Assembly: GCF_000012945.1 (NCBI RefSeq)
Contig: NC_007510.1
Coordinates: 3,286,001-3,350,000 of the forward strand
Origin: Burkholderia lata
GTDB lineage: Bacteria; Pseudomonadota; Gammaproteobacteria; Burkholderiales; Burkholderiaceae
DNA: 64,000 nt
Direction: 5' to 3'
In this document: positions 1-64,000 of the stretch, one piece after another
How positions within the stretch are numbered: the stretch's first letter is position 1
Layout of the letters: each line of letters begins with the position of its first letter
The notes under the pieces: model-generated
The model's database searches: none
Told to the model about the DNA's origin: nothing
What the model saw: the letters and a program-made list of their open reading frames with translations, nothing else
Made by a program: the position numbers and the translations under genes

Positions 1-852
<852 letters not shown>

Positions 853-938
853 GCGCCGGGCTCCGTTTCAGGGTTCAAACGTCAGCGAGCGGAGCGTGAC
901 CGCCCGTGCGCCGCGCGATCCGCGCCGCACGAGGCAGC

Positions 939-962
939 AAAAAGCGGCCCAGAAGGCCGCTT
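939..962 (-). terminator. Rho-independent terminator of the NTF2-like gene
   Basis: A stem of AAGCGGCC (942-949) pairs with GGCCGCTT (955-962) around a 5-base loop. A run of five A on the top-strand left side gives a U-tract for transcripts from the minus strand. It sits just downstream of the stop codon at 996. Confidence 0.7.
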
Positions 963-995
963 CGGTCGGGACATGAAAAGGAGCGCCACGCGCGC

Positions 996-1379
996 TCATG
1001 TCTCGGTCGCGCACCGCGTCGCCTGCCACGCGAACAGGCTCCAGCGGCCCTGTTCGTGGGTGTGGACGGAGGTATAGGCAATCGGGAAGACCAGGCCGCC
1101 GTTGTTCGTTTCCATCTCGATCAACGCGCGCCCGGTGACGATGCAGGTTTCATCGCCGACGGGCAGCACGTCCTGCGACTGGATTTCGATCTGGCGATAG
1201 CGGCGGCGGCCGGCGACGATGGCGTCGATGAACTGCTGCTTGGTTTCGCGTTTGCCGTTGGTGTGCACGAAGAACACCTTGTCCGACAAAAGCGCGTCGA
1301 GCGCCTCGCCGTCCCCGTCCACCATCGCCCGGAACCGATCGCGCTCGAGCGCGCGGATCGCATCGACCACCTTCGCCAT
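996..1379 (-). CDS. SnoaL/NTF2-like (DUF4440-type) protein
   Basis: A 127-residue protein with the pattern of the NTF2-like cone fold of the SgcJ/EcaC/DUF4440 type: an N-terminal helix (VVDAIRALERDRFRAMVDGD), the LLSDKVFFVHTNG segment, the KRETKQQFIDAI helix, then alternating strands ending in GRWSLFAWQAT. Members are often small-ligand enzymes or of unknown role, and nothing here identifies the substrate. I chose the ATG at 1379 because GAGGAG lies 7 bases upstream; a TTG six codons earlier has no such site. No signal peptide is visible, so it is probably cytoplasmic. It runs in the same direction as the PagL-like gene upstream, 45 bases away, so they could share a transcript. Confidence 0.7.
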   Translation of the reverse strand: MAKVVDAIRALERDRFRAMVDGDGEALDALLSDKVFFVHTNGKRETKQQFIDAIVAGRRRYRQIEIQSQDVLPVGDETCIVTGRALIEMETNNGGLVFPIAYTSVHTHEQGRWSLFAWQATRCATET

Positions 1380-1424
1380 CGCCTGACTCCTCGGCAACGC
1401 GCACGCCGTGCGCGGGCATGCGGA

Positions 1425-1994
1425 TCAGAAGTTGTACTGCAAGTAGAACTGGTGGAAATTTATACCAGGATTCGGCTCTTTGATACCCGCGTTAGACACA
1501 TGTTCAAAACGGTAGCCGACCTGATACTGTTGCCGTTGGCCGAACTGCACGCCCACCCCCGCCGTCGGCGCGAACTGGAACGCGGTCCCCATCGAGAAGC
1601 GATCCGAAATCGTCGGGTGCGTCAGCAGCCTGACGCCGCCGCCGGCCTCGATGAACGGGCGGATCTCCCCGGCGCTCTTGATGAAGCGGAACATCGGCGT
1701 CACGCCGAATTCGCCAATGCTGCTGTGCACGTTGCCGCCCGTGTGCCAGTAGCCGGCGTGCCCTTCCACGACGAACGCGAAGTGCCAGCCGCCGATTTCC
1801 CACCAGTTCCAGCCCGGATCCCACACCACGCCGAGATCGGCCTTGTCGACCCCGTGGCGATCCGAAAAACCGCCGCCCGCCTGAATCCCCCATCGATCCG
1901 CGCATGCCGCACCCGATCCGCCCAGAAGGGACGCCGCCAGCATCGCGTGCAGCGCAAGCCGGCTGCGGGGCCGGCGATTCTTCTTATTGTTCAT
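1425..1994 (-). CDS. pagL: Lipid A 3-O-deacylase, PagL family
   Basis: A 189-residue outer-membrane protein. The N-terminus has a basic stretch (KKNRRPRSR) and then a signal peptide ending near AACA. The rest shows alternating aromatic/polar strands of a small beta-barrel and ends in the aromatic signature FYLQYNF. Near the C-terminus, HVSNAGIKEPNPG carries the His-x-Ser-Asn motif of PagL together with a following Glu, which fits the PagL Ser-His-Glu catalytic triad. The family removes the 3-O-linked acyl chain from lipid A, remodelling the outer leaflet and altering TLR4 recognition. GGAG lies 7 bases before the ATG. The family call is firm; activity on Burkholderia lipid A is inference. Confidence 0.85.
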   Translation of the reverse strand: MNNKKNRRPRSRLALHAMLAASLLGGSGAACADRWGIQAGGGFSDRHGVDKADLGVVWDPGWNWWEIGGWHFAFVVEGHAGYWHTGGNVHSSIGEFGVTPMFRFIKSAGEIRPFIEAGGGVRLLTHPTISDRFSMGTAFQFAPTAGVGVQFGQRQQYQVGYRFEHVSNAGIKEPNPGINFHQFYLQYNF

Positions 1995-2265
1995 CTGTCA
2001 CTCCAACTTTGTGGGTTGAATGGAGCCCGCCGCTTCGGCCGGCTCAAGCGAACTGAATGGTATGGTAAAGGACTTTTCGGATCGGCATCACAAAGCGAAA
2101 TGGCTTCCTTCCAAAACGACAAAAATTGAAATCGTCTACTGATTACCATCAGAAACAACGGCTTACGGAACTTCGCCTCGCTCCCTCTGTCGCAGATTAG
2201 ACTATCGACTCGACACGCTCGATAGAAAAAGTGGGAACTCCGATGCCCACGCAAGCTCTAAGGAA
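1995..2265. other. Divergent intergenic region between pagL and rpoH
   Basis: About 270 bases with clearly lower GC than the flanking genes, upstream of two divergent genes, so it should hold both promoters. I see no confident -35/-10 pair. Short minus-strand reading frames here lack codon bias and a ribosome site. The region ends at the CIRCE operator. Confidence 0.5.
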
Positions 2266-2292
2266 TTAGCACTCGTCTTGCGGGAGTGCTAA
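2266..2292 (+). promoter_or_regulatory. CIRCE operator (HrcA binding site) upstream of rpoH
   Basis: TTAGCACTC at 2266-2274, nine spacer bases, then GAGTGCTAA at 2284-2292: a perfect match to the CIRCE inverted repeat, with both 9-base arms and the 9-base spacer. CIRCE is bound by the heat-shock repressor HrcA, classically in front of groESL and dnaK operons. Here it lies 63 bases before the rpoH start, where it would control sigma-32 itself. Confidence 0.93.
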
Positions 2293-2355
2293 GATGGCCC
2301 ACGGAATTTCATTCAAGACCGGGGGTTTGTCCCTGATTCCAAAGGAGTTTTTTTA

Positions 2356-3291
<936 letters not shown>

Positions 3292-3320
3292 ATCGCTGCG
3301 ATTTAGAGCGCTTCATCAAA

Positions 3321-3351
3321 AACCGCTGCCCGACCGGCAGCGGTTTTTTTT
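3321..3351 (+). terminator. Rho-independent terminator of rpoH
   Basis: AACCGCTGCC pairs with GGCAGCGGTT around a short CGACC-type loop, followed by eight T. It lies 30 bases after the rpoH stop. Confidence 0.9.
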
Positions 3352-3658
3352 CGCCCGTATTTTCTCCTGCATTTCATTCGCTTCTCCGCTCGCTTCATCA
3401 CTCGCTTCTGCGCCGATTAATTGACCTGATTCGTCAGGTAATACGCAGTTTGCGGGCCCCTTCCGCATAACCTTGATCTGCCTCAAGTTTCGGCCCGTGT
3501 TTCGCGACGGTCTGCCGCAGCGCAGCACTCGGCATCCGAAAGCCGTCCTTTTAAAATTGGCATGTCAGGCGCAAAAGGATTAAAACAGCTTCACGGCCGT
3601 CATAAATCCGACGTAAAGTCGCCCCAAATCAGACTTAAATCGATTCAGGATAATCGCC
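3352..3658. other. Intergenic promoter region of the cydPABX operon
   Basis: About 300 bases without a gene, AT-rich towards its end. It holds a near-match to an FNR/Anr box at 3474-3487 (TTGAT, CTGC, CTCAA; one base off the palindrome) and an AGGA ribosome site at 3647-3650. A perfect FNR-type box lies directly at the downstream edge (separate entry). Confidence 0.5.
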
Positions 3659-3672
3659 TTGATCTCGATCAA
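3659..3672 (+). promoter_or_regulatory. Perfect FNR/Anr-type palindrome overlapping the cydP start
   Basis: TTGAT, four bases CTCG, then ATCAA: an exact match to the TTGAT-N4-ATCAA box of the oxygen sensor FNR/Anr. It covers the TTG start codon of cydP. Activators usually sit 41 bases before the transcript start, which would place the start inside cydP, so this copy may repress, serve an internal start, or be accidental. The weaker box at 3474 is placed better for activation. The bd oxidase is a classical oxygen-regulated target. Confidence 0.5.
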
Positions 3673-3937
3673 TAAAGAGCCTGCGCCGCCTCCCCCGCGG
3701 CCGGCCGGTACGATCGGCTGGCGCGCACGCATCGCCGCGTGGGCACGCGGCCCGACCCTCGCTCGCGACATCACCCTGGTGCTGATCGTCAAGCTGATCC
3801 TCCTGATGTCGCTCAAATACGCATTCTTCAATCATCCGCAGGCCGAGCACATGTCGTTGCCGCCTGCCGCCGTCGCCGAGAAACTGCTTTCGGTACCGGC
3901 GCCTGCATCTACCGAGGGAGACCACCATGATAAGTAG
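3659..3937 (+). CDS. cydP: Cytochrome bd oxidase small subunit CydP
   Basis: A 92-residue membrane protein: a proline-rich basic N-terminus ([11 protein letters not shown]), a basic segment [11 protein letters not shown], one transmembrane helix ([21 protein letters not shown], about 38-58) and a short polar tail. Size, single helix and position directly before cydA match the CydP small subunit of proteobacterial bd oxidases, which is thought to help assemble or stabilise the complex. The start is TTG with AGGA 8 bases upstream; an in-frame stop lies further upstream and the first in-frame ATG is inside the helix, so TTG is the best choice. The 3' end overlaps cydA by 11 bases, suggesting translational coupling. 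Confidence 0.8.
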
Positions 3938-5507
3938 TGAAGTCGTCGATCTGTCACGTCTGCAGTTCGGCATCACGGCGCTCTACCACTTCCTGTTCGT
4001 GCCGCTGACACTCGGCCTGTCCTGGCTGCTCGTCATCATGGAAGCGGTTTACGTGATGACCGGCAAACAGGTCTACAAGGACATGACCCAGTTCTGGGGC
4101 AAGCTGTTCGGCATCAACTTCGCGATGGGCGTGACCACCGGCATCACGCTCGAATTCCAGTTCGGCACGAACTGGTCGTACTACTCGCACTATGTCGGCG
4201 ACATCTTCGGCGTGCCGCTCGCGGTCGAAGGCCTGATGGCGTTCTTCCTCGAATCGACGTTCGTCGGCCTGTTCTTCTTCGGCTGGAACCGCCTGTCGAA
4301 GGTCAAGCACCTGATGGTCACGTTCCTCGTCGCGCTCGGCTCGAACCTGTCCGCGCTGTGGATCCTCGTCGCGAACGGCTGGATGAACAACCCGGTCGGC
4401 GCCGAGTTCAACTACCAGACGATGCGCATGGAGATGACGAGCCTGTTCGACGTGCTGTTCAACCCGGTCGCGCAGGTGAAGTTCGTGCACACCGTGTCGG
4501 CCGGCTACGTGTCGGCGGCGATGTTCGTGCTCGGCGTGTCGTCGTGGTACCTGCTGAAGAAGCGCGACGTCGACTTCGCGCTGCGTTCGTTCGCGGTCGC
4601 GGCCGGCTTCGGCCTCGCGGCGACGCTCTGCGTGATCGTGCTCGGCGACGAATCGGGTTATACGACGGGCGAAGTGCAGAAGATGAAGCTCGCCGCGATC
4701 GAATCCGAATGGGAAACGCAGCCGGCACCCGCCTCGTTCACGCTGATCGGCATTCCGAACCAGGAAGAACAGCGCACCGACTACGCGATCAAGATCCCGT
4801 ACGCGCTCGGCCTGATCGCGACGCGCTCGATCGACGAACCGGTGATCGGCCTGCGCGAGCTCGCGAAGCACAGCGAGGAGCACATCCAGAGCGGGATGGT
4901 CGCGTACGGCGCGCTGCAGAAGATCAAGCAGGGCGACACGAGCGACGCAACGCGCGCGCTGTTCGACCAGCACAAGCAGTATCTCGGCTACGGGCTGATG
5001 CTCAAGCAGTTCACGCCGAACGTGGTCGACGCGACGCCTGAGCAAATCAAGGCCGCCGCGAAGAAGACGATCCCGCCGGTCGCGCCCGTGTTCTTCTCGT
5101 TCCGGATCATGGTGGCTCTCGGCTTCCTGTTCGTCGCCACGTTCATTGCCGCGTTCTGGTTCTGCGCGCGCCGCGAGCTGCTGCAGGACAACCGCCGCTG
5201 GTTCCTCCGCTATGCGGTGTGGGCGATCCCGCTGCCGTGGATCGCGATCGAATTCGGCTGGATCGTCGCCGAGCTCGGCCGCCAGCCGTGGACGATCGCC
5301 GGCGTGCTGCCGACGCACCTGTCCGCGTCGAGCCTGCAGCCGAGCGACCTGTACCTGAGTCTCGCGGGCTTCATCCTGTTCTATACCGCGCTGTTCGTCA
5401 TCGAGATCAAGCTGATGTTCAAGTACGCGCGCCTCGGCCCGTCGTCGCTGCATACCGGCCGCTATCACCACGAAATCGCGGCCGCCAGCGAGCGCGCCCC
5501 GGCGTGA
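3927..5507 (+). CDS. cydA: Cytochrome bd ubiquinol oxidase subunit I
   Basis: A 526-residue inner-membrane protein and the quinol-oxidising, haem-bearing subunit of cytochrome bd, a high-oxygen-affinity terminal oxidase. The expected haem ligands are visible: His21 in [15 protein letters not shown] and His188 in [12 protein letters not shown], with the Met ligand expected in the later membrane part. The conserved [13 protein letters not shown] near 450 and the periplasmic quinol-binding loop (about 255-330) are present. The start ATG has GAGGGAG upstream and overlaps the end of cydP. cydB follows 31 bases later. The length is normal for the family. Confidence 0.97.
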
Positions 5508-5538
5508 GCACGCACCTGAAACGGAACAAGGAATCGCT

Positions 5539-6675
5539 ATGGACTATGCAACTCTCAAGCTGATCTGGTGGCTGCTCGTCGGCGTGCTGCTGATCGGCTT
5601 CGCCGTCACCGACGGCTTCGACATGGGCGCGACCGCGCTGCTGCCGTTCCTCGGCAAGACCGACGAGGAACGCCGCATCATCGTCAACACCGTCGGCGCG
5701 ACGTGGGAAGGCAACCAGGTGTGGCTGATCACGGCCGGCGGCGCGATGTTCGCGGCCTGGCCGCTCGTCTACGCGGCGTCGTTCTCCGGCTTCTACTTCG
5801 CGATGCTGCTCGTGCTGTTCGCGTTGTTCTTCCGGCCGGTGGGCTTCGACTACCGCAGCAAGCGGCCCGACCCGCGCTGGCGCGCGGGCTGGGACTGGGG
5901 CCTGTTCGTCGGCGGCTTCGTGCCGGCGCTCGTGTTCGGCGTCGCGTTCGGCAACCTGCTGCAAGGCGTGCCGTTCAAGTTCGACAGCGACCTGCGCGTG
6001 ACCTACTACGGCAGCTTCTGGGCGCTGCTGAACCCGTTCGCGCTGCTGTGCGGGCTCGTCAGCCTCACGATGCTCGTCGCGCACGGCGCGGCCTTCATCA
6101 AGATGAAGACGGAAGGCGTGATCGCGCGCCGCGCGTCGGTCGCATTGCGGGCGGCGTCGTTCCTCGCGGTCGTGCTGTTCATCCTGGCCGGCGTGCTGGT
6201 CGCGTCTTATATCGGTGGCTTCCACATCACGCACGCCGCGCCGACCGACACCGTCGCGAACCCGCTGCTCAAGGACGTCGCCGCCGGCTCGGGCCTGTGG
6301 CTCGCGAACTACAGCGAATTCCCGTGGATGATCGCGGCGCCCGTCGTCGCGATCGCGGGTGGCCTGATCGCGCTGCTGCTCGCCGGTTCGAAGCAGGAGA
6401 AGACGGCGTTCTTCTGCACGGGCCTGATGATCACCGGCGTGATCCTGACTGCCGGCTTCTCGATGTTCCCGTTCATCATGCCGTCGTCGCTCGACCCGCG
6501 CAGCAGCCTGACCGTGTGGGATTCGACGTCGAGCCACATGACGCTGCAGGTGATGCTGTTCGCGGTGATCGTGTTCCTGCCGCTCATCCTGCTCTACACG
6601 AGCTGGGTGTATCGCGTGATGCGCGGCAAGGTCACGCGCGAAGTGCTCGAAGAGAACAAGCATTCGATGTATTGA
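5539..6675 (+). CDS. cydB: Cytochrome bd ubiquinol oxidase subunit II
   Basis: A 378-residue polytopic membrane protein, the structural partner of CydA in the bd oxidase. Conserved family features include the N-terminal [13 protein letters not shown] segment, [21 protein letters not shown], and the late [19 protein letters not shown] motif. About eight to nine hydrophobic helices are visible. AACAAGGAA precedes the ATG. It lies between cydA (31 bases) and cydX (61 bases) in one operon. Confidence 0.97.
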
Positions 6676-6736
6676 TGCTTTGAACCGGGCGGGGTGCGCA
6701 CGCGCCCTCGCCCACCGTTTCGCAAGGAGTCGGATC

Positions 6737-6853
6737 ATGTGGTATTTCAGCTGGATTCTCGGTATCGGCGTCGCGCTGTCGTTCGGCATCGTCAATGCGA
6801 TGTGGCTCGAAGCGCGGCAGAAGACGCAGGAAGCACGCGTTCGCCACGACTGA
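6737..6853 (+). CDS. cydX: Cytochrome bd oxidase subunit CydX (38 residues)
   Basis: A short gene with AAGGAG 8 bases before its ATG. The protein begins MWYFSWILGIGVALSFGI and continues NAMWLEARQ, the hallmark of CydX: a WYF N-terminus, one membrane helix, and a Trp-Leu-Glu segment. CydX binds CydA and is needed for stable haem incorporation in bd-I oxidases. It ends the operon and is followed by a terminator. The length (38) is typical. Confidence 0.93.
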   Translation: MWYFSWILGIGVALSFGIVNAMWLEARQKTQEARVRHD

Positions 6854-6891
6854 TGCGTGTGCGGCCGATCGCGCCGCTACCGTCCGGAAGG

Positions 6892-6919
6892 AACCTCGCC
6901 TCAGGCGAGGTTTTTTTTC
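6892..6919 (+). terminator. Rho-independent terminator of the cydPABX operon
   Basis: AACCTCGCC pairs with GGCGAGGTT around a TCA loop, followed by a run of T. It lies 38 bases after cydX. Confidence 0.9.
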
Positions 6920-6973
6920 GCCCCGGCCGGCCGGACAGGCCCGTCACATCGATGCCAATTTAGCGCCAGATTG

Positions 6974-6990
6974 ATACCACTTGAATACCA
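6974..6990. promoter_or_regulatory. Possible NagR/NagQ half-sites upstream of the hexosaminidase
   Basis: ATACCA occurs at 6974-6979 and again at 6985-6990, an 11-base step. The nag operon operator (17578-17601) contains the same ATACCA core, with another ACCA 11 bases before it. This suggests the hexosaminidase shares the GntR-type regulator of the GlcNAc operon. It is inference from a short word. Confidence 0.35.
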
Positions 6991-7197
6991 ATAAAAGGTT
7001 TCATAAGATCTTTGGACACGGCCGCAGACAGGCCGAATCCTTCTGGGTGGGGGAGACATGCGAATCCCGTATGAGGCGCGCGCGTGCGCGCTATCTCGTC
7101 GTCGGCGTGCGGCGGTCGGTTGTGCATCGCCGGCGAGCGTTGCCGTCATCGACCGCGTAGGTCACGCGCGCGCATTGGCCAACGGGCGCGCCGCCAC

Positions 7198-7266
7198 GGC
7201 GTCGGCGTCGGCGTCAGCGTCGGCGTCAGCGTCAGCGTCGGCATCCGCAGCCGCAGCCGCAGCTGC
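7198..7266. repeat. Low-complexity hexamer array (GGCGTC/AGCGTC)
   Basis: About eight consecutive copies of GGCGTC or AGCGTC, running into GCAGCC/GCAGCT repeats. Read on the plus strand it encodes alternating Ala-Ser. It is non-coding as far as I can tell, lies about 220 bases before the hexosaminidase start, and is likely to vary in copy number between strains. Confidence 0.7.
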
Positions 7267-7483
7267 CGTGCGCCGCCGATGAAGACGCGCACCCGCCCGC
7301 GCCGATCCGACCGGCACGCCTGCCCGCCACCCGTTCCGTAACACACGCGCCCGCGTGCCGACTGCGCGCAGGGCAGCCGCATCGCCCGCGCACCCTGTTG
7401 TCCCCGCAGCTCCGTTGAAAGACCCGCTCGCAGCGACGTCATCCCGTGACGCCGCTATGCCCCCTTTTTTCTCAGGAGTCCGC

Positions 7484-9967
7484 ATGAACAGAACCTTGTC
7501 CACCCTGTTTGCCGGCCTGCTGATCGCGGCACTGTCGCCGGTCGCGCACGGCGCGCTGCCCGCGTCGAGCGCGGCGGCCGCGACGGCCGGCGCCGTCCGT
7601 CCACCCGTGCCGCCGGCCGATCTCGCGGCGCGGCTGTCGAACGGCCTCGCGCTGCGCGTCGCCGTCGACAACAATCACGCGGCCGCGGCCGGCGTGCCGT
7701 GCGCCGATCTCGGCGCCGACGGCGCGGCCTGCGCGACGGGCCGCCTGATCCTGCAGAACCGCGGCCACCAGGCGATCGCCGACGGCGGCTGGAAGCTCTA
7801 CCTGCACAGCATCCGCCGCCTGCTGCGGATCGACCGCCCCGGCTTCGCGCTGCGGCGGCTCACCGGCGACCTGTACGAACTGACGCCGCAACCGGGCTCG
7901 GTGCGGCTGGCACCGGGCGAGCGCATCGAGCTGCCGTTCGTCGCCGAATACTGGTTGCTGCGGTACAGCGACGTGATCCCGCGCCCGTACGTGGTCGTCG
8001 ATGGCGCGCCGCCCGCCGTGCTCCGCTACAACGACACCGACGACGAGCTGCGCTACGTCGAATCGCTGCCGGCCGACGCGCAGAACAACTCGACCGGCAA
8101 TGCGCCGCCCGTGGCCGCACGACCCGATGCGAGCCGCGCGCTGCCGAGCGTGAAGCGCGAGCAGCCGCTGCCCGGCATGCTCGACCTGCGCGGCGTCGAG
8201 CTCGCGTTGCCCGATCTGCCGGACGCTCAAGTCGCGGCGCTGCGCGAGCGCGCGACGACACTCGGGCTCGACGGCGCGCGCGTGCCGGTGCGTGGTGCCG
8301 TCGCGCCGCGCCGGCTGCCGGCCGATATCGCGACGCCGGGCGGCTACCGGCTCGCGATCGGGCCGCGCGGCGTGCTGATCGAAGGCTACGATCGCGCCGG
8401 CCTCTACTACGGCGTACAGACGCTCTACTCGCTCGCCCCCGCCGGCGGCGGCCCGATCCCGGCGATGCTCGTCGAAGATGCACCGCGCTTCACGCATCGC
8501 GGGATGCACGTCGATCTCGCCCGTAACTTCAAGCACCCGGCGACGCTGCGCCGCCTGATCGACCAGATGAGCGCATACAAGCTCAATCGCCTGCACCTGC
8601 ACCTGTCCGACGACGAGGGCTGGCGCATCGAGATTCCCGGCCTGCCCGAACTGACCGGGATCGGGGGACGCCGCTGCCACGATCCGAGCGAGACGCGCTG
8701 CCTGCTGCCGCAGCTCGGCTCCGGCCCCGACAACCGCTCGGGCGGAGGCTACCTGACGCGTGATGACTACGTGTCGCTGGTGCGCTACGCGGCCGCGCAT
8801 TTCGTCGAGATCATCCCCGAGATCGACATGCCCGCGCATGCACGCGCGGCCGTCGTGACGATGGAAGCACGTTACCAGCGGCTGCATGCGGCCGGCCGCG
8901 AGCAGGAAGCGAACGCATACCGGCTGCTCGATCCGCAGGACACGTCGAACCTGACGACGGTGCAGTTCTACGACCGGCGCAGCGACCTGAACCCGTGCGT
9001 GCCGGGCGCGCTCAATTTCGCGTCGAAGGTGATCCGCGAGATCGCCGCGATGCATGCGGACGCGCAGGCGCCGCTGCACACCTGGCATTACGGCGGCGAC
9101 GAGGCGAAGAACATCTTCCTCGGCGCGGGCTTCCAGCCGCTGAACGGTACCGATCCGAACAAGGGGCGCATCGATCTCGCCGCGCAGGACAAGCCGTGGG
9201 CGCGTTCGCCCGCGTGCACGGCACTGCTCCAGCGCGGCGAGATCAAGTCGATCGACGAGCTGCCGACGCGTTTCGCGCAACAGGTGAGCGCGGCGGTCAA
9301 CGCGAACGGGATCGACACGATGGCCGCATGGCAGGACGGCATCAAGCATGCGAACGGGCCGCAGGACTTCAGCACGCGCCACGTGATGGTGTCGCTGTGG
9401 GACACGATCTTCTGGGGGGCATCGGATAGCGCACGCGACCTGAGCGGCAAGGGCTACCTGACGGTGCTGGCCCTGCCCGACTACCTGTATTTCGACTTCC
9501 CGTACACGCTCAACCCGCGCGAGCGCGGCTACTACTGGGGCTCGCACGCGACGGACGAGTACAAGGTGTTCTCGCTCGCGCCCGAGAACCTGCCGCAGAA
9601 CGCCGAAGTGATGGGCGACCGTGACGGCAACACGTTCGAGGTGACGGGCACGGGCCCCGCGCCGCGCATCGAAGGCATGCAGGGGCAGGCGTGGGGCGAG
9701 GTGATGCGCAACGACACCTTCCTCGAGTACATGGCCTATCCGCGGCTGCTCGCGCTCGCCGAGCGCGCGTGGCACCGGGCCGACTGGGAGCTGCCGTATG
9801 CGGCCGGCGTGCGCTTCAAGCGCGGCGACACGCATCATGTCGACACGGCCGCGCTGCAGCGCGACTGGGCCGGCTTCGCGACGCTGCTCACGCAACGCGA
9901 ACTGCCGAAGCTCGACCGGGCCGGCGTCGGCTACCGGAAGCCGACCTTCACGCTGACGAATCCGTGA
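7484..9967 (+). CDS. Beta-N-acetylhexosaminidase (GH20, chitobiase type)
   Basis: An 827-residue exported enzyme that cleaves terminal GlcNAc from chitobiose and chito-oligosaccharides. A signal peptide (MNRTLSTLFAGLLIAALSPVAHG) is followed by a chitobiase-type N-terminal carbohydrate-binding domain (about 40-190), a GH20b alpha/beta domain (about 215-330) and the GH20 TIM barrel (from FTHRGMHVDLARN). The catalytic Asp-Glu pair is D539-E540 in HYGGDEAKN. I chose the ATG at 7484 because CAGGAG precedes it and the signal peptide begins there; the frame stays open 43 codons further upstream. It converges on the nag operon and would supply GlcNAc for NagE uptake. Confidence 0.93.
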   Translation: MNRTLSTLFAGLLIAALSPVAHGALPASSAAAATAGAVRPPVPPADLAARLSNGLALRVAVDNNHAAAAGVPCADLGADGAACATGRLILQNRGHQAIADGGWKLYLHSIRRLLRIDRPGFALRRLTGDLYELTPQPGSVRLAPGERIELPFVAEYWLLRYSDVIPRPYVVVDGAPPAVLRYNDTDDELRYVESLPADAQNNSTGNAPPVAARPDASRALPSVKREQPLPGMLDLRGVELALPDLPDAQVAALRERATTLGLDGARVPVRGAVAPRRLPADIATPGGYRLAIGPRGVLIEGYDRAGLYYGVQTLYSLAPAGGGPIPAMLVEDAPRFTHRGMHVDLARNFKHPATLRRLIDQMSAYKLNRLHLHLSDDEGWRIEIPGLPELTGIGGRRCHDPSETRCLLPQLGSGPDNRSGGGYLTRDDYVSLVRYAAAHFVEIIPEIDMPAHARAAVVTMEARYQRLHAAGREQEANAYRLLDPQDTSNLTTVQFYDRRSDLNPCVPGALNFASKVIREIAAMHADAQAPLHTWHYGGDEAKNIFLGAGFQPLNGTDPNKGRIDLAAQDKPWARSPACTALLQRGEIKSIDELPTRFAQQVSAAVNANGIDTMAAWQDGIKHANGPQDFSTRHVMVSLWDTIFWGASDSARDLSGKGYLTVLALPDYLYFDFPYTLNPRERGYYWGSHATDEYKVFSLAPENLPQNAEVMGDRDGNTFEVTGTGPAPRIEGMQGQAWGEVMRNDTFLEYMAYPRLLALAERAWHRADWELPYAAGVRFKRGDTHHVDTAALQRDWAGFATLLTQRELPKLDRAGVGYRKPTFTLTNP

Positions 9968-10036
9968 ACGGCTGAGCGACCAGGCGATGCGCGATGCAGG
10001 CGGGCGCATCGCACCCTCCATTGCCCGCACCAAAGA

Positions 10037-10075
10037 AAAACGGCTTGCGACGCATCGCAAGCCGTTTTCGTTTTG
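10037..10075. terminator. Bidirectional terminator between hexosaminidase and nagE
   Basis: AAAACGGCTTGCGA pairs with TCGCAAGCCGTTTT around a short loop, with A-rich left and T-rich right flanks, so it can end transcripts arriving from both sides of these convergent genes. Confidence 0.88.
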
Positions 10076-10121
10076 CCGGCCGGCCCGAACCCGCATTGCG
10101 GATCAGGCTGGCTTCATCGCA

Positions 10122-11891
10122 TCAGGCCGGTTGTACGGCCGCCCCGCTGCCCGACGGCGGCAGGCGCGCGCCGAGCTGCTCGGCATAGCGTGCCGCCGCG
10201 TTGCCGCAGACGATGTGGAACGTGTCGAGCGACACCCACGCGACGTCGAGCGCACCGAGACGATCGCGATCGACCGCCGACGGATCGCGTACGACCACAC
10301 GCAGGCGCGTGGTCGCAACCGCATCGAGCGACGCGACGTTGGTCGCGCCGCCGAACACCGCGAGCCAGCGCGTCGGCTCCGGATCGAGCGGGCCGGCGGC
10401 CGCGCCCGTGACGGGCTGCGCGGCGGCGGCCGTCGCCGTCGATGCTGCGCCTGCCGCACCGCTGCCGATGGCGGCACGCATCTCGTCGGCAATGATGTCG
10501 GCCTCGGGCCCGATGATCACCTGCACGCTGTTGCCGCCGCGCTTGAGCACGCCGCGCGCGCCGATCGATTTCAGTTCCGGCTCCGAAACCTTCTCCGGAT
10601 CGACGACGGTCAGGCGCAGGCGCGTCGTGCACGCGTCGACGACCGACAGGTTGCCTGCCCCGCCGAGCGCGGCGATATAGCGCTGCGCGCGCGGTGCTGC
10701 GGCAACCGCAGCGGCGCCGGCAGCCGGCGCAACGAAGCCGCCCGATGCGTACGATTCAGCAGCCGCATCGGCCGATGCCGGCTCACGGCCCGGCGTGGCC
10801 ATGTTGAACTTGCGGATGAAGAAGCGGAACAGCCCGTAGTACGCGGCGCCGTACGCGATGCCAAGCGGAATCGCGATCCAGCCCTTCGTCGACAGCCCGT
10901 AGTTCAGCACGTAGTCGATCGCACCGGCCGAGAACGTGAAGCCGAGCTTCACGCCGAGGATCTGGCAGATCGCGAGCGACAGCCCCGTCAGCACCGCGTG
11001 GATCACGTACAGCACCGGTGCGAGGAACATGAAGCTGAATTCGATCGGCTCGGTCACGCCGGTCAGGAACGACGTCAGCGCCATCGACAGCAGCAGGCCG
11101 CCGACCATCGCGCGGCGTTCCTTCGGCGCTTCGTGCAGCATCGCCAGACACGCCGCCGGCAGGCCGAACATCATGATCGGGAAGAAGCCGGCCATGAAGG
11201 TGCCCGCGGTCGGGTCGCCCGCGAAGAAGCGGTGCAGGTCGCCGTGCACGATCTCGCCGCCGGCGGGCGGCGTGAAGTTGCCGAACACGAACCATGCGAG
11301 CGAGTTGAGGATGTGGTGCAGGCCCGTGACGAGCAGCAGGCGGTTCAGGAAGCCGAACACGAACGCACCGATCGCGCCCGCCGTCGTCAGCCACTGGCCG
11401 GCCGCGTCGATCAGATGCTGGACCGGCTGCCAGACGTATCCGAACGCGATGCCGAGTATCACGCAGACCAGCCCCGTGATGATCGGTACGAACCGTTTGC
11501 CGCCGAAGAACGCGAGGTAGTCCGGCAGCTTGATGTCTTTATAGCGGTTGTACAGCAGGCCCGCGACCACACCCGCGATGATCCCGGACAGCACGCCCAT
11601 GTTCAGCTTGGGATCGATGTCCTTCATGATCGCGGTTTCGATCAGGTAACCGATCGCGCCCGCGAGCGCCGCGACGCCGTTGTTGTCCTTCGCGAAACCG
11701 ACCGCCACGCCGATCGCGAACAGCAGCGGCAGGTTGTCGAAAATCGCGCCGCCGGCGTCGGCGATCATCTTGATGTTGAACACGTCCGGCTGGCCGAGTC
11801 GCAGCAGGATGCCGGCAACCGGCAGTACCGCGATCGGTAGCATCAGTGCCCGGCCCAGGCCCTGTATTTTCAGAAACGGATTCCCGTTCAT
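10122..11891 (-). CDS. nagE: PTS N-acetylglucosamine permease EIIC-EIIB, with a second degenerate EIIB
   Basis: A 589-residue glucose-family PTS transporter. EIIC (about 1-365) has roughly ten membrane helices and the conserved sugar-site segment GVTEPIEFSF (278-287). The first EIIB (about 402-475) carries the phosphorylated Cys421 in VVDACTTRLRL. After an Ala/Thr-rich linker, a second EIIB-like domain (about 505-578) follows with LDAVATTRLRV, in which Ala526 stands where the Cys should be. EIIA is not in this chain; it is in the adjacent fused EIIA-HPr-EI protein. GlcNAc specificity is inferred from nagA, nagB2 and the hexosaminidase next door. It is the last gene of the operon, 87 bases after the PTS fusion gene. 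Confidence 0.92.
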   Translation of the reverse strand: MNGNPFLKIQGLGRALMLPIAVLPVAGILLRLGQPDVFNIKMIADAGGAIFDNLPLLFAIGVAVGFAKDNNGVAALAGAIGYLIETAIMKDIDPKLNMGVLSGIIAGVVAGLLYNRYKDIKLPDYLAFFGGKRFVPIITGLVCVILGIAFGYVWQPVQHLIDAAGQWLTTAGAIGAFVFGFLNRLLLVTGLHHILNSLAWFVFGNFTPPAGGEIVHGDLHRFFAGDPTAGTFMAGFFPIMMFGLPAACLAMLHEAPKERRAMVGGLLLSMALTSFLTGVTEPIEFSFMFLAPVLYVIHAVLTGLSLAICQILGVKLGFTFSAGAIDYVLNYGLSTKGWIAIPLGIAYGAAYYGLFRFFIRKFNMATPGREPASADAAAESYASGGFVAPAAGAAAVAAAPRAQRYIAALGGAGNLSVVDACTTRLRLTVVDPEKVSEPELKSIGARGVLKRGGNSVQVIIGPEADIIADEMRAAIGSGAAGAASTATAAAAQPVTGAAAGPLDPEPTRWLAVFGGATNVASLDAVATTRLRVVVRDPSAVDRDRLGALDVAWVSLDTFHIVCGNAAARYAEQLGARLPPSGSGAAVQPA

Positions 11892-11978
11892 TCAGTCCTC
11901 CAATCCTTGTCTCGTCATTAATCGTCGTTGACCTAATTGCTTTCGTCTTGAAACCGGTCGCGAACCTGCCGTCGACGC

Positions 11979-14537
11979 TCAGTCGAGCGGCCAGACCTCG
12001 CGGCTTGCTGCCCTTACCGCCTGTGCCGAATCGAGCGCGAGCAGATCCTGCGCGCGCTGACGGCACAACTGGTAATCGAGACGGCGCACACGCGCCTTGA
12101 TGCCCGGCACCGATACGGGGTCGACCGACAGCTCGGTCACGCCGAGGCCCACCAGCACCGGCACCGCGAGCGGATCGCCGCCGAGCGCGCCGCACACGCC
12201 CACCCACTTGCCGTGCTTCGCGGCGCCGCGCACCGCGATGTCGATCAGGCGCAGCACGGCCGGATGCAGGCCGTCGGATTGCGCAGCGAGATCGGCCTGG
12301 CAGCGGTCCATCGCGAGCGTGTATTGCGTCAGGTCGTTGGTGCCGATCGACAGGAAGTCCGCGTGCTGCGCGAGCTGGTCGGCCAGCAGCGCGGCCGACG
12401 GCACCTCGATCATCACGCCGACTTCGATCGGCTCGGTGCGGCCCTGCGCGCGGGCGAATTCGTCGATGCGCTTGCGCAGCCGCACGAGCTCACCCGCATC
12501 GGTGACCATCGGCAGCAGGATGCGCACCGCGCCGAGCGGCTTCACCGCGAGCAGGCCCTGCAATTGATCGTCGAGCAGATCGGGGCGCACCTGCGCGAGA
12601 CGGATGCCGCGCAGGCCGAGCGCCGGGTTCGGTTCGGGCGGCAGCGTCAGGTAGTCGACTTCCTTGTCGGCGCCGACGTCGAGCGTGCGGATGATCGCCG
12701 TGCGGCCCTGCAACGCGTCGACGATCGACTGGTAGCTCTGCTGGTGTTCGACGACCGTCGGCGCGGCCTGGCGATGGATGAACATCAGCTCGGTGCGCAG
12801 CAGGCCGACTGCATCGGCGCCGTTGTCGACCGCGGTGTTCGCATCGTCGAGCGTCGCGATGTTCGCGGCGACCTCGATCGCGCGGCCGTCGACGGTCGAG
12901 GCGGCTTCACCGGCCAGTTGCCGGTTCGCCTCGCGCACGCCGTCCAGGCGCTGGCGCTCGTGCCGCGCGCGCTCGACGTCGAGCGCGGTCGGCGCGTGTT
13001 CGAGCCGGCCCGCGCTCGCATCGACGACAACCTGCGTGCCGTCCGGAATCGCGTACAGCGCATCGCCGACCGCAACCAGCGCCGGAATGCCGAGCTGCCG
13101 CGCGATGATCGCCGCGTGCGACGTCGCGCCGCCGCGCGCCATCACGAGCGCGGTCACGCGCTGGCGATCGAGCGACGACAGGTCGGACGGCGTGAATTCC
13201 TCGGCCGCGAGCACCGCTTCGTCGGGCAGCGCACGCGCGGCACCGTTCGTGTGGCCGAGCGCGCGCAGCACGCGCTTCTCGATGTCGCGCAGGTCGGCCG
13301 CACGTTCGGCGAGCAGCGCATCGTCAAGCTTCGACAGCGTGTCGATCTGCGTGCGGATCGTCGCGCGCCATGCGAAGCCCGCGCTCTTGCCGAGGCTGAT
13401 CAGGTCGCGCGCCGCGTCGATCAGCGTCGGGTCTTCCAGCAGCACGCGGTGCACCGCGAAAATGCCTGCTTCGCCGACCGCGCCACGCGCCGATGCGTTG
13501 CGCACCGTTTCGTCGAGCTCGCCGTCGACGGCCTTCAGCGCCTGGTCGAGCTGGCGGCTTTCCGCAGCCGGCGTGCCGGAGGCCTGCTCGGGCGGCACGA
13601 TTTCCGCATCGTCGAGACGCACCAGCGTGCCGACCGCGATGCCGGGCGCCGCGCACACGCCCGCGAGCGTGTTCGGGTCGATCGGCACGCCGACGTTGCG
13701 CGCGACCATCTGCGGCGCGGGCGACTTCAGCCGTGCCGGCTTTTCTTCGACTTCACCGTGCGCTTCGCGCAGCAGCTCGTGCTCGACTGCATCGACGGCC
13801 TGCTGCGCGTGCGCGCCACGGCCGACCAGTTCGACCGTCGCGCCTTCGCCGGCGCCGAGGCCGAGCAGGCCGACGACGCTCGCGATCGACGCCTTGCGGC
13901 CGTCGAACAGCACGTCGACGGTCGCGTCGAACCCGCGTACGGCTTCACGTGCCCGCGCGGCCGGCCGCGCATGCAGGCCGCCCGGTTGTGCCAGCACGAT
14001 TTCACGGCGCACTTCGTTCTGCGCCGCCGCGCCGGTTTGTGCCGCCTGCACGGCCGCTTCGCCCTTGCCGCGCAACACGAGCAGCGGCGTCTCGCCGGCC
14101 GTCGCGAAGCCGCTCGCGCGATCGACAACCTCGAACGCATCCGAGTTCGCGATCGCGATCACCGACACGAGCGAATGCGCGCTGCGCGCCACCGCGTCCT
14201 GGTCGAACTCGATCAGCAGCGTGCCGGCCTCGACGCGTGCACCAGCCTCGACGTGCGCGATGAAGCCCTGCCCGTTCAGCTCGACCGTGTCGATGCCGAT
14301 GTGCAGCAGCACTTCCGCGCCGTGCGGCGTCGTGATCGTCACGGCATGGCCCGTGCGCGCGAGATGCGACACGACGCCCGCGCACGGCGCGACGAGCCGG
14401 CCCGCGAGCGGGTCGATGCCGATGCCGTCGCCGAACATCCCGCCGGAGAACACCGGATCGGGCACGTCGGCCAGCGCGACGATCGGCCCCGTCAACGGGG
14501 CAAGCAGGACGATCTGATCGTGGGTGGGGCTCTTCAA
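11979..14537 (-). CDS. Fused PTS phosphotransferase EIIA(Glc)-HPr-EI
   Basis: About 852 residues carrying a whole soluble phosphoryl chain in one polypeptide. Numbering from the TTG at 14537: an EIIA(Glc/Crr) domain (5-150) with active His79 in LLHIGIDTVEL; HPr (178-262) with active His189 in GGLHARPAA; and enzyme I (282-852) with active His474 in GGATSHAAIIAR and a C-terminal PEP-binding barrel. It takes phosphate from PEP and should pass it to Cys421 of NagE. I prefer the TTG because GAGGAG lies 6 bases upstream; an ATG eight codons earlier (14561) has a weaker site. Such fusions are known as multiphosphoryl transfer proteins. Separate ptsH and ptsI genes near 50-52 kb form a second chain. 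Confidence 0.93.
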   Translation of the reverse strand: MKSPTHDQIVLLAPLTGPIVALADVPDPVFSGGMFGDGIGIDPLAGRLVAPCAGVVSHLARTGHAVTITTPHGAEVLLHIGIDTVELNGQGFIAHVEAGARVEAGTLLIEFDQDAVARSAHSLVSVIAIANSDAFEVVDRASGFATAGETPLLVLRGKGEAAVQAAQTGAAAQNEVRREIVLAQPGGLHARPAARAREAVRGFDATVDVLFDGRKASIASVVGLLGLGAGEGATVELVGRGAHAQQAVDAVEHELLREAHGEVEEKPARLKSPAPQMVARNVGVPIDPNTLAGVCAAPGIAVGTLVRLDDAEIVPPEQASGTPAAESRQLDQALKAVDGELDETVRNASARGAVGEAGIFAVHRVLLEDPTLIDAARDLISLGKSAGFAWRATIRTQIDTLSKLDDALLAERAADLRDIEKRVLRALGHTNGAARALPDEAVLAAEEFTPSDLSSLDRQRVTALVMARGGATSHAAIIARQLGIPALVAVGDALYAIPDGTQVVVDASAGRLEHAPTALDVERARHERQRLDGVREANRQLAGEAASTVDGRAIEVAANIATLDDANTAVDNGADAVGLLRTELMFIHRQAAPTVVEHQQSYQSIVDALQGRTAIIRTLDVGADKEVDYLTLPPEPNPALGLRGIRLAQVRPDLLDDQLQGLLAVKPLGAVRILLPMVTDAGELVRLRKRIDEFARAQGRTEPIEVGVMIEVPSAALLADQLAQHADFLSIGTNDLTQYTLAMDRCQADLAAQSDGLHPAVLRLIDIAVRGAAKHGKWVGVCGALGGDPLAVPVLVGLGVTELSVDPVSVPGIKARVRRLDYQLCRQRAQDLLALDSAQAVRAASREVWPLD

Positions 14538-14576
14538 CTGGGACTCCTCGGCGCGTCTCATCGGCTGTCTCGGCTA

Positions 14577-15584
14577 TCAGTGCGTTTCGGTGACTTTGTT
14601 CAGGTGGCGCGGCGTGTCGGGATTGCGGCCGCGCGCGACGGCGAGATCCGCCGCCATCACGTAGAACGAAAGAATGGCGGCGATCGGGTCGAGCGCCGAA
14701 TGGGCGGACCGCGCAAGCGGCAGCGTCGCGCCGGGCGTGCCGGCGGGTGCCGCGAGCAGCACGGCGGCGCCGCGGGCGCGCATGTCTGCGGCGAGCTGCA
14801 GCAGGCCGGCCTGCTCGGGCCCCGGCGGCGCGAACACGAGCAGCGGATAGTCGCGGTCGATCAGCTCCATCGGGCCGTGACGGACTTCGGCGCTCGAGAA
14901 CGCCTCGGCCTGGATGCCGGACGTTTCCTTCAGCTTCAGCGCGGCTTCCTGCGCGATCGCGAGGCCCAGGCCGCGGCCGATCACGATCATCCGTTCGACG
15001 CCCGCCAGCGCGGCAACGGCCTGCGACCAGTCGAGCTGGCCGGCCTGCGCGAGCACGTCGGGCAGGCCGCGCAGCGCGGTCATCAGCGCGGCGTCGCGCT
15101 GCCAGTACGCAACGATCTGCGCGGACAGCGACAGCATCGCGATATAGCTCTTGGTCGCGGCCACCGACAGTTCGGGGCCGGCGAGCAGCGGCAACTGATG
15201 CTCGCATGCGTCGGCGAGCGGCGACGGCAGCACGTTCACGGCGGCGACGGTGCGCGCGCCGGCTTCGCGCAGCGCGGCCATCGTATTGACGAGATCGGGG
15301 CTCTTGCCCGACTGGGAGAAGGCGATCGCGAGCTGGTCCTGCACCTTCAGCGGCGCCTGCTGCAGCGTCGCGACCGACATCGGCAGCGATGCGACCGGCA
15401 CGCCGAGGCGGCTCATCGTCAGGCTCGCGAAATAGCTCGCGGCGTGATCCGAGCTGCCGCGCGCGACCGTCAGCGCGACGGCCGGCGGGTGATCGAGCAA
15501 CTGGCCGGCGAGCGCTTCGACGCGCGTGGTGTCGGCGATCTGCGCGGCGACGACCTGGGCGGACTCGCGCGCTTCCTTAAGCAT
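14577..15584 (-). CDS. SIS-domain glucosamine-6-phosphate deaminase, NagB-II type
   Basis: A protein of about 335 residues with two sugar-isomerase (SIS) domains resembling the isomerase half of GlmS. Typical motifs are VARGSSDHAASYF, SQSGKSPDLVN and GRGLGLAIAQEAALKLKE, and the C-terminal HLNKVTETH matches the GlmS-type tail. With no glutaminase domain and sitting next to nagA, it fits NagB-II, which converts glucosamine-6-phosphate to fructose-6-phosphate and ammonia. The start is uncertain: ATG 15584 overlaps the nagA stop, TTG 15593 has AAGGAG 6 bases upstream, and ATG 15611 lies further inside nagA. All three are translationally coupled to nagA. Confidence 0.87.
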   Translation of the reverse strand: MLKEARESAQVVAAQIADTTRVEALAGQLLDHPPAVALTVARGSSDHAASYFASLTMSRLGVPVASLPMSVATLQQAPLKVQDQLAIAFSQSGKSPDLVNTMAALREAGARTVAAVNVLPSPLADACEHQLPLLAGPELSVAATKSYIAMLSLSAQIVAYWQRDAALMTALRGLPDVLAQAGQLDWSQAVAALAGVERMIVIGRGLGLAIAQEAALKLKETSGIQAEAFSSAEVRHGPMELIDRDYPLLVFAPPGPEQAGLLQLAADMRARGAAVLLAAPAGTPGATLPLARSAHSALDPIAAILSFYVMAADLAVARGRNPDTPRHLNKVTETH

Positions 15585-16680
15585 ATTCGACAATCGATTC
15601 TCCTTCGACATAGGTCGCGGTGAGGTTCAGGTCGCGATCGAACACCGCGAGGTCGGCCCATGCGCCGCGCTCGAGGCGGCCGCGATCGGTGACGCCGAGG
15701 TAGTCGGCCGCGTAGCGCGACATCCGGTTCGACACGTCGGCGATCGGCAGGCCGAGCGACACGAGGTTGCGCAGCGCCTGGTCCATCGTCAGCGTGCTGC
15801 CGGCGAGCGTGCCGTCGGCGAGACGCACGCCGCCAAGGCACTTCGTCACGTGCTGGCTGCCGAGCCGGTATTCGCCGTCGGGCATGCCCGTTGCGGACGT
15901 GCTGTCGGTCACGACGTACAGGCGCGGGATCGCGCGCAGCGCCGCACGAATCGCGCCCGGGTGGACGTGCAGCAGGTCGGGGATGATTTCCGCGTATTCG
16001 GCGTGAGCAAGCGCCGCGCCCACCAGGCCCGGGTTGCGGTGATGCAGCGGCGACATCGCGTTGAACAGGTGCGTGAAACCGCATGCGCCGTGCTTGAGCG
16101 CGGCCACCGCGTCGTCGTAGGTCGCGAGCGAATGGCCGAGCTGCACGCGCACGCCGCGCGCGGCCATCTCGCCGATGATCTCGATGTGGCCGGCGATTTC
16201 CGGCGCGAGCGTGACGACGCGGATCGGCGCGATCGACAGGTACTTCAGCACTTCGTCGAGCACGGCCGACACGGCCGCGTCGGGCTGCGCGCCGAGCTTG
16301 CCGGGGTTGATGTACGGGCCTTCGAGATGCACGCCGAGCACGCGCGCGCCGCCCGGCGTGCGGGTGCGCGCGACGCTGCCGAGGTTGCCGACGACTTTCA
16401 TCAGTTCGTCGCGCGGCGCGGTCATCGTCGTCGCGAGCAGGCTCGTCGTGCCGAATTGCGCGTGCGTGCGGGCGATCGTCTCGATCGCGTCGCCGCCTTC
16501 CATCACGTCGGCGCCACCACCACCGTGCACGTGCAGGTCGATGAAGCCGGGCAGGATGTAAGGCGCGTCGTTCTTCGCGGGATCGACGGGCTTGCCGTCG
16601 AGGGTCGTAATGCGGCCGTTCTCGCTATCGAGCGAACCGTGAATCCAGCCGTCGGGGGTAAGGATGTTTCCAGTCAGCAT
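15577..16680 (-). CDS. nagA: N-acetylglucosamine-6-phosphate deacetylase
   Basis: A 367-residue amidohydrolase that removes the acetyl group from GlcNAc-6-phosphate, the step after PTS uptake. Metal and substrate motifs of the family are visible: HVHGGGGADVMEGG, HLEGPYINPGKLGAQ, LGHSLATYDDA, GFTHLFNAMSPLHHR and the catalytic Asp segment VVTDSTSATGMPDGEY. The ATG at 16680 opens the family N-terminus (MLTGNILTPDGW) and has AAGAGA upstream; the frame extends 17 codons further without support. The stop overlaps the preferred start of the deaminase gene. It lies 98 bases after the GntR regulator in the same direction. Confidence 0.95.
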   Translation of the reverse strand: MLTGNILTPDGWIHGSLDSENGRITTLDGKPVDPAKNDAPYILPGFIDLHVHGGGGADVMEGGDAIETIARTHAQFGTTSLLATTMTAPRDELMKVVGNLGSVARTRTPGGARVLGVHLEGPYINPGKLGAQPDAAVSAVLDEVLKYLSIAPIRVVTLAPEIAGHIEIIGEMAARGVRVQLGHSLATYDDAVAALKHGACGFTHLFNAMSPLHHRNPGLVGAALAHAEYAEIIPDLLHVHPGAIRAALRAIPRLYVVTDSTSATGMPDGEYRLGSQHVTKCLGGVRLADGTLAGSTLTMDQALRNLVSLGLPIADVSNRMSRYAADYLGVTDRGRLERGAWADLAVFDRDLNLTATYVEGESIVEYA

Positions 16681-16778
16681 GACGTTCTCTTGATGATCTG
16701 GTGACGCGGGCATCCGCGTCGTGATTTGCAAATCCGTGTCGTTGCTTCACGCGTGTCGCGCGCGGGCAGTCTCGCGCG

Positions 16779-17513
16779 TCAGCGTTTCAGTTCGGCGACG
16801 AAGTCGTAGTAATCGTCGCGGCAATACGTTTCACTCATTTCGATCGCGCGCTGATCGGCGCCGTAGCCGATCCGCGTGATCACCAGCAGGGCCGAACCCG
16901 GCTTCACCGCCATCCATTTCGCGATCGCGTGGGTGGCGTTCGCCGCGCGAAAGTGCTGCAGCGCGCGCACGACGGTCATCCCGCGCGCTTCGAGGTATTC
17001 GTACAGCAACGCACCGAGCACCTGCGGATCGGGCACCACCGCGGCCGGCAGCGTCGAGTGCTCGACCGCCATCACGATGCCGTCCGCGCGGCGCAGCCGT
17101 TCGAGCCGCGCCACCGTCGCGCCGGGCGCGAGGCCGAGACGCGTGATCTCGTCGCGGTTTGCGGCGCGCAGCGTGCGCGACAGCCACACCGAATCGGGCA
17201 CGAAGCCGCGCTGCTGCATCTTCGCGGTGAAGCCGACGAGACGCGACAGCGGATCGGCGACGCGTGGCGTGATGAAACTGCCCGCCCCGCGCGCCCGCTT
17301 GATCAGCCCCTGCTCGACCAGCAGCGCGAGTGCGCGACGGGCCGTGATCCGCGATACACCGACCGACACCGACAGTAGCCGCTCCGACGGGAGCGCCTCG
17401 CCGGCTCGCCACGCGCCGGCGTGGATCGCGCTCGCCAGGTTGCGGGCGAGCTGCAGATAGAGCGGCGTGTCGCTGAGGGGATCGGGCGCCAGTTCGGACC
17501 AGCCGGTTTCCAT
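16779..17513 (-). CDS. GntR/HutC-family regulator of the GlcNAc operon
   Basis: A 244-residue repressor-type protein. The N-terminal winged helix-turn-helix (about 18-85) contains LPSERLLSVSVGVSRITARRA and LIKRARGAGSFI. The C-terminal UTRA effector domain (about 100-240) contains SRTLRAANRDEITRLGL and the terminal SETYCRDDYYDFVAEL. HutC-type regulators of this kind (NagR, NagQ, DasR, YvoA) sense phosphorylated amino sugars and release the operator. It is the first gene of the nag cluster and an inverted repeat lies 65 bases upstream, which suggests autoregulation. Effector identity is inferred from the neighbours. Confidence 0.88.
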   Translation of the reverse strand: METGWSELAPDPLSDTPLYLQLARNLASAIHAGAWRAGEALPSERLLSVSVGVSRITARRALALLVEQGLIKRARGAGSFITPRVADPLSRLVGFTAKMQQRGFVPDSVWLSRTLRAANRDEITRLGLAPGATVARLERLRRADGIVMAVEHSTLPAAVVPDPQVLGALLYEYLEARGMTVVRALQHFRAANATHAIAKWMAVKPGSALLVITRIGYGADQRAIEMSETYCRDDYYDFVAELKR

Positions 17514-17577
17514 GTGCCTCCGGGTGTCGGACGACGACCTCGGGCCGTCGAAAGTGAGGGCATTATATAACCACCAT

Positions 17578-17601
17578 AATACCAGTCAACGAACTGGTAT
17601 T
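17578..17601. promoter_or_regulatory. Palindromic operator of the nag operon
   Basis: AATACCAGT (17578-17586), six spacer bases, then ACTGGTATT (17593-17601): a perfect 9-base inverted repeat 65 bases upstream of the GntR-family gene. Position and size fit an operator for that regulator. Confidence 0.75.
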
Positions 17602-17839
17602 AGTGGTTCGGAAATCGCCGAAAGCCTTGCCCGGCAAGCGTTTTAGTCCTCACAAACCCTTTGTTTACAACGAAGTACGGGATAGGGATTTACCCGGATT
17701 GGTATGCAAGGGGACAGTTCCGGTACTCGGTTCAGCCAGGTTTTGGGCGCGAATATGAGACCTGAATAGGACCAGTTGAGCCGACTGGTATGCACGGACG
17801 GCGAGGCACCGCGCGTTCGGCGGCATGCGCCGGTTGCCG
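17602..17839. other. Intergenic region between dnaE2 and the nag operon
   Basis: The rest of a 326-base gap. It is AT-richer than the genes and should hold the nag promoter at its right end. GGTATGCA occurs at 17701-17708 and 17787-17794, each after a T or C that makes it a possible extra half-site for the nag regulator. I see no gene or clear terminator for dnaE2. Confidence 0.4.
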
Positions 17840-20800
17840 TCAGTGGAATTCGCGACTCGAGGTGCGCAGGCCGCCGAGCAGCGGCGTCAGATCCTCGAAG
17901 TGCTGCACGACGAGATGCCTCACGTCGCTCGCGACCTGCCACACGCCGGACGCGGCAAGCAGCCGCGAATCGAGGGTTTCGCGGCGCTGCCGCGCGAGCA
18001 GTTCGGGCCGGACGATCAGGTTCACGCAGCCCGTTTCGTCCTCGAGCGTCATGAACATCACGCCTTTCGCAGTGCCCGGCATCTGCCGCGCGGTCACGAG
18101 CCCGCACGCGCGTGCGAGCCGGCCGTCGGGGCGGTCGTGCAATTCGGCCGCGGACGACAGCCGCCGCGCGCGCAGCTCGGGCCGCAGCAGCGCGACGGGA
18201 TGGCGGTCCAGCGTGAGGCCGGTGGTGTGATAGTCGGCGAGGATGTCGTCGGCTTCCGACGGCGCGCCGAGCGCGGGCTTCTCTGCTTCGTCGATCGGCG
18301 CGGTCGCGAGCAGGTCGCGTTCGGGGGCGGCTGCAACCGCTTGCCACAGCGCATCGCGACGATGGCCGGCGAGCGTTGCAAGCGCGTTCGCGGCGGCGAG
18401 CGCTTCGAGATCGCGGCGTTCGAGCTGCGCGCGGCGTGCGAGGGTGTCGACGGTGTCGAACGGGCCGGCCGCCGTGCGTGCGGCTTCGATGCGGCGTGCG
18501 GCGGCTTCGCCGAGCCCGCGCACGAGCGACAGGCCGAGCCGCACGGCCGGCTGGCCGTGCGGAGGCGGCTGGTCGGGCAGTGCTTCGAGCGAGGCGTCCC
18601 AGTTGCTTTGCGTCACGTCGATCGGCAGCACCTGCACGCCGTGACGCTTCGCGTCCTGCACGAGTTGCGACGGCGGGTAGAAACCCATCGGCTGGCTGTT
18701 CAGCAGCGCGGCGAGGAAAATTGCCGGTTCATGGCATTTGAGCCAGCTGCTGGCGTACGCGAGTTTCGCGAAGCTTGCTGCGTGGCTTTCAGGGAAACCG
18801 TAATCGCCGAAGCCCTTGATCTGTTCGAAGATCTGTTCGGCGAAGTCGGGCGGGTAATCGCGCTCGCGCATCCCGTCGACGATCTTGCGGTGATATTGCT
18901 CGAGATTGCCCTTGCGCTTCCACGCGGCCATCGCACGGCGCAGCTGGTCGGCTTCGCCCGGGGTGAAACCTGCCGCGATCATCGCGATCTGCATCACCTG
19001 CTCCTGGAAGATCGGCACGCCGTATGTACGTTCGAGCGCGGGCTTCAATTCCTCCTTCGGATAACTGACCTTTTCGATTCCCTGGCGCCGCTTCAGATAG
19101 GGGTGTACCGCCCCGCCCTGGATCGGCCCCGGCCGCACGATCGCCACCTCGATCACCAGGTCGTAGTAGGTCTGCGGGCGCAGGCGCGGCAGCATCGACA
19201 TCTGCGCGCGTGATTCGATCTGAAACACGCCGACCGTGTCGGCACGACAGATCATGTCGTAGGTCGCCTTGTCATCCTGCGGAATGTGCTTCAGCGTGAA
19301 CGGCTCGCCATCCGGCTCCGGCGGCCCGCGCCACGCGGTACGCATGTCGAATGCGCGATGCAGCGCCGACAGCATGCCGAGCGCGAGCACGTCGACCTTC
19401 ATCAGCCCGAGCGCTTCGAGATCGTCCTTGTCCCACTGGATCACGCGCCGCCCGTCCATCGCCGCGTTCTCGACCGGCACGAGCCGCGTGAGCTTGCCGC
19501 GGCTGATCACGAAACCGCCCGAGTGCTGCGACAGGTGGCGCGGAAAATTCAGCAGCCGCGCGGCGAGCCGGGCCCACGCCAGGATGAGCGGCGTCTCGGG
19601 ATCGAGTCCGATCGTCGAGAATTGCTGCAGCAGGTCGCGGCTGCCGTCGAACCAGCGGTGCGCTTTCGCGACGCGATCGACCAGCATCGGATCGACGCCG
19701 AGCGCCTTGCCGGTTTCGCGCAACACGCCACGCGGGCGATAAGTCGATACGGCGGCGGCGAGTGCTGCGCGGTTGTGTCCGTATTTTTCGTAGATATGCT
19801 GGATCACCTCTTCCCGGCGCTGATGCTCGAAGTCGACATCGATATCAGGCGGCTCACCACGTTCCGCGCTGATGAAGCGCTCGAACAGCATCGTGCTCTG
19901 CTCGGGATTCACCTCGGTGATGCCGAGGCAGAAGCAGACGACCGAGTTCGCCGCCGAGCCGCGACCCTGGCACAGGATGTTCTGGCTGCGCGCGTATTTG
20001 ACGATGTCGTAGACGGTCAGGAAGAACGGTTCGTAGCTCAGTTGTGCGATCAGGTCGAGTTCATACCGGATCTGCTTCGACACCTTCTCCGGCACACCTT
20101 GCGGATAGCGCGTGGCCGCCCCGGCCATGGTTTCCTGTTCCAGATAGCTCGTCGGCGTGAGCCCCTTCGGCACGATCTCGTCGGGATACTCGTAGCGCAG
20201 CGTGTCCAGTTTGAAATCGCACGTATCGAGAATCGTGCAGGTCTCCTCGATCTCCGCCGGCGAATACAGATTCCCGATCCGGTTCCGCCCACGCAAATGC
20301 TGTTCCGCATTCGGCGCAAGCGCATACCCGCACTCGGAAACCGGCATGCCGACGCGAATCGCCGTCATCACGTCCTGCAGCTCCTTGCACGAGCGTCGGT
20401 GCATCGTCACGTCGCCGAGTGCGACGATGCGCACGCCACGCCGTTCGCCCGCAGCACGAATCTCCTCGCGCTGCGCACCGTCCAGCGCGCGCTGCAATTG
20501 CACGAGCCCGAGCCGTGCACGTTCGCCGAACGTCGTGCGGAACCACGCGACCTGCGCATCGAGTACGTCGGCACGCACCGGATACGTGGGCACGAGAATC
20601 GCGAAGCAGTCAGGGATGCCGCGCAAGTGCGCAAACTCGGCAGGCGGCGCCGACAGCATCCGCGACGTCAGCTGGTAAGTGCCCTTCGGCGCTGCCATCC
20701 GCCGCCACGAGATCAGCTCAGACAGGTTGCCGTAGCCCTCGCGGTTCTGCGCAAGCAACACGAGCCCGAACGCCCCGGGGCCCGGATCGTGGCCGGGCGC

Positions 20801-21046
20801 GACTTCATCCGGCGTGACGTCGAAATACGAACCGATGACGAGCGGCAGCCCTTTCGCCTTCGCCGCGACGTGCATGCGCGGTGCGCCCGCAAGCGAGCAT
20901 TCGTCGGTGATCGCGATCCCGCGATAGCCGAGCTCGAACGCACGCTCGACCAGTTCCTCCGCATGCGACGCGCCATGCAGGAACGAAAAGTTCGAACGGC
21001 AGAACAACTCCGCGTAATCGGGCAGCCAGCTGAATTCCGCAACCAT
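17840..21046 (-). CDS. dnaE2: Error-prone DNA polymerase DnaE2 (ImuC)
   Basis: A 1068-residue C-family polymerase. An N-terminal PHP domain (ELFCRSNFSFLHGASHAEEL, GYRGIAITDECSLAG) is followed by the polymerase core with the catalytic acidic motif PDIDVDFEHQRREEV, the fingers, a helix-hairpin-helix region (AAARRIEAARTAAGPFDTVDTL) and an OB-fold near the C-terminus. It lacks the extra tail of replicative DnaE1, as expected for DnaE2. With ImuA and ImuB it forms the SOS mutasome for lesion bypass. It starts 6 bases after the imuB stop and is the last gene of the operon. Confidence 0.96.
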   Translation of the reverse strand: MVAEFSWLPDYAELFCRSNFSFLHGASHAEELVERAFELGYRGIAITDECSLAGAPRMHVAAKAKGLPLVIGSYFDVTPDEVAPGHDPGPGAFGLVLLAQNREGYGNLSELISWRRMAAPKGTYQLTSRMLSAPPAEFAHLRGIPDCFAILVPTYPVRADVLDAQVAWFRTTFGERARLGLVQLQRALDGAQREEIRAAGERRGVRIVALGDVTMHRRSCKELQDVMTAIRVGMPVSECGYALAPNAEQHLRGRNRIGNLYSPAEIEETCTILDTCDFKLDTLRYEYPDEIVPKGLTPTSYLEQETMAGAATRYPQGVPEKVSKQIRYELDLIAQLSYEPFFLTVYDIVKYARSQNILCQGRGSAANSVVCFCLGITEVNPEQSTMLFERFISAERGEPPDIDVDFEHQRREEVIQHIYEKYGHNRAALAAAVSTYRPRGVLRETGKALGVDPMLVDRVAKAHRWFDGSRDLLQQFSTIGLDPETPLILAWARLAARLLNFPRHLSQHSGGFVISRGKLTRLVPVENAAMDGRRVIQWDKDDLEALGLMKVDVLALGMLSALHRAFDMRTAWRGPPEPDGEPFTLKHIPQDDKATYDMICRADTVGVFQIESRAQMSMLPRLRPQTYYDLVIEVAIVRPGPIQGGAVHPYLKRRQGIEKVSYPKEELKPALERTYGVPIFQEQVMQIAMIAAGFTPGEADQLRRAMAAWKRKGNLEQYHRKIVDGMRERDYPPDFAEQIFEQIKGFGDYGFPESHAASFAKLAYASSWLKCHEPAIFLAALLNSQPMGFYPPSQLVQDAKRHGVQVLPIDVTQSNWDASLEALPDQPPPHGQPAVRLGLSLVRGLGEAAARRIEAARTAAGPFDTVDTLARRAQLERRDLEALAAANALATLAGHRRDALWQAVAAAPERDLLATAPIDEAEKPALGAPSEADDILADYHTTGLTLDRHPVALLRPELRARRLSSAAELHDRPDGRLARACGLVTARQMPGTAKGVMFMTLEDETGCVNLIVRPELLARQRRETLDSRLLAASGVWQVASDVRHLVVQHFEDLTPLLGGLRTSSREFH

Positions 21047-21052
21047 GACCGT

Positions 21053-22549
21053 TCACCCGAACAGACCGTGCAGGAACCAGCGCGGCTCGGCCTCGCTGCC
21101 CGCCCGCTCCTTGAACACCCAGTAGCACGCACCGGCCTCGTCCTGCGCGACGCAGTAATCACGCGCCGCGAGCTGACCGTCGAACCACCCGGCCTCGATC
21201 CGCTCCACCGACGACATCATCCTGAGCGGCGTATGAAATACCGGCCGCTCCCCGCGCATCAGCAACGGCAGCGGCTCCGCGAGCAACCACGCGGGCCTCG
21301 GCGGCACGGCCGGCGGCCCGGCAGCCGGCTTGCCGGCCTGCGCATCGAGCGGCAGCCAGCGGTTCGCCGCCTCGGGCCGGTGATCGGCGACGGGCGCCGC
21401 GCGTAGCACGTTGTCCGCGCCGAGCCGCGCGACCAGCAGCTCGAACAGCCGCGCACGCGTCTCGCGCGTGCCGCCCGGCTCGGGGAACAGATCGTCGGCC
21501 GGCGGCGCGACCGATTCGACCCGCGTGGCCTTCAGACGCACCGCAATCACCGCGGCCGGCAACTCGACGCGCGCGAGCCGCTCGCCGAGCAGCCGCATGA
21601 AATGCGCCTCGTCACGCACGGGCGACGCGAACGCGAGCTCGAGCGGCGTCGGCGGCACGGCCTGGCGGCCGCGCTCGTGTTCGAGATCGAACGTCATCGC
21701 GGCCAGCGACAGGTGCCGCGCGACCAGCCAGCCGCAGAGCTGCACGACGAGCCGCCGCGCCACGAACAACACGGCTTCCGCGTATTCGACACGCTCCTGC
21801 AATTCGAGCCGCACGTCGAACACCGGCGGCACCGCCATCCATGCAAGCGGCTCGACCTCATCGCCATACGCGCGATCGAGCGCGGCCAGCAACGCGGGAC
21901 CGCAGCGGCGCTGCAGCCCCGCGCGCGGCAGGCCGCGCAGATCGGCGAGCGTGCGGCAACCGAGGCCGTCGAACCAGCCCGCATACGGACGCGCATCGGG
22001 CAGCAGCACGCACGGCAGCCTGTCGAGCGCGCGGACAAGCGAGGCCGGGCTCGCGACGCGGCGCCGGATGCGCGCACGAGCCGACACGCGCGCGAGCAGC
22101 CACGCGCCGCCCCCGGTCGGCGCGGCGGACAGACGCGCCGCATAGCCGAGCGCCGCGAGCGTCGCACGTACCTGGCGGCACAGCGACGGCAACCCGCCGA
22201 ACAAGCGCAGGCTCGGGCCGACGTCGACGAGCAGCGTGGCTTCGTCGTCGAGCGCGACGCACGGCGAGAAGCGCAGCAACGCGAGCGTGACCGCGCGCAG
22301 CGCATCGGCCTCGCGCGCGGGATCGCGTTCGACGAGTTGCGTGTGCGGTGCGAGCGTGAGCACGCCGCCGCGCTTCATGCCCGCGCGCACGCCCTGCCGG
22401 CGCGCGGCCGTGTCGGCGATCAGCACGACACCCTGCTCGAGCACCGCACAGCCTGCGCCACCGGCCTCGCCCGCCTCGCCGTCAGACGGAAGCGCGACGC
22501 ACACGTCGAGCGGCAGGCGCGGCAGATGGATGCCGAGCAAGACGCGCAT
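21053..22549 (-). CDS. imuB: Y-family polymerase-like protein ImuB
   Basis: A 498-residue member of the DinB/UmuC superfamily. The N-terminus MRVLLGIHLPRLPLDV sits where active polymerases carry a catalytic Asp (DMDCFYA-type), so the acidic triad is missing, as is normal for ImuB. Palm and fingers occupy the first 200 residues, with an HhH-type segment (LGCRTLADLRGLPRAGLQRRCG), and a long C-terminal part of the ImuB type follows. In the family it acts as an adaptor linking ImuA, DnaE2 and the beta clamp. It overlaps the end of imuA by 68 bases. Confidence 0.93.
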   Translation of the reverse strand: MRVLLGIHLPRLPLDVCVALPSDGEAGEAGGAGCAVLEQGVVLIADTAARRQGVRAGMKRGGVLTLAPHTQLVERDPAREADALRAVTLALLRFSPCVALDDEATLLVDVGPSLRLFGGLPSLCRQVRATLAALGYAARLSAAPTGGGAWLLARVSARARIRRRVASPASLVRALDRLPCVLLPDARPYAGWFDGLGCRTLADLRGLPRAGLQRRCGPALLAALDRAYGDEVEPLAWMAVPPVFDVRLELQERVEYAEAVLFVARRLVVQLCGWLVARHLSLAAMTFDLEHERGRQAVPPTPLELAFASPVRDEAHFMRLLGERLARVELPAAVIAVRLKATRVESVAPPADDLFPEPGGTRETRARLFELLVARLGADNVLRAAPVADHRPEAANRWLPLDAQAGKPAAGPPAVPPRPAWLLAEPLPLLMRGERPVFHTPLRMMSSVERIEAGWFDGQLAARDYCVAQDEAGACYWVFKERAGSEAEPRWFLHGLFG

Positions 22550-23189
22550 AGCGGCTCTCCACGATGGGCGACGGCAGGTCGAGCACGAGCGGCTCGCTGC
22601 GGGCGGGGCCGCGACGCTTGACGATATCGAGCGACACGCCGCCCGGCACCGGGTACAGCGCGATGCGCAACACGGCCGGCGACGGCTGCCGCTCGGCCGA
22701 CAGCGGGCGCAGCATCACGAACAGCGTGTCGCCCGTGCGCGCGGCCGCGAGATGCAGGCGCCGCAGTGCATCGGGCCGCGCGTCCTGCCACAGCAGCAGC
22801 GCGCCGCAACAGCCGGTCTTGAGCGCCTGCTCGGCAGCCCACAACGCATCCGTGTGGCTGCCGGCACGCAGCCACAGCAGCGCGTCGGCCGGCACGCCGA
22901 GACTGGCGAGCGCGGTCGCGTGCGGCGACTGCGGCGGCGCGACGAGCGCGAGTGGCCGCCGCGCGCTGACGGTGCGTGCGAGCGCGGGCGCGAGCAGCCG
23001 CATCTCGCCGCAGCCCGGCTGCGCGGCCAGCAGTTCGACGAGCCCGCCGACCGGCCAGCCGCCGCCCGGCAGCTCGGCGGATAGCGGCGCGAAGCCGGTC
23101 TCGATCGTGCGCGAACCGCCGCGCGCGAGCTGCGAGCCGCGCCACAGCGACGGATGAAGGGATTCGGGAGAAATGGAGGATGCGAGCAT
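22482..23189 (-). CDS. imuA: Translesion synthesis protein ImuA (SulA/RecA-like)
   Basis: A 235-residue RecA/SulA-like protein without a clear Walker A. Typical ImuA features are HPSLWRGSQLARG, the PGGGWPVGGLVELLA segment and LALVAPPQSPHATALASLGV. It is required with ImuB and DnaE2 for damage-induced mutagenesis. The frame is open 23 codons upstream, but the ATG at 23189 starts the conserved part and leaves the LexA box in the promoter. It is the first gene of the cassette. Confidence 0.9.
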   Translation of the reverse strand: MLASSISPESLHPSLWRGSQLARGGSRTIETGFAPLSAELPGGGWPVGGLVELLAAQPGCGEMRLLAPALARTVSARRPLALVAPPQSPHATALASLGVPADALLWLRAGSHTDALWAAEQALKTGCCGALLLWQDARPDALRRLHLAAARTGDTLFVMLRPLSAERQPSPAVLRIALYPVPGGVSLDIVKRRGPARSEPLVLDLPSPIVESRYARLARHPSAAPAARRVRRASV

Positions 23190-23203
23190 GATGCCACCCA
23201 CAA

Positions 23204-23219
23204 CTGTATGGATATACAG
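23204..23219 (-). promoter_or_regulatory. LexA (SOS) box of imuA-imuB-dnaE2
   Basis: CTGT-ATGGATAT-ACAG matches the CTGT-N8-ACAG LexA consensus with an AT-rich core, 14 bases before the imuA ATG. LexA bound here would block transcription until DNA damage. Confidence 0.92.
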
Positions 23220-23464
23220 TATATGGCAATGCGCTCGCGTCGCACAGCACCGGTGCAAAACCGGTTTTCGTCAGAAGATAAACAGCCGGAAAGCCGGTGC
23301 GGCCGTCATGTTACGCCGCACCGGAGCGGGCGTGGCCGGATCGTGTCGCCCGAACGCGTGCCACCGCCATCGTGCCCGAATCGCCCGGCCGGGCCGGCAC
23401 GCCAACCCGCAGGCAAACCGGCACGATGCAGCACCCCGCACCGCGCCGGCCCGCCTGCCGCCCG

Positions 23465-24259
23465 TCAGCCGAGCAGCAACGCGTCGTCGTCGAGCTGCTC
23501 GTGGCGCACCTTCTCGAACATCTGCAGCAGGTCCGGCACGTCGAGCCCCTTGCGCGCGTCGCCCGACACGTCGAGCACGACCTGCCCCTGATGCAGCATC
23601 ACCGTGCGGTCGCCGTAGTCGAGCGCCTGCCGCATGCTGTGCGTGACCATCATCGTCGTCAGCTTGCTCTCGGCGACGATGCGCGCGGTCAGCTCCAGCA
23701 CGAATGCGGCCGTCTTCGGGTCGAGCGCGGCCGTGTGCTCGTCGAGCAGCAGGATCCGCGACGGCCGCAGCGACGCCATCAACAGGCTCACCGCCTGCCG
23801 CTGGCCGCCCGACAGCAGCCCGATCCGGTCGGTCAGCCGGTTCTCGAGGCCGAGGTTCAGGAGCCGCAGCTTGTCGCGGAACAGCTCGCGCGACGGCCGG
23901 TCGAGCGCGGCCCGGAAGCCGCGCCGCGCACCGCGCGCCATCGCGAGCGCCATGTTCTCCTCGATCGTCAGCGCCTCGCAGGTGCCGGCCATCGGATCCT
24001 GGAACACGCGCGCGACGAGGTGCGCGCGATCCCACGCGGCCTTGCGCGTCACATCGGTGCCGTCGATCGAAATGCGTCCCGCATCGACGGCCTGGTCGCC
24101 GCTGACCGCATTGAGGAAGGTCGACTTGCCGGCGCCATTCGAGCCGATCACCGCGACGAACTGGCCGTCGGGGATCTCGAGCGACAGCCCGCGCAGCGCG
24201 CGCGTCTCGATCGGCGTGCCGGGATTGAACGTGAGTTTCAGGTCTTGTGCGGACAGCAT
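23465..24259 (-). CDS. ABC transporter ATP-binding protein (TrpZ-like)
   Basis: A 264-residue ABC ATPase that powers the membrane permease encoded just upstream. Walker A is GSNGAGKST (39-47), the signature is LSGGQRQAVS, Walker B is ILLLDEHTA, and the switch histidine lies in MVTHSMRQAL. The combination with the neighbouring permease and PF04392-type binding protein matches the COG1101/COG4120/COG2984 group, whose characterised members import aromatic amino acids such as tryptophan or tyrosine. It starts one base after the permease stop. The substrate here is unknown. Confidence 0.9.
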   Translation of the reverse strand: MLSAQDLKLTFNPGTPIETRALRGLSLEIPDGQFVAVIGSNGAGKSTFLNAVSGDQAVDAGRISIDGTDVTRKAAWDRAHLVARVFQDPMAGTCEALTIEENMALAMARGARRGFRAALDRPSRELFRDKLRLLNLGLENRLTDRIGLLSGGQRQAVSLLMASLRPSRILLLDEHTAALDPKTAAFVLELTARIVAESKLTTMMVTHSMRQALDYGDRTVMLHQGQVVLDVSGDARKGLDVPDLLQMFEKVRHEQLDDDALLLG

Positions 24260-24260
24260 G

Positions 24261-25157
24261 TCAGGCCCCTCCGTTCTTGCGCGCGAACAGTTTCTTGCGC
24301 GTCGCCGGCAGCACCAGCGCGATCGTGACGAGCGCGGCCGTCACGAGGTTCAGATCCTGCGCCTTCAGCCCGATGAATTCGCTGTTGAGCGCAAGCGCGA
24401 TGAAGAAGCGATAGACGATCGCACCGAGCACGACGGCAAGCGTCGTCAGCACGAGCCGGCGCGCCGGCAGCAGCGTCTCGCCGATGATCACCGCGGCCAG
24501 CCCGATCACGATCGTGCCGATCCCCATCGAGATATCCGCGCCGCCCTGCGTCTGCGCGAACAGCGCGCCCGCGAGCGCGACGAGCGCGTTCGACAGCGCC
24601 ATCCCGGCGAGCGTCGCGCGGCCGGTCGCGATGCCTTGCGCGCGCGCCATCCGCGGGTTCGCGCCGGTCGCGCGCATCGCGAGGCCGAGTTGCGACGAGA
24701 AGAACCAGTCGAGGCCGAGCTTCGCGACCACGACGACGATCGCGAGCAGCGCCGGGCGCAGCACGTAGTCGGGCATCCAGTCGGGCTGCAGCACGGTGAA
24801 GATGGTCGGCTCGGTGATGAGCGGCACGTTCGGCCGGCCCATGATCCGCAGGTTCACCGAATAGAGCGCGATCATCATCAGGATACTGGCGAGCAGATCC
24901 ATGATCTTCAGGCGCACGTTGAGCCAGCCGGTGATGAAGCCGGCCACCGCGCCCGCGACGATCGCGATGCAGGTCGAACTGAACGGGTCGTAGCCGGCCG
25001 AGATCAGCGTCGCGGCGACGGCGCCGCCGAGCGGAAAGCTGCCGTCGACGGTGAGGTCGGGGAAATTGAGGATGCGAAACGAGATCAGCACCCCGAGGGC
25101 GACGAGACTGAAGATCAGGCCGATCTCCAGGGCGCCCAGTAACGAGAACAGAGACAT
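24261..25157 (-). CDS. ABC transporter permease (TrpY-like)
   Basis: A 298-residue inner-membrane permease of the branched-chain/sugar-type fold, with about eight to nine hydrophobic helices and the conserved NFPDLTVDGSFPLGGAVAA segment near the N-terminus, typical of COG4120. It forms the translocation channel with the ATPase downstream. It lies 139 bases after the binding-protein gene; that gap holds a hairpin that may set the ratio of binding protein to membrane components. Confidence 0.9.
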   Translation of the reverse strand: MSLFSLLGALEIGLIFSLVALGVLISFRILNFPDLTVDGSFPLGGAVAATLISAGYDPFSSTCIAIVAGAVAGFITGWLNVRLKIMDLLASILMMIALYSVNLRIMGRPNVPLITEPTIFTVLQPDWMPDYVLRPALLAIVVVVAKLGLDWFFSSQLGLAMRATGANPRMARAQGIATGRATLAGMALSNALVALAGALFAQTQGGADISMGIGTIVIGLAAVIIGETLLPARRLVLTTLAVVLGAIVYRFFIALALNSEFIGLKAQDLNLVTAALVTIALVLPATRKKLFARKNGGA

Positions 25158-25210
25158 GATGGGGAAATCCTGTTGCTTCCCGGCCGGACGTGTACGGCCG
25201 GGCGAAGCGA

Positions 25211-25239
25211 ACGGGCGGCCCCGGGTGGGAGCCGCCCGT
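25211..25239. repeat. Intergenic hairpin between binding-protein and permease genes
   Basis: ACGGGCGGC (25211-25219) and GCCGCCCGT (25231-25239) form a perfect 9-base stem with an 11-base loop, without a U-tract. In ABC operons such hairpins often protect the upstream mRNA or weaken read-through. The role is inference. Confidence 0.5.
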
Positions 25240-25296
25240 CCGGCGGTGTCGTTCAGGCCCGGATCGGGCCCGCAAGCGCGGCGGTCGGACCGCGGC

Positions 25297-26262
25297 TTAC
25301 TTGATGACCGTCTTCGCGTCCTTGAGCAGATCCGGCGACAGCGTCACGCCCTGCTTCGCGGCCGCGCCCGTGTTCGCGAACAACTCGAGGTTGCTGCTCG
25401 TTTCCGACGCGATCGCGCCCGGCTTCTCACCCTTCAGGATGCGCGCGACGACCTTGCCCGTCTGGCGGCCGAGGTCGCCGTAGTTGATGCCGAGCGCCGC
25501 GATGCCGCCGCGCTTCACGCTGTCGGTGTCGCCGGCGACGAGCGGGATCTTCGCTTCGTTCGCGACCTTCACGAGCGCTTCGTACGCGGACACGACGTTG
25601 TTGTCGGTGTTCGTGTAGATCACGTCGACCTTGCCGATCAGGCTCTTCGCGGCCGGGCCGATGTCGACGGTACGCGGCGCGGCCGCTTCCTTCAGCGTCA
25701 TCCCCTGCTTCGCGAGGATCTCCTTGAGCTCCTTCACGACGACGACCGAGTTCGCCTCGCCCGGGTTGTAGACCATGCCGACCGTCTTCGCATTCGGCAC
25801 GACGCGCTTGATCAGCGCGACCTGGCGATCGAGCGGCAGCTTGTCCGACACGCCCGTCACGTTGGTGCCCGACGGGCCCCAGCCCTTCACGAGCTGCGCG
25901 GCGACCGGATCGGTCACGCCCGAATAGACGACCGGCACGCTCTTCGTCGATGCGACCACCGCCTGCGCGGCCGGTGTCGCGATCGCGACGATCACGTCGG
26001 GCTGGTCGCCGACGAACTTGCGCGCGATCTGCGCGGCCGTGCCAGTGTTGCCCTGCGCGCTCTGGTATTCCCACTTGAGCTTGTCGTCGCCGTAACCTTC
26101 CGCCTTCAGCTCGGCGCGCACGCCGTCGCGGATCGCATCGAGCGCCGGGTGGTCGACGATCGACAGCACCTTGACGGTCTGGGCGTGCGCGGCACCTGCC
26201 AGCGCGAGTGCGGCCACGCCGGCCGTGATCGAACGGATCGCGAAAGTCTTGAAACGCTTCAT
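25297..26262 (-). CDS. ABC transporter substrate-binding protein (TrpX-like)
   Basis: A 321-residue periplasmic binding protein: signal peptide MKRFKTFAIRSITAGVAALALAGAAHA in two parts (basic start, hydrophobic core, AHA cleavage), then two Rossmann-like lobes. VVAIATPAAQAVVASTKSVPVVYSGVTDPVAAQLV is the PF04392 signature region. The ATG has GGGGGAG 11 bases upstream. It is the first gene of the transporter operon. Its 5' leader contains two hairpins. Related proteins bind tryptophan or tyrosine; the ligand here is not certain. Confidence 0.88.
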   Translation of the reverse strand: MKRFKTFAIRSITAGVAALALAGAAHAQTVKVLSIVDHPALDAIRDGVRAELKAEGYGDDKLKWEYQSAQGNTGTAAQIARKFVGDQPDVIVAIATPAAQAVVASTKSVPVVYSGVTDPVAAQLVKGWGPSGTNVTGVSDKLPLDRQVALIKRVVPNAKTVGMVYNPGEANSVVVVKELKEILAKQGMTLKEAAAPRTVDIGPAAKSLIGKVDVIYTNTDNNVVSAYEALVKVANEAKIPLVAGDTDSVKRGGIAALGINYGDLGRQTGKVVARILKGEKPGAIASETSSNLELFANTGAAAKQGVTLSPDLLKDAKTVIK

Positions 26263-26595
26263 GGGTGTGTCTCCCCCGTATTGTGTCGGTTCTGGATGAT
26301 GGATTCCCGCCGCCGTCAGGCGGGCGCCGCCATGCGTATGGCACGCTGGCGAACGGCCCGCGCACGCTCCGGGAAAGCGTGCAGCGGCGAACGCACGAGG
26401 ATACCATTTCCGCAGACCACCGCCTGACTCTGCGCTTTCGCGTCACGCACCGGATCGCCGCGCCCGCCGAAGCCCGCGAGCGCCCGCGAAGCCCGGCCGG
26501 CGGCGGTTCCCGACGGCCCCGGCACAACGCGTCAGCCGCGCTCGCGGCTTTACGTTATGCTGTCGGCCGACCCAGTCCACTCCATCGGAGAGCAC
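26263..26595. other. Divergent region upstream of the ABC operon, with two hairpins
   Basis: A 333-base gap. CCCGCC/GGCGGG (26306-26311 with 26319-26324) and GCACGCT/AGCGTGC (26362-26368 with 26376-26382) can form stem-loops in the leader of the minus-strand transporter operon. TATGCT at 26556-26561 is a possible -10 for the small four-cysteine gene, without a good -35. Confidence 0.4.
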
Positions 26596-26904
26596 ATGAA
26601 ACGGGGAGTCCGAACCATCGCATTCGCGGCCGTCGCGCTGGTGCTGCCGGGTGCGGCGTTCGCGCTGACCGACGGCAGTGCGCAATACGACGACTGCATG
26701 CTCAATGCGCTGCGCGAAAGCCGCAACGGCGCGGCGGCCCAGTTGATCCAGCGCTCGTGCGACACGCTGTACCGCAACAACGCGATGCTGCTGCCGCGCG
26801 AGCGGCGCTTTCACGAGTGCGTGGTGCAGTCGCTGCCGGGCGTGCGCGACAACTATGCGATCCAGCAGATCATGTCGATCTGCTCGCGGCGCGGCGAGAT
26901 GTGA
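26596..26904 (+). CDS. Small exported four-cysteine protein (VF_A0006-like)
   Basis: A 102-residue protein with a signal peptide (MKRGVRTIAFAAVALVLPG, cleavage near AFA) and a mature part with exactly four cysteines, at 34, 55, 75 and 96. The DDCMLNALRESRNGAAAQLIQRSC pattern, here split by its spacing, with the later HECV and SICS segments resembles the VF_A0006 four-cysteine family of unknown function; two disulfides in the periplasm are likely. The ATG at 26596 starts the signal peptide; the frame is open 13 codons upstream without support. A terminator follows about 50 bases later. Confidence 0.7.
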   Translation: MKRGVRTIAFAAVALVLPGAAFALTDGSAQYDDCMLNALRESRNGAAAQLIQRSCDTLYRNNAMLLPRERRFHECVVQSLPGVRDNYAIQQIMSICSRRGEM

Positions 26905-26955
26905 GCCGGCGTTGAACGCGACACACCGCGCGACCGTCGATCGGCCGCGCCCATG

Positions 26956-26986
26956 AAAAAAGGGCCTGCGCGATGCAGGCCCTTTT
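26956..26986. terminator. Bidirectional terminator between the four-cysteine gene and metQ
   Basis: GGGCCTGC pairs with GCAGGCCC, flanked by six A on the left and four T on the right. It serves convergent transcripts. Confidence 0.88.
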
Positions 26987-27015
26987 CGTTCAGCGGGTCG
27001 ACCGGTGTGCGGCGT

Positions 27016-27831
27016 TCAGAACGACGCGACCATCGAGCCCTTGAACTGCTTCTTGATGAATTCCTTCACTTCCGGCGACTGGTACGCCTTGACCAGCTTC
27101 TTCACCCACGGCTGGTCCTTGTCCTTCGCGCGCACGGCGATCAGGTTCGCGTACGGGCTCGTCAGCGATTCGAGCGCGATCGCGTCCTTGGTCGGCTGCA
27201 GGTTCGCGGCGAGCGCGTAGTTCGTGTTGACCACGGCTGCGTCGACGTCCGACAGCACACGCGGCAGTTGCGCGGCGTCGAGTTCGGAGATCTTCAGCTT
27301 CTTCGGGTTGTCGGCGATGTCGAGCACCGTCGCGTTGTTGCCGCCCGTGCCGGCGCCCGCCTTCAGCTTGATCAGGCCTTGCGTCTGCAGCAGCAGCAGC
27401 GCGCGGTTCTCGTTCGACGGATCGTTCGGCACCGCGAGCTTCGCGCCTTGCGGCAGGTCCTTCAGCGCCTTGAACTTCTTCGAGTACACGCCCATCGGCG
27501 AGATGTAGGTCAGGCCCGCGCTGACGATCTTGTAGCCGCGCTGCTTCACCTGGCTGTCGAGGTAGGGCTGGTGCTGGAAGCTGTTCGCGTCGAGGTCGCC
27601 CGAGTCGAGCGCCGCGTTCGGCTGCACGTAGTCGTTGAACTCGATGACCTTCACGGTCAGGCCTTCCTTCTCCTTCGCGACCTTCTGCACGAGCTGCCAC
27701 ACTTCCGAATCCGGGCCGGCAACGGTACCGACCTTGATCACCTTGTCTTCGGCGTGCGCGCCTGCCGACAGCGTCAGTGCTGCACCGGTGGCCAGCACGG
27801 AAAATACCTTCAGGAGACTGCGACGCTTCAT
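27016..27831 (-). CDS. MetQ/NlpA-family substrate-binding protein
   Basis: A 271-residue periplasmic binding protein. A signal peptide (MKRRSLLKVFSVLATGAALT, cleavage near AHA) precedes the NlpA domain with KVGTVAGPDSEVWQ, the NDYVQPNAALDSGDLDANSFQHQPYL block and KLAVPNDPSNENRALLLLQ. Family members deliver methionine, usually to a MetN-MetI permease. No metNI is adjacent, so this is an orphan copy. There is no lipobox cysteine after the signal, so it looks like a soluble periplasmic form. The ATG at 27831 begins the signal peptide; the frame is open 30 codons upstream. Confidence 0.9.
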   Translation of the reverse strand: MKRRSLLKVFSVLATGAALTLSAGAHAEDKVIKVGTVAGPDSEVWQLVQKVAKEKEGLTVKVIEFNDYVQPNAALDSGDLDANSFQHQPYLDSQVKQRGYKIVSAGLTYISPMGVYSKKFKALKDLPQGAKLAVPNDPSNENRALLLLQTQGLIKLKAGAGTGGNNATVLDIADNPKKLKISELDAAQLPRVLSDVDAAVVNTNYALAANLQPTKDAIALESLTSPYANLIAVRAKDKDQPWVKKLVKAYQSPEVKEFIKKQFKGSMVASF

Positions 27832-28043
27832 CTGTTTCTCGCTTTCTTGCTTACTGGATGGCTGAAAATGGGGCGCGATACGGGTATGCCCCGACTCGCA
27901 GGAAGGGGCAAATGGTGTCACAGGATCGGCGGGAAGTGAAATACATCCCGCTCATATGGGTATGCACCGCAGCGGTGCTGGCGGCGCCTTCGCGGTTCGG
28001 CCGTTAGTTGCGTTTGCGCGAATCGCGCATCAGCCCGCATGCG

Positions 28044-29648
28044 TCACGCCACCGCTGCCCGGTCGGCCGCCCTCGTATCGAATACAGGCTCGCCCACCTG
28101 CCCGCCGACCCGGAACGCGCCGACCGCATCGCGCAGCCGCGCGGCCTGTTCCTGCAGCGACGCGGCAGCCGCGGCAGCCTCCTCGACGAGCGCCGCGTTC
28201 TGCTGCGTCACCTGGTCCATCTGCGTGACCGCGCGCCCGACCTGCGTGATGCCGCTCGCCTGCTCCTCGGATGCCGCCGCGATCTCGCCCATGATGTCGG
28301 TCACGCGTGCGACGGCCTGCAGGATCTCGCCCATCGTCGTGCCGGCCTGGCCGACCAGCGTCGACCCGTTGCGCACGCGCTCGACCGAATCGACGATCAG
28401 CTCGCGGATCTCCTTCGATGCCGTCGCGCTGCGCTGCGCGAGCGAGCGCACTTCGCCCGCGACCACCGCGAAGCCGCGGCCCTGCTCGCCGGCACGTGCG
28501 GCTTCGACCGCCGCGTTCAGCGCGAGGATGTTGGTCTGGAATGCGATGCCTTCGATCACGCCGATGATGTCGGCGATCTTGCGCGAACTGTCGTCGATCT
28601 CGCCCATCGTGCCGATCACGCGGTTCACGACGTCGCTCCCGGTGCGCGCGATCTCCGATGCGCTGTTCGCCAGCCCGCTCGCCTGCCGCGCGTTGTCGGC
28701 GTTCTGTTTCACCGTCGCGGTCAGCTGCTCCATGCTCGCGGCGGTTTCCTCCAGCGAAGCGGCCTGCTCCTCGGTGCGCTGCGACAGGTCGTCGTTGCCG
28801 GCCGAGATCTGGCGGCTCGCCGACGCGATCGATCCGGCCGACTGGCGAATCCCGCCGATCGTCGCCTGCAGCCGTGCCTGCATGTCGTGCATCGCGGCCA
28901 TCATGCTCGTGCGATCGCCTGCGCGCACCGGCACCGGCTGCGTCAGGTCGCCCTGCGCGATGCGCGTCGCGAGCGCGGCCGCTTCGTCGGGCTCGCCGCC
29001 GAGGCTGCTGCGCACGTTGCGGATGATCACCAGCATCGCCGCGCTGATCACGAAGCCGATCACGAACACGACCGCGAGGTGGCCGAGCAGCGTCCGGTAA
29101 TAGATGGTGTCGATGTCCTTCAGGAAGACGCCGCTCGAGATGTTCCAGTCCCACGGCGTAAAGCGCGTGACGTAGCTGATCTTCGGCACGGCGGTCTCGC
29201 TGTGCGGCAGGCGCCCGCGATACTCGGCGAAGCCGCTGCCGGTTTCCTTCGCGGCGTTCAGGATCGTGACGAACAGCGGCTTGCCGTCCGGGTCGAGATA
29301 GTCGCCGACCTGCGTGCCGACCAGCTTCGGCAGCGTCGGATGCATCAGCACGACCGGCTTCGAGTCCATCACGAACACGTAGCCCGAATCGCCGTAGCGC
29401 ATCGCGGCCAGGCTCGCGAGCGCGTCGCGCTTCGCGTCGGCCTCGGGCAGCGTGCCGTTCTGCGCGAGCGCGTGATACGCCTTCACGATGCCGGCCGCCG
29501 AATCGACGAGATTCGCGATGCCGGCCTTGCGTTCGGCGAGCATCGTCGCGCGCGTCTCGTACGCGCTCCATGCGCCGACGCCCAGGAGACCGATCCATAC
29601 CAGCGCAAGCGCGAGCCACAGCTTGCGGTTCAAACTCATTCTGCTCAT
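28044..29648 (-). CDS. Methyl-accepting chemotaxis protein with single Cache domain
   Basis: A 534-residue receptor. It has a membrane helix (about 10-30), a periplasmic sCache-type sensor (about 35-185, with [20 protein letters not shown]), a second helix (about 190-212), HAMP (to about 260) and a long cytoplasmic signalling coiled coil. The hairpin tip [20 protein letters not shown] is the near-invariant MCP signature. No CheR/CheB-binding pentapeptide is visible at the C-terminus. The ATG at 29648 has AAAGG 8 bases upstream. It is not next to other chemotaxis genes. The ligand is unknown; the [11 protein letters not shown] sCache often binds small organic acids. Confidence 0.93.
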
Positions 29649-29897
29649 CTGCGTGCCTTTGTCGATGTCGATGCGCACGCTGCGCGCGAACGGCCTGCCG
29701 CGCGCAAACGCTTGCCCATTTATTTACGGCATCGAGGCTTACAACTTGAATACGAGCGGGCACCGCGAACCGGCGCTCGACATGCCGACTGCGCACCGCC
29801 CCGCACCGCGCCTGCCGGCGCGACAGCCCGCATCCGCTGTGCTAAAAAGACCGGCTAGCCGGCACACGAAGAGCCGGCACCATTCCGGGGGCCACCC

Positions 29898-30188
29898 ATG
29901 TACATCATCGACATTCATTACACCGCATCGCTCGAGCGCATCGACGACGCGCTCGAACGCCATCGCGCATTTCTGCAGCCGCAGTTCGACAAGGGCATCT
30001 TCATCGCAGCGGGGCCGAAGGTGCCGCGCGAAGGCGGCGTGATCCTCGCGGCCCGCATCGACCGCGACGAGCTGGACGCGATCCTGAAGACCGATCCGTT
30101 CGTCATCGAGGGGCTCGCCACGTATCGCGTGACGGAATTCCGGATCACGCGTGCCGCATCCGGCTTCAACGTACCCGCGCTGCCGTAA
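29898..30188 (+). CDS. YciI-family protein
   Basis: A 96-residue protein with the YciI ferredoxin-like fold: MYIIDIHYTASLERIDDALERH, then GIFIAAGPKVPREGGVILA and DPFVIEGLATYRVTEF. The conserved His and Asp of the family (HRAFL, and the Asp of TDPF) are present. YciI proteins are small, possibly catalytic, and mostly uncharacterised. GGGGG-type bases precede the ATG. It is convergent with the cox cluster and followed by an 11-base tandem repeat. Confidence 0.88.
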   Translation: MYIIDIHYTASLERIDDALERHRAFLQPQFDKGIFIAAGPKVPREGGVILAARIDRDELDAILKTDPFVIEGLATYRVTEFRITRAASGFNVPALP

Positions 30189-30196
30189 CGCGACGC

Positions 30197-30237
30197 CTGC
30201 GCGACATCTGCGCGACATCTGCGCGACATCTGCGCGA
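30197..30237. repeat. 11-base tandem repeat
   Basis: CTGCGCGACAT repeated three times in perfect phase (30197-30207, 30208-30218, 30219-30229), plus a partial fourth copy. It lies 9 bases after the YciI stop and looks like a small variable-number repeat. Confidence 0.85.
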
Positions 30238-30359
30238 GGCGCGCGCAGGCCGACACGCCGCCTGACGGGCGGCGCATGCCAACAACGAAGAGAGCGGGAA
30301 AGCGTGACGGCGCGTGGCGGCCGTCACGTGATCGCCGGGCGGGCGCCCGGCGGCTGCGG

Positions 30360-30986
30360 TCAGTCGACCAGCAGCTTCAGGTCGTGGACCCACGGGCCGG
30401 GGCCCTGGCCGTCGCGCACGAACAGGCGCAGCTTGCCGTCGCGGTCGAACACGTAGCTCGCGGCCGTGTGATCCATCGTGTAGCTGCCGGGCGTCTTGCC
30501 GGGCACCTTCGCGTAGTACACGCGGAAATCCTTCGTGACCTTCTTCAGTGCCGCTTCGTCGGCCGGCCGCAGGCCGATGAACGACGGATCGAACGCGGGC
30601 ACGTACTGGCCGAGCAGCGCCGGCGTATCACGCTCCGGGTCGACAGTGACGAACAGCACCTGCACGCGCTTCGCGGCATCGGGCCCGAGCTGCTTCAGCG
30701 CTTCGGACAGCTCGGCCATCGTCGTCGGGCACACGTCCGGGCAGTGCGTATAGCCGAAGAACATCACGACGGCACGGCCCTTGAAGTCGGCGAGCGTGTG
30801 CACCTTGCCGGCCGTATCGGGCAGCGAGAAGTCGCTGCCGAACTGCGTGTTGCCGGTGATGTCGAGATTCTGGAATTTCGGCGCGTTGTCGCATCCGGCG
30901 AGCAGCAGTGCTGCCGTGAATGCGCATGCGAGCATCCAGCCTTGGCGCGCGCGGCGCCCGAACCGTGAGTGGAGCATTGCGTTCAA
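30360..30986 (-). CDS. SCO1/SenC-family copper chaperone for cytochrome c oxidase
   Basis: A 208-residue lipoprotein-like thioredoxin-fold protein. The membrane segment ends in a lipobox (LLLAGC). The copper motif is CPDVC within FFGYTHCPDVCPTTMAEL, and the third ligand His is in YTMDHTAASYVF. SCO proteins deliver or reduce copper for the CuA centre of subunit II. It ends the cox cluster, 9 bases after ctaB. The exact N-terminus (ATG 30986 or the ATG three codons later) is open. Confidence 0.92.
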   Translation of the reverse strand: MNAMLHSRFGRRARQGWMLACAFTAALLLAGCDNAPKFQNLDITGNTQFGSDFSLPDTAGKVHTLADFKGRAVVMFFGYTHCPDVCPTTMAELSEALKQLGPDAAKRVQVLFVTVDPERDTPALLGQYVPAFDPSFIGLRPADEAALKKVTKDFRVYYAKVPGKTPGSYTMDHTAASYVFDRDGKLRLFVRDGQGPGPWVHDLKLLVD

Positions 30987-30995
30987 ACCGTGCGG

Positions 30996-31898
30996 TTACA
31001 CGCCGAGCAGCGGGCGTGCATAGTGATCGACGAGCAGCGCGGCGAACAGCAGCGACAGGTAGACGATCGAGTAGCGGAAGGCCTTGCGGGCGAGTTCGTC
31101 CGAATAGTCGCGATGGATCTTCCACGCATACGCGAGGAACACCGCGCCGAGCAGCACCGCGCTCGTCAGGTAGACGGCCCCGCTCATCCCGGAGATGAAC
31201 GGCATCAGCGTGACCGCGAACAGGATCACCGTGTACAGCAGGATGTGCAGCCGCGTGAACTTCTCGCCGTGCGTGACGGGCAGCATCGGCAGCCCCGCGT
31301 TCTCGTAATCCTTGCGGCGATAGAGCGCGAGCACCCAGAAATGCGGCGGCGTCCACACGAAAATGATCAGCACGAGGATCCACGCGTCGCCCGGCACCGC
31401 GCCGGTGACCGCGGCCCAGCCGAGCGCCGGCGGCATCGCACCCGATGCGCCGCCGATCACGATGTTCTGCGGCGTCATCGGCTTGAGCAGCAGCGTGTAG
31501 ATCACCGCATAGCCGACGAAGGTGGCGATCGTCAGCCACATCGTCAGCGGGTTCGTGAACGTATAGAGCGTCCATGCGCCGACGCTGCCGAGCACGGCCG
31601 AGAAGATCAGGATCTGCGGGGTCGTGATCTCGCCGCGCGCAGACGGGCGCCACGCGGTGCGACGCATCATCGCGTCGATCTTCTGTTCGACGAGGCAGTT
31701 GATCGCGAACGCGGCGCCGGCCAGCAGCCAGATGCCGACCGTACCGCCGATCAGCACGTGCCACGGCACCATGCCCGGCGTCGCGAGGAACATGCCGATC
31801 ACCGCGCAGAACACCGCGAGCTGCGTGACACGCGGCTTCGTCAGCGCCATGTATTGCGAAAACCGGCTACCGGGCGATTGGGAGAGGGTGCTTTGCAT
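30996..31898 (-). CDS. ctaB: Protoheme IX farnesyltransferase
   Basis: A 300-residue UbiA-type prenyltransferase with about nine membrane helices that converts haem B to haem [18 protein letters not shown] opens the domain and [15 protein letters not shown] carries the metal-binding Asp motif; [16 protein letters not shown] is the second conserved loop. The frame is open far upstream, inside ctaA; the ATG at 31898 opens the conserved part and lies 8 bases after the ctaA stop. Confidence 0.95.
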
Positions 31899-31906
31899 GG
31901 GGGCGG

Positions 31907-33019
31907 TCACGCCGGGGCGACGTCGCGCGCAGGCTGCGCGACACGGCCGGGGCGGCTTGAAAGGATGCGAAAGTTTAACATGACGACGAGCAGCAGCAGG
32001 ATCGCGGCCCCGCCGTTGTGCGCGACGGCGACCGGCAGCGGCCACTGCAGCACGATGTTGGTCAGGCCCGTCACGAACTGCAGCAGGACGACCAGCAGCA
32101 CGCCGTTCGCGGGCCGCCGCAGCGATTCGAAGCGGCGCATTTTCAGCGCGAACGCGACCAGGTACGCGACCACGACGAACGCGAACGTGCGGTGCGTCCA
32201 GTGGATCGCGACCAGCGCGTCCTGCGTGATCGCGTCGCCGTCCTTCGTCATCCCGAGCGCGCGCCACAGGTGGAAGCCGTGCTGGAAGTCCATCGGCGGG
32301 ATCCACTGGCCGTTGCAGGTCGGGAAGTCGGTGCACGCGAGCACCGCATAGTTGGTGCTCACCCAGCCGCCGAGCGCGATCTGCACGACCAGCAGCACGA
32401 GCGCCGCGAGCGCGGCCGCGCGATAGCGGCCGGCTTCGGGGTCATACGACGGCAGCGGCGTCTGCCGCGCCGCAAGCCAGCCGAGCGTGCCGAGCAGCGT
32501 GAGGCCGAGCAGCAGGTGGATCGTGACGATCACCGGTTGCAGCTTCATCGTGACCGTCCACGCGCCGAATGCGCCCTGCACGAGGATCAGCAGCAGCAGG
32601 CTCGTCGGCCACCACGGCGACACGTGCAGCGGGCGGCGGCGCAGCCGCGCGGTCCACGCGATCACGACCTGCGCGATGATCAGCACGCCGATCGCCATCG
32701 CGAAATAGCGGTGGATCATCTCGATCCACGCCTTCGACATGCTGACGGGGCCCGTCGGCATCGCCTGGTGCGCGGCCGTGATCGCGGCGTGCGCGATGAA
32801 CGGCGACGACGTGCCGTAGCAGCCGGGCCAGTCCGGGCAGCCGAGCCCCGAATCGGTCAGCCGCGTGAAGCCGCCGAACATCACGAGGTCGAGCGTCAGG
32901 AAGGTGGTGATCCACACCAGCTTGCGAAACTTGTTGTCGTCGGCCTTCACCCATACGTACGACAGCGGCAGCAGCGCGATGCAGAAGCCGATCAGGCCGA
33001 GTTGCAGTAGATACGACAT
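31907..33019 (-). CDS. ctaA: Haem A synthase (COX15/CtaA)
   Basis: A 370-residue membrane protein with eight predicted helices that oxidises haem O to haem A for the aa3 oxidase. Typical motifs are [22 protein letters not shown], the [12 protein letters not shown] haem-ligand His, the second [11 protein letters not shown] cysteine pair and the late HWTHRTFAF His. It lies just before ctaB and 24 bases after the Sco-like gene. Confidence 0.95.
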
Positions 33020-33043
33020 CGGTTCATTGCCTCTCGTGTTGCC

Positions 33044-33670
33044 TTAGCCGATGCTCGACCACTTCAGCAGCTTCGTCACGTCCGCCTTGATCTTGCCGGG
33101 ATTCGGATCCTTCGGGAAACGCATCATCAGGTTGCCGTTCGGATCGACCATGTAGATGTGGTCGCTGTCCTTCGTGCCGGCGTCGGCCGGCAGCCACGCG
33201 GCCACCGCGGCCGGATCGGCGACGAGACGGCGCGTGTCCGGGTACGCGTCCAGCACCTTCTGCGGCATCGCACCCGCATCGCTGCGCAGCCACACCATCG
33301 TGAGCCGGTGCCGCTCGCCCGCCTGCGTGACGCGGATCTGGCGCATGAAATAGAGCTTCTTCGCGCAAGCTTCGTCGCACGCGCTGCTGTCGGTCATCAC
33401 GAACAGCCACACGCCGCGCAGCGACGACAGCGGCACGGTCTTGCCGGTTTCGTCGGTCACCTGCAAATCTGCGGGGATCGGGCGCTGCGGCTCGATCAGC
33501 GTGCCGTAGTTGGTCGAGCCGCCCTTCGGCTTGATCACGTAATAGGTGAAGTACGACGCGATCATCGGTGCGGCGCACACGAGACCCAGCAGCACGAGCA
33601 TCCAGCGGCCGCGCTTGCGGGCCGCGGGCGAGATCGGCGCAGCGGCCGGACCCTGACGGGAAGATTGCAT
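33044..33670 (-). CDS. Sco-like membrane-anchored thioredoxin-fold protein
   Basis: A 208-residue protein with one N-terminal membrane anchor (RWMLVLLGLVCAAPMIASYF) and a periplasmic domain. The SCO-like pair CDEAC lies in FVMTDSSACDEACAKKLYF, and the fold outline (LRGVWLF, HIYMVDPNGNLMMRFP) matches SCO/thioredoxin proteins. It is shorter and more divergent than the SCO gene at 30360, and the usual ligand His is replaced by HIYMVDPNG, in which the His may still serve. Often annotated as a cytochrome c oxidase-associated membrane protein. The start ATG at 33670 follows a TTG two codons upstream. A role in oxidase assembly is inferred from the cluster. Confidence 0.75.
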   Translation of the reverse strand: MQSSRQGPAAAPISPAARKRGRWMLVLLGLVCAAPMIASYFTYYVIKPKGGSTNYGTLIEPQRPIPADLQVTDETGKTVPLSSLRGVWLFVMTDSSACDEACAKKLYFMRQIRVTQAGERHRLTMVWLRSDAGAMPQKVLDAYPDTRRLVADPAAVAAWLPADAGTKDSDHIYMVDPNGNLMMRFPKDPNPGKIKADVTKLLKWSSIG

Positions 33671-33730
33671 GGACAAATCAGACCTCTCGAAACGAACCCG
33701 CGGCGCCGGCGCCGCGTCCTGGCATGGCGC

Positions 33731-34444
33731 TCACGCGCCGGCCGACTTCTTCGCCGCACGCCGCGCGGCGTACAGGCCGAAGCCGAGCGCGGCCGCCGCC
33801 ATCGCCCACCACTGAAACATGTAACCGTAATTGCGCTCGACGCCGGTCGTCGCCGCCGGCCAGTCGCGCACGAGCTTGTCGCCGTCGTCGCTCGTCTGCT
33901 GGATCACGAACGGCTGCAGCGGCAGCCCCGTTTCCTTCGCATACGCGGCGACGTCCAGGTTCTGCCGGATCTTCTGGTGCGCCGCCGACCCGCCTTCACC
34001 GAGCTCGAACGCCCGCGACGCGTCGGCGCGCGCGATGCCCACGATCTCGACGTCGCCCGCGGGCGTCGCGAACGGCTCGATCGCCGTGCGATCGGAAATA
34101 TTGCGCGGCAGCCAGCCGCGGTTCACGAGCACGACGCCGCCGCCCGTGAGTTTAAACGGCATCACGACGTAAAAACCCGGCTGGTCGTTATACGGCCGAT
34201 TGTCGAGGAACACGGCCTGCTCGGGCAGGAAGCGGCCCGTTGCACGCACGCGATGAAACTCGATCGACGCGAGCGGCATCGGCTGCGCACCGACGTCGAC
34301 GGGCACCGCCTGCTCGTAGCGCGCGATGCTCGCCTGCAGCGCTTCCTTCTGGTGCGCGCGGTCGCGCTGCCAGAAACCGAGACGGATCGTGACCGCGACG
34401 ACGACGAGAATCAGCAGCGCAGGCAGCCAGCGTATCTTCATCAT
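33731..34444 (-). CDS. SURF1-family cytochrome c oxidase assembly protein
   Basis: A 237-residue SURF1/Shy1 protein with one membrane helix at each end (KIRWLPALLILVVVAVTIRLG and MFQWWAMAAAALGFGLYAA) and a periplasmic domain. LGFWQRDRAHQKEAL, FLDNRPYNDQPGFYVVMPF and VLVNRGWLPR are family hallmarks. It helps insert haem A into subunit I. The start is ATG 34444 or the next ATG at 34441. It lies 60 bases before the Sco-like gene in the same direction. Confidence 0.92.
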   Translation of the reverse strand: MMKIRWLPALLILVVVAVTIRLGFWQRDRAHQKEALQASIARYEQAVPVDVGAQPMPLASIEFHRVRATGRFLPEQAVFLDNRPYNDQPGFYVVMPFKLTGGGVVLVNRGWLPRNISDRTAIEPFATPAGDVEIVGIARADASRAFELGEGGSAAHQKIRQNLDVAAYAKETGLPLQPFVIQQTSDDGDKLVRDWPAATTGVERNYGYMFQWWAMAAAALGFGLYAARRAAKKSAGA

Positions 34445-34525
34445 GCGGCCCGCCCGGCACATGCCTGAAAGCGAAGTGCGATAATTATCCTCTTCCTTTC
34501 GAATTGCCGTCGTCCGGTTCGTGTC

Positions 34526-34735
34526 ATGCACATACTCGTTCCCATCGCCTTCGTCCTCATCATTGCCAGCATGGGCTCGGCGCTCTACTTCATGATGCAC
34601 GACCGCGGCCACACGAAACGCATGGTCTGGTCGCTCGCCACCCGCGTCGGGCTGTCGGTGTCGCTGTTCCTGCTCATCCTGATCGCGAACTGGATGGGCT
34701 GGATCCATTCGACCGGCCTGCCGATCGGGCGTTGA
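34526..34735 (+). CDS. Small twin-transmembrane protein (DUF2909-like)
   Basis: A 69-residue protein with two membrane helices (ILVPIAFVLIIASMGSALYF and VGLSVSLFLLILIANWMGWI) joined by the basic loop HDRGHTKRM. It is found in proteobacterial cox clusters, oriented opposite to the cluster here. The loop charge predicts that the loop faces the cytoplasm. No function is known; a role with the oxidase is suggested only by position. Confidence 0.82.
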   Translation: MHILVPIAFVLIIASMGSALYFMMHDRGHTKRMVWSLATRVGLSVSLFLLILIANWMGWIHSTGLPIGR

Positions 34736-34867
34736 TCGATTTGCCGCCGCGGCTGCTGTGACATTTCGCCGCACGGCCACGGCACCAAGCAAAAGCGCCG
34801 CCTGACTGAGTCGCGGCGGCGCCCGGGTGGTGAAGACCGGCAGTCACGCTGCCCGGCCAACCCAATG

Positions 34868-34899
34868 AAAACGGCCCGCGCATTGCTGCGCGGGCCGTT
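34868..34899 (-). terminator. Rho-independent terminator of ctaE
   Basis: ACGGCCCGCGCA pairs with TGCGCGGGCCGT around a short loop; the A-run on the left gives a short U-tract for minus-strand transcripts. It lies just after the ctaE stop and separates ctaE from the assembly genes downstream. Confidence 0.78.
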
Positions 34900-34906
34900 G
34901 TTCCAT

Positions 34907-35764
34907 TTACAGCCAGTAGACGACGACGTACAGGCCGAGCCAGACGACGTCGACGAAGTGCCAGTACCACGCGGCGCCTTCGAATGCGAAGTGGTGATCG
35001 GGCTTGAAGTGGCCGCGGATCATCCGCACCAGCACCACCGCGAGCATCGTGCCGCCGAGGAACACGTGGAAACCGTGGAAGCCGGTCAGCAGGAAGAACG
35101 TCGAACCGTACACGCCCGAGTTCAGCGTCAGGTTCAGTTCGTTGTACGCGTGGTAGTACTCGAAGCCCTGCAGGAACAGGAAGCAGATACCGAACGCGAG
35201 CGTCGCGGCCAGCCAGGCGATCGCCTTCTTGCGATGATCGTCACGCAGCGCGTGGTGCGAGATCGTCAGCGTCACGCCCGACGACAGCAGGAATGCGGTG
35301 TTCAGCGTCGGGATCGGCCACGGGCCCATCGTCTTGAAGTGACCGGCGAGCGCGGCGGGGCCTTCGTTCGGCCACACGGCGGAGAAATCCGGCCAGATCA
35401 GCTTGTAGTCGAGACTGCCGAGCTGGTGCAGCGCGATTTCACGTGCATAGAACAGTGCGCCGAAGAACGCGCCGAAGAACATCACTTCCGAGAAGATGAA
35501 CCAGCTCATGCTCCAGCGGTACGACTTGTCGACGTTCTTGCCGTAGTGACCGCCTTCCGATTCGGCGATCGCGTCGCCGAACCAGTGATACAGCGTGAAG
35601 AGCAACCAAAGCAGGCCGAGCAGCGCCGTAAACGGCGCCCAGTCGTGACCGTTGATCCACAGCGCTGTCGATCCGAGCATGACCAGCAGGCCGATGGCCG
35701 CGCTGATCGGATGCTGCGACGGATGCGGCACGAAATAGTACGGGGTCTGGTTTTGACCGCTCAT
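34907..35764 (-). CDS. ctaE: Cytochrome c oxidase subunit III
   Basis: A 285-residue membrane protein with seven helices and the subunit III signature: NQTPYYFVPHPSQHPIS at the start, FIFSEVMFFGAFFGALFY, and the late FHGFHVFLGGTMLAVVL followed by FEGAAWYWHFVDVVWLGLY. It completes the I-II-III core of the aa3 oxidase and stabilises its turnover. It lies 141 bases after the DUF2970 gene and ends at a terminator. Confidence 0.96.
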   Translation of the reverse strand: MSGQNQTPYYFVPHPSQHPISAAIGLLVMLGSTALWINGHDWAPFTALLGLLWLLFTLYHWFGDAIAESEGGHYGKNVDKSYRWSMSWFIFSEVMFFGAFFGALFYAREIALHQLGSLDYKLIWPDFSAVWPNEGPAALAGHFKTMGPWPIPTLNTAFLLSSGVTLTISHHALRDDHRKKAIAWLAATLAFGICFLFLQGFEYYHAYNELNLTLNSGVYGSTFFLLTGFHGFHVFLGGTMLAVVLVRMIRGHFKPDHHFAFEGAAWYWHFVDVVWLGLYVVVYWL

Positions 35765-35905
35765 GCTTGATTCTCCACTTCAGTCCAATTTGTGTACCGG
35801 AAACCGCTCCGGCTTTATTTCTTGCGCGGCGTGACCACCACCGCTCCTTCCTGCACGCGGCGCCGTGACGCCGCGCACTGCATTCTTCCTTCGTGGCCGC
35901 GGGCT

Positions 35906-36106
35906 TCAGCCCACGACGGCACGCACGATCAGGATCAGCACGCCGATGAACACAGCGGCTGCCAGCAACGCGACGATCAGCACGTGCAGCGGATTCAGCT
36001 GCGTCGCGTCGGCCTCCAGGTCGCGCCGCTTGCGCACCCCGAAGAACGACCACAGCACGGCCTTCAGCGCCTGGCCGAACGACCCGCCCCGCTTGGTCTC
36101 CGTCAT
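35906..36106 (-). CDS. DUF2970 small membrane protein
   Basis: A 66-residue protein: a basic amphipathic N-terminus with AVLWSFFGVRKRRDLE and one C-terminal membrane helix (HVLIVALLAAAVFIGVLILIV). This matches DUF2970, regularly found between ctaG and ctaE in betaproteobacteria. Its function is unknown. It lies 16 bases after ctaG. Confidence 0.85.
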   Translation of the reverse strand: MTETKRGGSFGQALKAVLWSFFGVRKRRDLEADATQLNPLHVLIVALLAAAVFIGVLILIVRAVVG

Positions 36107-36122
36107 CGCCCCGCCTCCGTCG

Positions 36123-36731
36123 TCATGCGTCCGGCTTCGCCGCGCCCTGCGCCGCGGTCTTGCCCGGCGCGGGCGCCGGCGTGGCCGGCGTATTCAACTC
36201 GAAGAACGTGTACGACAGCGTGATCGTCTTCACGTCCTTCGGCAATTTCGGATCGATCACGAACACCACCGGCATCTTGCGCGATTCGTTCGCGGCCAGC
36301 GTCTGCTGCGTAAAGCAAAAGCACTCGATCTTCTTGAAGAACTCCGTCGCCTGCTTCGGCGCGTAGCTCGGAATCGCCTGGGCAACGACCGGCCTGCCCT
36401 GCCCGTTCGTCACGTCGTACACGATCGTCGTCAACTCACCCGGATGCACGTCGAGGCTGTTGTGCTCCGGCTTGAAACCAAGCGGGCCGCGCGCATTCGC
36501 ATCGAACTCGACCGACACCGTGCGGCTGGTGTCGACCTGCGAATTCTTCACCTCGCGCTCGCTGACATCGCGCTGCACCAGGTTGTTGATGCCGGTGATC
36601 TGGCAGATCGCCCGATACATCGGGATCAGCGCGAAGCCGAAACCGAACATCAGCCCGGCCACGACGAAGAGCTTCACCAGCATCGAACGATTGAACGCGC
36701 GATCGACGGCGCCCTCTTCCGGCTTCGACAT
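36123..36731 (-). CDS. ctaG: Cytochrome c oxidase assembly protein CtaG/Cox11
   Basis: A 202-residue copper chaperone for the CuB site of subunit I. One membrane helix (FVVAGLMFGFGFALIPMYRAIC) is followed by a periplasmic immunoglobulin-like domain with the copper motif ECFCFTQQTL. The C-terminal tail is Pro/Ala rich. It lies between the 46-residue assembly protein (35 bases) and DUF2970. Confidence 0.95.
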   Translation of the reverse strand: MSKPEEGAVDRAFNRSMLVKLFVVAGLMFGFGFALIPMYRAICQITGINNLVQRDVSEREVKNSQVDTSRTVSVEFDANARGPLGFKPEHNSLDVHPGELTTIVYDVTNGQGRPVVAQAIPSYAPKQATEFFKKIECFCFTQQTLAANESRKMPVVFVIDPKLPKDVKTITLSYTFFELNTPATPAPAPGKTAAQGAAKPDA

Positions 36732-36766
36732 ACGACAACTTCCTCGCTACTGCGTCTGTTGCTGCA

Positions 36767-36907
36767 TCAGTGAGTGGACAGCCACCACTGCTTGATCACG
36801 ACACCCACAAAAAAAACGGCGGCGATGACGAGCAGGATGAGGCCGAGCCGCTTGTTGCCCGCGCGGATCTGCTCGGGCGTTCGTCTTTCTTGTGGATTCC
36901 GGTTCAT
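36767..36907 (-). CDS. Cytochrome oxidase small assembly protein (46 residues)
   Basis: A very small gene between ctaD and ctaG. The product is a polar N-terminus (NPQERRTPEQIRAGNKR), one membrane helix (LGLILLVIAAVFFVGVVI) and KQWWLSTH at the end. Small single-helix proteins with this layout are annotated as cytochrome oxidase small assembly proteins in Burkholderiales. The ATG at 36907 is supported by the length and composition; the frame continues upstream without coding character. It stops 35 bases before ctaG. Confidence 0.75.
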   Translation of the reverse strand: MNRNPQERRTPEQIRAGNKRLGLILLVIAAVFFVGVVIKQWWLSTH

Positions 36908-36987
36908 CTGAAACTTCGCTGAAATTTCAATTCGGCGCCCGCCGCGCCTGCCTGCGCGGCAGGCAGCGGCGGAACGCACTGTGAAAC

Positions 36988-38595
36988 TTAATCGACGTGC
37001 GGCGGTTGCTCGAACGTGTGGAAGGGAGCCGGGCTCGGCACCGTCCACTCGAGGCCTTCCGCGCCATCCCACGGCTTGTCCGACGCCTTTTCCAGCTCGC
37101 CGCCGCCACGGTAGGCCGGCAGCGCGACCGCGAACAGGAAGTACACCTGCGCGAGGCCGAAGCCGAATGCGCCGATCGTCGCCACCTGGTTGAAGTCCGT
37201 GAACTGCGCCGGGTAGTCCGCATAGCGACGCGGCATGCCTGCGAGACCGACGAAGTGCATCGGGAAGAACGTCAGGTTGAAGAAGATCATCGACGCCCAG
37301 AAGTGGATCTTGCCGCGCGTCTCGTTGTACATCCAGCCCGTCCACTTCGGCGCCCAGTAGTACCAGCCCGAGAACAACGCGAACAATGAGCCGGCCACCA
37401 GCACGTAGTGGAAGTGCGCCACCACGAAGTAGGTACCGTGATACTGGATGTCGAGCGGCGCCATCGCGAGCATCAGGCCCGTGAGACCGCCGAACGTGAA
37501 CACGAACAGGAAGCCGATCGCGAACAGCATCGGGGTTTCGAACGTCATCGAGCCGCGCCACATCGTCGCGAGCCAGTTGAACACCTTCACGCCCGTCGGC
37601 ACCGCGATCAGCATCGTCGCGTACATGAAGAACAGCTGGCCGGTGACCGGCATGCCCGTGGCGAACATGTGGTGCGCCCAGACCATGAACGACAGGATTG
37701 CGATCGAAGCCGTCGCGTACACCATCGAGCTATAGCCGAACAGCGTCTTGCGTGCGAACGCCGGGATCACCTGCGACACGATCCCGAACGCCGGCAGAAT
37801 CATGATGTACACCTCGGGGTGGCCGAAGAACCAGAAGATGTGCTGGTACATCACCGGATCGCCGCCGCCTGCCGCGTTGAAGAACGACGTGCCGAAGTGG
37901 CGGTCGAACAGCACCATCGTGATCGCGCCTGCCAGAACCGGCATCACCGCGATCAGCAGGTACGCCGTGATCAGCCACGTCCATGCGAACATCGGCATCT
38001 TCATCAGCGTCATGCCCGGTGCGCGCATGTTCAGGATCGTCACGACGATGTTGATCCCGCCCATGATCGACGATGCGCCCATGATGTGGACCGCGAAGAT
38101 CGCGAAGTCCATGCCCGGGCCCATCTGCGTCGACAGCGGTGCGTAGAGCGTCCAGCCGGCGGCCGTCGCGCCACCCGGCGCGAAGAACGAACCGACCAGC
38201 AGCACGGCCGCAACCGGCAGCAGCCAGAAGCTGAAGTTGTTCATCCGCGCGAATGCCATGTCGGACGCGCCGATCTGCAGCGGAATCATCCAGTTCGCGA
38301 AGCCGACGAACGCCGGCATGATCGCGCCGAACACCATGATCAGGCCGTGCATCGTCGTGAGTTCGTTGAAGAACTCCGGACGCATGATCTGCAGGCCCGG
38401 CTCGAACAGCTCGGCCCGGATGGCGAGCGCCATCACGCCGCCCGACAGGAACATGATGAACGAGAACAACAGGTACAGCGTACCGATGTCCTTGTGGTTG
38501 GTGGCGAACAGCCAGCGCCGCCAGCCGTGCGGCATTTCGTGCGCGTGGTCGTCGTGCGCGTGGTCCGCGGCTACGTCGTGCCCGATGCTAGACAT
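36988..38595 (-). CDS. ctaD: Cytochrome c oxidase subunit I
   Basis: A 535-residue haem-copper oxidase core with twelve helices, which reduces oxygen at the haem a3-CuB centre and pumps protons. Metal ligands are visible: HGLIMVFGAIMP (haem a), FGHPEVYIMILPAFG (CuB His and the cross-linked Tyr), FMVWAHHMFATG (CuB His pair) and VAHFHYVLVAG (haem ligands). AGGAGA precedes the ATG. It follows the subunit II gene by 43 bases. Confidence 0.97.
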   Translation of the reverse strand: MSSIGHDVAADHAHDDHAHEMPHGWRRWLFATNHKDIGTLYLLFSFIMFLSGGVMALAIRAELFEPGLQIMRPEFFNELTTMHGLIMVFGAIMPAFVGFANWMIPLQIGASDMAFARMNNFSFWLLPVAAVLLVGSFFAPGGATAAGWTLYAPLSTQMGPGMDFAIFAVHIMGASSIMGGINIVVTILNMRAPGMTLMKMPMFAWTWLITAYLLIAVMPVLAGAITMVLFDRHFGTSFFNAAGGGDPVMYQHIFWFFGHPEVYIMILPAFGIVSQVIPAFARKTLFGYSSMVYATASIAILSFMVWAHHMFATGMPVTGQLFFMYATMLIAVPTGVKVFNWLATMWRGSMTFETPMLFAIGFLFVFTFGGLTGLMLAMAPLDIQYHGTYFVVAHFHYVLVAGSLFALFSGWYYWAPKWTGWMYNETRGKIHFWASMIFFNLTFFPMHFVGLAGMPRRYADYPAQFTDFNQVATIGAFGFGLAQVYFLFAVALPAYRGGGELEKASDKPWDGAEGLEWTVPSPAPFHTFEQPPHVD

Positions 38596-38638
38596 GAGAA
38601 TCTCCTAATGCGAATACGTCGACTAACTCAGCGACACG

Positions 38639-40234
38639 TCAAGCCGCCGGGCCGATCTCGACACGCCGGGCTTCCTTCGCGTCAGCCCCGCCCGTGATCG
38701 TTTCCGGCTTTTTGAGAATAATGTGGTCTTCCGCCACGCCTGCTGCCTTCAGCGCGTCGCGCACGGCTTGTGCGCGATGCTTCGCCAGTTCGGCGTTTGC
38801 GTCGGCCGAGCCCGACTTGTCGGTAAAGCCCGACAGCGCGAGCTTCGCGTCCGGATGTGCCTTCGCATAGTCGGCCGCGGCGGCGATCGCCGCTTTCGCG
38901 TCGGCCGGCAGCACGCTCTTGCCCGTCTCGAAGTAGATCGTCGACAGTGCGGCCGATGCCGCTGCCGCCGGCTGCTCTGCACCCGACGCGGCTTGCGCCG
39001 GCGCCGAAGCGGCTTCCGCCGGTGCCGCTGCCGCTGCGCCCGCCGCGTCTTCCGGCATCTTGCCGTTACGCGCGTCGGCCACTTGCTTCGGCTGCAGCAG
39101 GTCGTTCTTGTGGTTGCCCCACGAATTGCGTTCGTACGTGATGACCGACGCGATGTCGAGATCCGACAGCGACGCCCACGACGGCATTGCACCCTTGCCG
39201 TGCAGCACGCGCTCGACGTGGCCGGCGATCGGGCCGTTCACGATCGGGCTGCCGTCCATGGCCGGGAAGGCGCCGAGGCCCTTGCCGCTCACCTGGTGGC
39301 AGGCCGCGCAGTTCGCCTTGTAGACTTCCTCGCCGTGCGCGACGAGTTCAGCCATCGTGTAGACCTTGTTCGGATCGACTGCGGCGCTGGCCAGCTTGGC
39401 CTTCTGCGCGGTGACCCACTTCGCGTAGTCGTCATCCGACAGGACTTCGACGACGACCGGCATGTACGCGTGTTCCTTGCCGCACAGCTCGGTACAGAAA
39501 CCGCGGAACGTACCGACCTTGTCGGCCTTGAACCACGTGTCGCGCACGAAGCCGGGGATCGCATCCTGCTTCACGCCGAACGCGGGCACGTACCACGAGT
39601 GGACGACGTCGTTCGCGGTCGTGATGATGCGGATCTTCTTGTTGACCGGCACGACGAGCGGGTTGTCGACTTCCTGCAGATAGGTGTCGGTGATCGGCTT
39701 CTTGCCCATCACTTCGTCACGCGGGGTGCTGAGCGTCGACAGGAAGCCGATGCCCTCGCCCGGGCCCTTCACGTAGTCGTAGCCCCACTTCCACTGGTAG
39801 CCGGTAACCTTGATCGTGAGATCGGCGTTGGTCGTGTCCTTCATCGCGACGACGGCCTTCGTCGCCGGCAGCGCCATCAGCACGACGATGACGAACGGCA
39901 CGATCGTCCAGATGATCTCGACGGTCGTGCTTTCATGGAAATTGGCGGCCTTGTGGCCCTTGGATTTGCGGTGCGCGAAGATCGAATAGAACATCACGCC
40001 GAACACGCCGACGAAGATCACCGTACACAGGATGAGCATCATCGTGTGGAGATCGTAGAGCTCCTCGGCGATCTTCGTGACAGGCGGCTGAAAGTTGATC
40101 TCGTTGACGCGGGGGCCGCCCGGGCTATCACCGACCGCCAGGGCGGCACCGGCAAAGAGCAATCCGCTGCATGCCAGCACGCCCGTGAGGGCTCGCTTGA
40201 TTGTTTTCATAGCATCCTTACCCAAAATTTCCAT
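38639..40234 (-). CDS. ctaC: Cytochrome c oxidase subunit II fused to cytochrome c and an OmpA-like domain
   Basis: A 531-residue fusion. A signal peptide (to about 34) and two helices lead to the cupredoxin domain with the CuA ligands H212, C247, E249, C251, H255 and M258 (FCTELCGKEHAYM). A cytochrome c domain follows with CAACH at 309-313 and a probable Met350 ligand. After an Ala/Pro-rich linker (398-428), residues 431-528 form an OmpA-like domain (STIYFETGKSVLPADA, GFTDKSGSADANAELAKHRA, RRVEI). The usual caa3-type subunit II ends after the cytochrome, so the OmpA-like tail is extra. The start is ATG 40234 with a GGGGGAGGG site; ATG 40210, with AAGGA, is also possible. First gene of the cox operon. 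Confidence 0.93.
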   Translation of the reverse strand: MEILGKDAMKTIKRALTGVLACSGLLFAGAALAVGDSPGGPRVNEINFQPPVTKIAEELYDLHTMMLILCTVIFVGVFGVMFYSIFAHRKSKGHKAANFHESTTVEIIWTIVPFVIVVLMALPATKAVVAMKDTTNADLTIKVTGYQWKWGYDYVKGPGEGIGFLSTLSTPRDEVMGKKPITDTYLQEVDNPLVVPVNKKIRIITTANDVVHSWYVPAFGVKQDAIPGFVRDTWFKADKVGTFRGFCTELCGKEHAYMPVVVEVLSDDDYAKWVTAQKAKLASAAVDPNKVYTMAELVAHGEEVYKANCAACHQVSGKGLGAFPAMDGSPIVNGPIAGHVERVLHGKGAMPSWASLSDLDIASVITYERNSWGNHKNDLLQPKQVADARNGKMPEDAAGAAAAAPAEAASAPAQAASGAEQPAAAASAALSTIYFETGKSVLPADAKAAIAAAADYAKAHPDAKLALSGFTDKSGSADANAELAKHRAQAVRDALKAAGVAEDHIILKKPETITGGADAKEARRVEIGPAA

Positions 40235-40289
40235 TCAAACCCTCCCCCGTCGCAAGCTACCGGCCATATCCGCCGGTGCCCGCGCCTCG

Positions 40290-40775
40290 TCAGCCGCAGC
40301 GCCTGAGCGACACGCGCAGTTCGTCGGCGAACTGCGCACGCTTGTACTGCGCGAGATGCTGCCCGATTACGACGGTCTGCCCGCGCGATACCAGCCGAAT
40401 CGGATCGCGTGGCGTCGCACCCGGCTCGACCCGCACCCAGCGCGGGTTGAATTCGATCTGCGTGAGCCGCTCCGCATCCATCCGCTCGATCACGAGCCGG
40501 TGCGGATACAGCCTGATGCGTTCGTAATCGACCGCATGGCGAGCATAGATCGCAAATGCGACACCCACAGCCAGCAACTCGATTCCGGTGAAGGGCATGA
40601 CGAGCCAAGCCCCTTGCCACATCAGCAATGTCGCGATCACCAGCGAGAAACCCGCGAGCGACGCGTAAAACAGCACGAACTGGCGCGGCGACACCGAACA
40701 ATTGCGTTTCATCAGCCAGTCTTCGAGGACCGGCTCGCCGTTCGTCGTCTCCGCCAAAACCCTCGCTGCTTCCAT
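40290..40775 (-). CDS. DUF2244 membrane protein
   Basis: A 161-residue protein with two membrane helices (FVLFYASLAGFSLVIATLLM and LVMPFTGIELLAVGVAFAIY) followed by a cytoplasmic beta-rich domain with RIRLYPHRLVIERMD and LAQYKRAQFADELRVSLRR, the DUF2244 pattern. DUF2244 genes often precede cox operons; no function is established. The ATG at 40775 has GAGG 6 bases upstream. Earlier ATGs exist, but the first (40865) lies inside a perfect -10 box, so translation should start downstream. It reads into ctaC, 56 bases away. Confidence 0.78.
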   Translation of the reverse strand: MEAARVLAETTNGEPVLEDWLMKRNCSVSPRQFVLFYASLAGFSLVIATLLMWQGAWLVMPFTGIELLAVGVAFAIYARHAVDYERIRLYPHRLVIERMDAERLTQIEFNPRWVRVEPGATPRDPIRLVSRGQTVVIGQHLAQYKRAQFADELRVSLRRCG

Positions 40776-40863
40776 CGCCGCCTCACGCGAATGGCATGCG
40801 ATGCATGCCTGCATCGGACTCGTCGCCCCGTATTGCGGGGACCCCGGGACGACAAGCTGACGC

Positions 40864-40892
40864 ATTATAGGCGGGTTCAATGGCATCCACAA
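40864..40892 (-). promoter_or_regulatory. Sigma-70-type promoter upstream of DUF2244 and the cox operon
   Basis: On the minus strand, TTGTGG (40892-40887), 17 bases, then TATAAT (40869-40864). The -10 is perfect and the -35 matches three of six bases. The predicted transcript start is near 40857, before the chosen start of the DUF2244 gene. Confidence 0.6.
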
Positions 40893-41009
40893 GCAAGCGA
40901 CTATCGGCCCGCGAGCCAAGCGCGACAAGCTTTTCGGCCATTTTAGGCGCCAATTCGACCCCGCTTTGCGCCGCTAATTTCAGACATAACAAAACCCCTC
41001 TTTACCGCT

Positions 41010-41984
41010 TTACCGATTCTTCGGACGCCCCTTGCCGATGTCCTCGATGCGCACGATCCCATGCCCTTCGGCTGTCGTGCGCGGTACGGCCTTCCACGCG
41101 TGGCCGTAGATCACTTCGAACGTCAGCGGAATCGTGCCGTCCGCGCGCCGGCGGGCCTCCAGCGCATCGCCGAGCGCCGCGCGGAAGCGCCGTGTCGCGC
41201 GCTGCGGCGCCTCGCGGTCGAACGGATAGGCGCCCCAGCGGCGCACGTCGGCCAGCAGGGAGTCGGGGGATTTGTAGGTGACGGTCAGCACTTCCTGATC
41301 CATCACGGGAATCTCGAAGCCGCTCTCGACGAGCATGTCGCCGAGGTCGTGCATGTCGACGAAATCGATCACGCGCGCGGCGGGCGGCGCCATGCCGAGC
41401 GCCGCCTCGGCGTCCGCGCAGGCCGCGCGCAGTTCACGCAGCGTATCGGGGCCGAGCGTGCTGAACATCAGCAGCCCGTTCACGCGCAGCACGCGCTGCC
41501 ATTCGGGCAACACCGCGTCCGGGCGCGAATGCCAGTGGAGGGCGAGATTCGACCAGATCAGGTCGAATGCGCCGCCGGGGAACGGCAGCGCGGCGAAATC
41601 GGCCTGCGCGACGCGCGGGCCGCGCTGGCCCAGGGCGCGGCCGAGCGAGGCCGGCAGCCAGCGGCGCCAGCTCGTCTGCTCGACCTCGCGCTGCCCCGCT
41701 CGTGCGAGCATCGCACCGGACAGATCGACGCCGAATACGGGCGCCTCCGGAAAGCGTGCGCGCAGCGCCGGCAGATCGTCGCCCGGGCCGCAACCCGCGT
41801 CCAGCACGGCTGCGGGGCTCACCTTGATGTATTCGAGGCGCTCGTTCATGCGCTGCGCGATCTCGCGCGGCAGGAACGCGACCGCATCGAACGTGGCGGC
41901 ACGGCGGTCGAAAATCCGCCGCAGGCGCCTTGCGTCATTGGCCGGACGGCCGGTTGAAGTCGAAGCTGGGGACATGTCGGGCAC
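41010..41984 (-). CDS. bioC: SAM-dependent methyltransferase, BioC-like
   Basis: A 324-residue class I methyltransferase. The SAM site includes AAVLDAGCGPGDDLPALRARFP (motif I), FGVDLSGAMLARA, and FDLIWSNLALHW (post-motif). The order IFDRRAATFDAVAFLPREIAQRMNERL before motif I and VLRVNGLLMFSTLGPDTLRELR after it fits BioC, which methylates malonyl-ACP to start biotin synthesis. No other bio genes are next to it, and it is longer than E. coli BioC (251), so the function is likely but not proven. It is divergent from comF. Confidence 0.72.
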   Translation of the reverse strand: MPDMSPASTSTGRPANDARRLRRIFDRRAATFDAVAFLPREIAQRMNERLEYIKVSPAAVLDAGCGPGDDLPALRARFPEAPVFGVDLSGAMLARAGQREVEQTSWRRWLPASLGRALGQRGPRVAQADFAALPFPGGAFDLIWSNLALHWHSRPDAVLPEWQRVLRVNGLLMFSTLGPDTLRELRAACADAEAALGMAPPAARVIDFVDMHDLGDMLVESGFEIPVMDQEVLTVTYKSPDSLLADVRRWGAYPFDREAPQRATRRFRAALGDALEARRRADGTIPLTFEVIYGHAWKAVPRTTAEGHGIVRIEDIGKGRPKNR

Positions 41985-42056
41985 ACTGGCGAAGAGCCCG
42001 AAGTATACTCGCTCGCCCCGCGGGCTTCATTGAGGCGGGGTGTCAGGAGTGTTGCG

Positions 42057-42848
42057 ATGATCCGCAGTTCCGCCCGACGCACGATGCGCGTCGCTTTGTC
42101 GCAGGTTCGCGCGCTGGGAGCGCGCGTCGCCGCGGTCGCGCTGCCGAATCGCTGCGCACTGTGCGGCAATATGTCACACGCCGTGGTGTGCGGCGCTTGC
42201 GATGCCGCGTACTGGAATGAAGCACGGCTGCGCTGCGACGTCTGCGCGCTGCCGCTGGGTATCGGGCAACCGCGCTCGCCCCGCGGCGCTCGCGCCGGCC
42301 GAGTTGCCGCGTACCGGTGCGACGCGTGCCGTGCAGCGCCGCCGCCGTTCGACGCGACGCTCGCGCTGGCGGATTACCGCGCGCCGCTCGACGGGCTCGC
42401 GCGCGGCCTGAAGTTTCACCGGCAACTCGCGCTCGGCACCGAATTCGCGGCACGGCTCGCCCGGTTGATCGACGATACGCCCGGCGCCGGCGGCTTCGAC
42501 CTGGTGGCGCCGGTGCCGCTGTCGCACCGGCGGCTCGTCGCGCGCGGCTACAACCAGGCGTGGGCAATCGCCCGCCCGCTCGCGCGGCGGCTCGGCGTGC
42601 GCGCGGACGCGGCGCTGCTCGCGCGGGTCGCCGAGACCGCGCCGCAGTCGCGGCTCGACCGGCACGCGCGGCGCGACAACGTGATGGCGGCATTCGCGGT
42701 GGCGGGTGGCGTCGCCGGCCGCCACGTCGCGCTCGTCGACGACGTGATGACGTCCGGCGCGACGCTCGCGGCCGCCGCACACGCGCTGAAGGCGGCGGGC
42801 GCCGCGCGCGTGACGAATCTGGTTGCGCTGCGCACCGCCAGGGATTAA
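42057..42848 (+). CDS. comF: ComF-family phosphoribosyltransferase-like protein
   Basis: A 263-residue protein. The N-terminal zinc region has cysteine pairs CALCGN, CGACDAAYW, CDVCALP and CDACRAAPP. The C-terminal PRTase domain carries PVPLSHRRLVARGYNQAW and the PRPP loop VALVDDVMTSGATLAAAA. ComF is needed in the late steps of natural DNA uptake in competent bacteria. CAGGAG lies 7 bases before the ATG; the frame is open nine codons earlier. Gene order comF-trmL suggests a short unit. Interestingly, comM, another transformation gene, is broken in this genome. Confidence 0.92.
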   Translation: MIRSSARRTMRVALSQVRALGARVAAVALPNRCALCGNMSHAVVCGACDAAYWNEARLRCDVCALPLGIGQPRSPRGARAGRVAAYRCDACRAAPPPFDATLALADYRAPLDGLARGLKFHRQLALGTEFAARLARLIDDTPGAGGFDLVAPVPLSHRRLVARGYNQAWAIARPLARRLGVRADAALLARVAETAPQSRLDRHARRDNVMAAFAVAGGVAGRHVALVDDVMTSGATLAAAAHALKAAGAARVTNLVALRTARD

Positions 42849-42953
42849 TTAGATAGAGAGGCCAGCCGCCCGAACACGGCGGCGGCCGCCACGAACCGGC
42901 CGGCCGGGAACGCGCGCATTGCGCCGCCCCGGCCGGCCCAGCCAGACCGAAAC

Positions 42954-43424
42954 ATGTTCAACGTCGTCCTCGTCGCCCCCGAAATTCCGCCGAACACCGG
43001 CAACGTGATCCGCCTGTGCGCCAACACGGGCGCGCGCCTGCACCTGATCGAACCGCTCGGCTTCCCGCTCGACGACGCGCGGATGCGCCGCGCGGGCCTC
43101 GACTATCACGAGTATGCGCAGATGCGCGTGCACCGCGACTGGGACGCGTTCGTCGCGGCAGAAACGCCTGACCCCGCGCGGATGTTCGCGTTCACGACGC
43201 GCGGTTCGGGCCGCTTCCACGATCATGCGTTCCTGCCCGGCGACTGGTTCGTGTTCGGCTCGGAAACGCGCGGCCTGCCCGCCGAGCTGCTCGAGCGCTT
43301 CCCGAACGAACAGCGCGTGCGCCTGCCGATGCGGCCGGACAACCGCAGCCTGAACCTGTCGAACACGGTCGCGGTGGTCGTGTTCGAAGCGTGGCGCCAG
43401 GCCGGCTTCGAAGGCGGCGCATGA
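42954..43424 (+). CDS. trmL: tRNA (cytidine(34)-2'-O)-methyltransferase TrmL
   Basis: A 156-residue SPOUT methyltransferase with a deep trefoil knot. The N-terminus FNVVLVAPEIPPNTGNVIRLCANTG and the knot segment FVFGSETRGLPAELLE with IPM-type LPMRPDNRSLNLSNTVAVVVFEAW are the family hallmarks. It methylates the wobble nucleotide of tRNA-Leu. The length equals the family norm. Confidence 0.96.
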   Translation: MFNVVLVAPEIPPNTGNVIRLCANTGARLHLIEPLGFPLDDARMRRAGLDYHEYAQMRVHRDWDAFVAAETPDPARMFAFTTRGSGRFHDHAFLPGDWFVFGSETRGLPAELLERFPNEQRVRLPMRPDNRSLNLSNTVAVVVFEAWRQAGFEGGA

Positions 43425-43458
43425 CGCTTGCGCGGCGCATCCCGCACCGCGTGACGCG

Positions 43459-43983
43459 TCACGTCCGCGCGAGCCATGCGCGATACAGGTCGTAGATGTC
43501 GGGAGAAAAGCACGCGAACACCACGCGTGCGAGGTTCGGCGCCTGCGGCAGCATTTCGGCGACGGTGCCCACCGCGATCTCCACGGCCTCTTCAGCCGGA
43601 TAGCGATAGATGCCGCAACTGATCGCCGGGAACGCGATCGATGTCGCCGCGACCTCTTCGGCCAGCTCGATCGCGCGCCGGTAGCACGACGCGAGCAGGT
43701 CGGCCTCGCCGCTCCCGCCGCCGTGCCACACCGGCCCGACCGCATGGATCACGTAGCGCGCCGGCAGCCCGTGGCCGCGCGTGAGCTTGGCGTCGCCTGT
43801 CTCGCAGCCGCCGAGCGTGCGGCATTCGGCAAGCAGGCCGGGGCCGGCCGCGCGATGGATCGCGCCGTCGACGCCGCCCCCGCCGAGCAGCGAGCCGTTC
43901 GCGGCGTTGACGATCGCATCGACATCGAGCGTCGTGATGTCGACGACCTGCGCATCGAGCGTGGTGGAATGGATCTGCAGCAT
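43459..43983 (-). CDS. Macro-domain O-acetyl-ADP-ribose deacetylase
   Basis: A 174-residue single macro domain. [30 protein letters not shown] is split here by its three parts: the adenine-binding Asp, the Asn of NAAN and the [13 protein letters not shown] loop. [18 protein letters not shown] and [13 protein letters not shown] complete the ADP-ribose pocket. YmdB-type members hydrolyse O-acetyl-ADP-ribose and reverse mono-ADP-ribosylation. The ATG at 43983 has GGGAGG upstream. Confidence 0.93.
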
Positions 43984-44076
43984 GACAACCTCCCGGAACG
44001 CCGGAGACTGTTCAAGCGTAGCGCGCTTTGACGCCGCGCGCCCGACGCGAACACGGCGCCAGGCGGCGCCGGCGCC

Positions 44077-45075
44077 CTACTCGGCGCGCGCGTCGCGCCG
44101 CAGCAGGCCGCTGACGGCGTCGCGCGGCGCGATGCCGTCGAACAGCACGCCGCACACGGCTTCGGTGATCGGCATTTCGATCGACTGCGCGCGCGCGATG
44201 GCCAGCACGGCCTGCGCGCAGCGCACGCCTTCGGCCACGTGGCCGAGCGCGCCGAGGATGTCGTTCAGCGTGCGGCCGGCCGCCAGTTGCAGGCCGACCG
44301 TGCGGTTGCGCGACAGGTCGCCCGTGGCGGTGAGGATCAGGTCGCCCAGGCCCGTGAGGCCCGTGAAGGTTTCCGCACGGCCGCCGAGCGCGACGCCGAG
44401 GCGCGACATTTCGGCGAGGCCGCGCGTAATCAGCGCGGCGCGTGCGTTCAGCCCGAGACCGAGGCCGTCGGCGATGCCGGTCGCGATCGCGAGCACGTTC
44501 TTCACCGCGCCGCCGACCTCGACGCCGACCACGTCGTCGCCCGTATAGATCCGCATCGCGCCGTGATGGAACGCGGCGAGCGTGCGCTCGCGGCATTCGG
44601 CGGACGTGCTCGCCACCGTCAGCGCGACGGGCAGCGACTGCCCGACCTCGCGGGCGAAGCTCGGCCCCGACAGCACGCCGTTGCTGTGCTGTTCGGGCAG
44701 CTCGGCCGCGATCACCTGATGCGGCAGCAGATGCGTGTCGGCCTCGAAGCCCTTGCAGACCCAGACGACGTGCGCGGGCACGCAGCCTGCGTCGCGCATC
44801 GCGTGGCACAGCGTGCGCAGCCCGGCCACGGGCGCGGCGATCACGCACAGTGCGTCGTCCGCGGCGCCATGCGCGAGCGCGGCGCCGAGATCGGCGTCGT
44901 AGCGCAATGCGTCAGGCAGCGCGATGCCGTCCAGATAGCGGGAATTTTCGTGCCGGGCTTGCAGCCCGGCGATGAGCGCGGCGTCGCGCGCCCACAGAAG
45001 CGTATCGTGCCGCGCGGCCAGATGGCCCGCGAGCGCGGTGCCCCAGGCACCGGCGCCGAGAACGGCTACTTTCAT
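44077..45075 (-). CDS. gpsA: Glycerol-3-phosphate dehydrogenase [NAD(P)+]
   Basis: A 332-residue cytoplasmic enzyme that makes sn-glycerol-3-phosphate for phospholipids. The Rossmann nucleotide site is [57 protein letters not shown] (catalytic Lys) and [18 protein letters not shown] are conserved catalytic blocks. GGAGG lies 13 bases before the ATG at 45075; a GTG three codons earlier is closer to it. It follows secB by 28 bases. Confidence 0.95.
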
Positions 45076-45103
45076 ACCCAGCACCGGTCCTCCGAGTAAA
45101 ACG

Positions 45104-45586
45104 TCAGTTCAGCGTCGTGCCGTTCGGTGCGCCTGCTGCGGCACCGGCCTGCTGCTGAAGCTGCGCGAGGCGCTGTTCGTACAGCGCCTGGAAGTTGATT
45201 TCCGCCAGGTGGATCGGCGGGAAGCCCGCGCGCGTGATCGCGTCGGCGATGTTCGAACGCAGGTACGGGAACAGGATCGTCGGGCAAGCGATGCCGACGA
45301 GCGGGTCGAGTTGTTCGTCCGGAATGTTGCGGATGTCGAAAATGCCGGCCTGCTTCGCTTCGATCAGGAACGCGACCTTGTCCTTCACCTTCGCGGTGAC
45401 GGTGCCCGACACGACGACTTCGAACACGCTTTCCGCGAGGCGGTCGGCCTTGACGTCGACTTCGACTTCAACCGACGGCATGTCCTGCTCGAGGAAGATC
45501 GCCGGCGAATTCGGCTGCTCGAGCGACATATCCTTCAGGTAGACGCGCTGGATGTTGAAGAACGGTTGGTTTTCGACGTCGGACAT
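45104..45586 (-). CDS. secB: Protein-export chaperone SecB
   Basis: A 160-residue cytoplasmic chaperone that keeps preproteins unfolded and passes them to SecA. The family core is visible: [48 protein letters not shown] and the strongly conserved [24 protein letters not shown] split at IRN. The tail is Gln/Ala rich. It lies between grxC (107 bases) and gpsA. Confidence 0.97.
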
Positions 45587-45693
45587 GGTGTATCCCTAAA
45601 AGTGGTGACGGGGCGGCCCGGCTTCGCGCCGGCCGCCACGGATGAATCCTGCGCGCCCAAGCCGCGGCGCGGCCGGCGGCCATTCTGCCCTAA

Positions 45694-45954
45694 TCAGGCC
45701 GCTTGCAGAAGCGGTACGAGCCCGCCTTCGCGGTCGAGCTTCGACAGATCGTCGTAACCGCCGACGTGCGTGTCGCCGATATAGATCTGCGGCACCGTGC
45801 GGCGCCCCGTGCGCGTCATCATTTCGTCGCGGCGGGCCGGATCGCGGTCGATCAGCACCTTCTCGATCTGCTCGACACCGCGCAGCTTCAGCAGGCGCTC
45901 GGCCTGGATGCAATACGGACACACCTGCGTGCTGTACATCAAAACCTTGTTCAC
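45694..45954 (-). CDS. grxC: Glutaredoxin 3
   Basis: An 86-residue thioredoxin-fold reductase with the dithiol active site C12-P-Y-C15 in YSTQVCPYCIQAERLL. The GSH-binding TVPQIYIGDTHVGGYDDL segment is complete. It reduces disulfides using glutathione, whose synthesis genes gshA/gshB are 8 kb away. The ATG overlaps the stop of the rhodanese gene by 4 bases. Confidence 0.96.
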   Translation of the reverse strand: MNKVLMYSTQVCPYCIQAERLLKLRGVEQIEKVLIDRDPARRDEMMTRTGRRTVPQIYIGDTHVGGYDDLSKLDREGGLVPLLQAA

Positions 45955-46373
45955 TTCGCCACTCCTTGTTTGACGACCGGCATCCCGGCCTGCTGCCAGG
46001 CGGCCACGCCGCCCTCGAGCACGTGCACCTCGGCGTAACCCGCCGCCTCGACCTCGCGCGCCGCCTTCTGCGACTGCTGGCCGTTCTGGCAGACGAGCAG
46101 CACCGGGGTGCTCTTGTTCTTCGCGACTTGCGCGATCTTCGTGCCGATCTCGCCCGCCGCGACCTGACGTGCCGACGGCAGGTGGCCGGCAGCGAAATCG
46201 GACGCGGCGCGCACGTCGATCACGACCGCGTTGCGGCGGTTGATGAGTTGCGTCGCCTCTGCGGCGGACAGGCCGCCACGGCCGCGGCGCAGCGCGGGCC
46301 AGGCCAGCAGGCCGCCGGATACCACCAGGATCGCGATAAGGGCCAGGTTGGTGTAATCGGTAAAGAACGTCAC
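45951..46373 (-). CDS. Membrane-anchored rhodanese-like protein
   Basis: A 140-residue protein with one N-terminal membrane helix (LALIAILVVSGGLLAWPAL) and a single rhodanese domain: NAVVIDVRAASDFAAGHLPSA and the active-site Cys95 in VLLVCQNGQQSQKAA. Rhodaneses carry sulfane sulfur or act in redox control. It is tightly coupled to grxC. The same gene pair plus secB-gpsA is common in betaproteobacteria. Confidence 0.9.
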   Translation of the reverse strand: MTFFTDYTNLALIAILVVSGGLLAWPALRRGRGGLSAAEATQLINRRNAVVIDVRAASDFAAGHLPSARQVAAGEIGTKIAQVAKNKSTPVLLVCQNGQQSQKAAREVEAAGYAEVHVLEGGVAAWQQAGMPVVKQGVAK

Positions 46374-46508
46374 GGAATTCCGCCGGAAAAAGAGAAATCG
46401 GATGAGGACAATCCCGCCATTATAAAATAACCGTCTTGCGCGATGGCGGGCCCGGGTCGGGTCCTGCTCGACGCGCCACAGCTTCCTTCACTACCGACCG
46501 CAAGATCC

Positions 46509-47255
46509 ATGTACAAACTCGTTCTCATCCGCCACGGCGAATCGACGTGGAACAAGGAAAACCGCTTCACCGGCTGGGTCGACGTCGACCTGACCGAACA
46601 GGGTCGCAACGAGGCCTACCAGGCCGGCGAATTGCTCAAGGAGGCCGGCTACACGTTCGACATCGCGTACACGTCGGTGCTCAAGCGCGCGATCCGCACG
46701 CTGTGGCACGTGCAGGACAAGATGGACCTGATGTACCTGCCGGTCGTCCACTCGTGGCGCCTGAACGAGCGCCACTACGGCGCGCTGTCGGGCCTGAACA
46801 AGGCGGAAACGGCCGCGAAGTTCGGCGACGACCAGGTGCTCGTGTGGCGCCGCAGCTACGACACGCCGCCGCCCGCGCTCGAGGCGACCGACGAACGCGC
46901 GCCGTTCAACGACCCGCGCTACGCGAAGGTGCCGCGCGAGCAACTGCCGCTCACCGAGTGCCTGAAGGACACGGTCGCGCGCGTGCTGCCGCTGTGGAAC
47001 GAGTCGATCGCCCCGGCGGTCCGCGCCGGCAAGCAGGTGCTGATCGCCGCGCACGGCAACTCGCTGCGCGCGTTGATCAAGTACCTCGACGGCATCTCGG
47101 ACAGCGACATCGTCGGCCTGAACATCCCGAACGGCGTGCCGCTCGTGTATGAGCTCGACGAAAACCTGAAGCCGATCAAGCACTATTACCTCGGCGACCA
47201 GGACGCGATCGCGCAGGCGCAAGCCGCCGTCGCGAAGCAGGGCAAGGCGGGCTGA
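46509..47255 (+). CDS. gpmA: 2,3-bisphosphoglycerate-dependent phosphoglycerate mutase
   Basis: A 248-residue glycolytic enzyme that interconverts 3- and 2-phosphoglycerate. The phospho-accepting His9 is in [10 protein letters not shown], the second catalytic His in [16 protein letters not shown], and the conserved [16 protein letters not shown] and [14 protein letters not shown] blocks are present. The length is normal. The start ATG at 46509 matches the family N-terminus; the frame is open 22 codons upstream without support. Confidence 0.97.
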
Positions 47256-47528
47256 CGCCCGTCGGCCGGGTGAGCCGGGTGAGCCGCGTCCGGTGCGGCC
47301 CGCCCGGCCCCGGCCCTTGCCCGGCGCACCGCGCGAACCTTCGCGGCCCCGGCGCTGTCGAATCCGCTTTCGAACCCGCAGCGCGGGCGGCGGTGCCCCG
47401 CCGGGCCGGCTCCGGGCCCTTTTCGACGCTTTTCGCGCCGTTCCACTGAGTTATCGGACGAACAGTTATACTTGTCCGCTACATCATCCCCGCTACCGCC
47501 ACGCGCTTCCCGACCGCACCAGATCTCT

Positions 47529-49076
47529 ATGCGAATGAAATTGAAGAACATCGGCCTGATTGCCGCGGGCCTCGCCACGGGCGTGTTCGCCACGCTGCAG
47601 GTTTCCGCATCGGCCGAGCAGACCGCCACGGCGCCGCTTCCCCTCGACCAGCTCCGCCTGTTCGCGGAAGTCTTCGGACAGATCAAGCGCGAGTACGTCG
47701 AACCGGTCGACGACAAGAAGCTGCTGACGGCTGCGATCAAGGGCATGGTGTCGAGCCTCGACCCGCACTCGTCGTTCCTCGACAAGACCGACTATGACGA
47801 GCTGCAGGAGCAGACGAAGGGCCGCTTCGCGGGTCTCGGCATCGAGATCTCGCAGGAAGACGGCCTCGTCAAGGTGATCTCGCCGATCGAGGATACCCCC
47901 GCGTTCCGCGCCGGCATCCGTCCGGGCGACCTGATCACGCGCATCAACGACAAGCCGGTGCGCGGCATGACGCTCGACAAGGCCGTGAAGCAGATGCGCG
48001 GCGAGCCGGGCACCAAGGTCACGCTGACGATCTTCCGCAAGAGCGACGACCGCACGTTCCCGGTCACCGTCACGCGCGCGATCATCAAGGTCCAGAGCGT
48101 GAAGATGAAGATCCTCGATCCGGGCTACGCGTATGTCCGCATCACGAGCTTCCAGGAGCGCACGACGCCCGATCTCGCCCAGAAGCTGCAGGACATCGCA
48201 CGCCAGCAGCCGAACCTGAAGGGCCTCGTCCTCGACCTGCGCAACAACGGCGGCGGCCTGCTGCAGAGCGCGGTCGGCGTGGCCGGCGCATTCCTGCCGC
48301 CCGACTCCGTCGTCGTGTCGACCAACGGCCAGATCGCCGATTCGAAGCAGGTCTACCGCGATACGTATGACAACTATCGCCTGCCGTCCTTCGACGGCGA
48401 TCCGCTGAAGAACCTGCCGCCGGTCTTCAAGACCGTGCCGATGATCGTGCTGACGAACGCCTATTCGGCGTCCGCGTCGGAAATCGTCGCCGGTGCGCTG
48501 CAGGATTCGAAGCGCGCGCAGATCATGGGCAAGACGACGTTCGGCAAGGGTTCGGTGCAGACGGTCCGCCCGATGACGGCCGACACCGCGCTGCGCCTGA
48601 CCACCGCGTACTACTACACGCCGAGCGGCCGTTCGATCCAGAACAAGGGCATCACGCCGGACGTGCCGGTCGATCAGTACGCGGACGGCGATCCGGACGA
48701 CGTGCTCGTGACGCGCGAGGTCGACTACTCGAACCACCTGGCGAACACGCAGGATCCGAACGAGAAGAAGGAACAGGAAGACCGCGAGCAGCGCCGCATG
48801 GATCAGCTGCGCATTCTCGAAGAGCAGAACGACAAGAAGACGCCGGAGCAGCGCCAGAAGGATCGCGATCGCAAGCCGATCGAGTTCGGCAGCGCCGACG
48901 ACTTCATGATGCAGCAGGCGCTCAACAAGCTCGAAGGCAAGCCGGTCCAGGAATCGAAGTCGCTGCTCGCCGAGAGCACGACGAAGAGCCCGGCCGGCAA
49001 GGCCACGGCCTCGAAGGCATCGGGCGCAAGCGCGAAGCCGGCAGCCGCACCGAAGCCCGCGTCAGCGCCGCAGTAA
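47529..49076 (+). CDS. C-terminal processing peptidase (S41A, CtpA/Prc type)
   Basis: A 515-residue exported serine protease. A membrane anchor or signal (KNIGLIAAGLATGVFATLQV) precedes the PDZ domain (about 95-180, GLGIEISQEDGLVKVISPI) and the S41 core. The catalytic pair is S315 in NAYSASASEIV and K340 in TFGKGSVQT. A charged segment (EKKEQEDREQRRMDQLRI) and an Ala/Lys/Pro-rich tail follow. It degrades or trims periplasmic proteins, often in cell-wall or stress control. The ATG at 47529 is chosen for the signal; a TTG/GTG-type start 19 codons earlier is unlikely. It has a strong terminator. Confidence 0.93.
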   Translation: MRMKLKNIGLIAAGLATGVFATLQVSASAEQTATAPLPLDQLRLFAEVFGQIKREYVEPVDDKKLLTAAIKGMVSSLDPHSSFLDKTDYDELQEQTKGRFAGLGIEISQEDGLVKVISPIEDTPAFRAGIRPGDLITRINDKPVRGMTLDKAVKQMRGEPGTKVTLTIFRKSDDRTFPVTVTRAIIKVQSVKMKILDPGYAYVRITSFQERTTPDLAQKLQDIARQQPNLKGLVLDLRNNGGGLLQSAVGVAGAFLPPDSVVVSTNGQIADSKQVYRDTYDNYRLPSFDGDPLKNLPPVFKTVPMIVLTNAYSASASEIVAGALQDSKRAQIMGKTTFGKGSVQTVRPMTADTALRLTTAYYYTPSGRSIQNKGITPDVPVDQYADGDPDDVLVTREVDYSNHLANTQDPNEKKEQEDREQRRMDQLRILEEQNDKKTPEQRQKDRDRKPIEFGSADDFMMQQALNKLEGKPVQESKSLLAESTTKSPAGKATASKASGASAKPAAAPKPASAPQ

Positions 49077-49093
49077 GCGCCGGCCGGCATCCG

Positions 49094-49130
49094 ACGGGCC
49101 ATCGCGGGAAGACCGCGATGGCCCGTTTTT
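49094..49130 (+). terminator. Rho-independent terminator of the S41 peptidase gene
   Basis: ACGGGCCATCGCGG pairs with CCGCGATGGCCCGT around a 5-base loop, followed by five T. Confidence 0.9.
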
Positions 49131-49180
49131 CATGCGCGCCTAAAATAACGACACCTCCGCCGCCTCGCCCACGACTCCCC

Positions 49181-49933
49181 ATGAACGACGATCAACTCCT
49201 TCGCTACTCCCGTCACATCCTCGTCGACGAAATCGGCATCGAGGCGCAGCAGCGCTTTCTCGATGCGCATGCGATCGTGGTCGGCGCGGGGGGCCTCGGC
49301 TCACCCGCCGCGATGTACCTCGCGGCATCAGGCGTCGGCACGATCACGCTCGTCGACGCCGATACGGTCGACCTCACGAACCTGCAGCGGCAGATCCTGC
49401 ACGTGACGGCATCGGTCGGCCGCCACAAGGTCGAATCGGGGCGCGACGCGCTCGCCCAGCTGAACCCCGACGTGAAGGTGAACGCGGTCGCGGAGCGCGT
49501 CGACGACGCGTGGCTCGACGCGCACGTGCCGCATGCGACCGTCGTGCTCGACTGCACCGACAACTTCGCGACGCGGCATGCGATCAACCGCGCGTGCGTC
49601 GCGCACGGCGTGCCGCTCGTGTCGGGCGCCGCGCTGCGTTTCGACGGCCAGATCAGCACGTTCGATTTCCGCGACCCGGCCGCGCCCTGCTATGCGTGCG
49701 TGTTTCCGGAAGACCAGCCGTTCGAGGAAGTCGCGTGCGCGACGATGGGCGTGTTCGCGCCGACGGTCGGGATCATCGGCGCAATGCAGGCCGCCGAGGC
49801 GCTGCGCGTGATCGGCGAAATCGGCAAGACGCTCAACGGCCGGCTGATGATGCTCGATTCACTGCGGATGGAATGGACGACGATGAAAATCGCGCGCCAG
49901 GCCGACTGCCCCGTGTGCGGGGGCCGGCACTGA
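49181..49933 (+). CDS. moeB: HesA/MoeB/ThiF-family adenylyltransferase
   Basis: A 250-residue E1-like enzyme that adenylates the C-terminal Gly-Gly of a sulfur-carrier protein (MoaD or ThiS). The family opening LLRYSRHILVDEIG is followed by the nucleotide loop GAGGLGSPAA (35-44), DLTNLQRQILH, DCTDNFATRHAINRAC and two zinc cysteine pairs (CYACVFPE and CPVCGG). MoeB and ThiF cannot be separated from this alone. The ATG at 49181 begins the conserved part; the frame is open 21 codons upstream. Confidence 0.92.
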   Translation: MNDDQLLRYSRHILVDEIGIEAQQRFLDAHAIVVGAGGLGSPAAMYLAASGVGTITLVDADTVDLTNLQRQILHVTASVGRHKVESGRDALAQLNPDVKVNAVAERVDDAWLDAHVPHATVVLDCTDNFATRHAINRACVAHGVPLVSGAALRFDGQISTFDFRDPAAPCYACVFPEDQPFEEVACATMGVFAPTVGIIGAMQAAEALRVIGEIGKTLNGRLMMLDSLRMEWTTMKIARQADCPVCGGRH

Positions 49934-50005
49934 CGCGCGACGGGCATGCGCCGGGCGGCGCATGCTTGGTGACACTTCGCTACGATTAGCGGCGCCGCCC
50001 GCGCG

Positions 50006-51778
50006 TCAAGCAGCCGCGTCCGCGCGCGGCTCCGCAACCGACAGGCGCTGCAACGCGGCCTGCACTTCCTCCGGCTCGAACGCGGCGAGCACGTCGGCCG
50101 TCGGCTTTTCGAGCGCCTTCAGGTGCGCACGCAGGATCTCCTGCTTCACGACGAGCAGCTGGCTCGGGTGCATCGAGAACTCGGTGAGCCCCATCCCGAG
50201 CAACAGGCGCGTGAGCGCCGGATCGCCGGCCATCTCCCCGCACACCGACACGGACACGCCCGCGCGCTTCGCTTCGCGCAGCGTATAGGCGATCAGGTGC
50301 AGCACCGCCGGGTGCAGCGGGTCGTACAGGTGCGCGACCGCGTTGTCCGCGCGATCGATCGCGAGCGTGTACTGGATCAGGTCGTTCGTGCCGATCGACA
50401 GGAAATCGAACCGCTTCAGGAACAGCGGCAGCGCGATCGCCGCGGCCGGAATCTCGATCATCGCGCCGAGGCGCACGTTCGGGTCGTACGCGAGCCCCGC
50501 GTCGTCGAGCTGGCGCTTCGCCTCGCGGATCAGGTCGAGCGTCTGGTCGATCTCCTGCGCGTGCGCGAGCATCGGGATCAGGATCTTCACCTGGCCGAAC
50601 GCGGACGCGCGCAGGATCGCGCGCAACTGCGTGAGGAACATCTGCGGCTCGGACAGGCTCCAGCGGATCGCGCGCAGGCCGAGCGCCGGGTTCGGCGCCG
50701 TCTCGTAGCCTTCGTCGAGTGCCTCGAGCGGCTTGTCCGCGCCGACGTCGATCGTGCGGATCGTCACCGGCATGCCCTTCATCCACTCGACAGCCCGCTT
50801 GTACGCGGCGAACTGCTCCTCCTCTTCCGGCATCTCCTTCTGATGCATGAACAGGAACTCGGAACGGAACAGCCCGACGCCGACCGCGCCGGCGTCGACA
50901 GCCGCCTTCGCGTCGTCGGGCAGCTCGATATTCGCGTACAGCTCGATCTTGGTGCCGCACAACGTTTGCGTCGGCGAGAACTTCAAACGCTGCAGCTTGC
51001 GTTGCTCCAGCAGCTTCTCGGACTGCCGGTACGAATATTCCTCGAGGACGATCGGCGCCGGATCGACGATCACGATGCCCTGGTCGCCGTCGACGATGAT
51101 CAGGTCGTCCTGGCGGATCAGCGCGCTCGCGTGCTGCACGCCGACCGCGGCCGGAATGCCGAGGCTGCGCGCGACGATCGCCGTATGCGACGTGCGCCCG
51201 CCGAGATCGGTGACGAACGCCTGGAACGACTGCGACTTGAACTGCATCATGTCGGCCGGCGCGATGTCGTGCGCGACGACGATCATCTCGTTCGTGCCGT
51301 TCCTGGCCGCGCGGTCCAGTGCCTGCGACGCCGACGGTGCACCGGCGAGCGCCTTCAGCACGCGCTCGACCACCTGCTCGATGTCGGCCTTGCGCTCGCG
51401 CAGGTATTCGTCCTCGATGTCGTCGAAGTGGCGCGTGAGCAGCTCGAGCTGCTCGGTCAGCGCCCATTCGACGTTGTAGCGACGCGTGCGGATCAGGTCG
51501 ATGGTTTCCTGCACGAGCATCTCGTCGCTCAGGATCATCGCGTGGACGTCGATGAATGCACCGACTTCGCTCGGGGTGTCGTCGGTCAGGTCGGCGCGCA
51601 GCGCTTCGAGTTCGTGATGCACGACCTCGAGCGCCGTGCGGAAGCGCTCGACCTCCGCATCGATCTGGTTTGCCTCGACCAGGTAATGGGCGACGTCGAG
51701 CGCCGCCGGCGCGATCAGATACGCTCGCCCGATCGCGATACCACGTGAGACGGGAATGCCATGCAGCGTGAAGGACAC
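50006..51778 (-). CDS. ptsI: PTS enzyme I (PEP-protein phosphotransferase)
   Basis: A 590-residue cytoplasmic enzyme I that takes phosphate from PEP. The phosphorylated His198 is in LGGRTSHTAIVARSLG; the PEP-binding barrel contains RTIDVGADKPLEAL, NPALGLRAIRWSL, GAMIEIPAAA and CGEMAGDPALTRLL. The start is GTG 51778 with GAGGAGG upstream. It follows ptsH by 201 bases, with a terminator-like hairpin in between. It works with HPr and EIIA(Man); no EIIB/EIIC is nearby, so a regulatory chain is likely. Confidence 0.95.
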   Translation of the reverse strand: MSFTLHGIPVSRGIAIGRAYLIAPAALDVAHYLVEANQIDAEVERFRTALEVVHHELEALRADLTDDTPSEVGAFIDVHAMILSDEMLVQETIDLIRTRRYNVEWALTEQLELLTRHFDDIEDEYLRERKADIEQVVERVLKALAGAPSASQALDRAARNGTNEMIVVAHDIAPADMMQFKSQSFQAFVTDLGGRTSHTAIVARSLGIPAAVGVQHASALIRQDDLIIVDGDQGIVIVDPAPIVLEEYSYRQSEKLLEQRKLQRLKFSPTQTLCGTKIELYANIELPDDAKAAVDAGAVGVGLFRSEFLFMHQKEMPEEEEQFAAYKRAVEWMKGMPVTIRTIDVGADKPLEALDEGYETAPNPALGLRAIRWSLSEPQMFLTQLRAILRASAFGQVKILIPMLAHAQEIDQTLDLIREAKRQLDDAGLAYDPNVRLGAMIEIPAAAIALPLFLKRFDFLSIGTNDLIQYTLAIDRADNAVAHLYDPLHPAVLHLIAYTLREAKRAGVSVSVCGEMAGDPALTRLLLGMGLTEFSMHPSQLLVVKQEILRAHLKALEKPTADVLAAFEPEEVQAALQRLSVAEPRADAAA

Positions 51779-51918
51779 GCGCACCTCCTCTGTACAAGTA
51801 AAGCCGCGGCACACTGCTGCGATGCGCTTATGACCCCGGTTAGCGATTATAAATTCCGCGACTCCCCGCTGACTGCATGCACCGCAGCATTGCGCATTCC
51901 GCATCAATGCTTCCGACG

Positions 51919-51946
51919 AAAAAAATGCCGCGGATTCCGCGGCATT
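51919..51946 (-). terminator. Rho-independent terminator between ptsH and ptsI
   Basis: AATGCCGCGG pairs with CCGCGGCATT around an ATT loop; seven A on the left make a U-tract for minus-strand transcripts. It lies after ptsH and before the GTG of ptsI, so ptsI must depend on read-through or its own promoter. Confidence 0.85.
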
Positions 51947-51979
51947 CTGGCTGGAAACGGCAACGATCCCGCGTACGGA

Positions 51980-52249
51980 TCACTGGCCTTCGCCGAACTT
52001 GTCGGCGATCAGCTTCAGCAGCGCGTCCATCGCTTCCTGCTCGTCGGACCCTTCGGTCTCGATCGTCACGGTGCTGCCGATGCCCGCCGCCAGCATCATC
52101 ACGCCCATGATGCTCTTTGCATTGATCTTGCGCCCGTTGCGCGTCATCCAGACTTCCGACTGGAAGTTGCCGGCCAGTTGCGTAAGCTTGGCCGATGCGC
52201 GCGCATGGAGCCCCAATTTATTGACGATGGTGGTTTCTTGTTGAAGCAT
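51980..52249 (-). CDS. ptsH: PTS phosphocarrier protein HPr
   Basis: An 89-residue HPr. The catalytic His15 is in VNKLGLHARASAKL and the regulatory-site Ser46 is in NAKSIMGVMMLAAGIG, the target of HPr kinase where that enzyme is present. It carries phosphate from enzyme I to EIIA(Man). It lies 73 bases after the EIIA gene and is followed by a strong terminator. Confidence 0.96.
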   Translation of the reverse strand: MLQQETTIVNKLGLHARASAKLTQLAGNFQSEVWMTRNGRKINAKSIMGVMMLAAGIGSTVTIETEGSDEQEAMDALLKLIADKFGEGQ

Positions 52250-52322
52250 GATTCTCGGTCGGGTCGGTCGGGGCCGCCGGCGGCGCGCGTCGGCGGTGCT
52301 GTCTAAAACGGAAAACGGGAAA

Positions 52323-52793
52323 TCAGTGCGATTCGGTGCGCGGCTGCGGTTCGGGCGGAATCGGCGCGCACTGGCCGCAGCCGGTTTCCGTCGGCGGCGG
52401 CGGCGTACCGGCCGACACCTCGTGGACGCCCTTCGCGCCGCCGGACAGCGCCTTGTCGACCAGCTTGTCGAGCGGCACGGTGCGGTAGCAAACGGCCCGC
52501 ACGAGCATCGGCAGGTTCACGCCCGCGAGCACGCGCACGTTGTCGATCTTGGCCAGCTGGCCCGCGATGTTCGCGGGCGTCGCGCCGTACATGTCGGTCA
52601 GCACGACCACGCCGTTCTCTTCCTTGAGCCGCGCGAGTTCCGCGTGCGCGAACGCCATCACCTGGGTCGGATCGCTGTCCGCCGTCACGTCGATACAGCC
52701 GATGCGGGCGGGCACGCCGCCATAGATGTGCGCGATGCAGTCCCGCAGCGCGGTGGCGAGCGGAGCGTGCGCGATGATCAGGATCCCGGCCAT
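52323..52793 (-). CDS. PTS EIIA component, mannose family
   Basis: A 156-residue single EIIA(Man) domain. The phosphorylated His9 is in MAGILIIAHAPLATAL, and VVLTDMYGATPANIAGQLA and VNLPMLVRAVCYR are family blocks. A short Pro-rich tail with two cysteines follows. No mannose-type EIIB, EIIC or EIID is nearby; such orphan EIIA proteins in betaproteobacteria are regarded as regulatory. It lies 231 bases after gshB. Confidence 0.9.
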   Translation of the reverse strand: MAGILIIAHAPLATALRDCIAHIYGGVPARIGCIDVTADSDPTQVMAFAHAELARLKEENGVVVLTDMYGATPANIAGQLAKIDNVRVLAGVNLPMLVRAVCYRTVPLDKLVDKALSGGAKGVHEVSAGTPPPPTETGCGQCAPIPPEPQPRTESH

Positions 52794-53024
52794 GTCAGAT
52801 CGCTCCCGGCCGCCCCTGGCGGGCCGACACCCCGCGGCGGGGCAATGAGCGTAGCGAGTGTGGGAAACGTTCCATGTTCAGCCTTGCAACAGTTTCGGCC
52901 CGACCGCCGGGCCTTTGGTGCGCGATCGCGGCACCGGGCAAGCGGGCATTGTAGCAGGCCGGTCGAACTGCTCCGGCGACGGGGGACCTGCGCGGCCGCC
53001 GCCGGGGTTGCGCGGGAAAGCGGC

Positions 53025-53981
53025 CTACGCGGCCGCACGCTCCAGCGCGTCGATGAACATCGCGGCGACGTCGAAGCCCGTCTGCTCCATGATCTCGCGG
53101 AAGCACGTCGGACTCGTGACGTTCACCTCAGTCAGCCAGTCGCCGATCGCATCGAGGCCGACCAGCAGCAACCCGCGTGCCGCAAGCACCGGCCCGAGCG
53201 TTTCGGCGATCTCGCGATCGCGCGCGGTCAGCGGCTGCGCAACGCCGAGCCCGCCCGCCGCCAGATTGCCGCGCACTTCGCTGCCCTGCGGAATCCGAGC
53301 GAGCGAAAACGGCACCGGCTCGCCGCCGATCAGCAGGATGCGCTTGTCGCCGGCCTTGATCTCGGGGATGAATTTCTGCGCCATCACCGAACGCGTGCCG
53401 TCGTGGCTCAGCATCTCGATGATCGAACCGAGGTTCATGCCGTCCGGCTTCACGCGGAACACGCCCATCCCGCCCATCCCGTCGAGCGGCTTCAGGATCA
53501 CGTCGCCGTGCTCGGCGTGGAACGCGCGCAGCCGTTTCGCGTCGCGCGTGACCAGTGTCGGCGCGACGAACTGCGGAAACTCGCCGATCGCGAGCTTCTC
53601 CGAATGATCGCGGATCGACTGCGCCTTGTTGAACACGCGCGCGCCAGCACGCTCGGCCAGCTCCAGCAGCCAGGTCGACGTCACGTATTCCATGTCGAAC
53701 GGCGGATCCTTGCGCATCAGCACCGCGCCGAACGATTCGAGGCGCCGTGCGTCGACCGGCCCGGCCTCGTACCACGTCTCGCGATGCAGGTCGTCCGGGT
53801 CGCCGACGAACGTGATGCGGCGCACGTCGGCCTCGACGGCCGAACCCGTCCACGCGAGGTGGTTCGGCTCGCACGCGTACACCGCGTGCCCGCGCCGCGC
53901 CGCCTCGGCCATCATCGCGTAGGTCGAATCCTTGTAGATCTTGAAGCGCTCGAGCGGGTCGGCGATAAAGAGAATGTCCAT
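53025..53981 (-). CDS. gshB: Glutathione synthase
   Basis: A 318-residue ATP-grasp ligase that joins glycine to gamma-glutamylcysteine. [20 protein letters not shown] opens the family, [11 protein letters not shown] and [18 protein letters not shown] form the ATP site, and [21 protein letters not shown] the C-terminal metal/substrate site. It lies 26 bases after gshA; together they make glutathione from its amino acids. Confidence 0.97.
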
Positions 53982-54007
53982 GAGGTCCTGTACTTGGCGA
54001 AGGTCCG

Positions 54008-55297
54008 TTACACCTGGATGGCTTCGGGATCGGTCTTTTCCAGTTCGATCGACGACGCGATCAGCGACAGCCGCGCGACGACGCCGTACATGTAGAAACG
54101 GTTCGGCGGCGCGGCACCCGGCTTCGCGCCCGCATCCGGCAGCGCGGTGTGCTCGAAGCCGAGCGGCACGTAGTGCATGCCGGGCGCGTTCAGGTTCTGG
54201 TCGCGCTCACGGCCGGCATGCGTGCGGTAGAAGCCGCCGACCACATAGCGGTCGATCATGTACACGACGGGTTCGGCGACTTCATCGCCGACGCGCTCGA
54301 ACGTATACACGCCTTCCTGCACGATCACGTCGCGCACCGCGAGGCCGGCCTTCGACTCGGCCATCTGCGCGCGCTCGGCCTTCGACATGCGGCCGATCTC
54401 GGCCGCGTCGTGCACGGTCATCACGCCGCGCCCCGCCGTGCCCGCGTCGGCCTTGACGACCACGTACGGCTTTTCGCTGATCCCGTATTCGCGGTACTTG
54501 CGCGCGATCTTCTTCAGCACGCCGTCGATCGCGTCGGCGAGCGCCTGCTCGCCTTCATGCGCCTGCCAGTCGACGCCTTCCACGTGTGCGAAATACGGAT
54601 TCACCATCCACGGATCGACGCCGACCATCTTCGCGAACTTCTTCGCGACGTCGTCGTAGCACGAGAAGTGCGTCGACTTGCGGCGCACGGCCCAGCCCGC
54701 ATGCAGCGGCGGCAGCAGGTACTGCTCGTGCAGGTTTTCCAGCACGGCCGGGATGCCGGCCGACAGGTCGTTGTTCAGCAGGATCGAGCACGGATCGAAA
54801 TTCTTCAGGCCGAGGCGGCGCTGCGAACGCTCGAGCGGTTCGAGCACGATCTTCTGGCCATCGGCCAGCGTGATCGGCGTCATGTCGGTGATGCTCGGGT
54901 CGAGCGAGCCGAAGCGCACGTTCAGGCCGGCCTGGCGCATGATCGTCGCGAGCCGTGCGACGTTCTCGAGGTAGAACGCGTTGCGGGTCGGCAGCTCGGG
55001 AATCACGAGCAGGTTCTTCGCGTCCGGGCAGATCTTCTCGATCGCGGCCATCGCGGCCTGCACGGCGAGCGGCAGCACTTCGGACGGCAGATTGTTGAAT
55101 GCGCCGGGAAACAGGTTTGCGTCGACGGGCGCCAGCTTGAAGCCGGCGTTGCGCAGGTCCACCGAACAATAGAACGGCGGGGTATGTTCCTGCCATTCGA
55201 GCCTGAACCAGCGTTCGATCGCAGGCGTCGCGTCGAGGATCTTCTGCTCGAGTTCAAGCAGCGGACCGTTCAACGCCGTAACGAGGTGGGGAACCAT
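54008..55297 (-). CDS. gshA: Glutamate-cysteine ligase (proteobacterial GshA type)
   Basis: A 429-residue ligase of the type found in betaproteobacteria and Acidithiobacillus, unrelated in length to E. coli GshA (518). Visible blocks include [51 protein letters not shown] and [19 protein letters not shown], which looks like an ATP-grasp-type nucleotide loop. It makes gamma-glutamylcysteine and precedes gshB. The family assignment rests on context and motifs. Confidence 0.9.
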
Positions 55298-55448
55298 GAA
55301 TCACTCGCGAGCGGGAGAAGGAAGATTGTAGAGCAATTGCCCTGCCCATTTGGGGATTGTTCCCGGCTTCGCAAGGGTTTGGAGGAAGTTTTCGGCTATT
55401 GACCCGATAGCGCGAAGGGTTATGCGCTACGGCAGTGGGTGACAGGAG

Positions 55449-55476
55449 AAAAAAAGCCCGCCGGGTGGGGCGGGCC
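55449..55476 (-). terminator. Rho-independent terminator of glnK-amtB
   Basis: GCCCGCC pairs with GGCGGGC-type bases around a short loop; seven A on the left make a U-tract for the minus strand. It lies about 65 bases after the amtB stop. Confidence 0.82.
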
Positions 55477-55541
55477 GAAGTCGCTGCGCTCATTCATGGC
55501 GGGCGCCGTCGTCGCGGCGGCCCGCCGGTCATTCTTGTGAC

Positions 55542-57056
55542 TTATTCGACATGCTCGCCGTGCAGGACCACGTCGAGGCCTTCGCGCTCTTCTTCTTCCG
55601 ACACGCGCAGGCCGATCGTGAGATCGATCAGCTTCAGCAGCACGAAGCTCAGCACGCCGCTGTAGACCAGCGTGATCAGCACGCCCTTGGCCTGCAGCAG
55701 CAGGCTGCCGTCGGCGCCGCCGATGTCCTTGACCGCGAACACGCCTGTCAGCAGCGCGCCGAGAATCCCGCCCACGCCGTGCACGCCGAATGCGTCGAGC
55801 GAATCGTCGTAGCCGAGCTTCGACTTGAGCCACGTCGCCGACCAGAAGCACACGACGCCGGCTGCGATGCCGATCACGAGTGCACCCGTCACGCCGACGA
55901 AGCCGGCTGCCGGCGTGATCGCGACGAGACCCGCGACCGCACCCGACACGATGCCGAGCACCGACGGCTTGCCGTGCGAGATCCACTCGGCGAACATCCA
56001 GCCGAGCGCCGCGCAGGCGGTCGCGACTTGCGTCGTCAGCATCGCGAAACCGGCACGGCCGTCGGCCGCGACTGCGGAACCCGCGTTGAAGCCGAACCAG
56101 CCGACCCACAGCATCGAGCCGCCGATCATCGTCAGCACGAGGTTGTGCGGCGCCATCGATTCACGACCGAAGCCGATGCGCTTGCCGAGCATCAGGCATG
56201 ACACGAGGCCCGCGATACCGGCGTTGATGTGCACCACCGTGCCGCCCGCGAAGTCGAGCACGCCATCCGACGACAGCCAGCCGGTCGGCTCCCACACCAT
56301 GTGCGCGATCGGCACATAGACGATCAGCGACCAGAGCGTCATGAACACGAGCATCGCCGAAAACTTCATCCGGTCGGCGAACGCGCCGCAGATCAGGGCC
56401 GGTGTGATGATCGCGAACGTCATCTGGTAGACGAAGTAGACCGATTCCGGAATCGTCGTCGCCAGGTGGCTGACGGTCAGCGTCGTCGCCTTGTCGCCCT
56501 TGACGTAGGTCATCCCGTGCAGGAACGCACGCGACAGGCCGCCAATGAAGCCGTTGCCCGGCGTGAACGCGAGGCTGTAGCCGACCACCGTCCACAGCAC
56601 CGTGATCACCGCGGTGATCGCGAAGCTCTGCATCACCGTCGCGAGCACGTTCTTCTTGCGGACCATGCCGGCGTAGAACAGCGCGAGGCCGGGGATCGTC
56701 ATGAACAGCACGAGCGCGGTGGAGGTCAGCATCCACGCGGTGTCGCCCGCACTGATCTTCGACGAATCGACCGTGAACGGCTCGGTCGGCGCGGCCGGTG
56801 CGGCCGGGGCCGAAGCGGCAGCGGCGGCCGATGCATCGGTGGCGCCCGAGGCCGGTGCGGCGGCAGCGGCCGTGGCGGATGCGTCGGTGGCAGCCGGTGC
56901 CGAAGCGGCCGGAGCGGCGGCAGCCGAAGCGTCGGAAGCCATTGCGGCGGGGGCGGACGCGGCCGCGGCGGACGCCGCGTCGTCGGCGAGCGCGGAGCCG
57001 ACGCCGGCCGCGATCAGCGAGCCGGCCATCAGCAGGGACATCAGAAGTTTGCGCAT
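55542..57056 (-). CDS. amtB: Ammonium transporter AmtB with an Ala-rich N-terminal extension
   Basis: A 504-residue transporter. A signal peptide (MRKLLMSLLMAGSLIAAGVG) is followed by an alanine-rich low-complexity segment (about 28-92) and the Amt domain with eleven helices. GDTAWMLTSTALVLFMTIPG opens the domain; the pore His residues are in VVHINAGIAGLVSCL and FGVHGVGGILGALLTG. Most AmtB proteins lack the Ala-rich block, which would lie in the periplasm. It follows glnK by 37 bases; GlnK blocks AmtB when nitrogen is plentiful. Confidence 0.95.
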   Translation of the reverse strand: MRKLLMSLLMAGSLIAAGVGSALADDAASAAAASAPAAMASDASAAAAPAASAPAATDASATAAAAAPASGATDASAAAAASAPAAPAAPTEPFTVDSSKISAGDTAWMLTSTALVLFMTIPGLALFYAGMVRKKNVLATVMQSFAITAVITVLWTVVGYSLAFTPGNGFIGGLSRAFLHGMTYVKGDKATTLTVSHLATTIPESVYFVYQMTFAIITPALICGAFADRMKFSAMLVFMTLWSLIVYVPIAHMVWEPTGWLSSDGVLDFAGGTVVHINAGIAGLVSCLMLGKRIGFGRESMAPHNLVLTMIGGSMLWVGWFGFNAGSAVAADGRAGFAMLTTQVATACAALGWMFAEWISHGKPSVLGIVSGAVAGLVAITPAAGFVGVTGALVIGIAAGVVCFWSATWLKSKLGYDDSLDAFGVHGVGGILGALLTGVFAVKDIGGADGSLLLQAKGVLITLVYSGVLSFVLLKLIDLTIGLRVSEEEEREGLDVVLHGEHVE

Positions 57057-57093
57057 CTTGGGTTTCCTCTTGTCGCTTGTCTTGTCTGTTCTG

Positions 57094-57787
<694 letters not shown>

Positions 57788-58039
57788 ATGAAGCAACCCA
57801 GCGACGTTTTCAACGATCTGCAGTCGCGCGTCAGCGATCTGCTGAAAAACTCGCCGGCCAAGGACGTCGAGCGCAACGTGAAGGCCATGCTGTCGCAAGG
57901 CTTCTCGAAGCTCGATCTCGTCACGCGCGAGGAATTCGACACGCAGGCGCAGGTGCTCGCCCGCACCCGCGTGCGCCTCGAGGAACTCGAGAAACGCGTC
58001 GCGGAACTCGAGCAGAAGCTCGCCGCGCCGCAAGCCTGA
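57788..58039 (+). CDS. ubiK: Ubiquinone biosynthesis accessory factor UbiK
   Basis: An 83-residue protein of the UbiK/BMFP (YqiC) family. The N-terminal part (SDVFNDLQSRVSDLLKNSP) is amphipathic and the C-terminus (VLARTRVRLEELEKRVAELEQKL) is a regular coiled coil. It is thought to help the soluble Ubi complex in ubiquinone synthesis, which feeds the bd oxidase. AAGGGG lies before the ATG at 57788; the frame is open 35 codons upstream. Confidence 0.92.
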   Translation: MKQPSDVFNDLQSRVSDLLKNSPAKDVERNVKAMLSQGFSKLDLVTREEFDTQAQVLARTRVRLEELEKRVAELEQKLAAPQA

Positions 58040-58123
58040 CGCCCTACCCGGCCACAAGGTCCGGGCGCGGGCCGCCTCGTGCGGCTCGCGCCCGCCGCCC
58101 TCGAAGCATTGAAGTACTGAAAT
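58040..58123. other. Intergenic spacer after ubiK
   Basis: GC-rich spacer leading into a repeat array; GGGCGCGGGCCGCCTCGTGC-type bases can fold with the following GGCTCGCGCCC but there is no T-tract. No gene seen. Confidence 0.35.
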
Positions 58124-58320
58124 CGTCCCCGCTCTTCGTCGGCCGTCGTTCTCCGCAGCACCCCGCTCTTCGCTGTTCATCGCTCTTCGCAGTCTCCCCG
58201 CTCTTCGTTGTCCCTCGCTCTTCGTTGTCCCTCGCTCTTCGCTGTCCGTCGCTCTTCGCAGTCTCCCCGCTCTTCGCTGCCCCTCGCTCTTCGCAGTCCG
58301 TCGTTCCGCTGTTCCTCGTT
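58124..58320. repeat. Degenerate 17-18-base tandem array upstream of comM
   Basis: About ten copies of a unit close to CGCTCTTCGTTGTCCCT. Two adjacent copies are identical, others differ in the last bases (CGCTCTTCGCTGTCCGT, CGCTCTTCGCAGTCTCCC). It occupies most of the 382-base gap between ubiK and comM, has no ribosome site and encodes only low-complexity peptides. It looks like a minisatellite. Confidence 0.85.
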
Positions 58321-58421
58321 CTTTCCCCGCGCCACGCCGGCAAGCGCGCACCGATTCCTCCGATTCCCGCGGCATGCGGCCCCGAACGGCCGTCGTCCGT
58401 CTTGTTTACAGGAGCCTCGCC

Positions 58422-59471
58422 ATGTCGCTCGCCGTGGTGCGCAGTCGCGCGCCCGCCTCCGGCCGTGCGCCGGACGTCACCGTCGAAGTCCATCTCGCCA
58501 ACGGGCTGCCGTCGTTCTCGATCGTCGGCCTGCCCGATCTCGAAGTCCGCGAAAGCCGCGAGCGAGTCCGCGCCGCGCTGCAGAACTGCGGCTTCGAATT
58601 TCCCGTGCGCCGCATTACCGTCAACCTCGCGCCGGCCGACCTGCCGAAGGAGTCGGGGCGGTTCGACCTGCCGATCGCGCTCGGCATCCTCGCCGCGAAC
58701 GGCCAGATCCCGGCCGGCGCGCTGGCCGGCCGCGAATTCGCGGGCGAACTGTCGCTGACGGGCGCACTGCGGCCGATGCGCGGCGCATTCGCGATGGCCT
58801 GTGGGGTCGCGCGGGACTGGCAGTCTGCGGAAAGTGGCGCGGCTTCCGGTTTCGGTTCCGGCACGCTCTCCGGTTCAGGCAGCGGTGGCCAACGGGCCGG
58901 CCCGGAGGCGGGCTCCGCCGCTGCGTCGAACACCCCCGAGCTGTACCTGCCGCTCGCCAGCGCCGCCGAGGCCGCGCTCGTGCCGGGCGTCACCGTATTC
59001 GGCGCGCCGGACCTGCCCGCGCTGTGCGCACACCTCACCGATGCGCCGGACGGGCAGCTCACGCCGGTCGCCGCGCCGTGCCTCGACGACCTGCCGATGC
59101 CGGCCGCCCCCGATCTCGCCGATGTGGTCGGCCAGCGCGGCGCCCGCCGCGCGCTGGAAGTCGCGGCCGCGGGCGGCCATCACATGCTGATGGTCGGGCC
59201 ACCGGGCGCCGGCAAGTCGATGCTGGCCGCCCGGCTGCCGGGCCTCCTGCCGCCGCTGACCGACGACGAGGCGCTGACGTCGGCGGCGCTCCTCTCCGCG
59301 AGCCGCCTCGGCTTCTCGCCCGCGCAGTGGCGTCGGCGGCCGTTCCGCGCACCACATCACTCGTCGAGCGCCGCCGCGCTGGTCGGCGGCCGCAACCCGC
59401 CGCAACCAGGCGAGATCACGCTCGCGCACCTCGGCGTGCTGTTCCTCGACGAGCTGGAGGTTAGGTATTGA
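58422..59471 (+). pseudogene. comM: comM (YifB-type Mg-chelatase-like AAA ATPase), truncated by an island
   Basis: ComM is a hexameric branch-migration helicase needed to integrate transforming DNA. The N-terminal Lon-like domain is intact (VTVEVHLANGLPSFSIVGLP, FPVRRITVNLAPADLPKESG) and Walker A is GPPGAGKSM (about 260-268). A Ser/Gly-rich stretch of about 35 residues (about 146-180) is inserted within it. The protein then reads LGVLFLDEL, the start of Walker B, and continues EVRY-stop; the family continues DELPEF. The last about 150 residues, including the sensor and C-terminal domains, are absent, so helicase activity should be lost. CAGGAG precedes the ATG at 58422. The break lies at 59456/59457. 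Confidence 0.9.
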
Positions 59472-59671
59472 AATTGTTGTTTGTCCGCATGGATCTACCC
59501 TTCTTACGGTATCGAGGGGCGGCGAAGAGCCAGCCCACTATCACGCAGGGATAACATGGTCTCCGCACACGCCTGAGTAGCTACCCGTAACCGGGCAATC
59601 ATCGATATGACGCAACGAAAGACAAGGACCAGCGAGTGTGGGCTATTGATCCACGGAAATCGCGCGGAAGT
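59472..59671. other. Island left-end non-coding segment
   Basis: About 200 bases between the comM break and the XRE gene. It could hold the terminal recognition sites of the element. I see no clear repeats; CTACCC occurs twice, at 59505-59510 and 59581-59586, in loosely similar contexts. Confidence 0.35.
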
Positions 59672-59986
59672 TCACAGGCCAGCGGCCCCCAACAGTTCCG
59701 AGGGACGGCAGGAAAGTGCGCGCGCAATTTTGAGCAGGTTCAGCAGCGTAACGTTACGCTCACCACGTTCGATTTTGCCCATATGACTTCGGTCAATGTT
59801 GGCAAGATGAGCAAGCGTTTCCTGAGAAATGTCGAGCTCTAGCCGACGAACGCGAATAGCCTTCCCCACTTCCTTAAGGTTCGCCTCCGTATCGCTTCGA
59901 CCAGATACCCTTTCCATCGGGATATGGTCGATGTACCATGCCAGATTGGCCACGGCATTTACGACCCATTTTCGCCACTGGCCCAT
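59672..59986 (-). CDS. XRE-family transcriptional regulator
   Basis: A protein of about 104 residues with a C-terminal Cro/C1 helix-turn-helix: LKEVGKAIRVRRLELDISQE, then TLAHLANIDRSHMGKIERGE and NVTLLNLLKIARALSCRPSEL. The first 35 residues (GQWRKWVVNAVANLAWYIDH) are unusual and may be an upstream extension; an ATG at 59917 would start just before the HTH domain. None of the candidate starts has a good ribosome site. It points towards the broken comM and away from the other island genes, and probably controls them from the shared intergenic palindrome. Confidence 0.72.
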   Translation of the reverse strand: MGQWRKWVVNAVANLAWYIDHIPMERVSGRSDTEANLKEVGKAIRVRRLELDISQETLAHLANIDRSHMGKIERGERNVTLLNLLKIARALSCRPSELLGAAGL

Positions 59987-60005
59987 CACTTGGGATGACT
60001 GAGGT

Positions 60006-60683
60006 TTGATCAAACAAGACGAAGTGCGGTCGGCACTCGCGGATGTTCGAAGCGGGCTGGCCTATTTTGAGCGCGTGCTCGATACAGTCGATACGGGGAA
60101 TGGACCAATTTCTCGCGGCCACATCGACCTGGTCGGCGCTCTCATGATCAGAGGCTCCGTGGACGTCTGGTACCGAGGTGAATACATAGCCGTTCCGTTT
60201 CGGCGGCTTTCGGAGTGGTTTAGAAACCCGATGACCATCACCGCGGAACGCCATCTAGTCGACGAGGCCACGATCCGTCGATGGGCGGACCGAGAAATCG
60301 ATGAAAGCGGCGGAACGATGGACCTCCCCTGCAACCACCCAGGTTGCCGCCGAGTGCGTACCTTGGCCTTCTATGGCCCGCAAGAGATGCAAGCTGCAGA
60401 AGTCAAATCGGCCTCGGCAATGTGGTATTGCCACCGCCATCGACTACTGGCCTGGCAATCACAAAAGGCTCTTGGTGACGATCACGTCACGGCACTGAAG
60501 CGCGTGCATGATCTTCCTGGCTGCAGTCGCCAGCAGCTTGGCGCGAAAAAGAGTGACACCGACTTCCTTGTATCACTTGGTCTTCTATCAATGTCTACAC
60601 ATAACGCGCATATCGGGGGCCGATCACTCGCGTTCTACCTTACTGACGAAGGCCAGAGATATGTTCTAAAGTTTTCGACGTAA
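60006..60683 (+). CDS. Uncharacterised island protein with a Cys/His cluster
   Basis: A 225-residue protein I do not recognise. The N-terminal half is helical. A probable zinc site is formed by C109, C114, C142 and H145 (DLPCNHPGCRRVRTLAFYG and AMWYCHRHRLLAW). The C-terminal segment KRVHDLPGCSRQQLGAKK...LGLLS...LAFYLTDEGQRYV reads like a winged helix (MarR-type strand with YLTDEG). The start is probably TTG 60006, within the palindrome TTGATCAA; a GTG at 60021 is an alternative. It is soluble, with no signal peptide. A DNA-binding or regulatory role is a guess. Confidence 0.65.
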   Translation: MIKQDEVRSALADVRSGLAYFERVLDTVDTGNGPISRGHIDLVGALMIRGSVDVWYRGEYIAVPFRRLSEWFRNPMTITAERHLVDEATIRRWADREIDESGGTMDLPCNHPGCRRVRTLAFYGPQEMQAAEVKSASAMWYCHRHRLLAWQSQKALGDDHVTALKRVHDLPGCSRQQLGAKKSDTDFLVSLGLLSMSTHNAHIGGRSLAFYLTDEGQRYVLKFST

Positions 60684-60766
60684 TACATGCAGACACATCG
60701 ATACATAGCTGGAAGTGATTACTCGACGGCTATTCGGCATCTCTGGCCGACCAGCACAGGAGAAAA

Positions 60767-61450
60767 ATGGATAGCTTTGACCTGTCCGACCTCGATAACG
60801 TCTCGCTCGATGGTCTCGAATTTTGCCTACACGTATATCGCATATTCGAAGGTCTCAGACAGACTGAAGAGGGACGAGTTAAGCTCCGCATGCGCGCATC
60901 GGATGTCGAAAAGAAAATCCTGGAAGAACTACTGCCGATATGCAAGTTCGTGCAGGCTCGCTATCGTCCGGGACGATACATTTCGGTACGGTGGATAGAC
61001 GGAAATCAGGCCTTCGATGCCGAGCTGGAGCAGCACGGAGACTATGTATCCAAAGGGCACCACCCGTCTCGAGTGTACCTAGAAGTAACCTGCGCCGTGC
61101 ACAGCAACGACCATCTATGCAGAGAGCTAATCACGAAGAGTGGAGCTTGCTTCAGCCCCGACGGCGTAAAGCGCCGCAAGTCCGGCGAGATTGCCTCAGA
61201 CCCAGTCGTCTACGCCGGCGTCGAGTACGCGCAGAGCTTCAGCAATATTGTTCTTGATCGGATATCGAAGAAGATCAAAAAAAACTACCCGCCTGGAACA
61301 ATCCTGGTAATCCCGTGCACGCCCGGCAACCTCTGCTTCCAAGATGATTGGGACGCGCTTGTCAGCAGCGTCAAATGCCGACTCCCGACTCATTCGTTCG
61401 GCGAGATATTTATCTATGACACCACTCTCGAGCACATGACGTCGCTATGA
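60767..61450 (+). CDS. Uncharacterised island protein, possible PD-(D/E)XK-like fold
   Basis: A 227-residue protein I cannot assign. AGGAGAAAA precedes the ATG. The segment GNQAFDAELEQHGDYV...SRVYLEVTCAVHSND resembles a restriction-endonuclease-like core, with D84/E86 as possible acidic residues and E106-V-T108 in place of E-x-K. The later PGTILVIPCTPG and SFGEIFIYDTT fit the C-terminal strands of such folds. The lysine of the canonical motif is missing, so activity is uncertain. It lies 83 bases after the Cys/His gene and 107 before the large HTH protein. Confidence 0.6.
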   Translation: MDSFDLSDLDNVSLDGLEFCLHVYRIFEGLRQTEEGRVKLRMRASDVEKKILEELLPICKFVQARYRPGRYISVRWIDGNQAFDAELEQHGDYVSKGHHPSRVYLEVTCAVHSNDHLCRELITKSGACFSPDGVKRRKSGEIASDPVVYAGVEYAQSFSNIVLDRISKKIKKNYPPGTILVIPCTPGNLCFQDDWDALVSSVKCRLPTHSFGEIFIYDTTLEHMTSL

Positions 61451-61557
61451 CTCGTCACACCCATGTGTCGTGCTGCCTCAAATCAACAATGCCTACCCTA
61501 CACAAATACGCTTGACTAACCAGTATCAGCATTCTAGATTGATCTCATATTTTAAAT

Positions 61558-64000
61558 ATGAGGTTGGCATTGGGCGACGAACTAGTTCCGGAGCAGGTCA
61601 AAGCTGCTCGCGCACTTCTGGCTTGGTCTCAGCAGGAGTTAGCCAGAAAGGCCCGCGTCGCCACATCGACAATCGCGGACTTCGAGCGTGGGGTTCGTAC
61701 GCCGGTAGCCAATAACGCCGAGGCCATCCGAAACGCCCTCGAAGCTGAAGGGCTTCAATTTGTTGCCGGCGGTGTTGTTGAAAAGAGCAGACTCCCGTCC
61801 TCCCCTCGAGCTGCGAGCCCGGGCGGATTGATGCGCTGGGTGAATGCAACAGACCTCTCCCAGTGGGGAGAGCGACGGGACGCGCAGGGCGCTATGCCGG
61901 AGCTGCTCCGCCGCTTGATTTTTGCGACGGTAGGGCCAGCCGCAGACGTCCGCTTCCCTTCGGACGAAAGCGTCCAGCACGGCGGATGGGACGGTCAGTG
62001 CATAAGCGATATCGGGGCGACCTATGTCCCAACCGGAAATTCAGCATGGGAAATCGGGACGCAACGCACAAGGATTAGCAAGAAAGCTGACGACGATTTC
62101 GAGAAGCGCACGAAGGACCCGCTCGGGCACGATCCTTCGCAAACGATCTTTGTCTTCGTAACGCCACAACGATTTCCCAAAAAGGATGACTGGATCGCGA
62201 AGCAAAAGGCACGCGGCGTGTGGAGAGATGTTGCGTTAATCGATGGCGACGATCTTGTGCATTGGCTAGAAATGTGTCCGGCAGTAGCACAATGGCTATC
62301 GATCAAGACAGGTCGTCGCCCCCAAGGACTGCGGACCCTGGAAGAAGTTTGGTCCGAATGGATCGGGGCGAGCACGATACCCATTACCACGGATGTGCTT
62401 CTTGCCGGACGTGATGAAGATCAGATCGCAGTACTTAGGTGGCTACGAGAACAGCCGCAGCTTCTTTCGCTGCAGGCAGACGACCCAGAAGAAGCAATGG
62501 CTTTCCTGTATGCCGCAATCAGTCCGCTGCCCGAGCACTACAAGTTGTGGCATTGGAGCCGCAGTGTTGTCGCTGAAAACAGTGATATAGCAAGGCAACT
62601 TGTCGGGCTCGGAACGCCGCTGAATATTGTCCTCTCCGATCCGGAACCCGGACTTGCGCAACGCCTGGTGGATGAGGGACATCACGTTTTCGCCGCATAT
62701 GGCTCCAGCACAAGCAACCATTCAAGCGGCATGCGACGGCTCCGTCGGCCATGGAAATTCGATCTCAAACTGGCGCTTGTCCAAGCCGGCATAGAAGAGG
62801 AAAACGCCCACGCGTATGCACATGCAGCGGGGCGAAGTATTACTGTACTGCGGCGGTTGAAACCCGCCGCCCCGCACCAGCAGCTTGAATGGGCAAAAAA
62901 AGCTGACCCGGCACTGATCGCGGCCATGTTCGCCGGGGCATGGGTGGGAACGTCAACACAAGATCAAAAGGTACTCAGTGAACTGGCTGACCGCCCGTAC
63001 GAGCAAATCGAGGAAGCCCTTATCCCGTTAGCGGCTTCGGCCGGCGGCCCGCTGGTTCGCTCGGGCGAACTCTGGAAAGTCGTGTCACTCCGCGATCTCT
63101 GGATGCAGCTCGGCAACAGGGTTACGCCAACCCAGCTAGACCGATTTGAACAGACCTTTCATAGGGTACTCGGTGCGGTCAATCCACGCTTCGCGACGCG
63201 CCCGAAGAGTATCTATTACGAAGCGGATGGCGAATTCGAGGAACAACCGTCTGCAGCGACCCGCAGTGGCCTGACGGAGGCAATGATCGCGATCGCCGTT
63301 CTTCCAGAGGGAGTTGCCTTCGCCCCCGATCTCCGGGGACGTGCCGACCGCGCAGTTCGCAAGCTCTTCGATAAGGCTGGGCCGTCCCTATGGTGGTCAC
63401 TTTCCGGCGACTTCATAAATCTGGCCGAAGCTGCACCTAGCGCGTTCCTGGATGCCATAGAAGCGGGCCTCGATGGAAATGCCCCACCGATCATGTCCCT
63501 GTTCCGTAGCGATGAAGGGATGTTACATCCCACGGAATACCTGTCGAACTTGCTATGGGCATTGGAGATACTGGCTCGAAGTCCGGATTACCTCGCGAAA
63601 TCCGCGCTGCTGCTCGCACGCCTCCATGAAATTGATCCGGGAGGAAAGTGGAACAACAGGCCTTTTGTTTCTCTTCGACGCATTTTTGTCAGTTGGTCTC
63701 CGCAGACGTACGCGACTCCCGCCGAGCGACTCAAGGTAATCGACACAATCACGCGACAACATCCGGCAGTCGGATGGTCACTCTTGCTGAAGCTGGCACC
63801 CAGTTTTCATGACGTGACGGAGCCTTCAGCGAAGCCCAAATGGCGCGATTTCACACCGGATAGGCGCGAAGAAATTACCGTGCAAGCACTCGGTGAAGCA
63901 GGCCGCAATATCGGCCAGCGTCTACTGCAGAACGTCGGAAATGATTTGGCGCGGTGGACTCAACTGCTGGATCACTGGCCGAATTTTGATTCCGAGTGGC
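61558..64000 (+). CDS. Very large HTH - nuclease-like - helical protein (3' end outside window)
   Basis: One frame is open from ATG 61558 to the window end, 814 residues and unfinished. Residues 13-67 form a Cro/C1 HTH (VKAARALLAWSQQELARKAR, then STIADFERGVRTPVANNAEA). About 110-255 looks like a PD-(D/E)XK-type nuclease region: D145 in HGGWDGQ, E165 in SAWEIGTQR, then ISKKADDDFEKRTKDP and FVFVTPQRFPKKDDWIAK. From about 270 a long helical part follows (DVLLAGRDEDQIAVLRWL, GMRRLRRPWKFDLKLAL, GRSITVLRRL). No Walker A is visible, unlike typical STAND proteins. AT-rich codons fit the island. Its family appears as large uncharacterised proteins in my memory; a defence role is inference. Confidence 0.7.
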   Translation, partial: MRLALGDELVPEQVKAARALLAWSQQELARKARVATSTIADFERGVRTPVANNAEAIRNALEAEGLQFVAGGVVEKSRLPSSPRAASPGGLMRWVNATDLSQWGERRDAQGAMPELLRRLIFATVGPAADVRFPSDESVQHGGWDGQCISDIGATYVPTGNSAWEIGTQRTRISKKADDDFEKRTKDPLGHDPSQTIFVFVTPQRFPKKDDWIAKQKARGVWRDVALIDGDDLVHWLEMCPAVAQWLSIKTGRRPQGLRTLEEVWSEWIGASTIPITTDVLLAGRDEDQIAVLRWLREQPQLLSLQADDPEEAMAFLYAAISPLPEHYKLWHWSRSVVAENSDIARQLVGLGTPLNIVLSDPEPGLAQRLVDEGHHVFAAYGSSTSNHSSGMRRLRRPWKFDLKLALVQAGIEEENAHAYAHAAGRSITVLRRLKPAAPHQQLEWAKKADPALIAAMFAGAWVGTSTQDQKVLSELADRPYEQIEEALIPLAASAGGPLVRSGELWKVVSLRDLWMQLGNRVTPTQLDRFEQTFHRVLGAVNPRFATRPKSIYYEADGEFEEQPSAATRSGLTEAMIAIAVLPEGVAFAPDLRGRADRAVRKLFDKAGPSLWWSLSGDFINLAEAAPSAFLDAIEAGLDGNAPPIMSLFRSDEGMLHPTEYLSNLLWALEILARSPDYLAKSALLLARLHEIDPGGKWNNRPFVSLRRIFVSWSPQTYATPAERLKVIDTITRQHPAVGWSLLLKLAPSFHDVTEPSAKPKWRDFTPDRREEITVQALGEAGRNIGQRLLQNVGNDLARWTQLLDHWPNFDSEW

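Follow-up and report, generated by a model that had tools for sequence, protein, structure and literature searches.

A predicted STAND-like nuclease without an ATP site that probably carries its own repressor

What is the function of a very large protein that starts with a helix-turn-helix (HTH) domain, continues with a nuclease-like part and has no P-loop? The question is raised by an open frame at the end of a 64,000-nucleotide stretch of Burkholderia lata DNA (the window), in which the original prediction saw a strong candidate for a new defence or conflict system. The frame is real and encodes the first 814 of 1350 residues. The stop codon lies 1610 nt past the window's end (full gene L002:3559-7611), and extension of the sequence, as had been proposed, gave the full protein. 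The features are collected in Table 1. We conclude that the 1350-aa protein is probably an anti-virus guard, in which an HTH head and a nuclease are joined to an immune-receptor-like body without the energy-using motif. The defence interpretation is partly supported, with anti-phage activity as its presumed element.

Table 1. Features of the 1350-aa protein gene and of the interrupted comM, in window positions
Feature	Position	Strand	Basis or remark
Coding sequence, residues 1-814 of 1350	61558..64000	+	remainder from own genome
Sigma-70-like promoter TTGACT-17-TAGATT of the 1350-aa protein gene	61512..61540	+	promoter scan
Putative operator, Kpn2I-type C-box CTCATATTTTAAATATGAG	61544..61562	+	overlaps ATG; exact 8-base arms
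Xre HTH, C.Kpn2I controller type, residues 9-72	61582..61773	+	
PD-(D/E)XK-like nuclease domain, residues 93-249, D145/E165/K176	61834..62304	+	
Degenerate AAA+/STAND-like core, without P-loop, with helical lid, residues 256-440	62323..62877	+	
Winged-helix-like part, residues ~445-508	62890..63081	+	model secondary structure, by eye; tblastn
Alpha-solenoid start, residues ~510-814 (runs to 1350)	63085..64000	+	model, ARM/HEAT-type matches
comM (YifB-type) 5' part, interrupted	58374..59471	+	TIGR00368 E 3e-94

The HTH, placed originally at residues 13-67, is recovered by Pfam as HTH_3 at 14-61, the sole match above cut-off in the 1350 residues, and outside the HTH no Pfam, NCBIfam or PADLOC profile matches the protein. 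The AlphaFold model of residues 1-813 (pLDDT 89.2, pTM 0.86) has the Avs5 filament and Apaf-1 as its best two whole-model fold matches. By domain, the HTH matches C.Kpn2I, the nuclease matches FokI, MspJI and the Avs4 nuclease, and an AAA+ core is matched as well. The model of L022 residues 434-1350 is almost all helix (pLDDT 90.9), with ARM/HEAT-type matches. The models suggest the order HTH, PD-(D/E)XK nuclease, degenerate AAA+/STAND core, winged helix and alpha-solenoid, and from the AlphaFold model and the fold comparison follows a STAND/Avs-like build with the ATP site missing. In the model, the nuclease domain has the PD-(D/E)XK core order alpha-beta-beta-beta-alpha-beta with conserved D, E and K, and residues E165 and K176 are 11 apart, which is not the ExK spacing. 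Structure prediction thus returned the nuclease fold that had been proposed, while the more than 500 helical residues expected after it begin with an alpha/beta AAA+-like and a winged-helix-like part, and only the remainder is helical. When sequence profiles are compared with the PDB, the N-terminal half gives HTHs (best E 0.00043) and otherwise weak rows, among them a designed ATPase over residues 268-366 (E 0.097), while for the C-terminal half the best rows are repeat proteins made by design (best E 0.00034), followed by weaker ones. It is by fold only, not in these profiles, that the nuclease and AAA+ parts show up.

To see which residues are kept, consider the relatives. A scan of a genome collection of 84,980 species found 165, and the best 80 of the 165 loci were retained; they come from Proteobacteria, Actinobacteria, Cyanobacteria, Acidobacteria, Nitrospira, Planctomycetes and others. 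When 85 relatives are aligned, without L061, L077 and L084, whose frames are below 1150 aa, the conservation is 98% for D145, 100% for E165, 96% for G167, 100% for K176, 98% for D180 and 98% for D229. The nuclease claim therefore stands for D145 and E165 and for the fold, but the lysine-rich 'EKRTKD' segment on which it also leaned is only partly kept (K183 74%, R184 84%). At about residue 307, in the loop after strand 302-306, no Walker-A-like match is aligned in 85 of 85 members, a count that covers the aligned members, with three broken ones outside the mapping. The commonest residues of the loop are A-D-S-x-D-E. From conserved D, E and K and no aligned Walker A follows that the nuclease residues are retained and the ATP site is missing. 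What was noted originally for the first 814 residues, the lack of a P-loop, accordingly extends to all 1350 and to the 85 aligned family members.

The body is also found with other N-termini. Among the relatives on viral contigs, 10 of 11 share only residues 406-453 onward, as judged from the starts of the tblastn matches. Seven of these ten have another N-terminus, which by eye reads as a different PD-(D/E)XK nuclease (that of L012 has no Pfam match), and the other three have only a short leader before the body. On a Buttiauxella plasmid (L103:9576-12670) the solenoid body is preceded by a 106-aa HetE-N gene (PF20701, E 1.5e-40). From the ten viral relatives and the Buttiauxella case it follows that the winged-helix/solenoid body is the constant part, which also occurs without the AAA+-like domain. 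The body relatives with other partners are L012-L017 and L021 on viral contigs, L018-L020 and L103:9576-12670, and the partner is either a different nuclease-like N-terminus or a separate small upstream gene, which in L018 and L019 ends in a QNHSGTGDNIG motif. Human faecal samples are also the source of an unannotated 'Bacteriophage sp.' record (MT837561.1, 6622 bases) that encodes, at 1930-3774, a distant relative with 24% identity to query residues 19-681.

The comM gene is interrupted by an island about 19 kb long, and the gene of the 1350-aa protein resides in it. The 5' fragment of comM stops near 59470, with a TIGR00368 score below the curated cut-off, as expected for a fragment, and a putative 3' part, read by eye, lies about 19 kb on at L003:~660-1266, so that the comM insertion is real, as originally proposed. 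The G+C content is 0.558 for the island part in the window and 0.672 for the window before it, and no repeat longer than 8 nt was found at the comM junction. Tyrosine-recombinase-like genes occupy the right end of the island (L002:15926-19998 and L003:2-577, both on the minus strand); two such genes were compared with Pfam, of which one scores above the Phage_integrase cut-off and the other matches weakly. Near them is a DUF4145/HEPN protein (L002:14753-15421). The left end has a small Xre HTH gene (59672-60013, minus strand, 113 aa) that matches PADLOC 'control protein' models with a best E of 2.3e-17. Directly downstream of the 1350-aa protein gene lies a VPA1262-family gene (L002:7784-11122, 1112 aa; NF040699, 1050.7 bits). 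The two proteins upstream, at 60006-60683 (225 aa) and 60767-61450 (227 aa), have no Pfam, NCBIfam or PADLOC match and were not found in 98 related loci.

The original prediction drew on the island and on these two upstream genes as context. The reading that the gene belongs to a conserved operon of the comM island, together with VPA1262 and these two proteins, was rejected by tblastn against the 98 related loci. When 12 island proteins or pieces were searched at E <=1e-5 in these loci, many of which are short contigs, the one protein with matches was the small HTH113, found in L059 and L062. Within the DNA compared per locus, 0 of 98 loci have VPA1262, comM or the recombinases. The comM island and the VPA1262 neighbour thus look incidental. 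The gene itself is patchy: it is present in 5 of 150 genomes of the host's family, including its own, and among the same-genus genomes listed only in its own (1 of 15). A housekeeping role is rejected by the count in the family, in line with the expectation that the homologues would not be housekeeping proteins.

Of the 72,556 plasmid records searched, 18 contain 80% or more of the 814-residue part, and 174 have some match, which may be the HTH alone. We examined 15 plasmid regions around the gene; L004 is without annotation, and L010, L102, L103 and L104 are without a control stretch. A restriction or abortive-infection gene lies near 5 of 10 plasmid copies (L005, L006, L105, L107 and L109) and in 0 of 10 control stretches from the same plasmids, and the neighbours include AbiE, type I R-M, SIR2 and Abi genes. 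No such annotated gene is found near the gene in L007, L008, L009, L106 and L108. Toxin-antitoxin genes are present in two of the controls, DNA methyltransferases with an endonuclease in one, and a reverse transcriptase in one; a PDDEXK nuclease gene occurs in one home region (L009) and in one control (L114). As for the four regions that lack a control stretch, Abi and superinfection-exclusion genes are present in L102, and toxin-antitoxin genes in L010, L103 and L104. Since the home regions are about 18-26 kb long and the controls 20 kb, and since the keywords were chosen after reading, the enrichment of homologues near defence genes, which the original prediction had asked about, is suggestive only. 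A PADLOC scan covered 130 of the 257 nearest genes called; the 257 exclude six near-copy loci and proteins above 1100 aa, and the 130 further exclude several short frames and all genes of L078 and later. Among the 25 of 199 matched families listed, AbiEi, mad3 and IIG are each matched in two members, with single matches besides, and since the scan is without a control it carries little weight.

How, then, is such a nuclease gene controlled? A promoter scan finds one promoter at the gene start, while shuffled sequences give a mean of 0.2, and 3 bp downstream of this promoter begins the palindrome CTCATATTTTAAATATGAG. Palindromes of 19 nt recur upstream of Xre-type genes, over or near the start codon. 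Part of the published Kpn2I C-box oligonucleotide is ATCATATTAAAAATATGAC, and this 19-mer served as the scoring reference, so that members were scored with a published site and not with a consensus from their own loci. The window's site matches it at 16 of 19 positions on the better strand and is unique in the 20-kb locus. In site counts that leave out L030-L032, the highest score of the locus lies between -60 and +20 relative to the start in 18 of 21 Xre-type members, one of which (L108) was scored from a start shifted 54 nt downstream once the site had been seen and is lost with the annotated start, versus 3 of 68 others (Mann-Whitney p 2.5e-10 for the scores, with related sequences not independent). 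A palindrome is recognisable in 16 of the 21 Xre-type members, among them L027 from Thalassospira; only a half-site is present in L028 and in L029 (Rhizobium), and no palindrome is recognisable in L004 (Cupriavidus metallidurans), L037 and L106. The hold-out L121 matches the Kpn2I C-box at 15 of 19 positions, at -14, and the site is unique. An operator model with a 5-base spacer was rejected, and the 19-nt model stands in its place. At three mismatches or fewer, the window's site occurs at one place in its own 8.68-Mb genome, so that the own gene is the only target found. By this comparison of sites, the HTH very likely represses its own gene through the start-codon palindrome.

Other members have other heads, which in a Pfam scan of ten members are HTH_3 (HigA-like) and HTH_17/MerR. 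Genes of the HigA type carry TGTAGCGCTACA, which by eye often sits between -35-like and -10-like elements. It is present at 10 or more of 12 positions in 20 of 27 HigA-type members, counting L097, which the script had binned as 'none' and which was assigned from its sequence with an 11/12 site (19 of 26 by the script alone), and at this level in 0 of 15 MerR-type, 0 of 17 Xre-type and 0 of 26 other members. Genes of the MerR type carry the direct repeats TCCACAAAGTCCACAA at 14 or more of 16 positions in 10 of 15 cases, versus 0 of 70 others; several of these members are near-identical, and the 15 include L056 (HTH_3 by Pfam) and omit L044 and L046, which are MerR-type in the tree. The HigA and MerR sites were derived from the same sequences that were scored, so that the independent tests are the Kpn2I comparison and the hold-outs. 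The two HigA-type hold-outs both have the site, L104 at 11/12 and L124 at 12/12, each unique in its locus. In L122 and L123, where no HTH is recognisable by eye, no strong site is found.

In a tree of the body (80 rows, quick method, leaving out L006, L028, L030, L031 and L032), the Xre and the HigA members each form one supported group, and the number of label changes is 4 for MerR, 6 for 'none' and 6 for all labels together. The simplest reading of these sequences is that the heads were gained separately, with losses also possible, and it appears that controller and DNA site have been swapped as a pair on more than one occasion among lineages. The same body has further N-terminal extensions in L056, with HTH_3 at residues 86-138, and in L071, where a stretch weakly resembles ProQ_C, so that further head swaps may exist. 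The near-identical MerR-type members L055, L057, L058, L060 and L065 belong to three actinobacterial families with end branches of 0.01-0.06, which points to recent horizontal transfer.

How does the protein relate to systems already described? With Avs/AVAST it shares an N-terminal effector nuclease followed by an AAA+ fold and a helical sensor, with the Avs4 likeness in the nuclease and the Avs5 likeness in the overall fold. It differs in that the 85 family members lack an aligned Walker A and in that the HTH head is extra. The PADLOC library includes Avs models, and the PADLOC matches of the protein are confined to the HTH, with no match to an Avs profile model. A plain Avs member is thus rejected, by the missing Walker A and the missing model match. 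On these two points the protein is unlike Avs systems, and its modelled build is STAND/Avs-like. Avs5 is reported to require Walker A and B (PMC12931631).

The HTH is 47% identical to C.Kpn2I, with a near-identical stretch around the recognition helix, and the predicted site here corresponds to the C-box at the start of C.Kpn2I's own gene, where the controller is reported to bind inside the gene's start and block the elongating polymerase (PMC6237814). C.Kpn2I is a separate small protein (the 99-residue chain 4yba) beside methyltransferase and endonuclease genes, whereas here the controller is the head of a 1350-aa nuclease with no methyltransferase recognised nearby. Among 10 distinct island proteins, a subset of the island frames, Pfam finds no methyltransferase, MoxR or vWA, and by these ten proteins the R-M system to which C.Kpn2I-type controllers belong is not seen at the comM island. 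Controller and nuclease share one chain in CR.NsoJS138I, a C protein-endonuclease fusion that reportedly does both jobs (PMC3850674); those fusions are PvuII-type R-M enzymes, whereas here a STAND-like body follows the nuclease. The iSTAND (inactive STAND) of MoxR-vWA conflict systems is described as a STAND NTPase with catalysis lost (PMC7159879). It belongs there to ternary systems with MoxR and vWA partners, whereas here we have an apparent single-gene unit with nuclease and HTH.

We favour, with somewhat better than even confidence, an immune nuclease of STAND/Avs-like build, encoded by one gene, that has a repressor of its own and works independently of NTP. The fold, the conserved residues, the lost P-loop and the operators are supported by comparison, and the steps built on them would be these. 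The N-terminal Xre domain would bind the 19-bp start-codon palindrome, probably as a dimer. Bound just downstream of the promoter, it would keep expression low, either by a block of initiation or by a roadblock for RNA polymerase as reported for C.Kpn2I. The C-terminal winged-helix/alpha-solenoid body may, by analogy with STAND sensors, detect an infection cue, and the former ATPase core, without Walker A, may be a nucleotide-independent scaffold that links sensing to assembly. The PD-(D/E)XK domain, whose fold and residues are supported, would then cut DNA and end the infection or the cell. A wider proposal, which we hold only tentatively, is that of an NLR-like class that abandoned NTP switching and uses a swappable cassette of repressor and operator as its off-switch. 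Different HTH heads, each with an operator of its own, would have been recruited separately ahead of a single nuclease/pseudo-STAND/solenoid body. The operator-bound protein would be the resting, inhibited state, and activation would free it from its own promoter and thereby boost its own synthesis.

Three other readings must be weighed against the self-repressed immune nuclease. Addiction, or stabilisation of a plasmid or island, where cells without the element would be killed by the nuclease and its dose set by the repressor built into it, would suit the presence of the gene on plasmids and here in an island, and addiction and R-M systems have domains similar to the HigA-like and controller-like heads; yet there is a single gene, with no separate antitoxin or methyltransferase recognised, and a 900-residue sensor-like solenoid exceeds what addiction needs, which makes this reading unlikely. 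Slightly more doubtful still is a large transcription regulator, for which MalT-like STAND regulators are the model and in which the nuclease-like and STAND-like parts would be inactive signal-input domains. The operator at a single genomic place, the own gene, argues against it even though the HTH has a well-supported predicted operator and the ATP site is lost, and so do nuclease residues that are near-invariant in 85 relatives, although the HTH is missing or replaced in many.

Least likely of the three, by a small margin, is a Type IV-like restriction enzyme that acts directly on modified foreign DNA, with the solenoid reading the DNA. No modified-base reader domain is recognised, and the domain order is that of STAND proteins; these points stand against the occurrence of MspJI, a modification-dependent enzyme, among the nuclease fold matches and of DNA-bound proteins (condensin, cohesin-Scc2) among the HEAT-type ones.

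Among the matches listed from open-licence PMC papers, no description of the protein family was found; its parts are known, whereas their combination seems to be new, as does the swapping of repressor and operator together. Bacterial STAND proteins are generally regarded as nucleotide-switched. Here is a widespread lineage in which the ATP site has decayed but the nuclease residues are intact, and with it one can test whether receptors of this kind are able to fire in the absence of NTP. The HTH heads hint at how a dangerous single-gene nuclease may stay quiet, with its own controller on board, and the known Kpn2I operator offers a ready experimental handle in E. coli.
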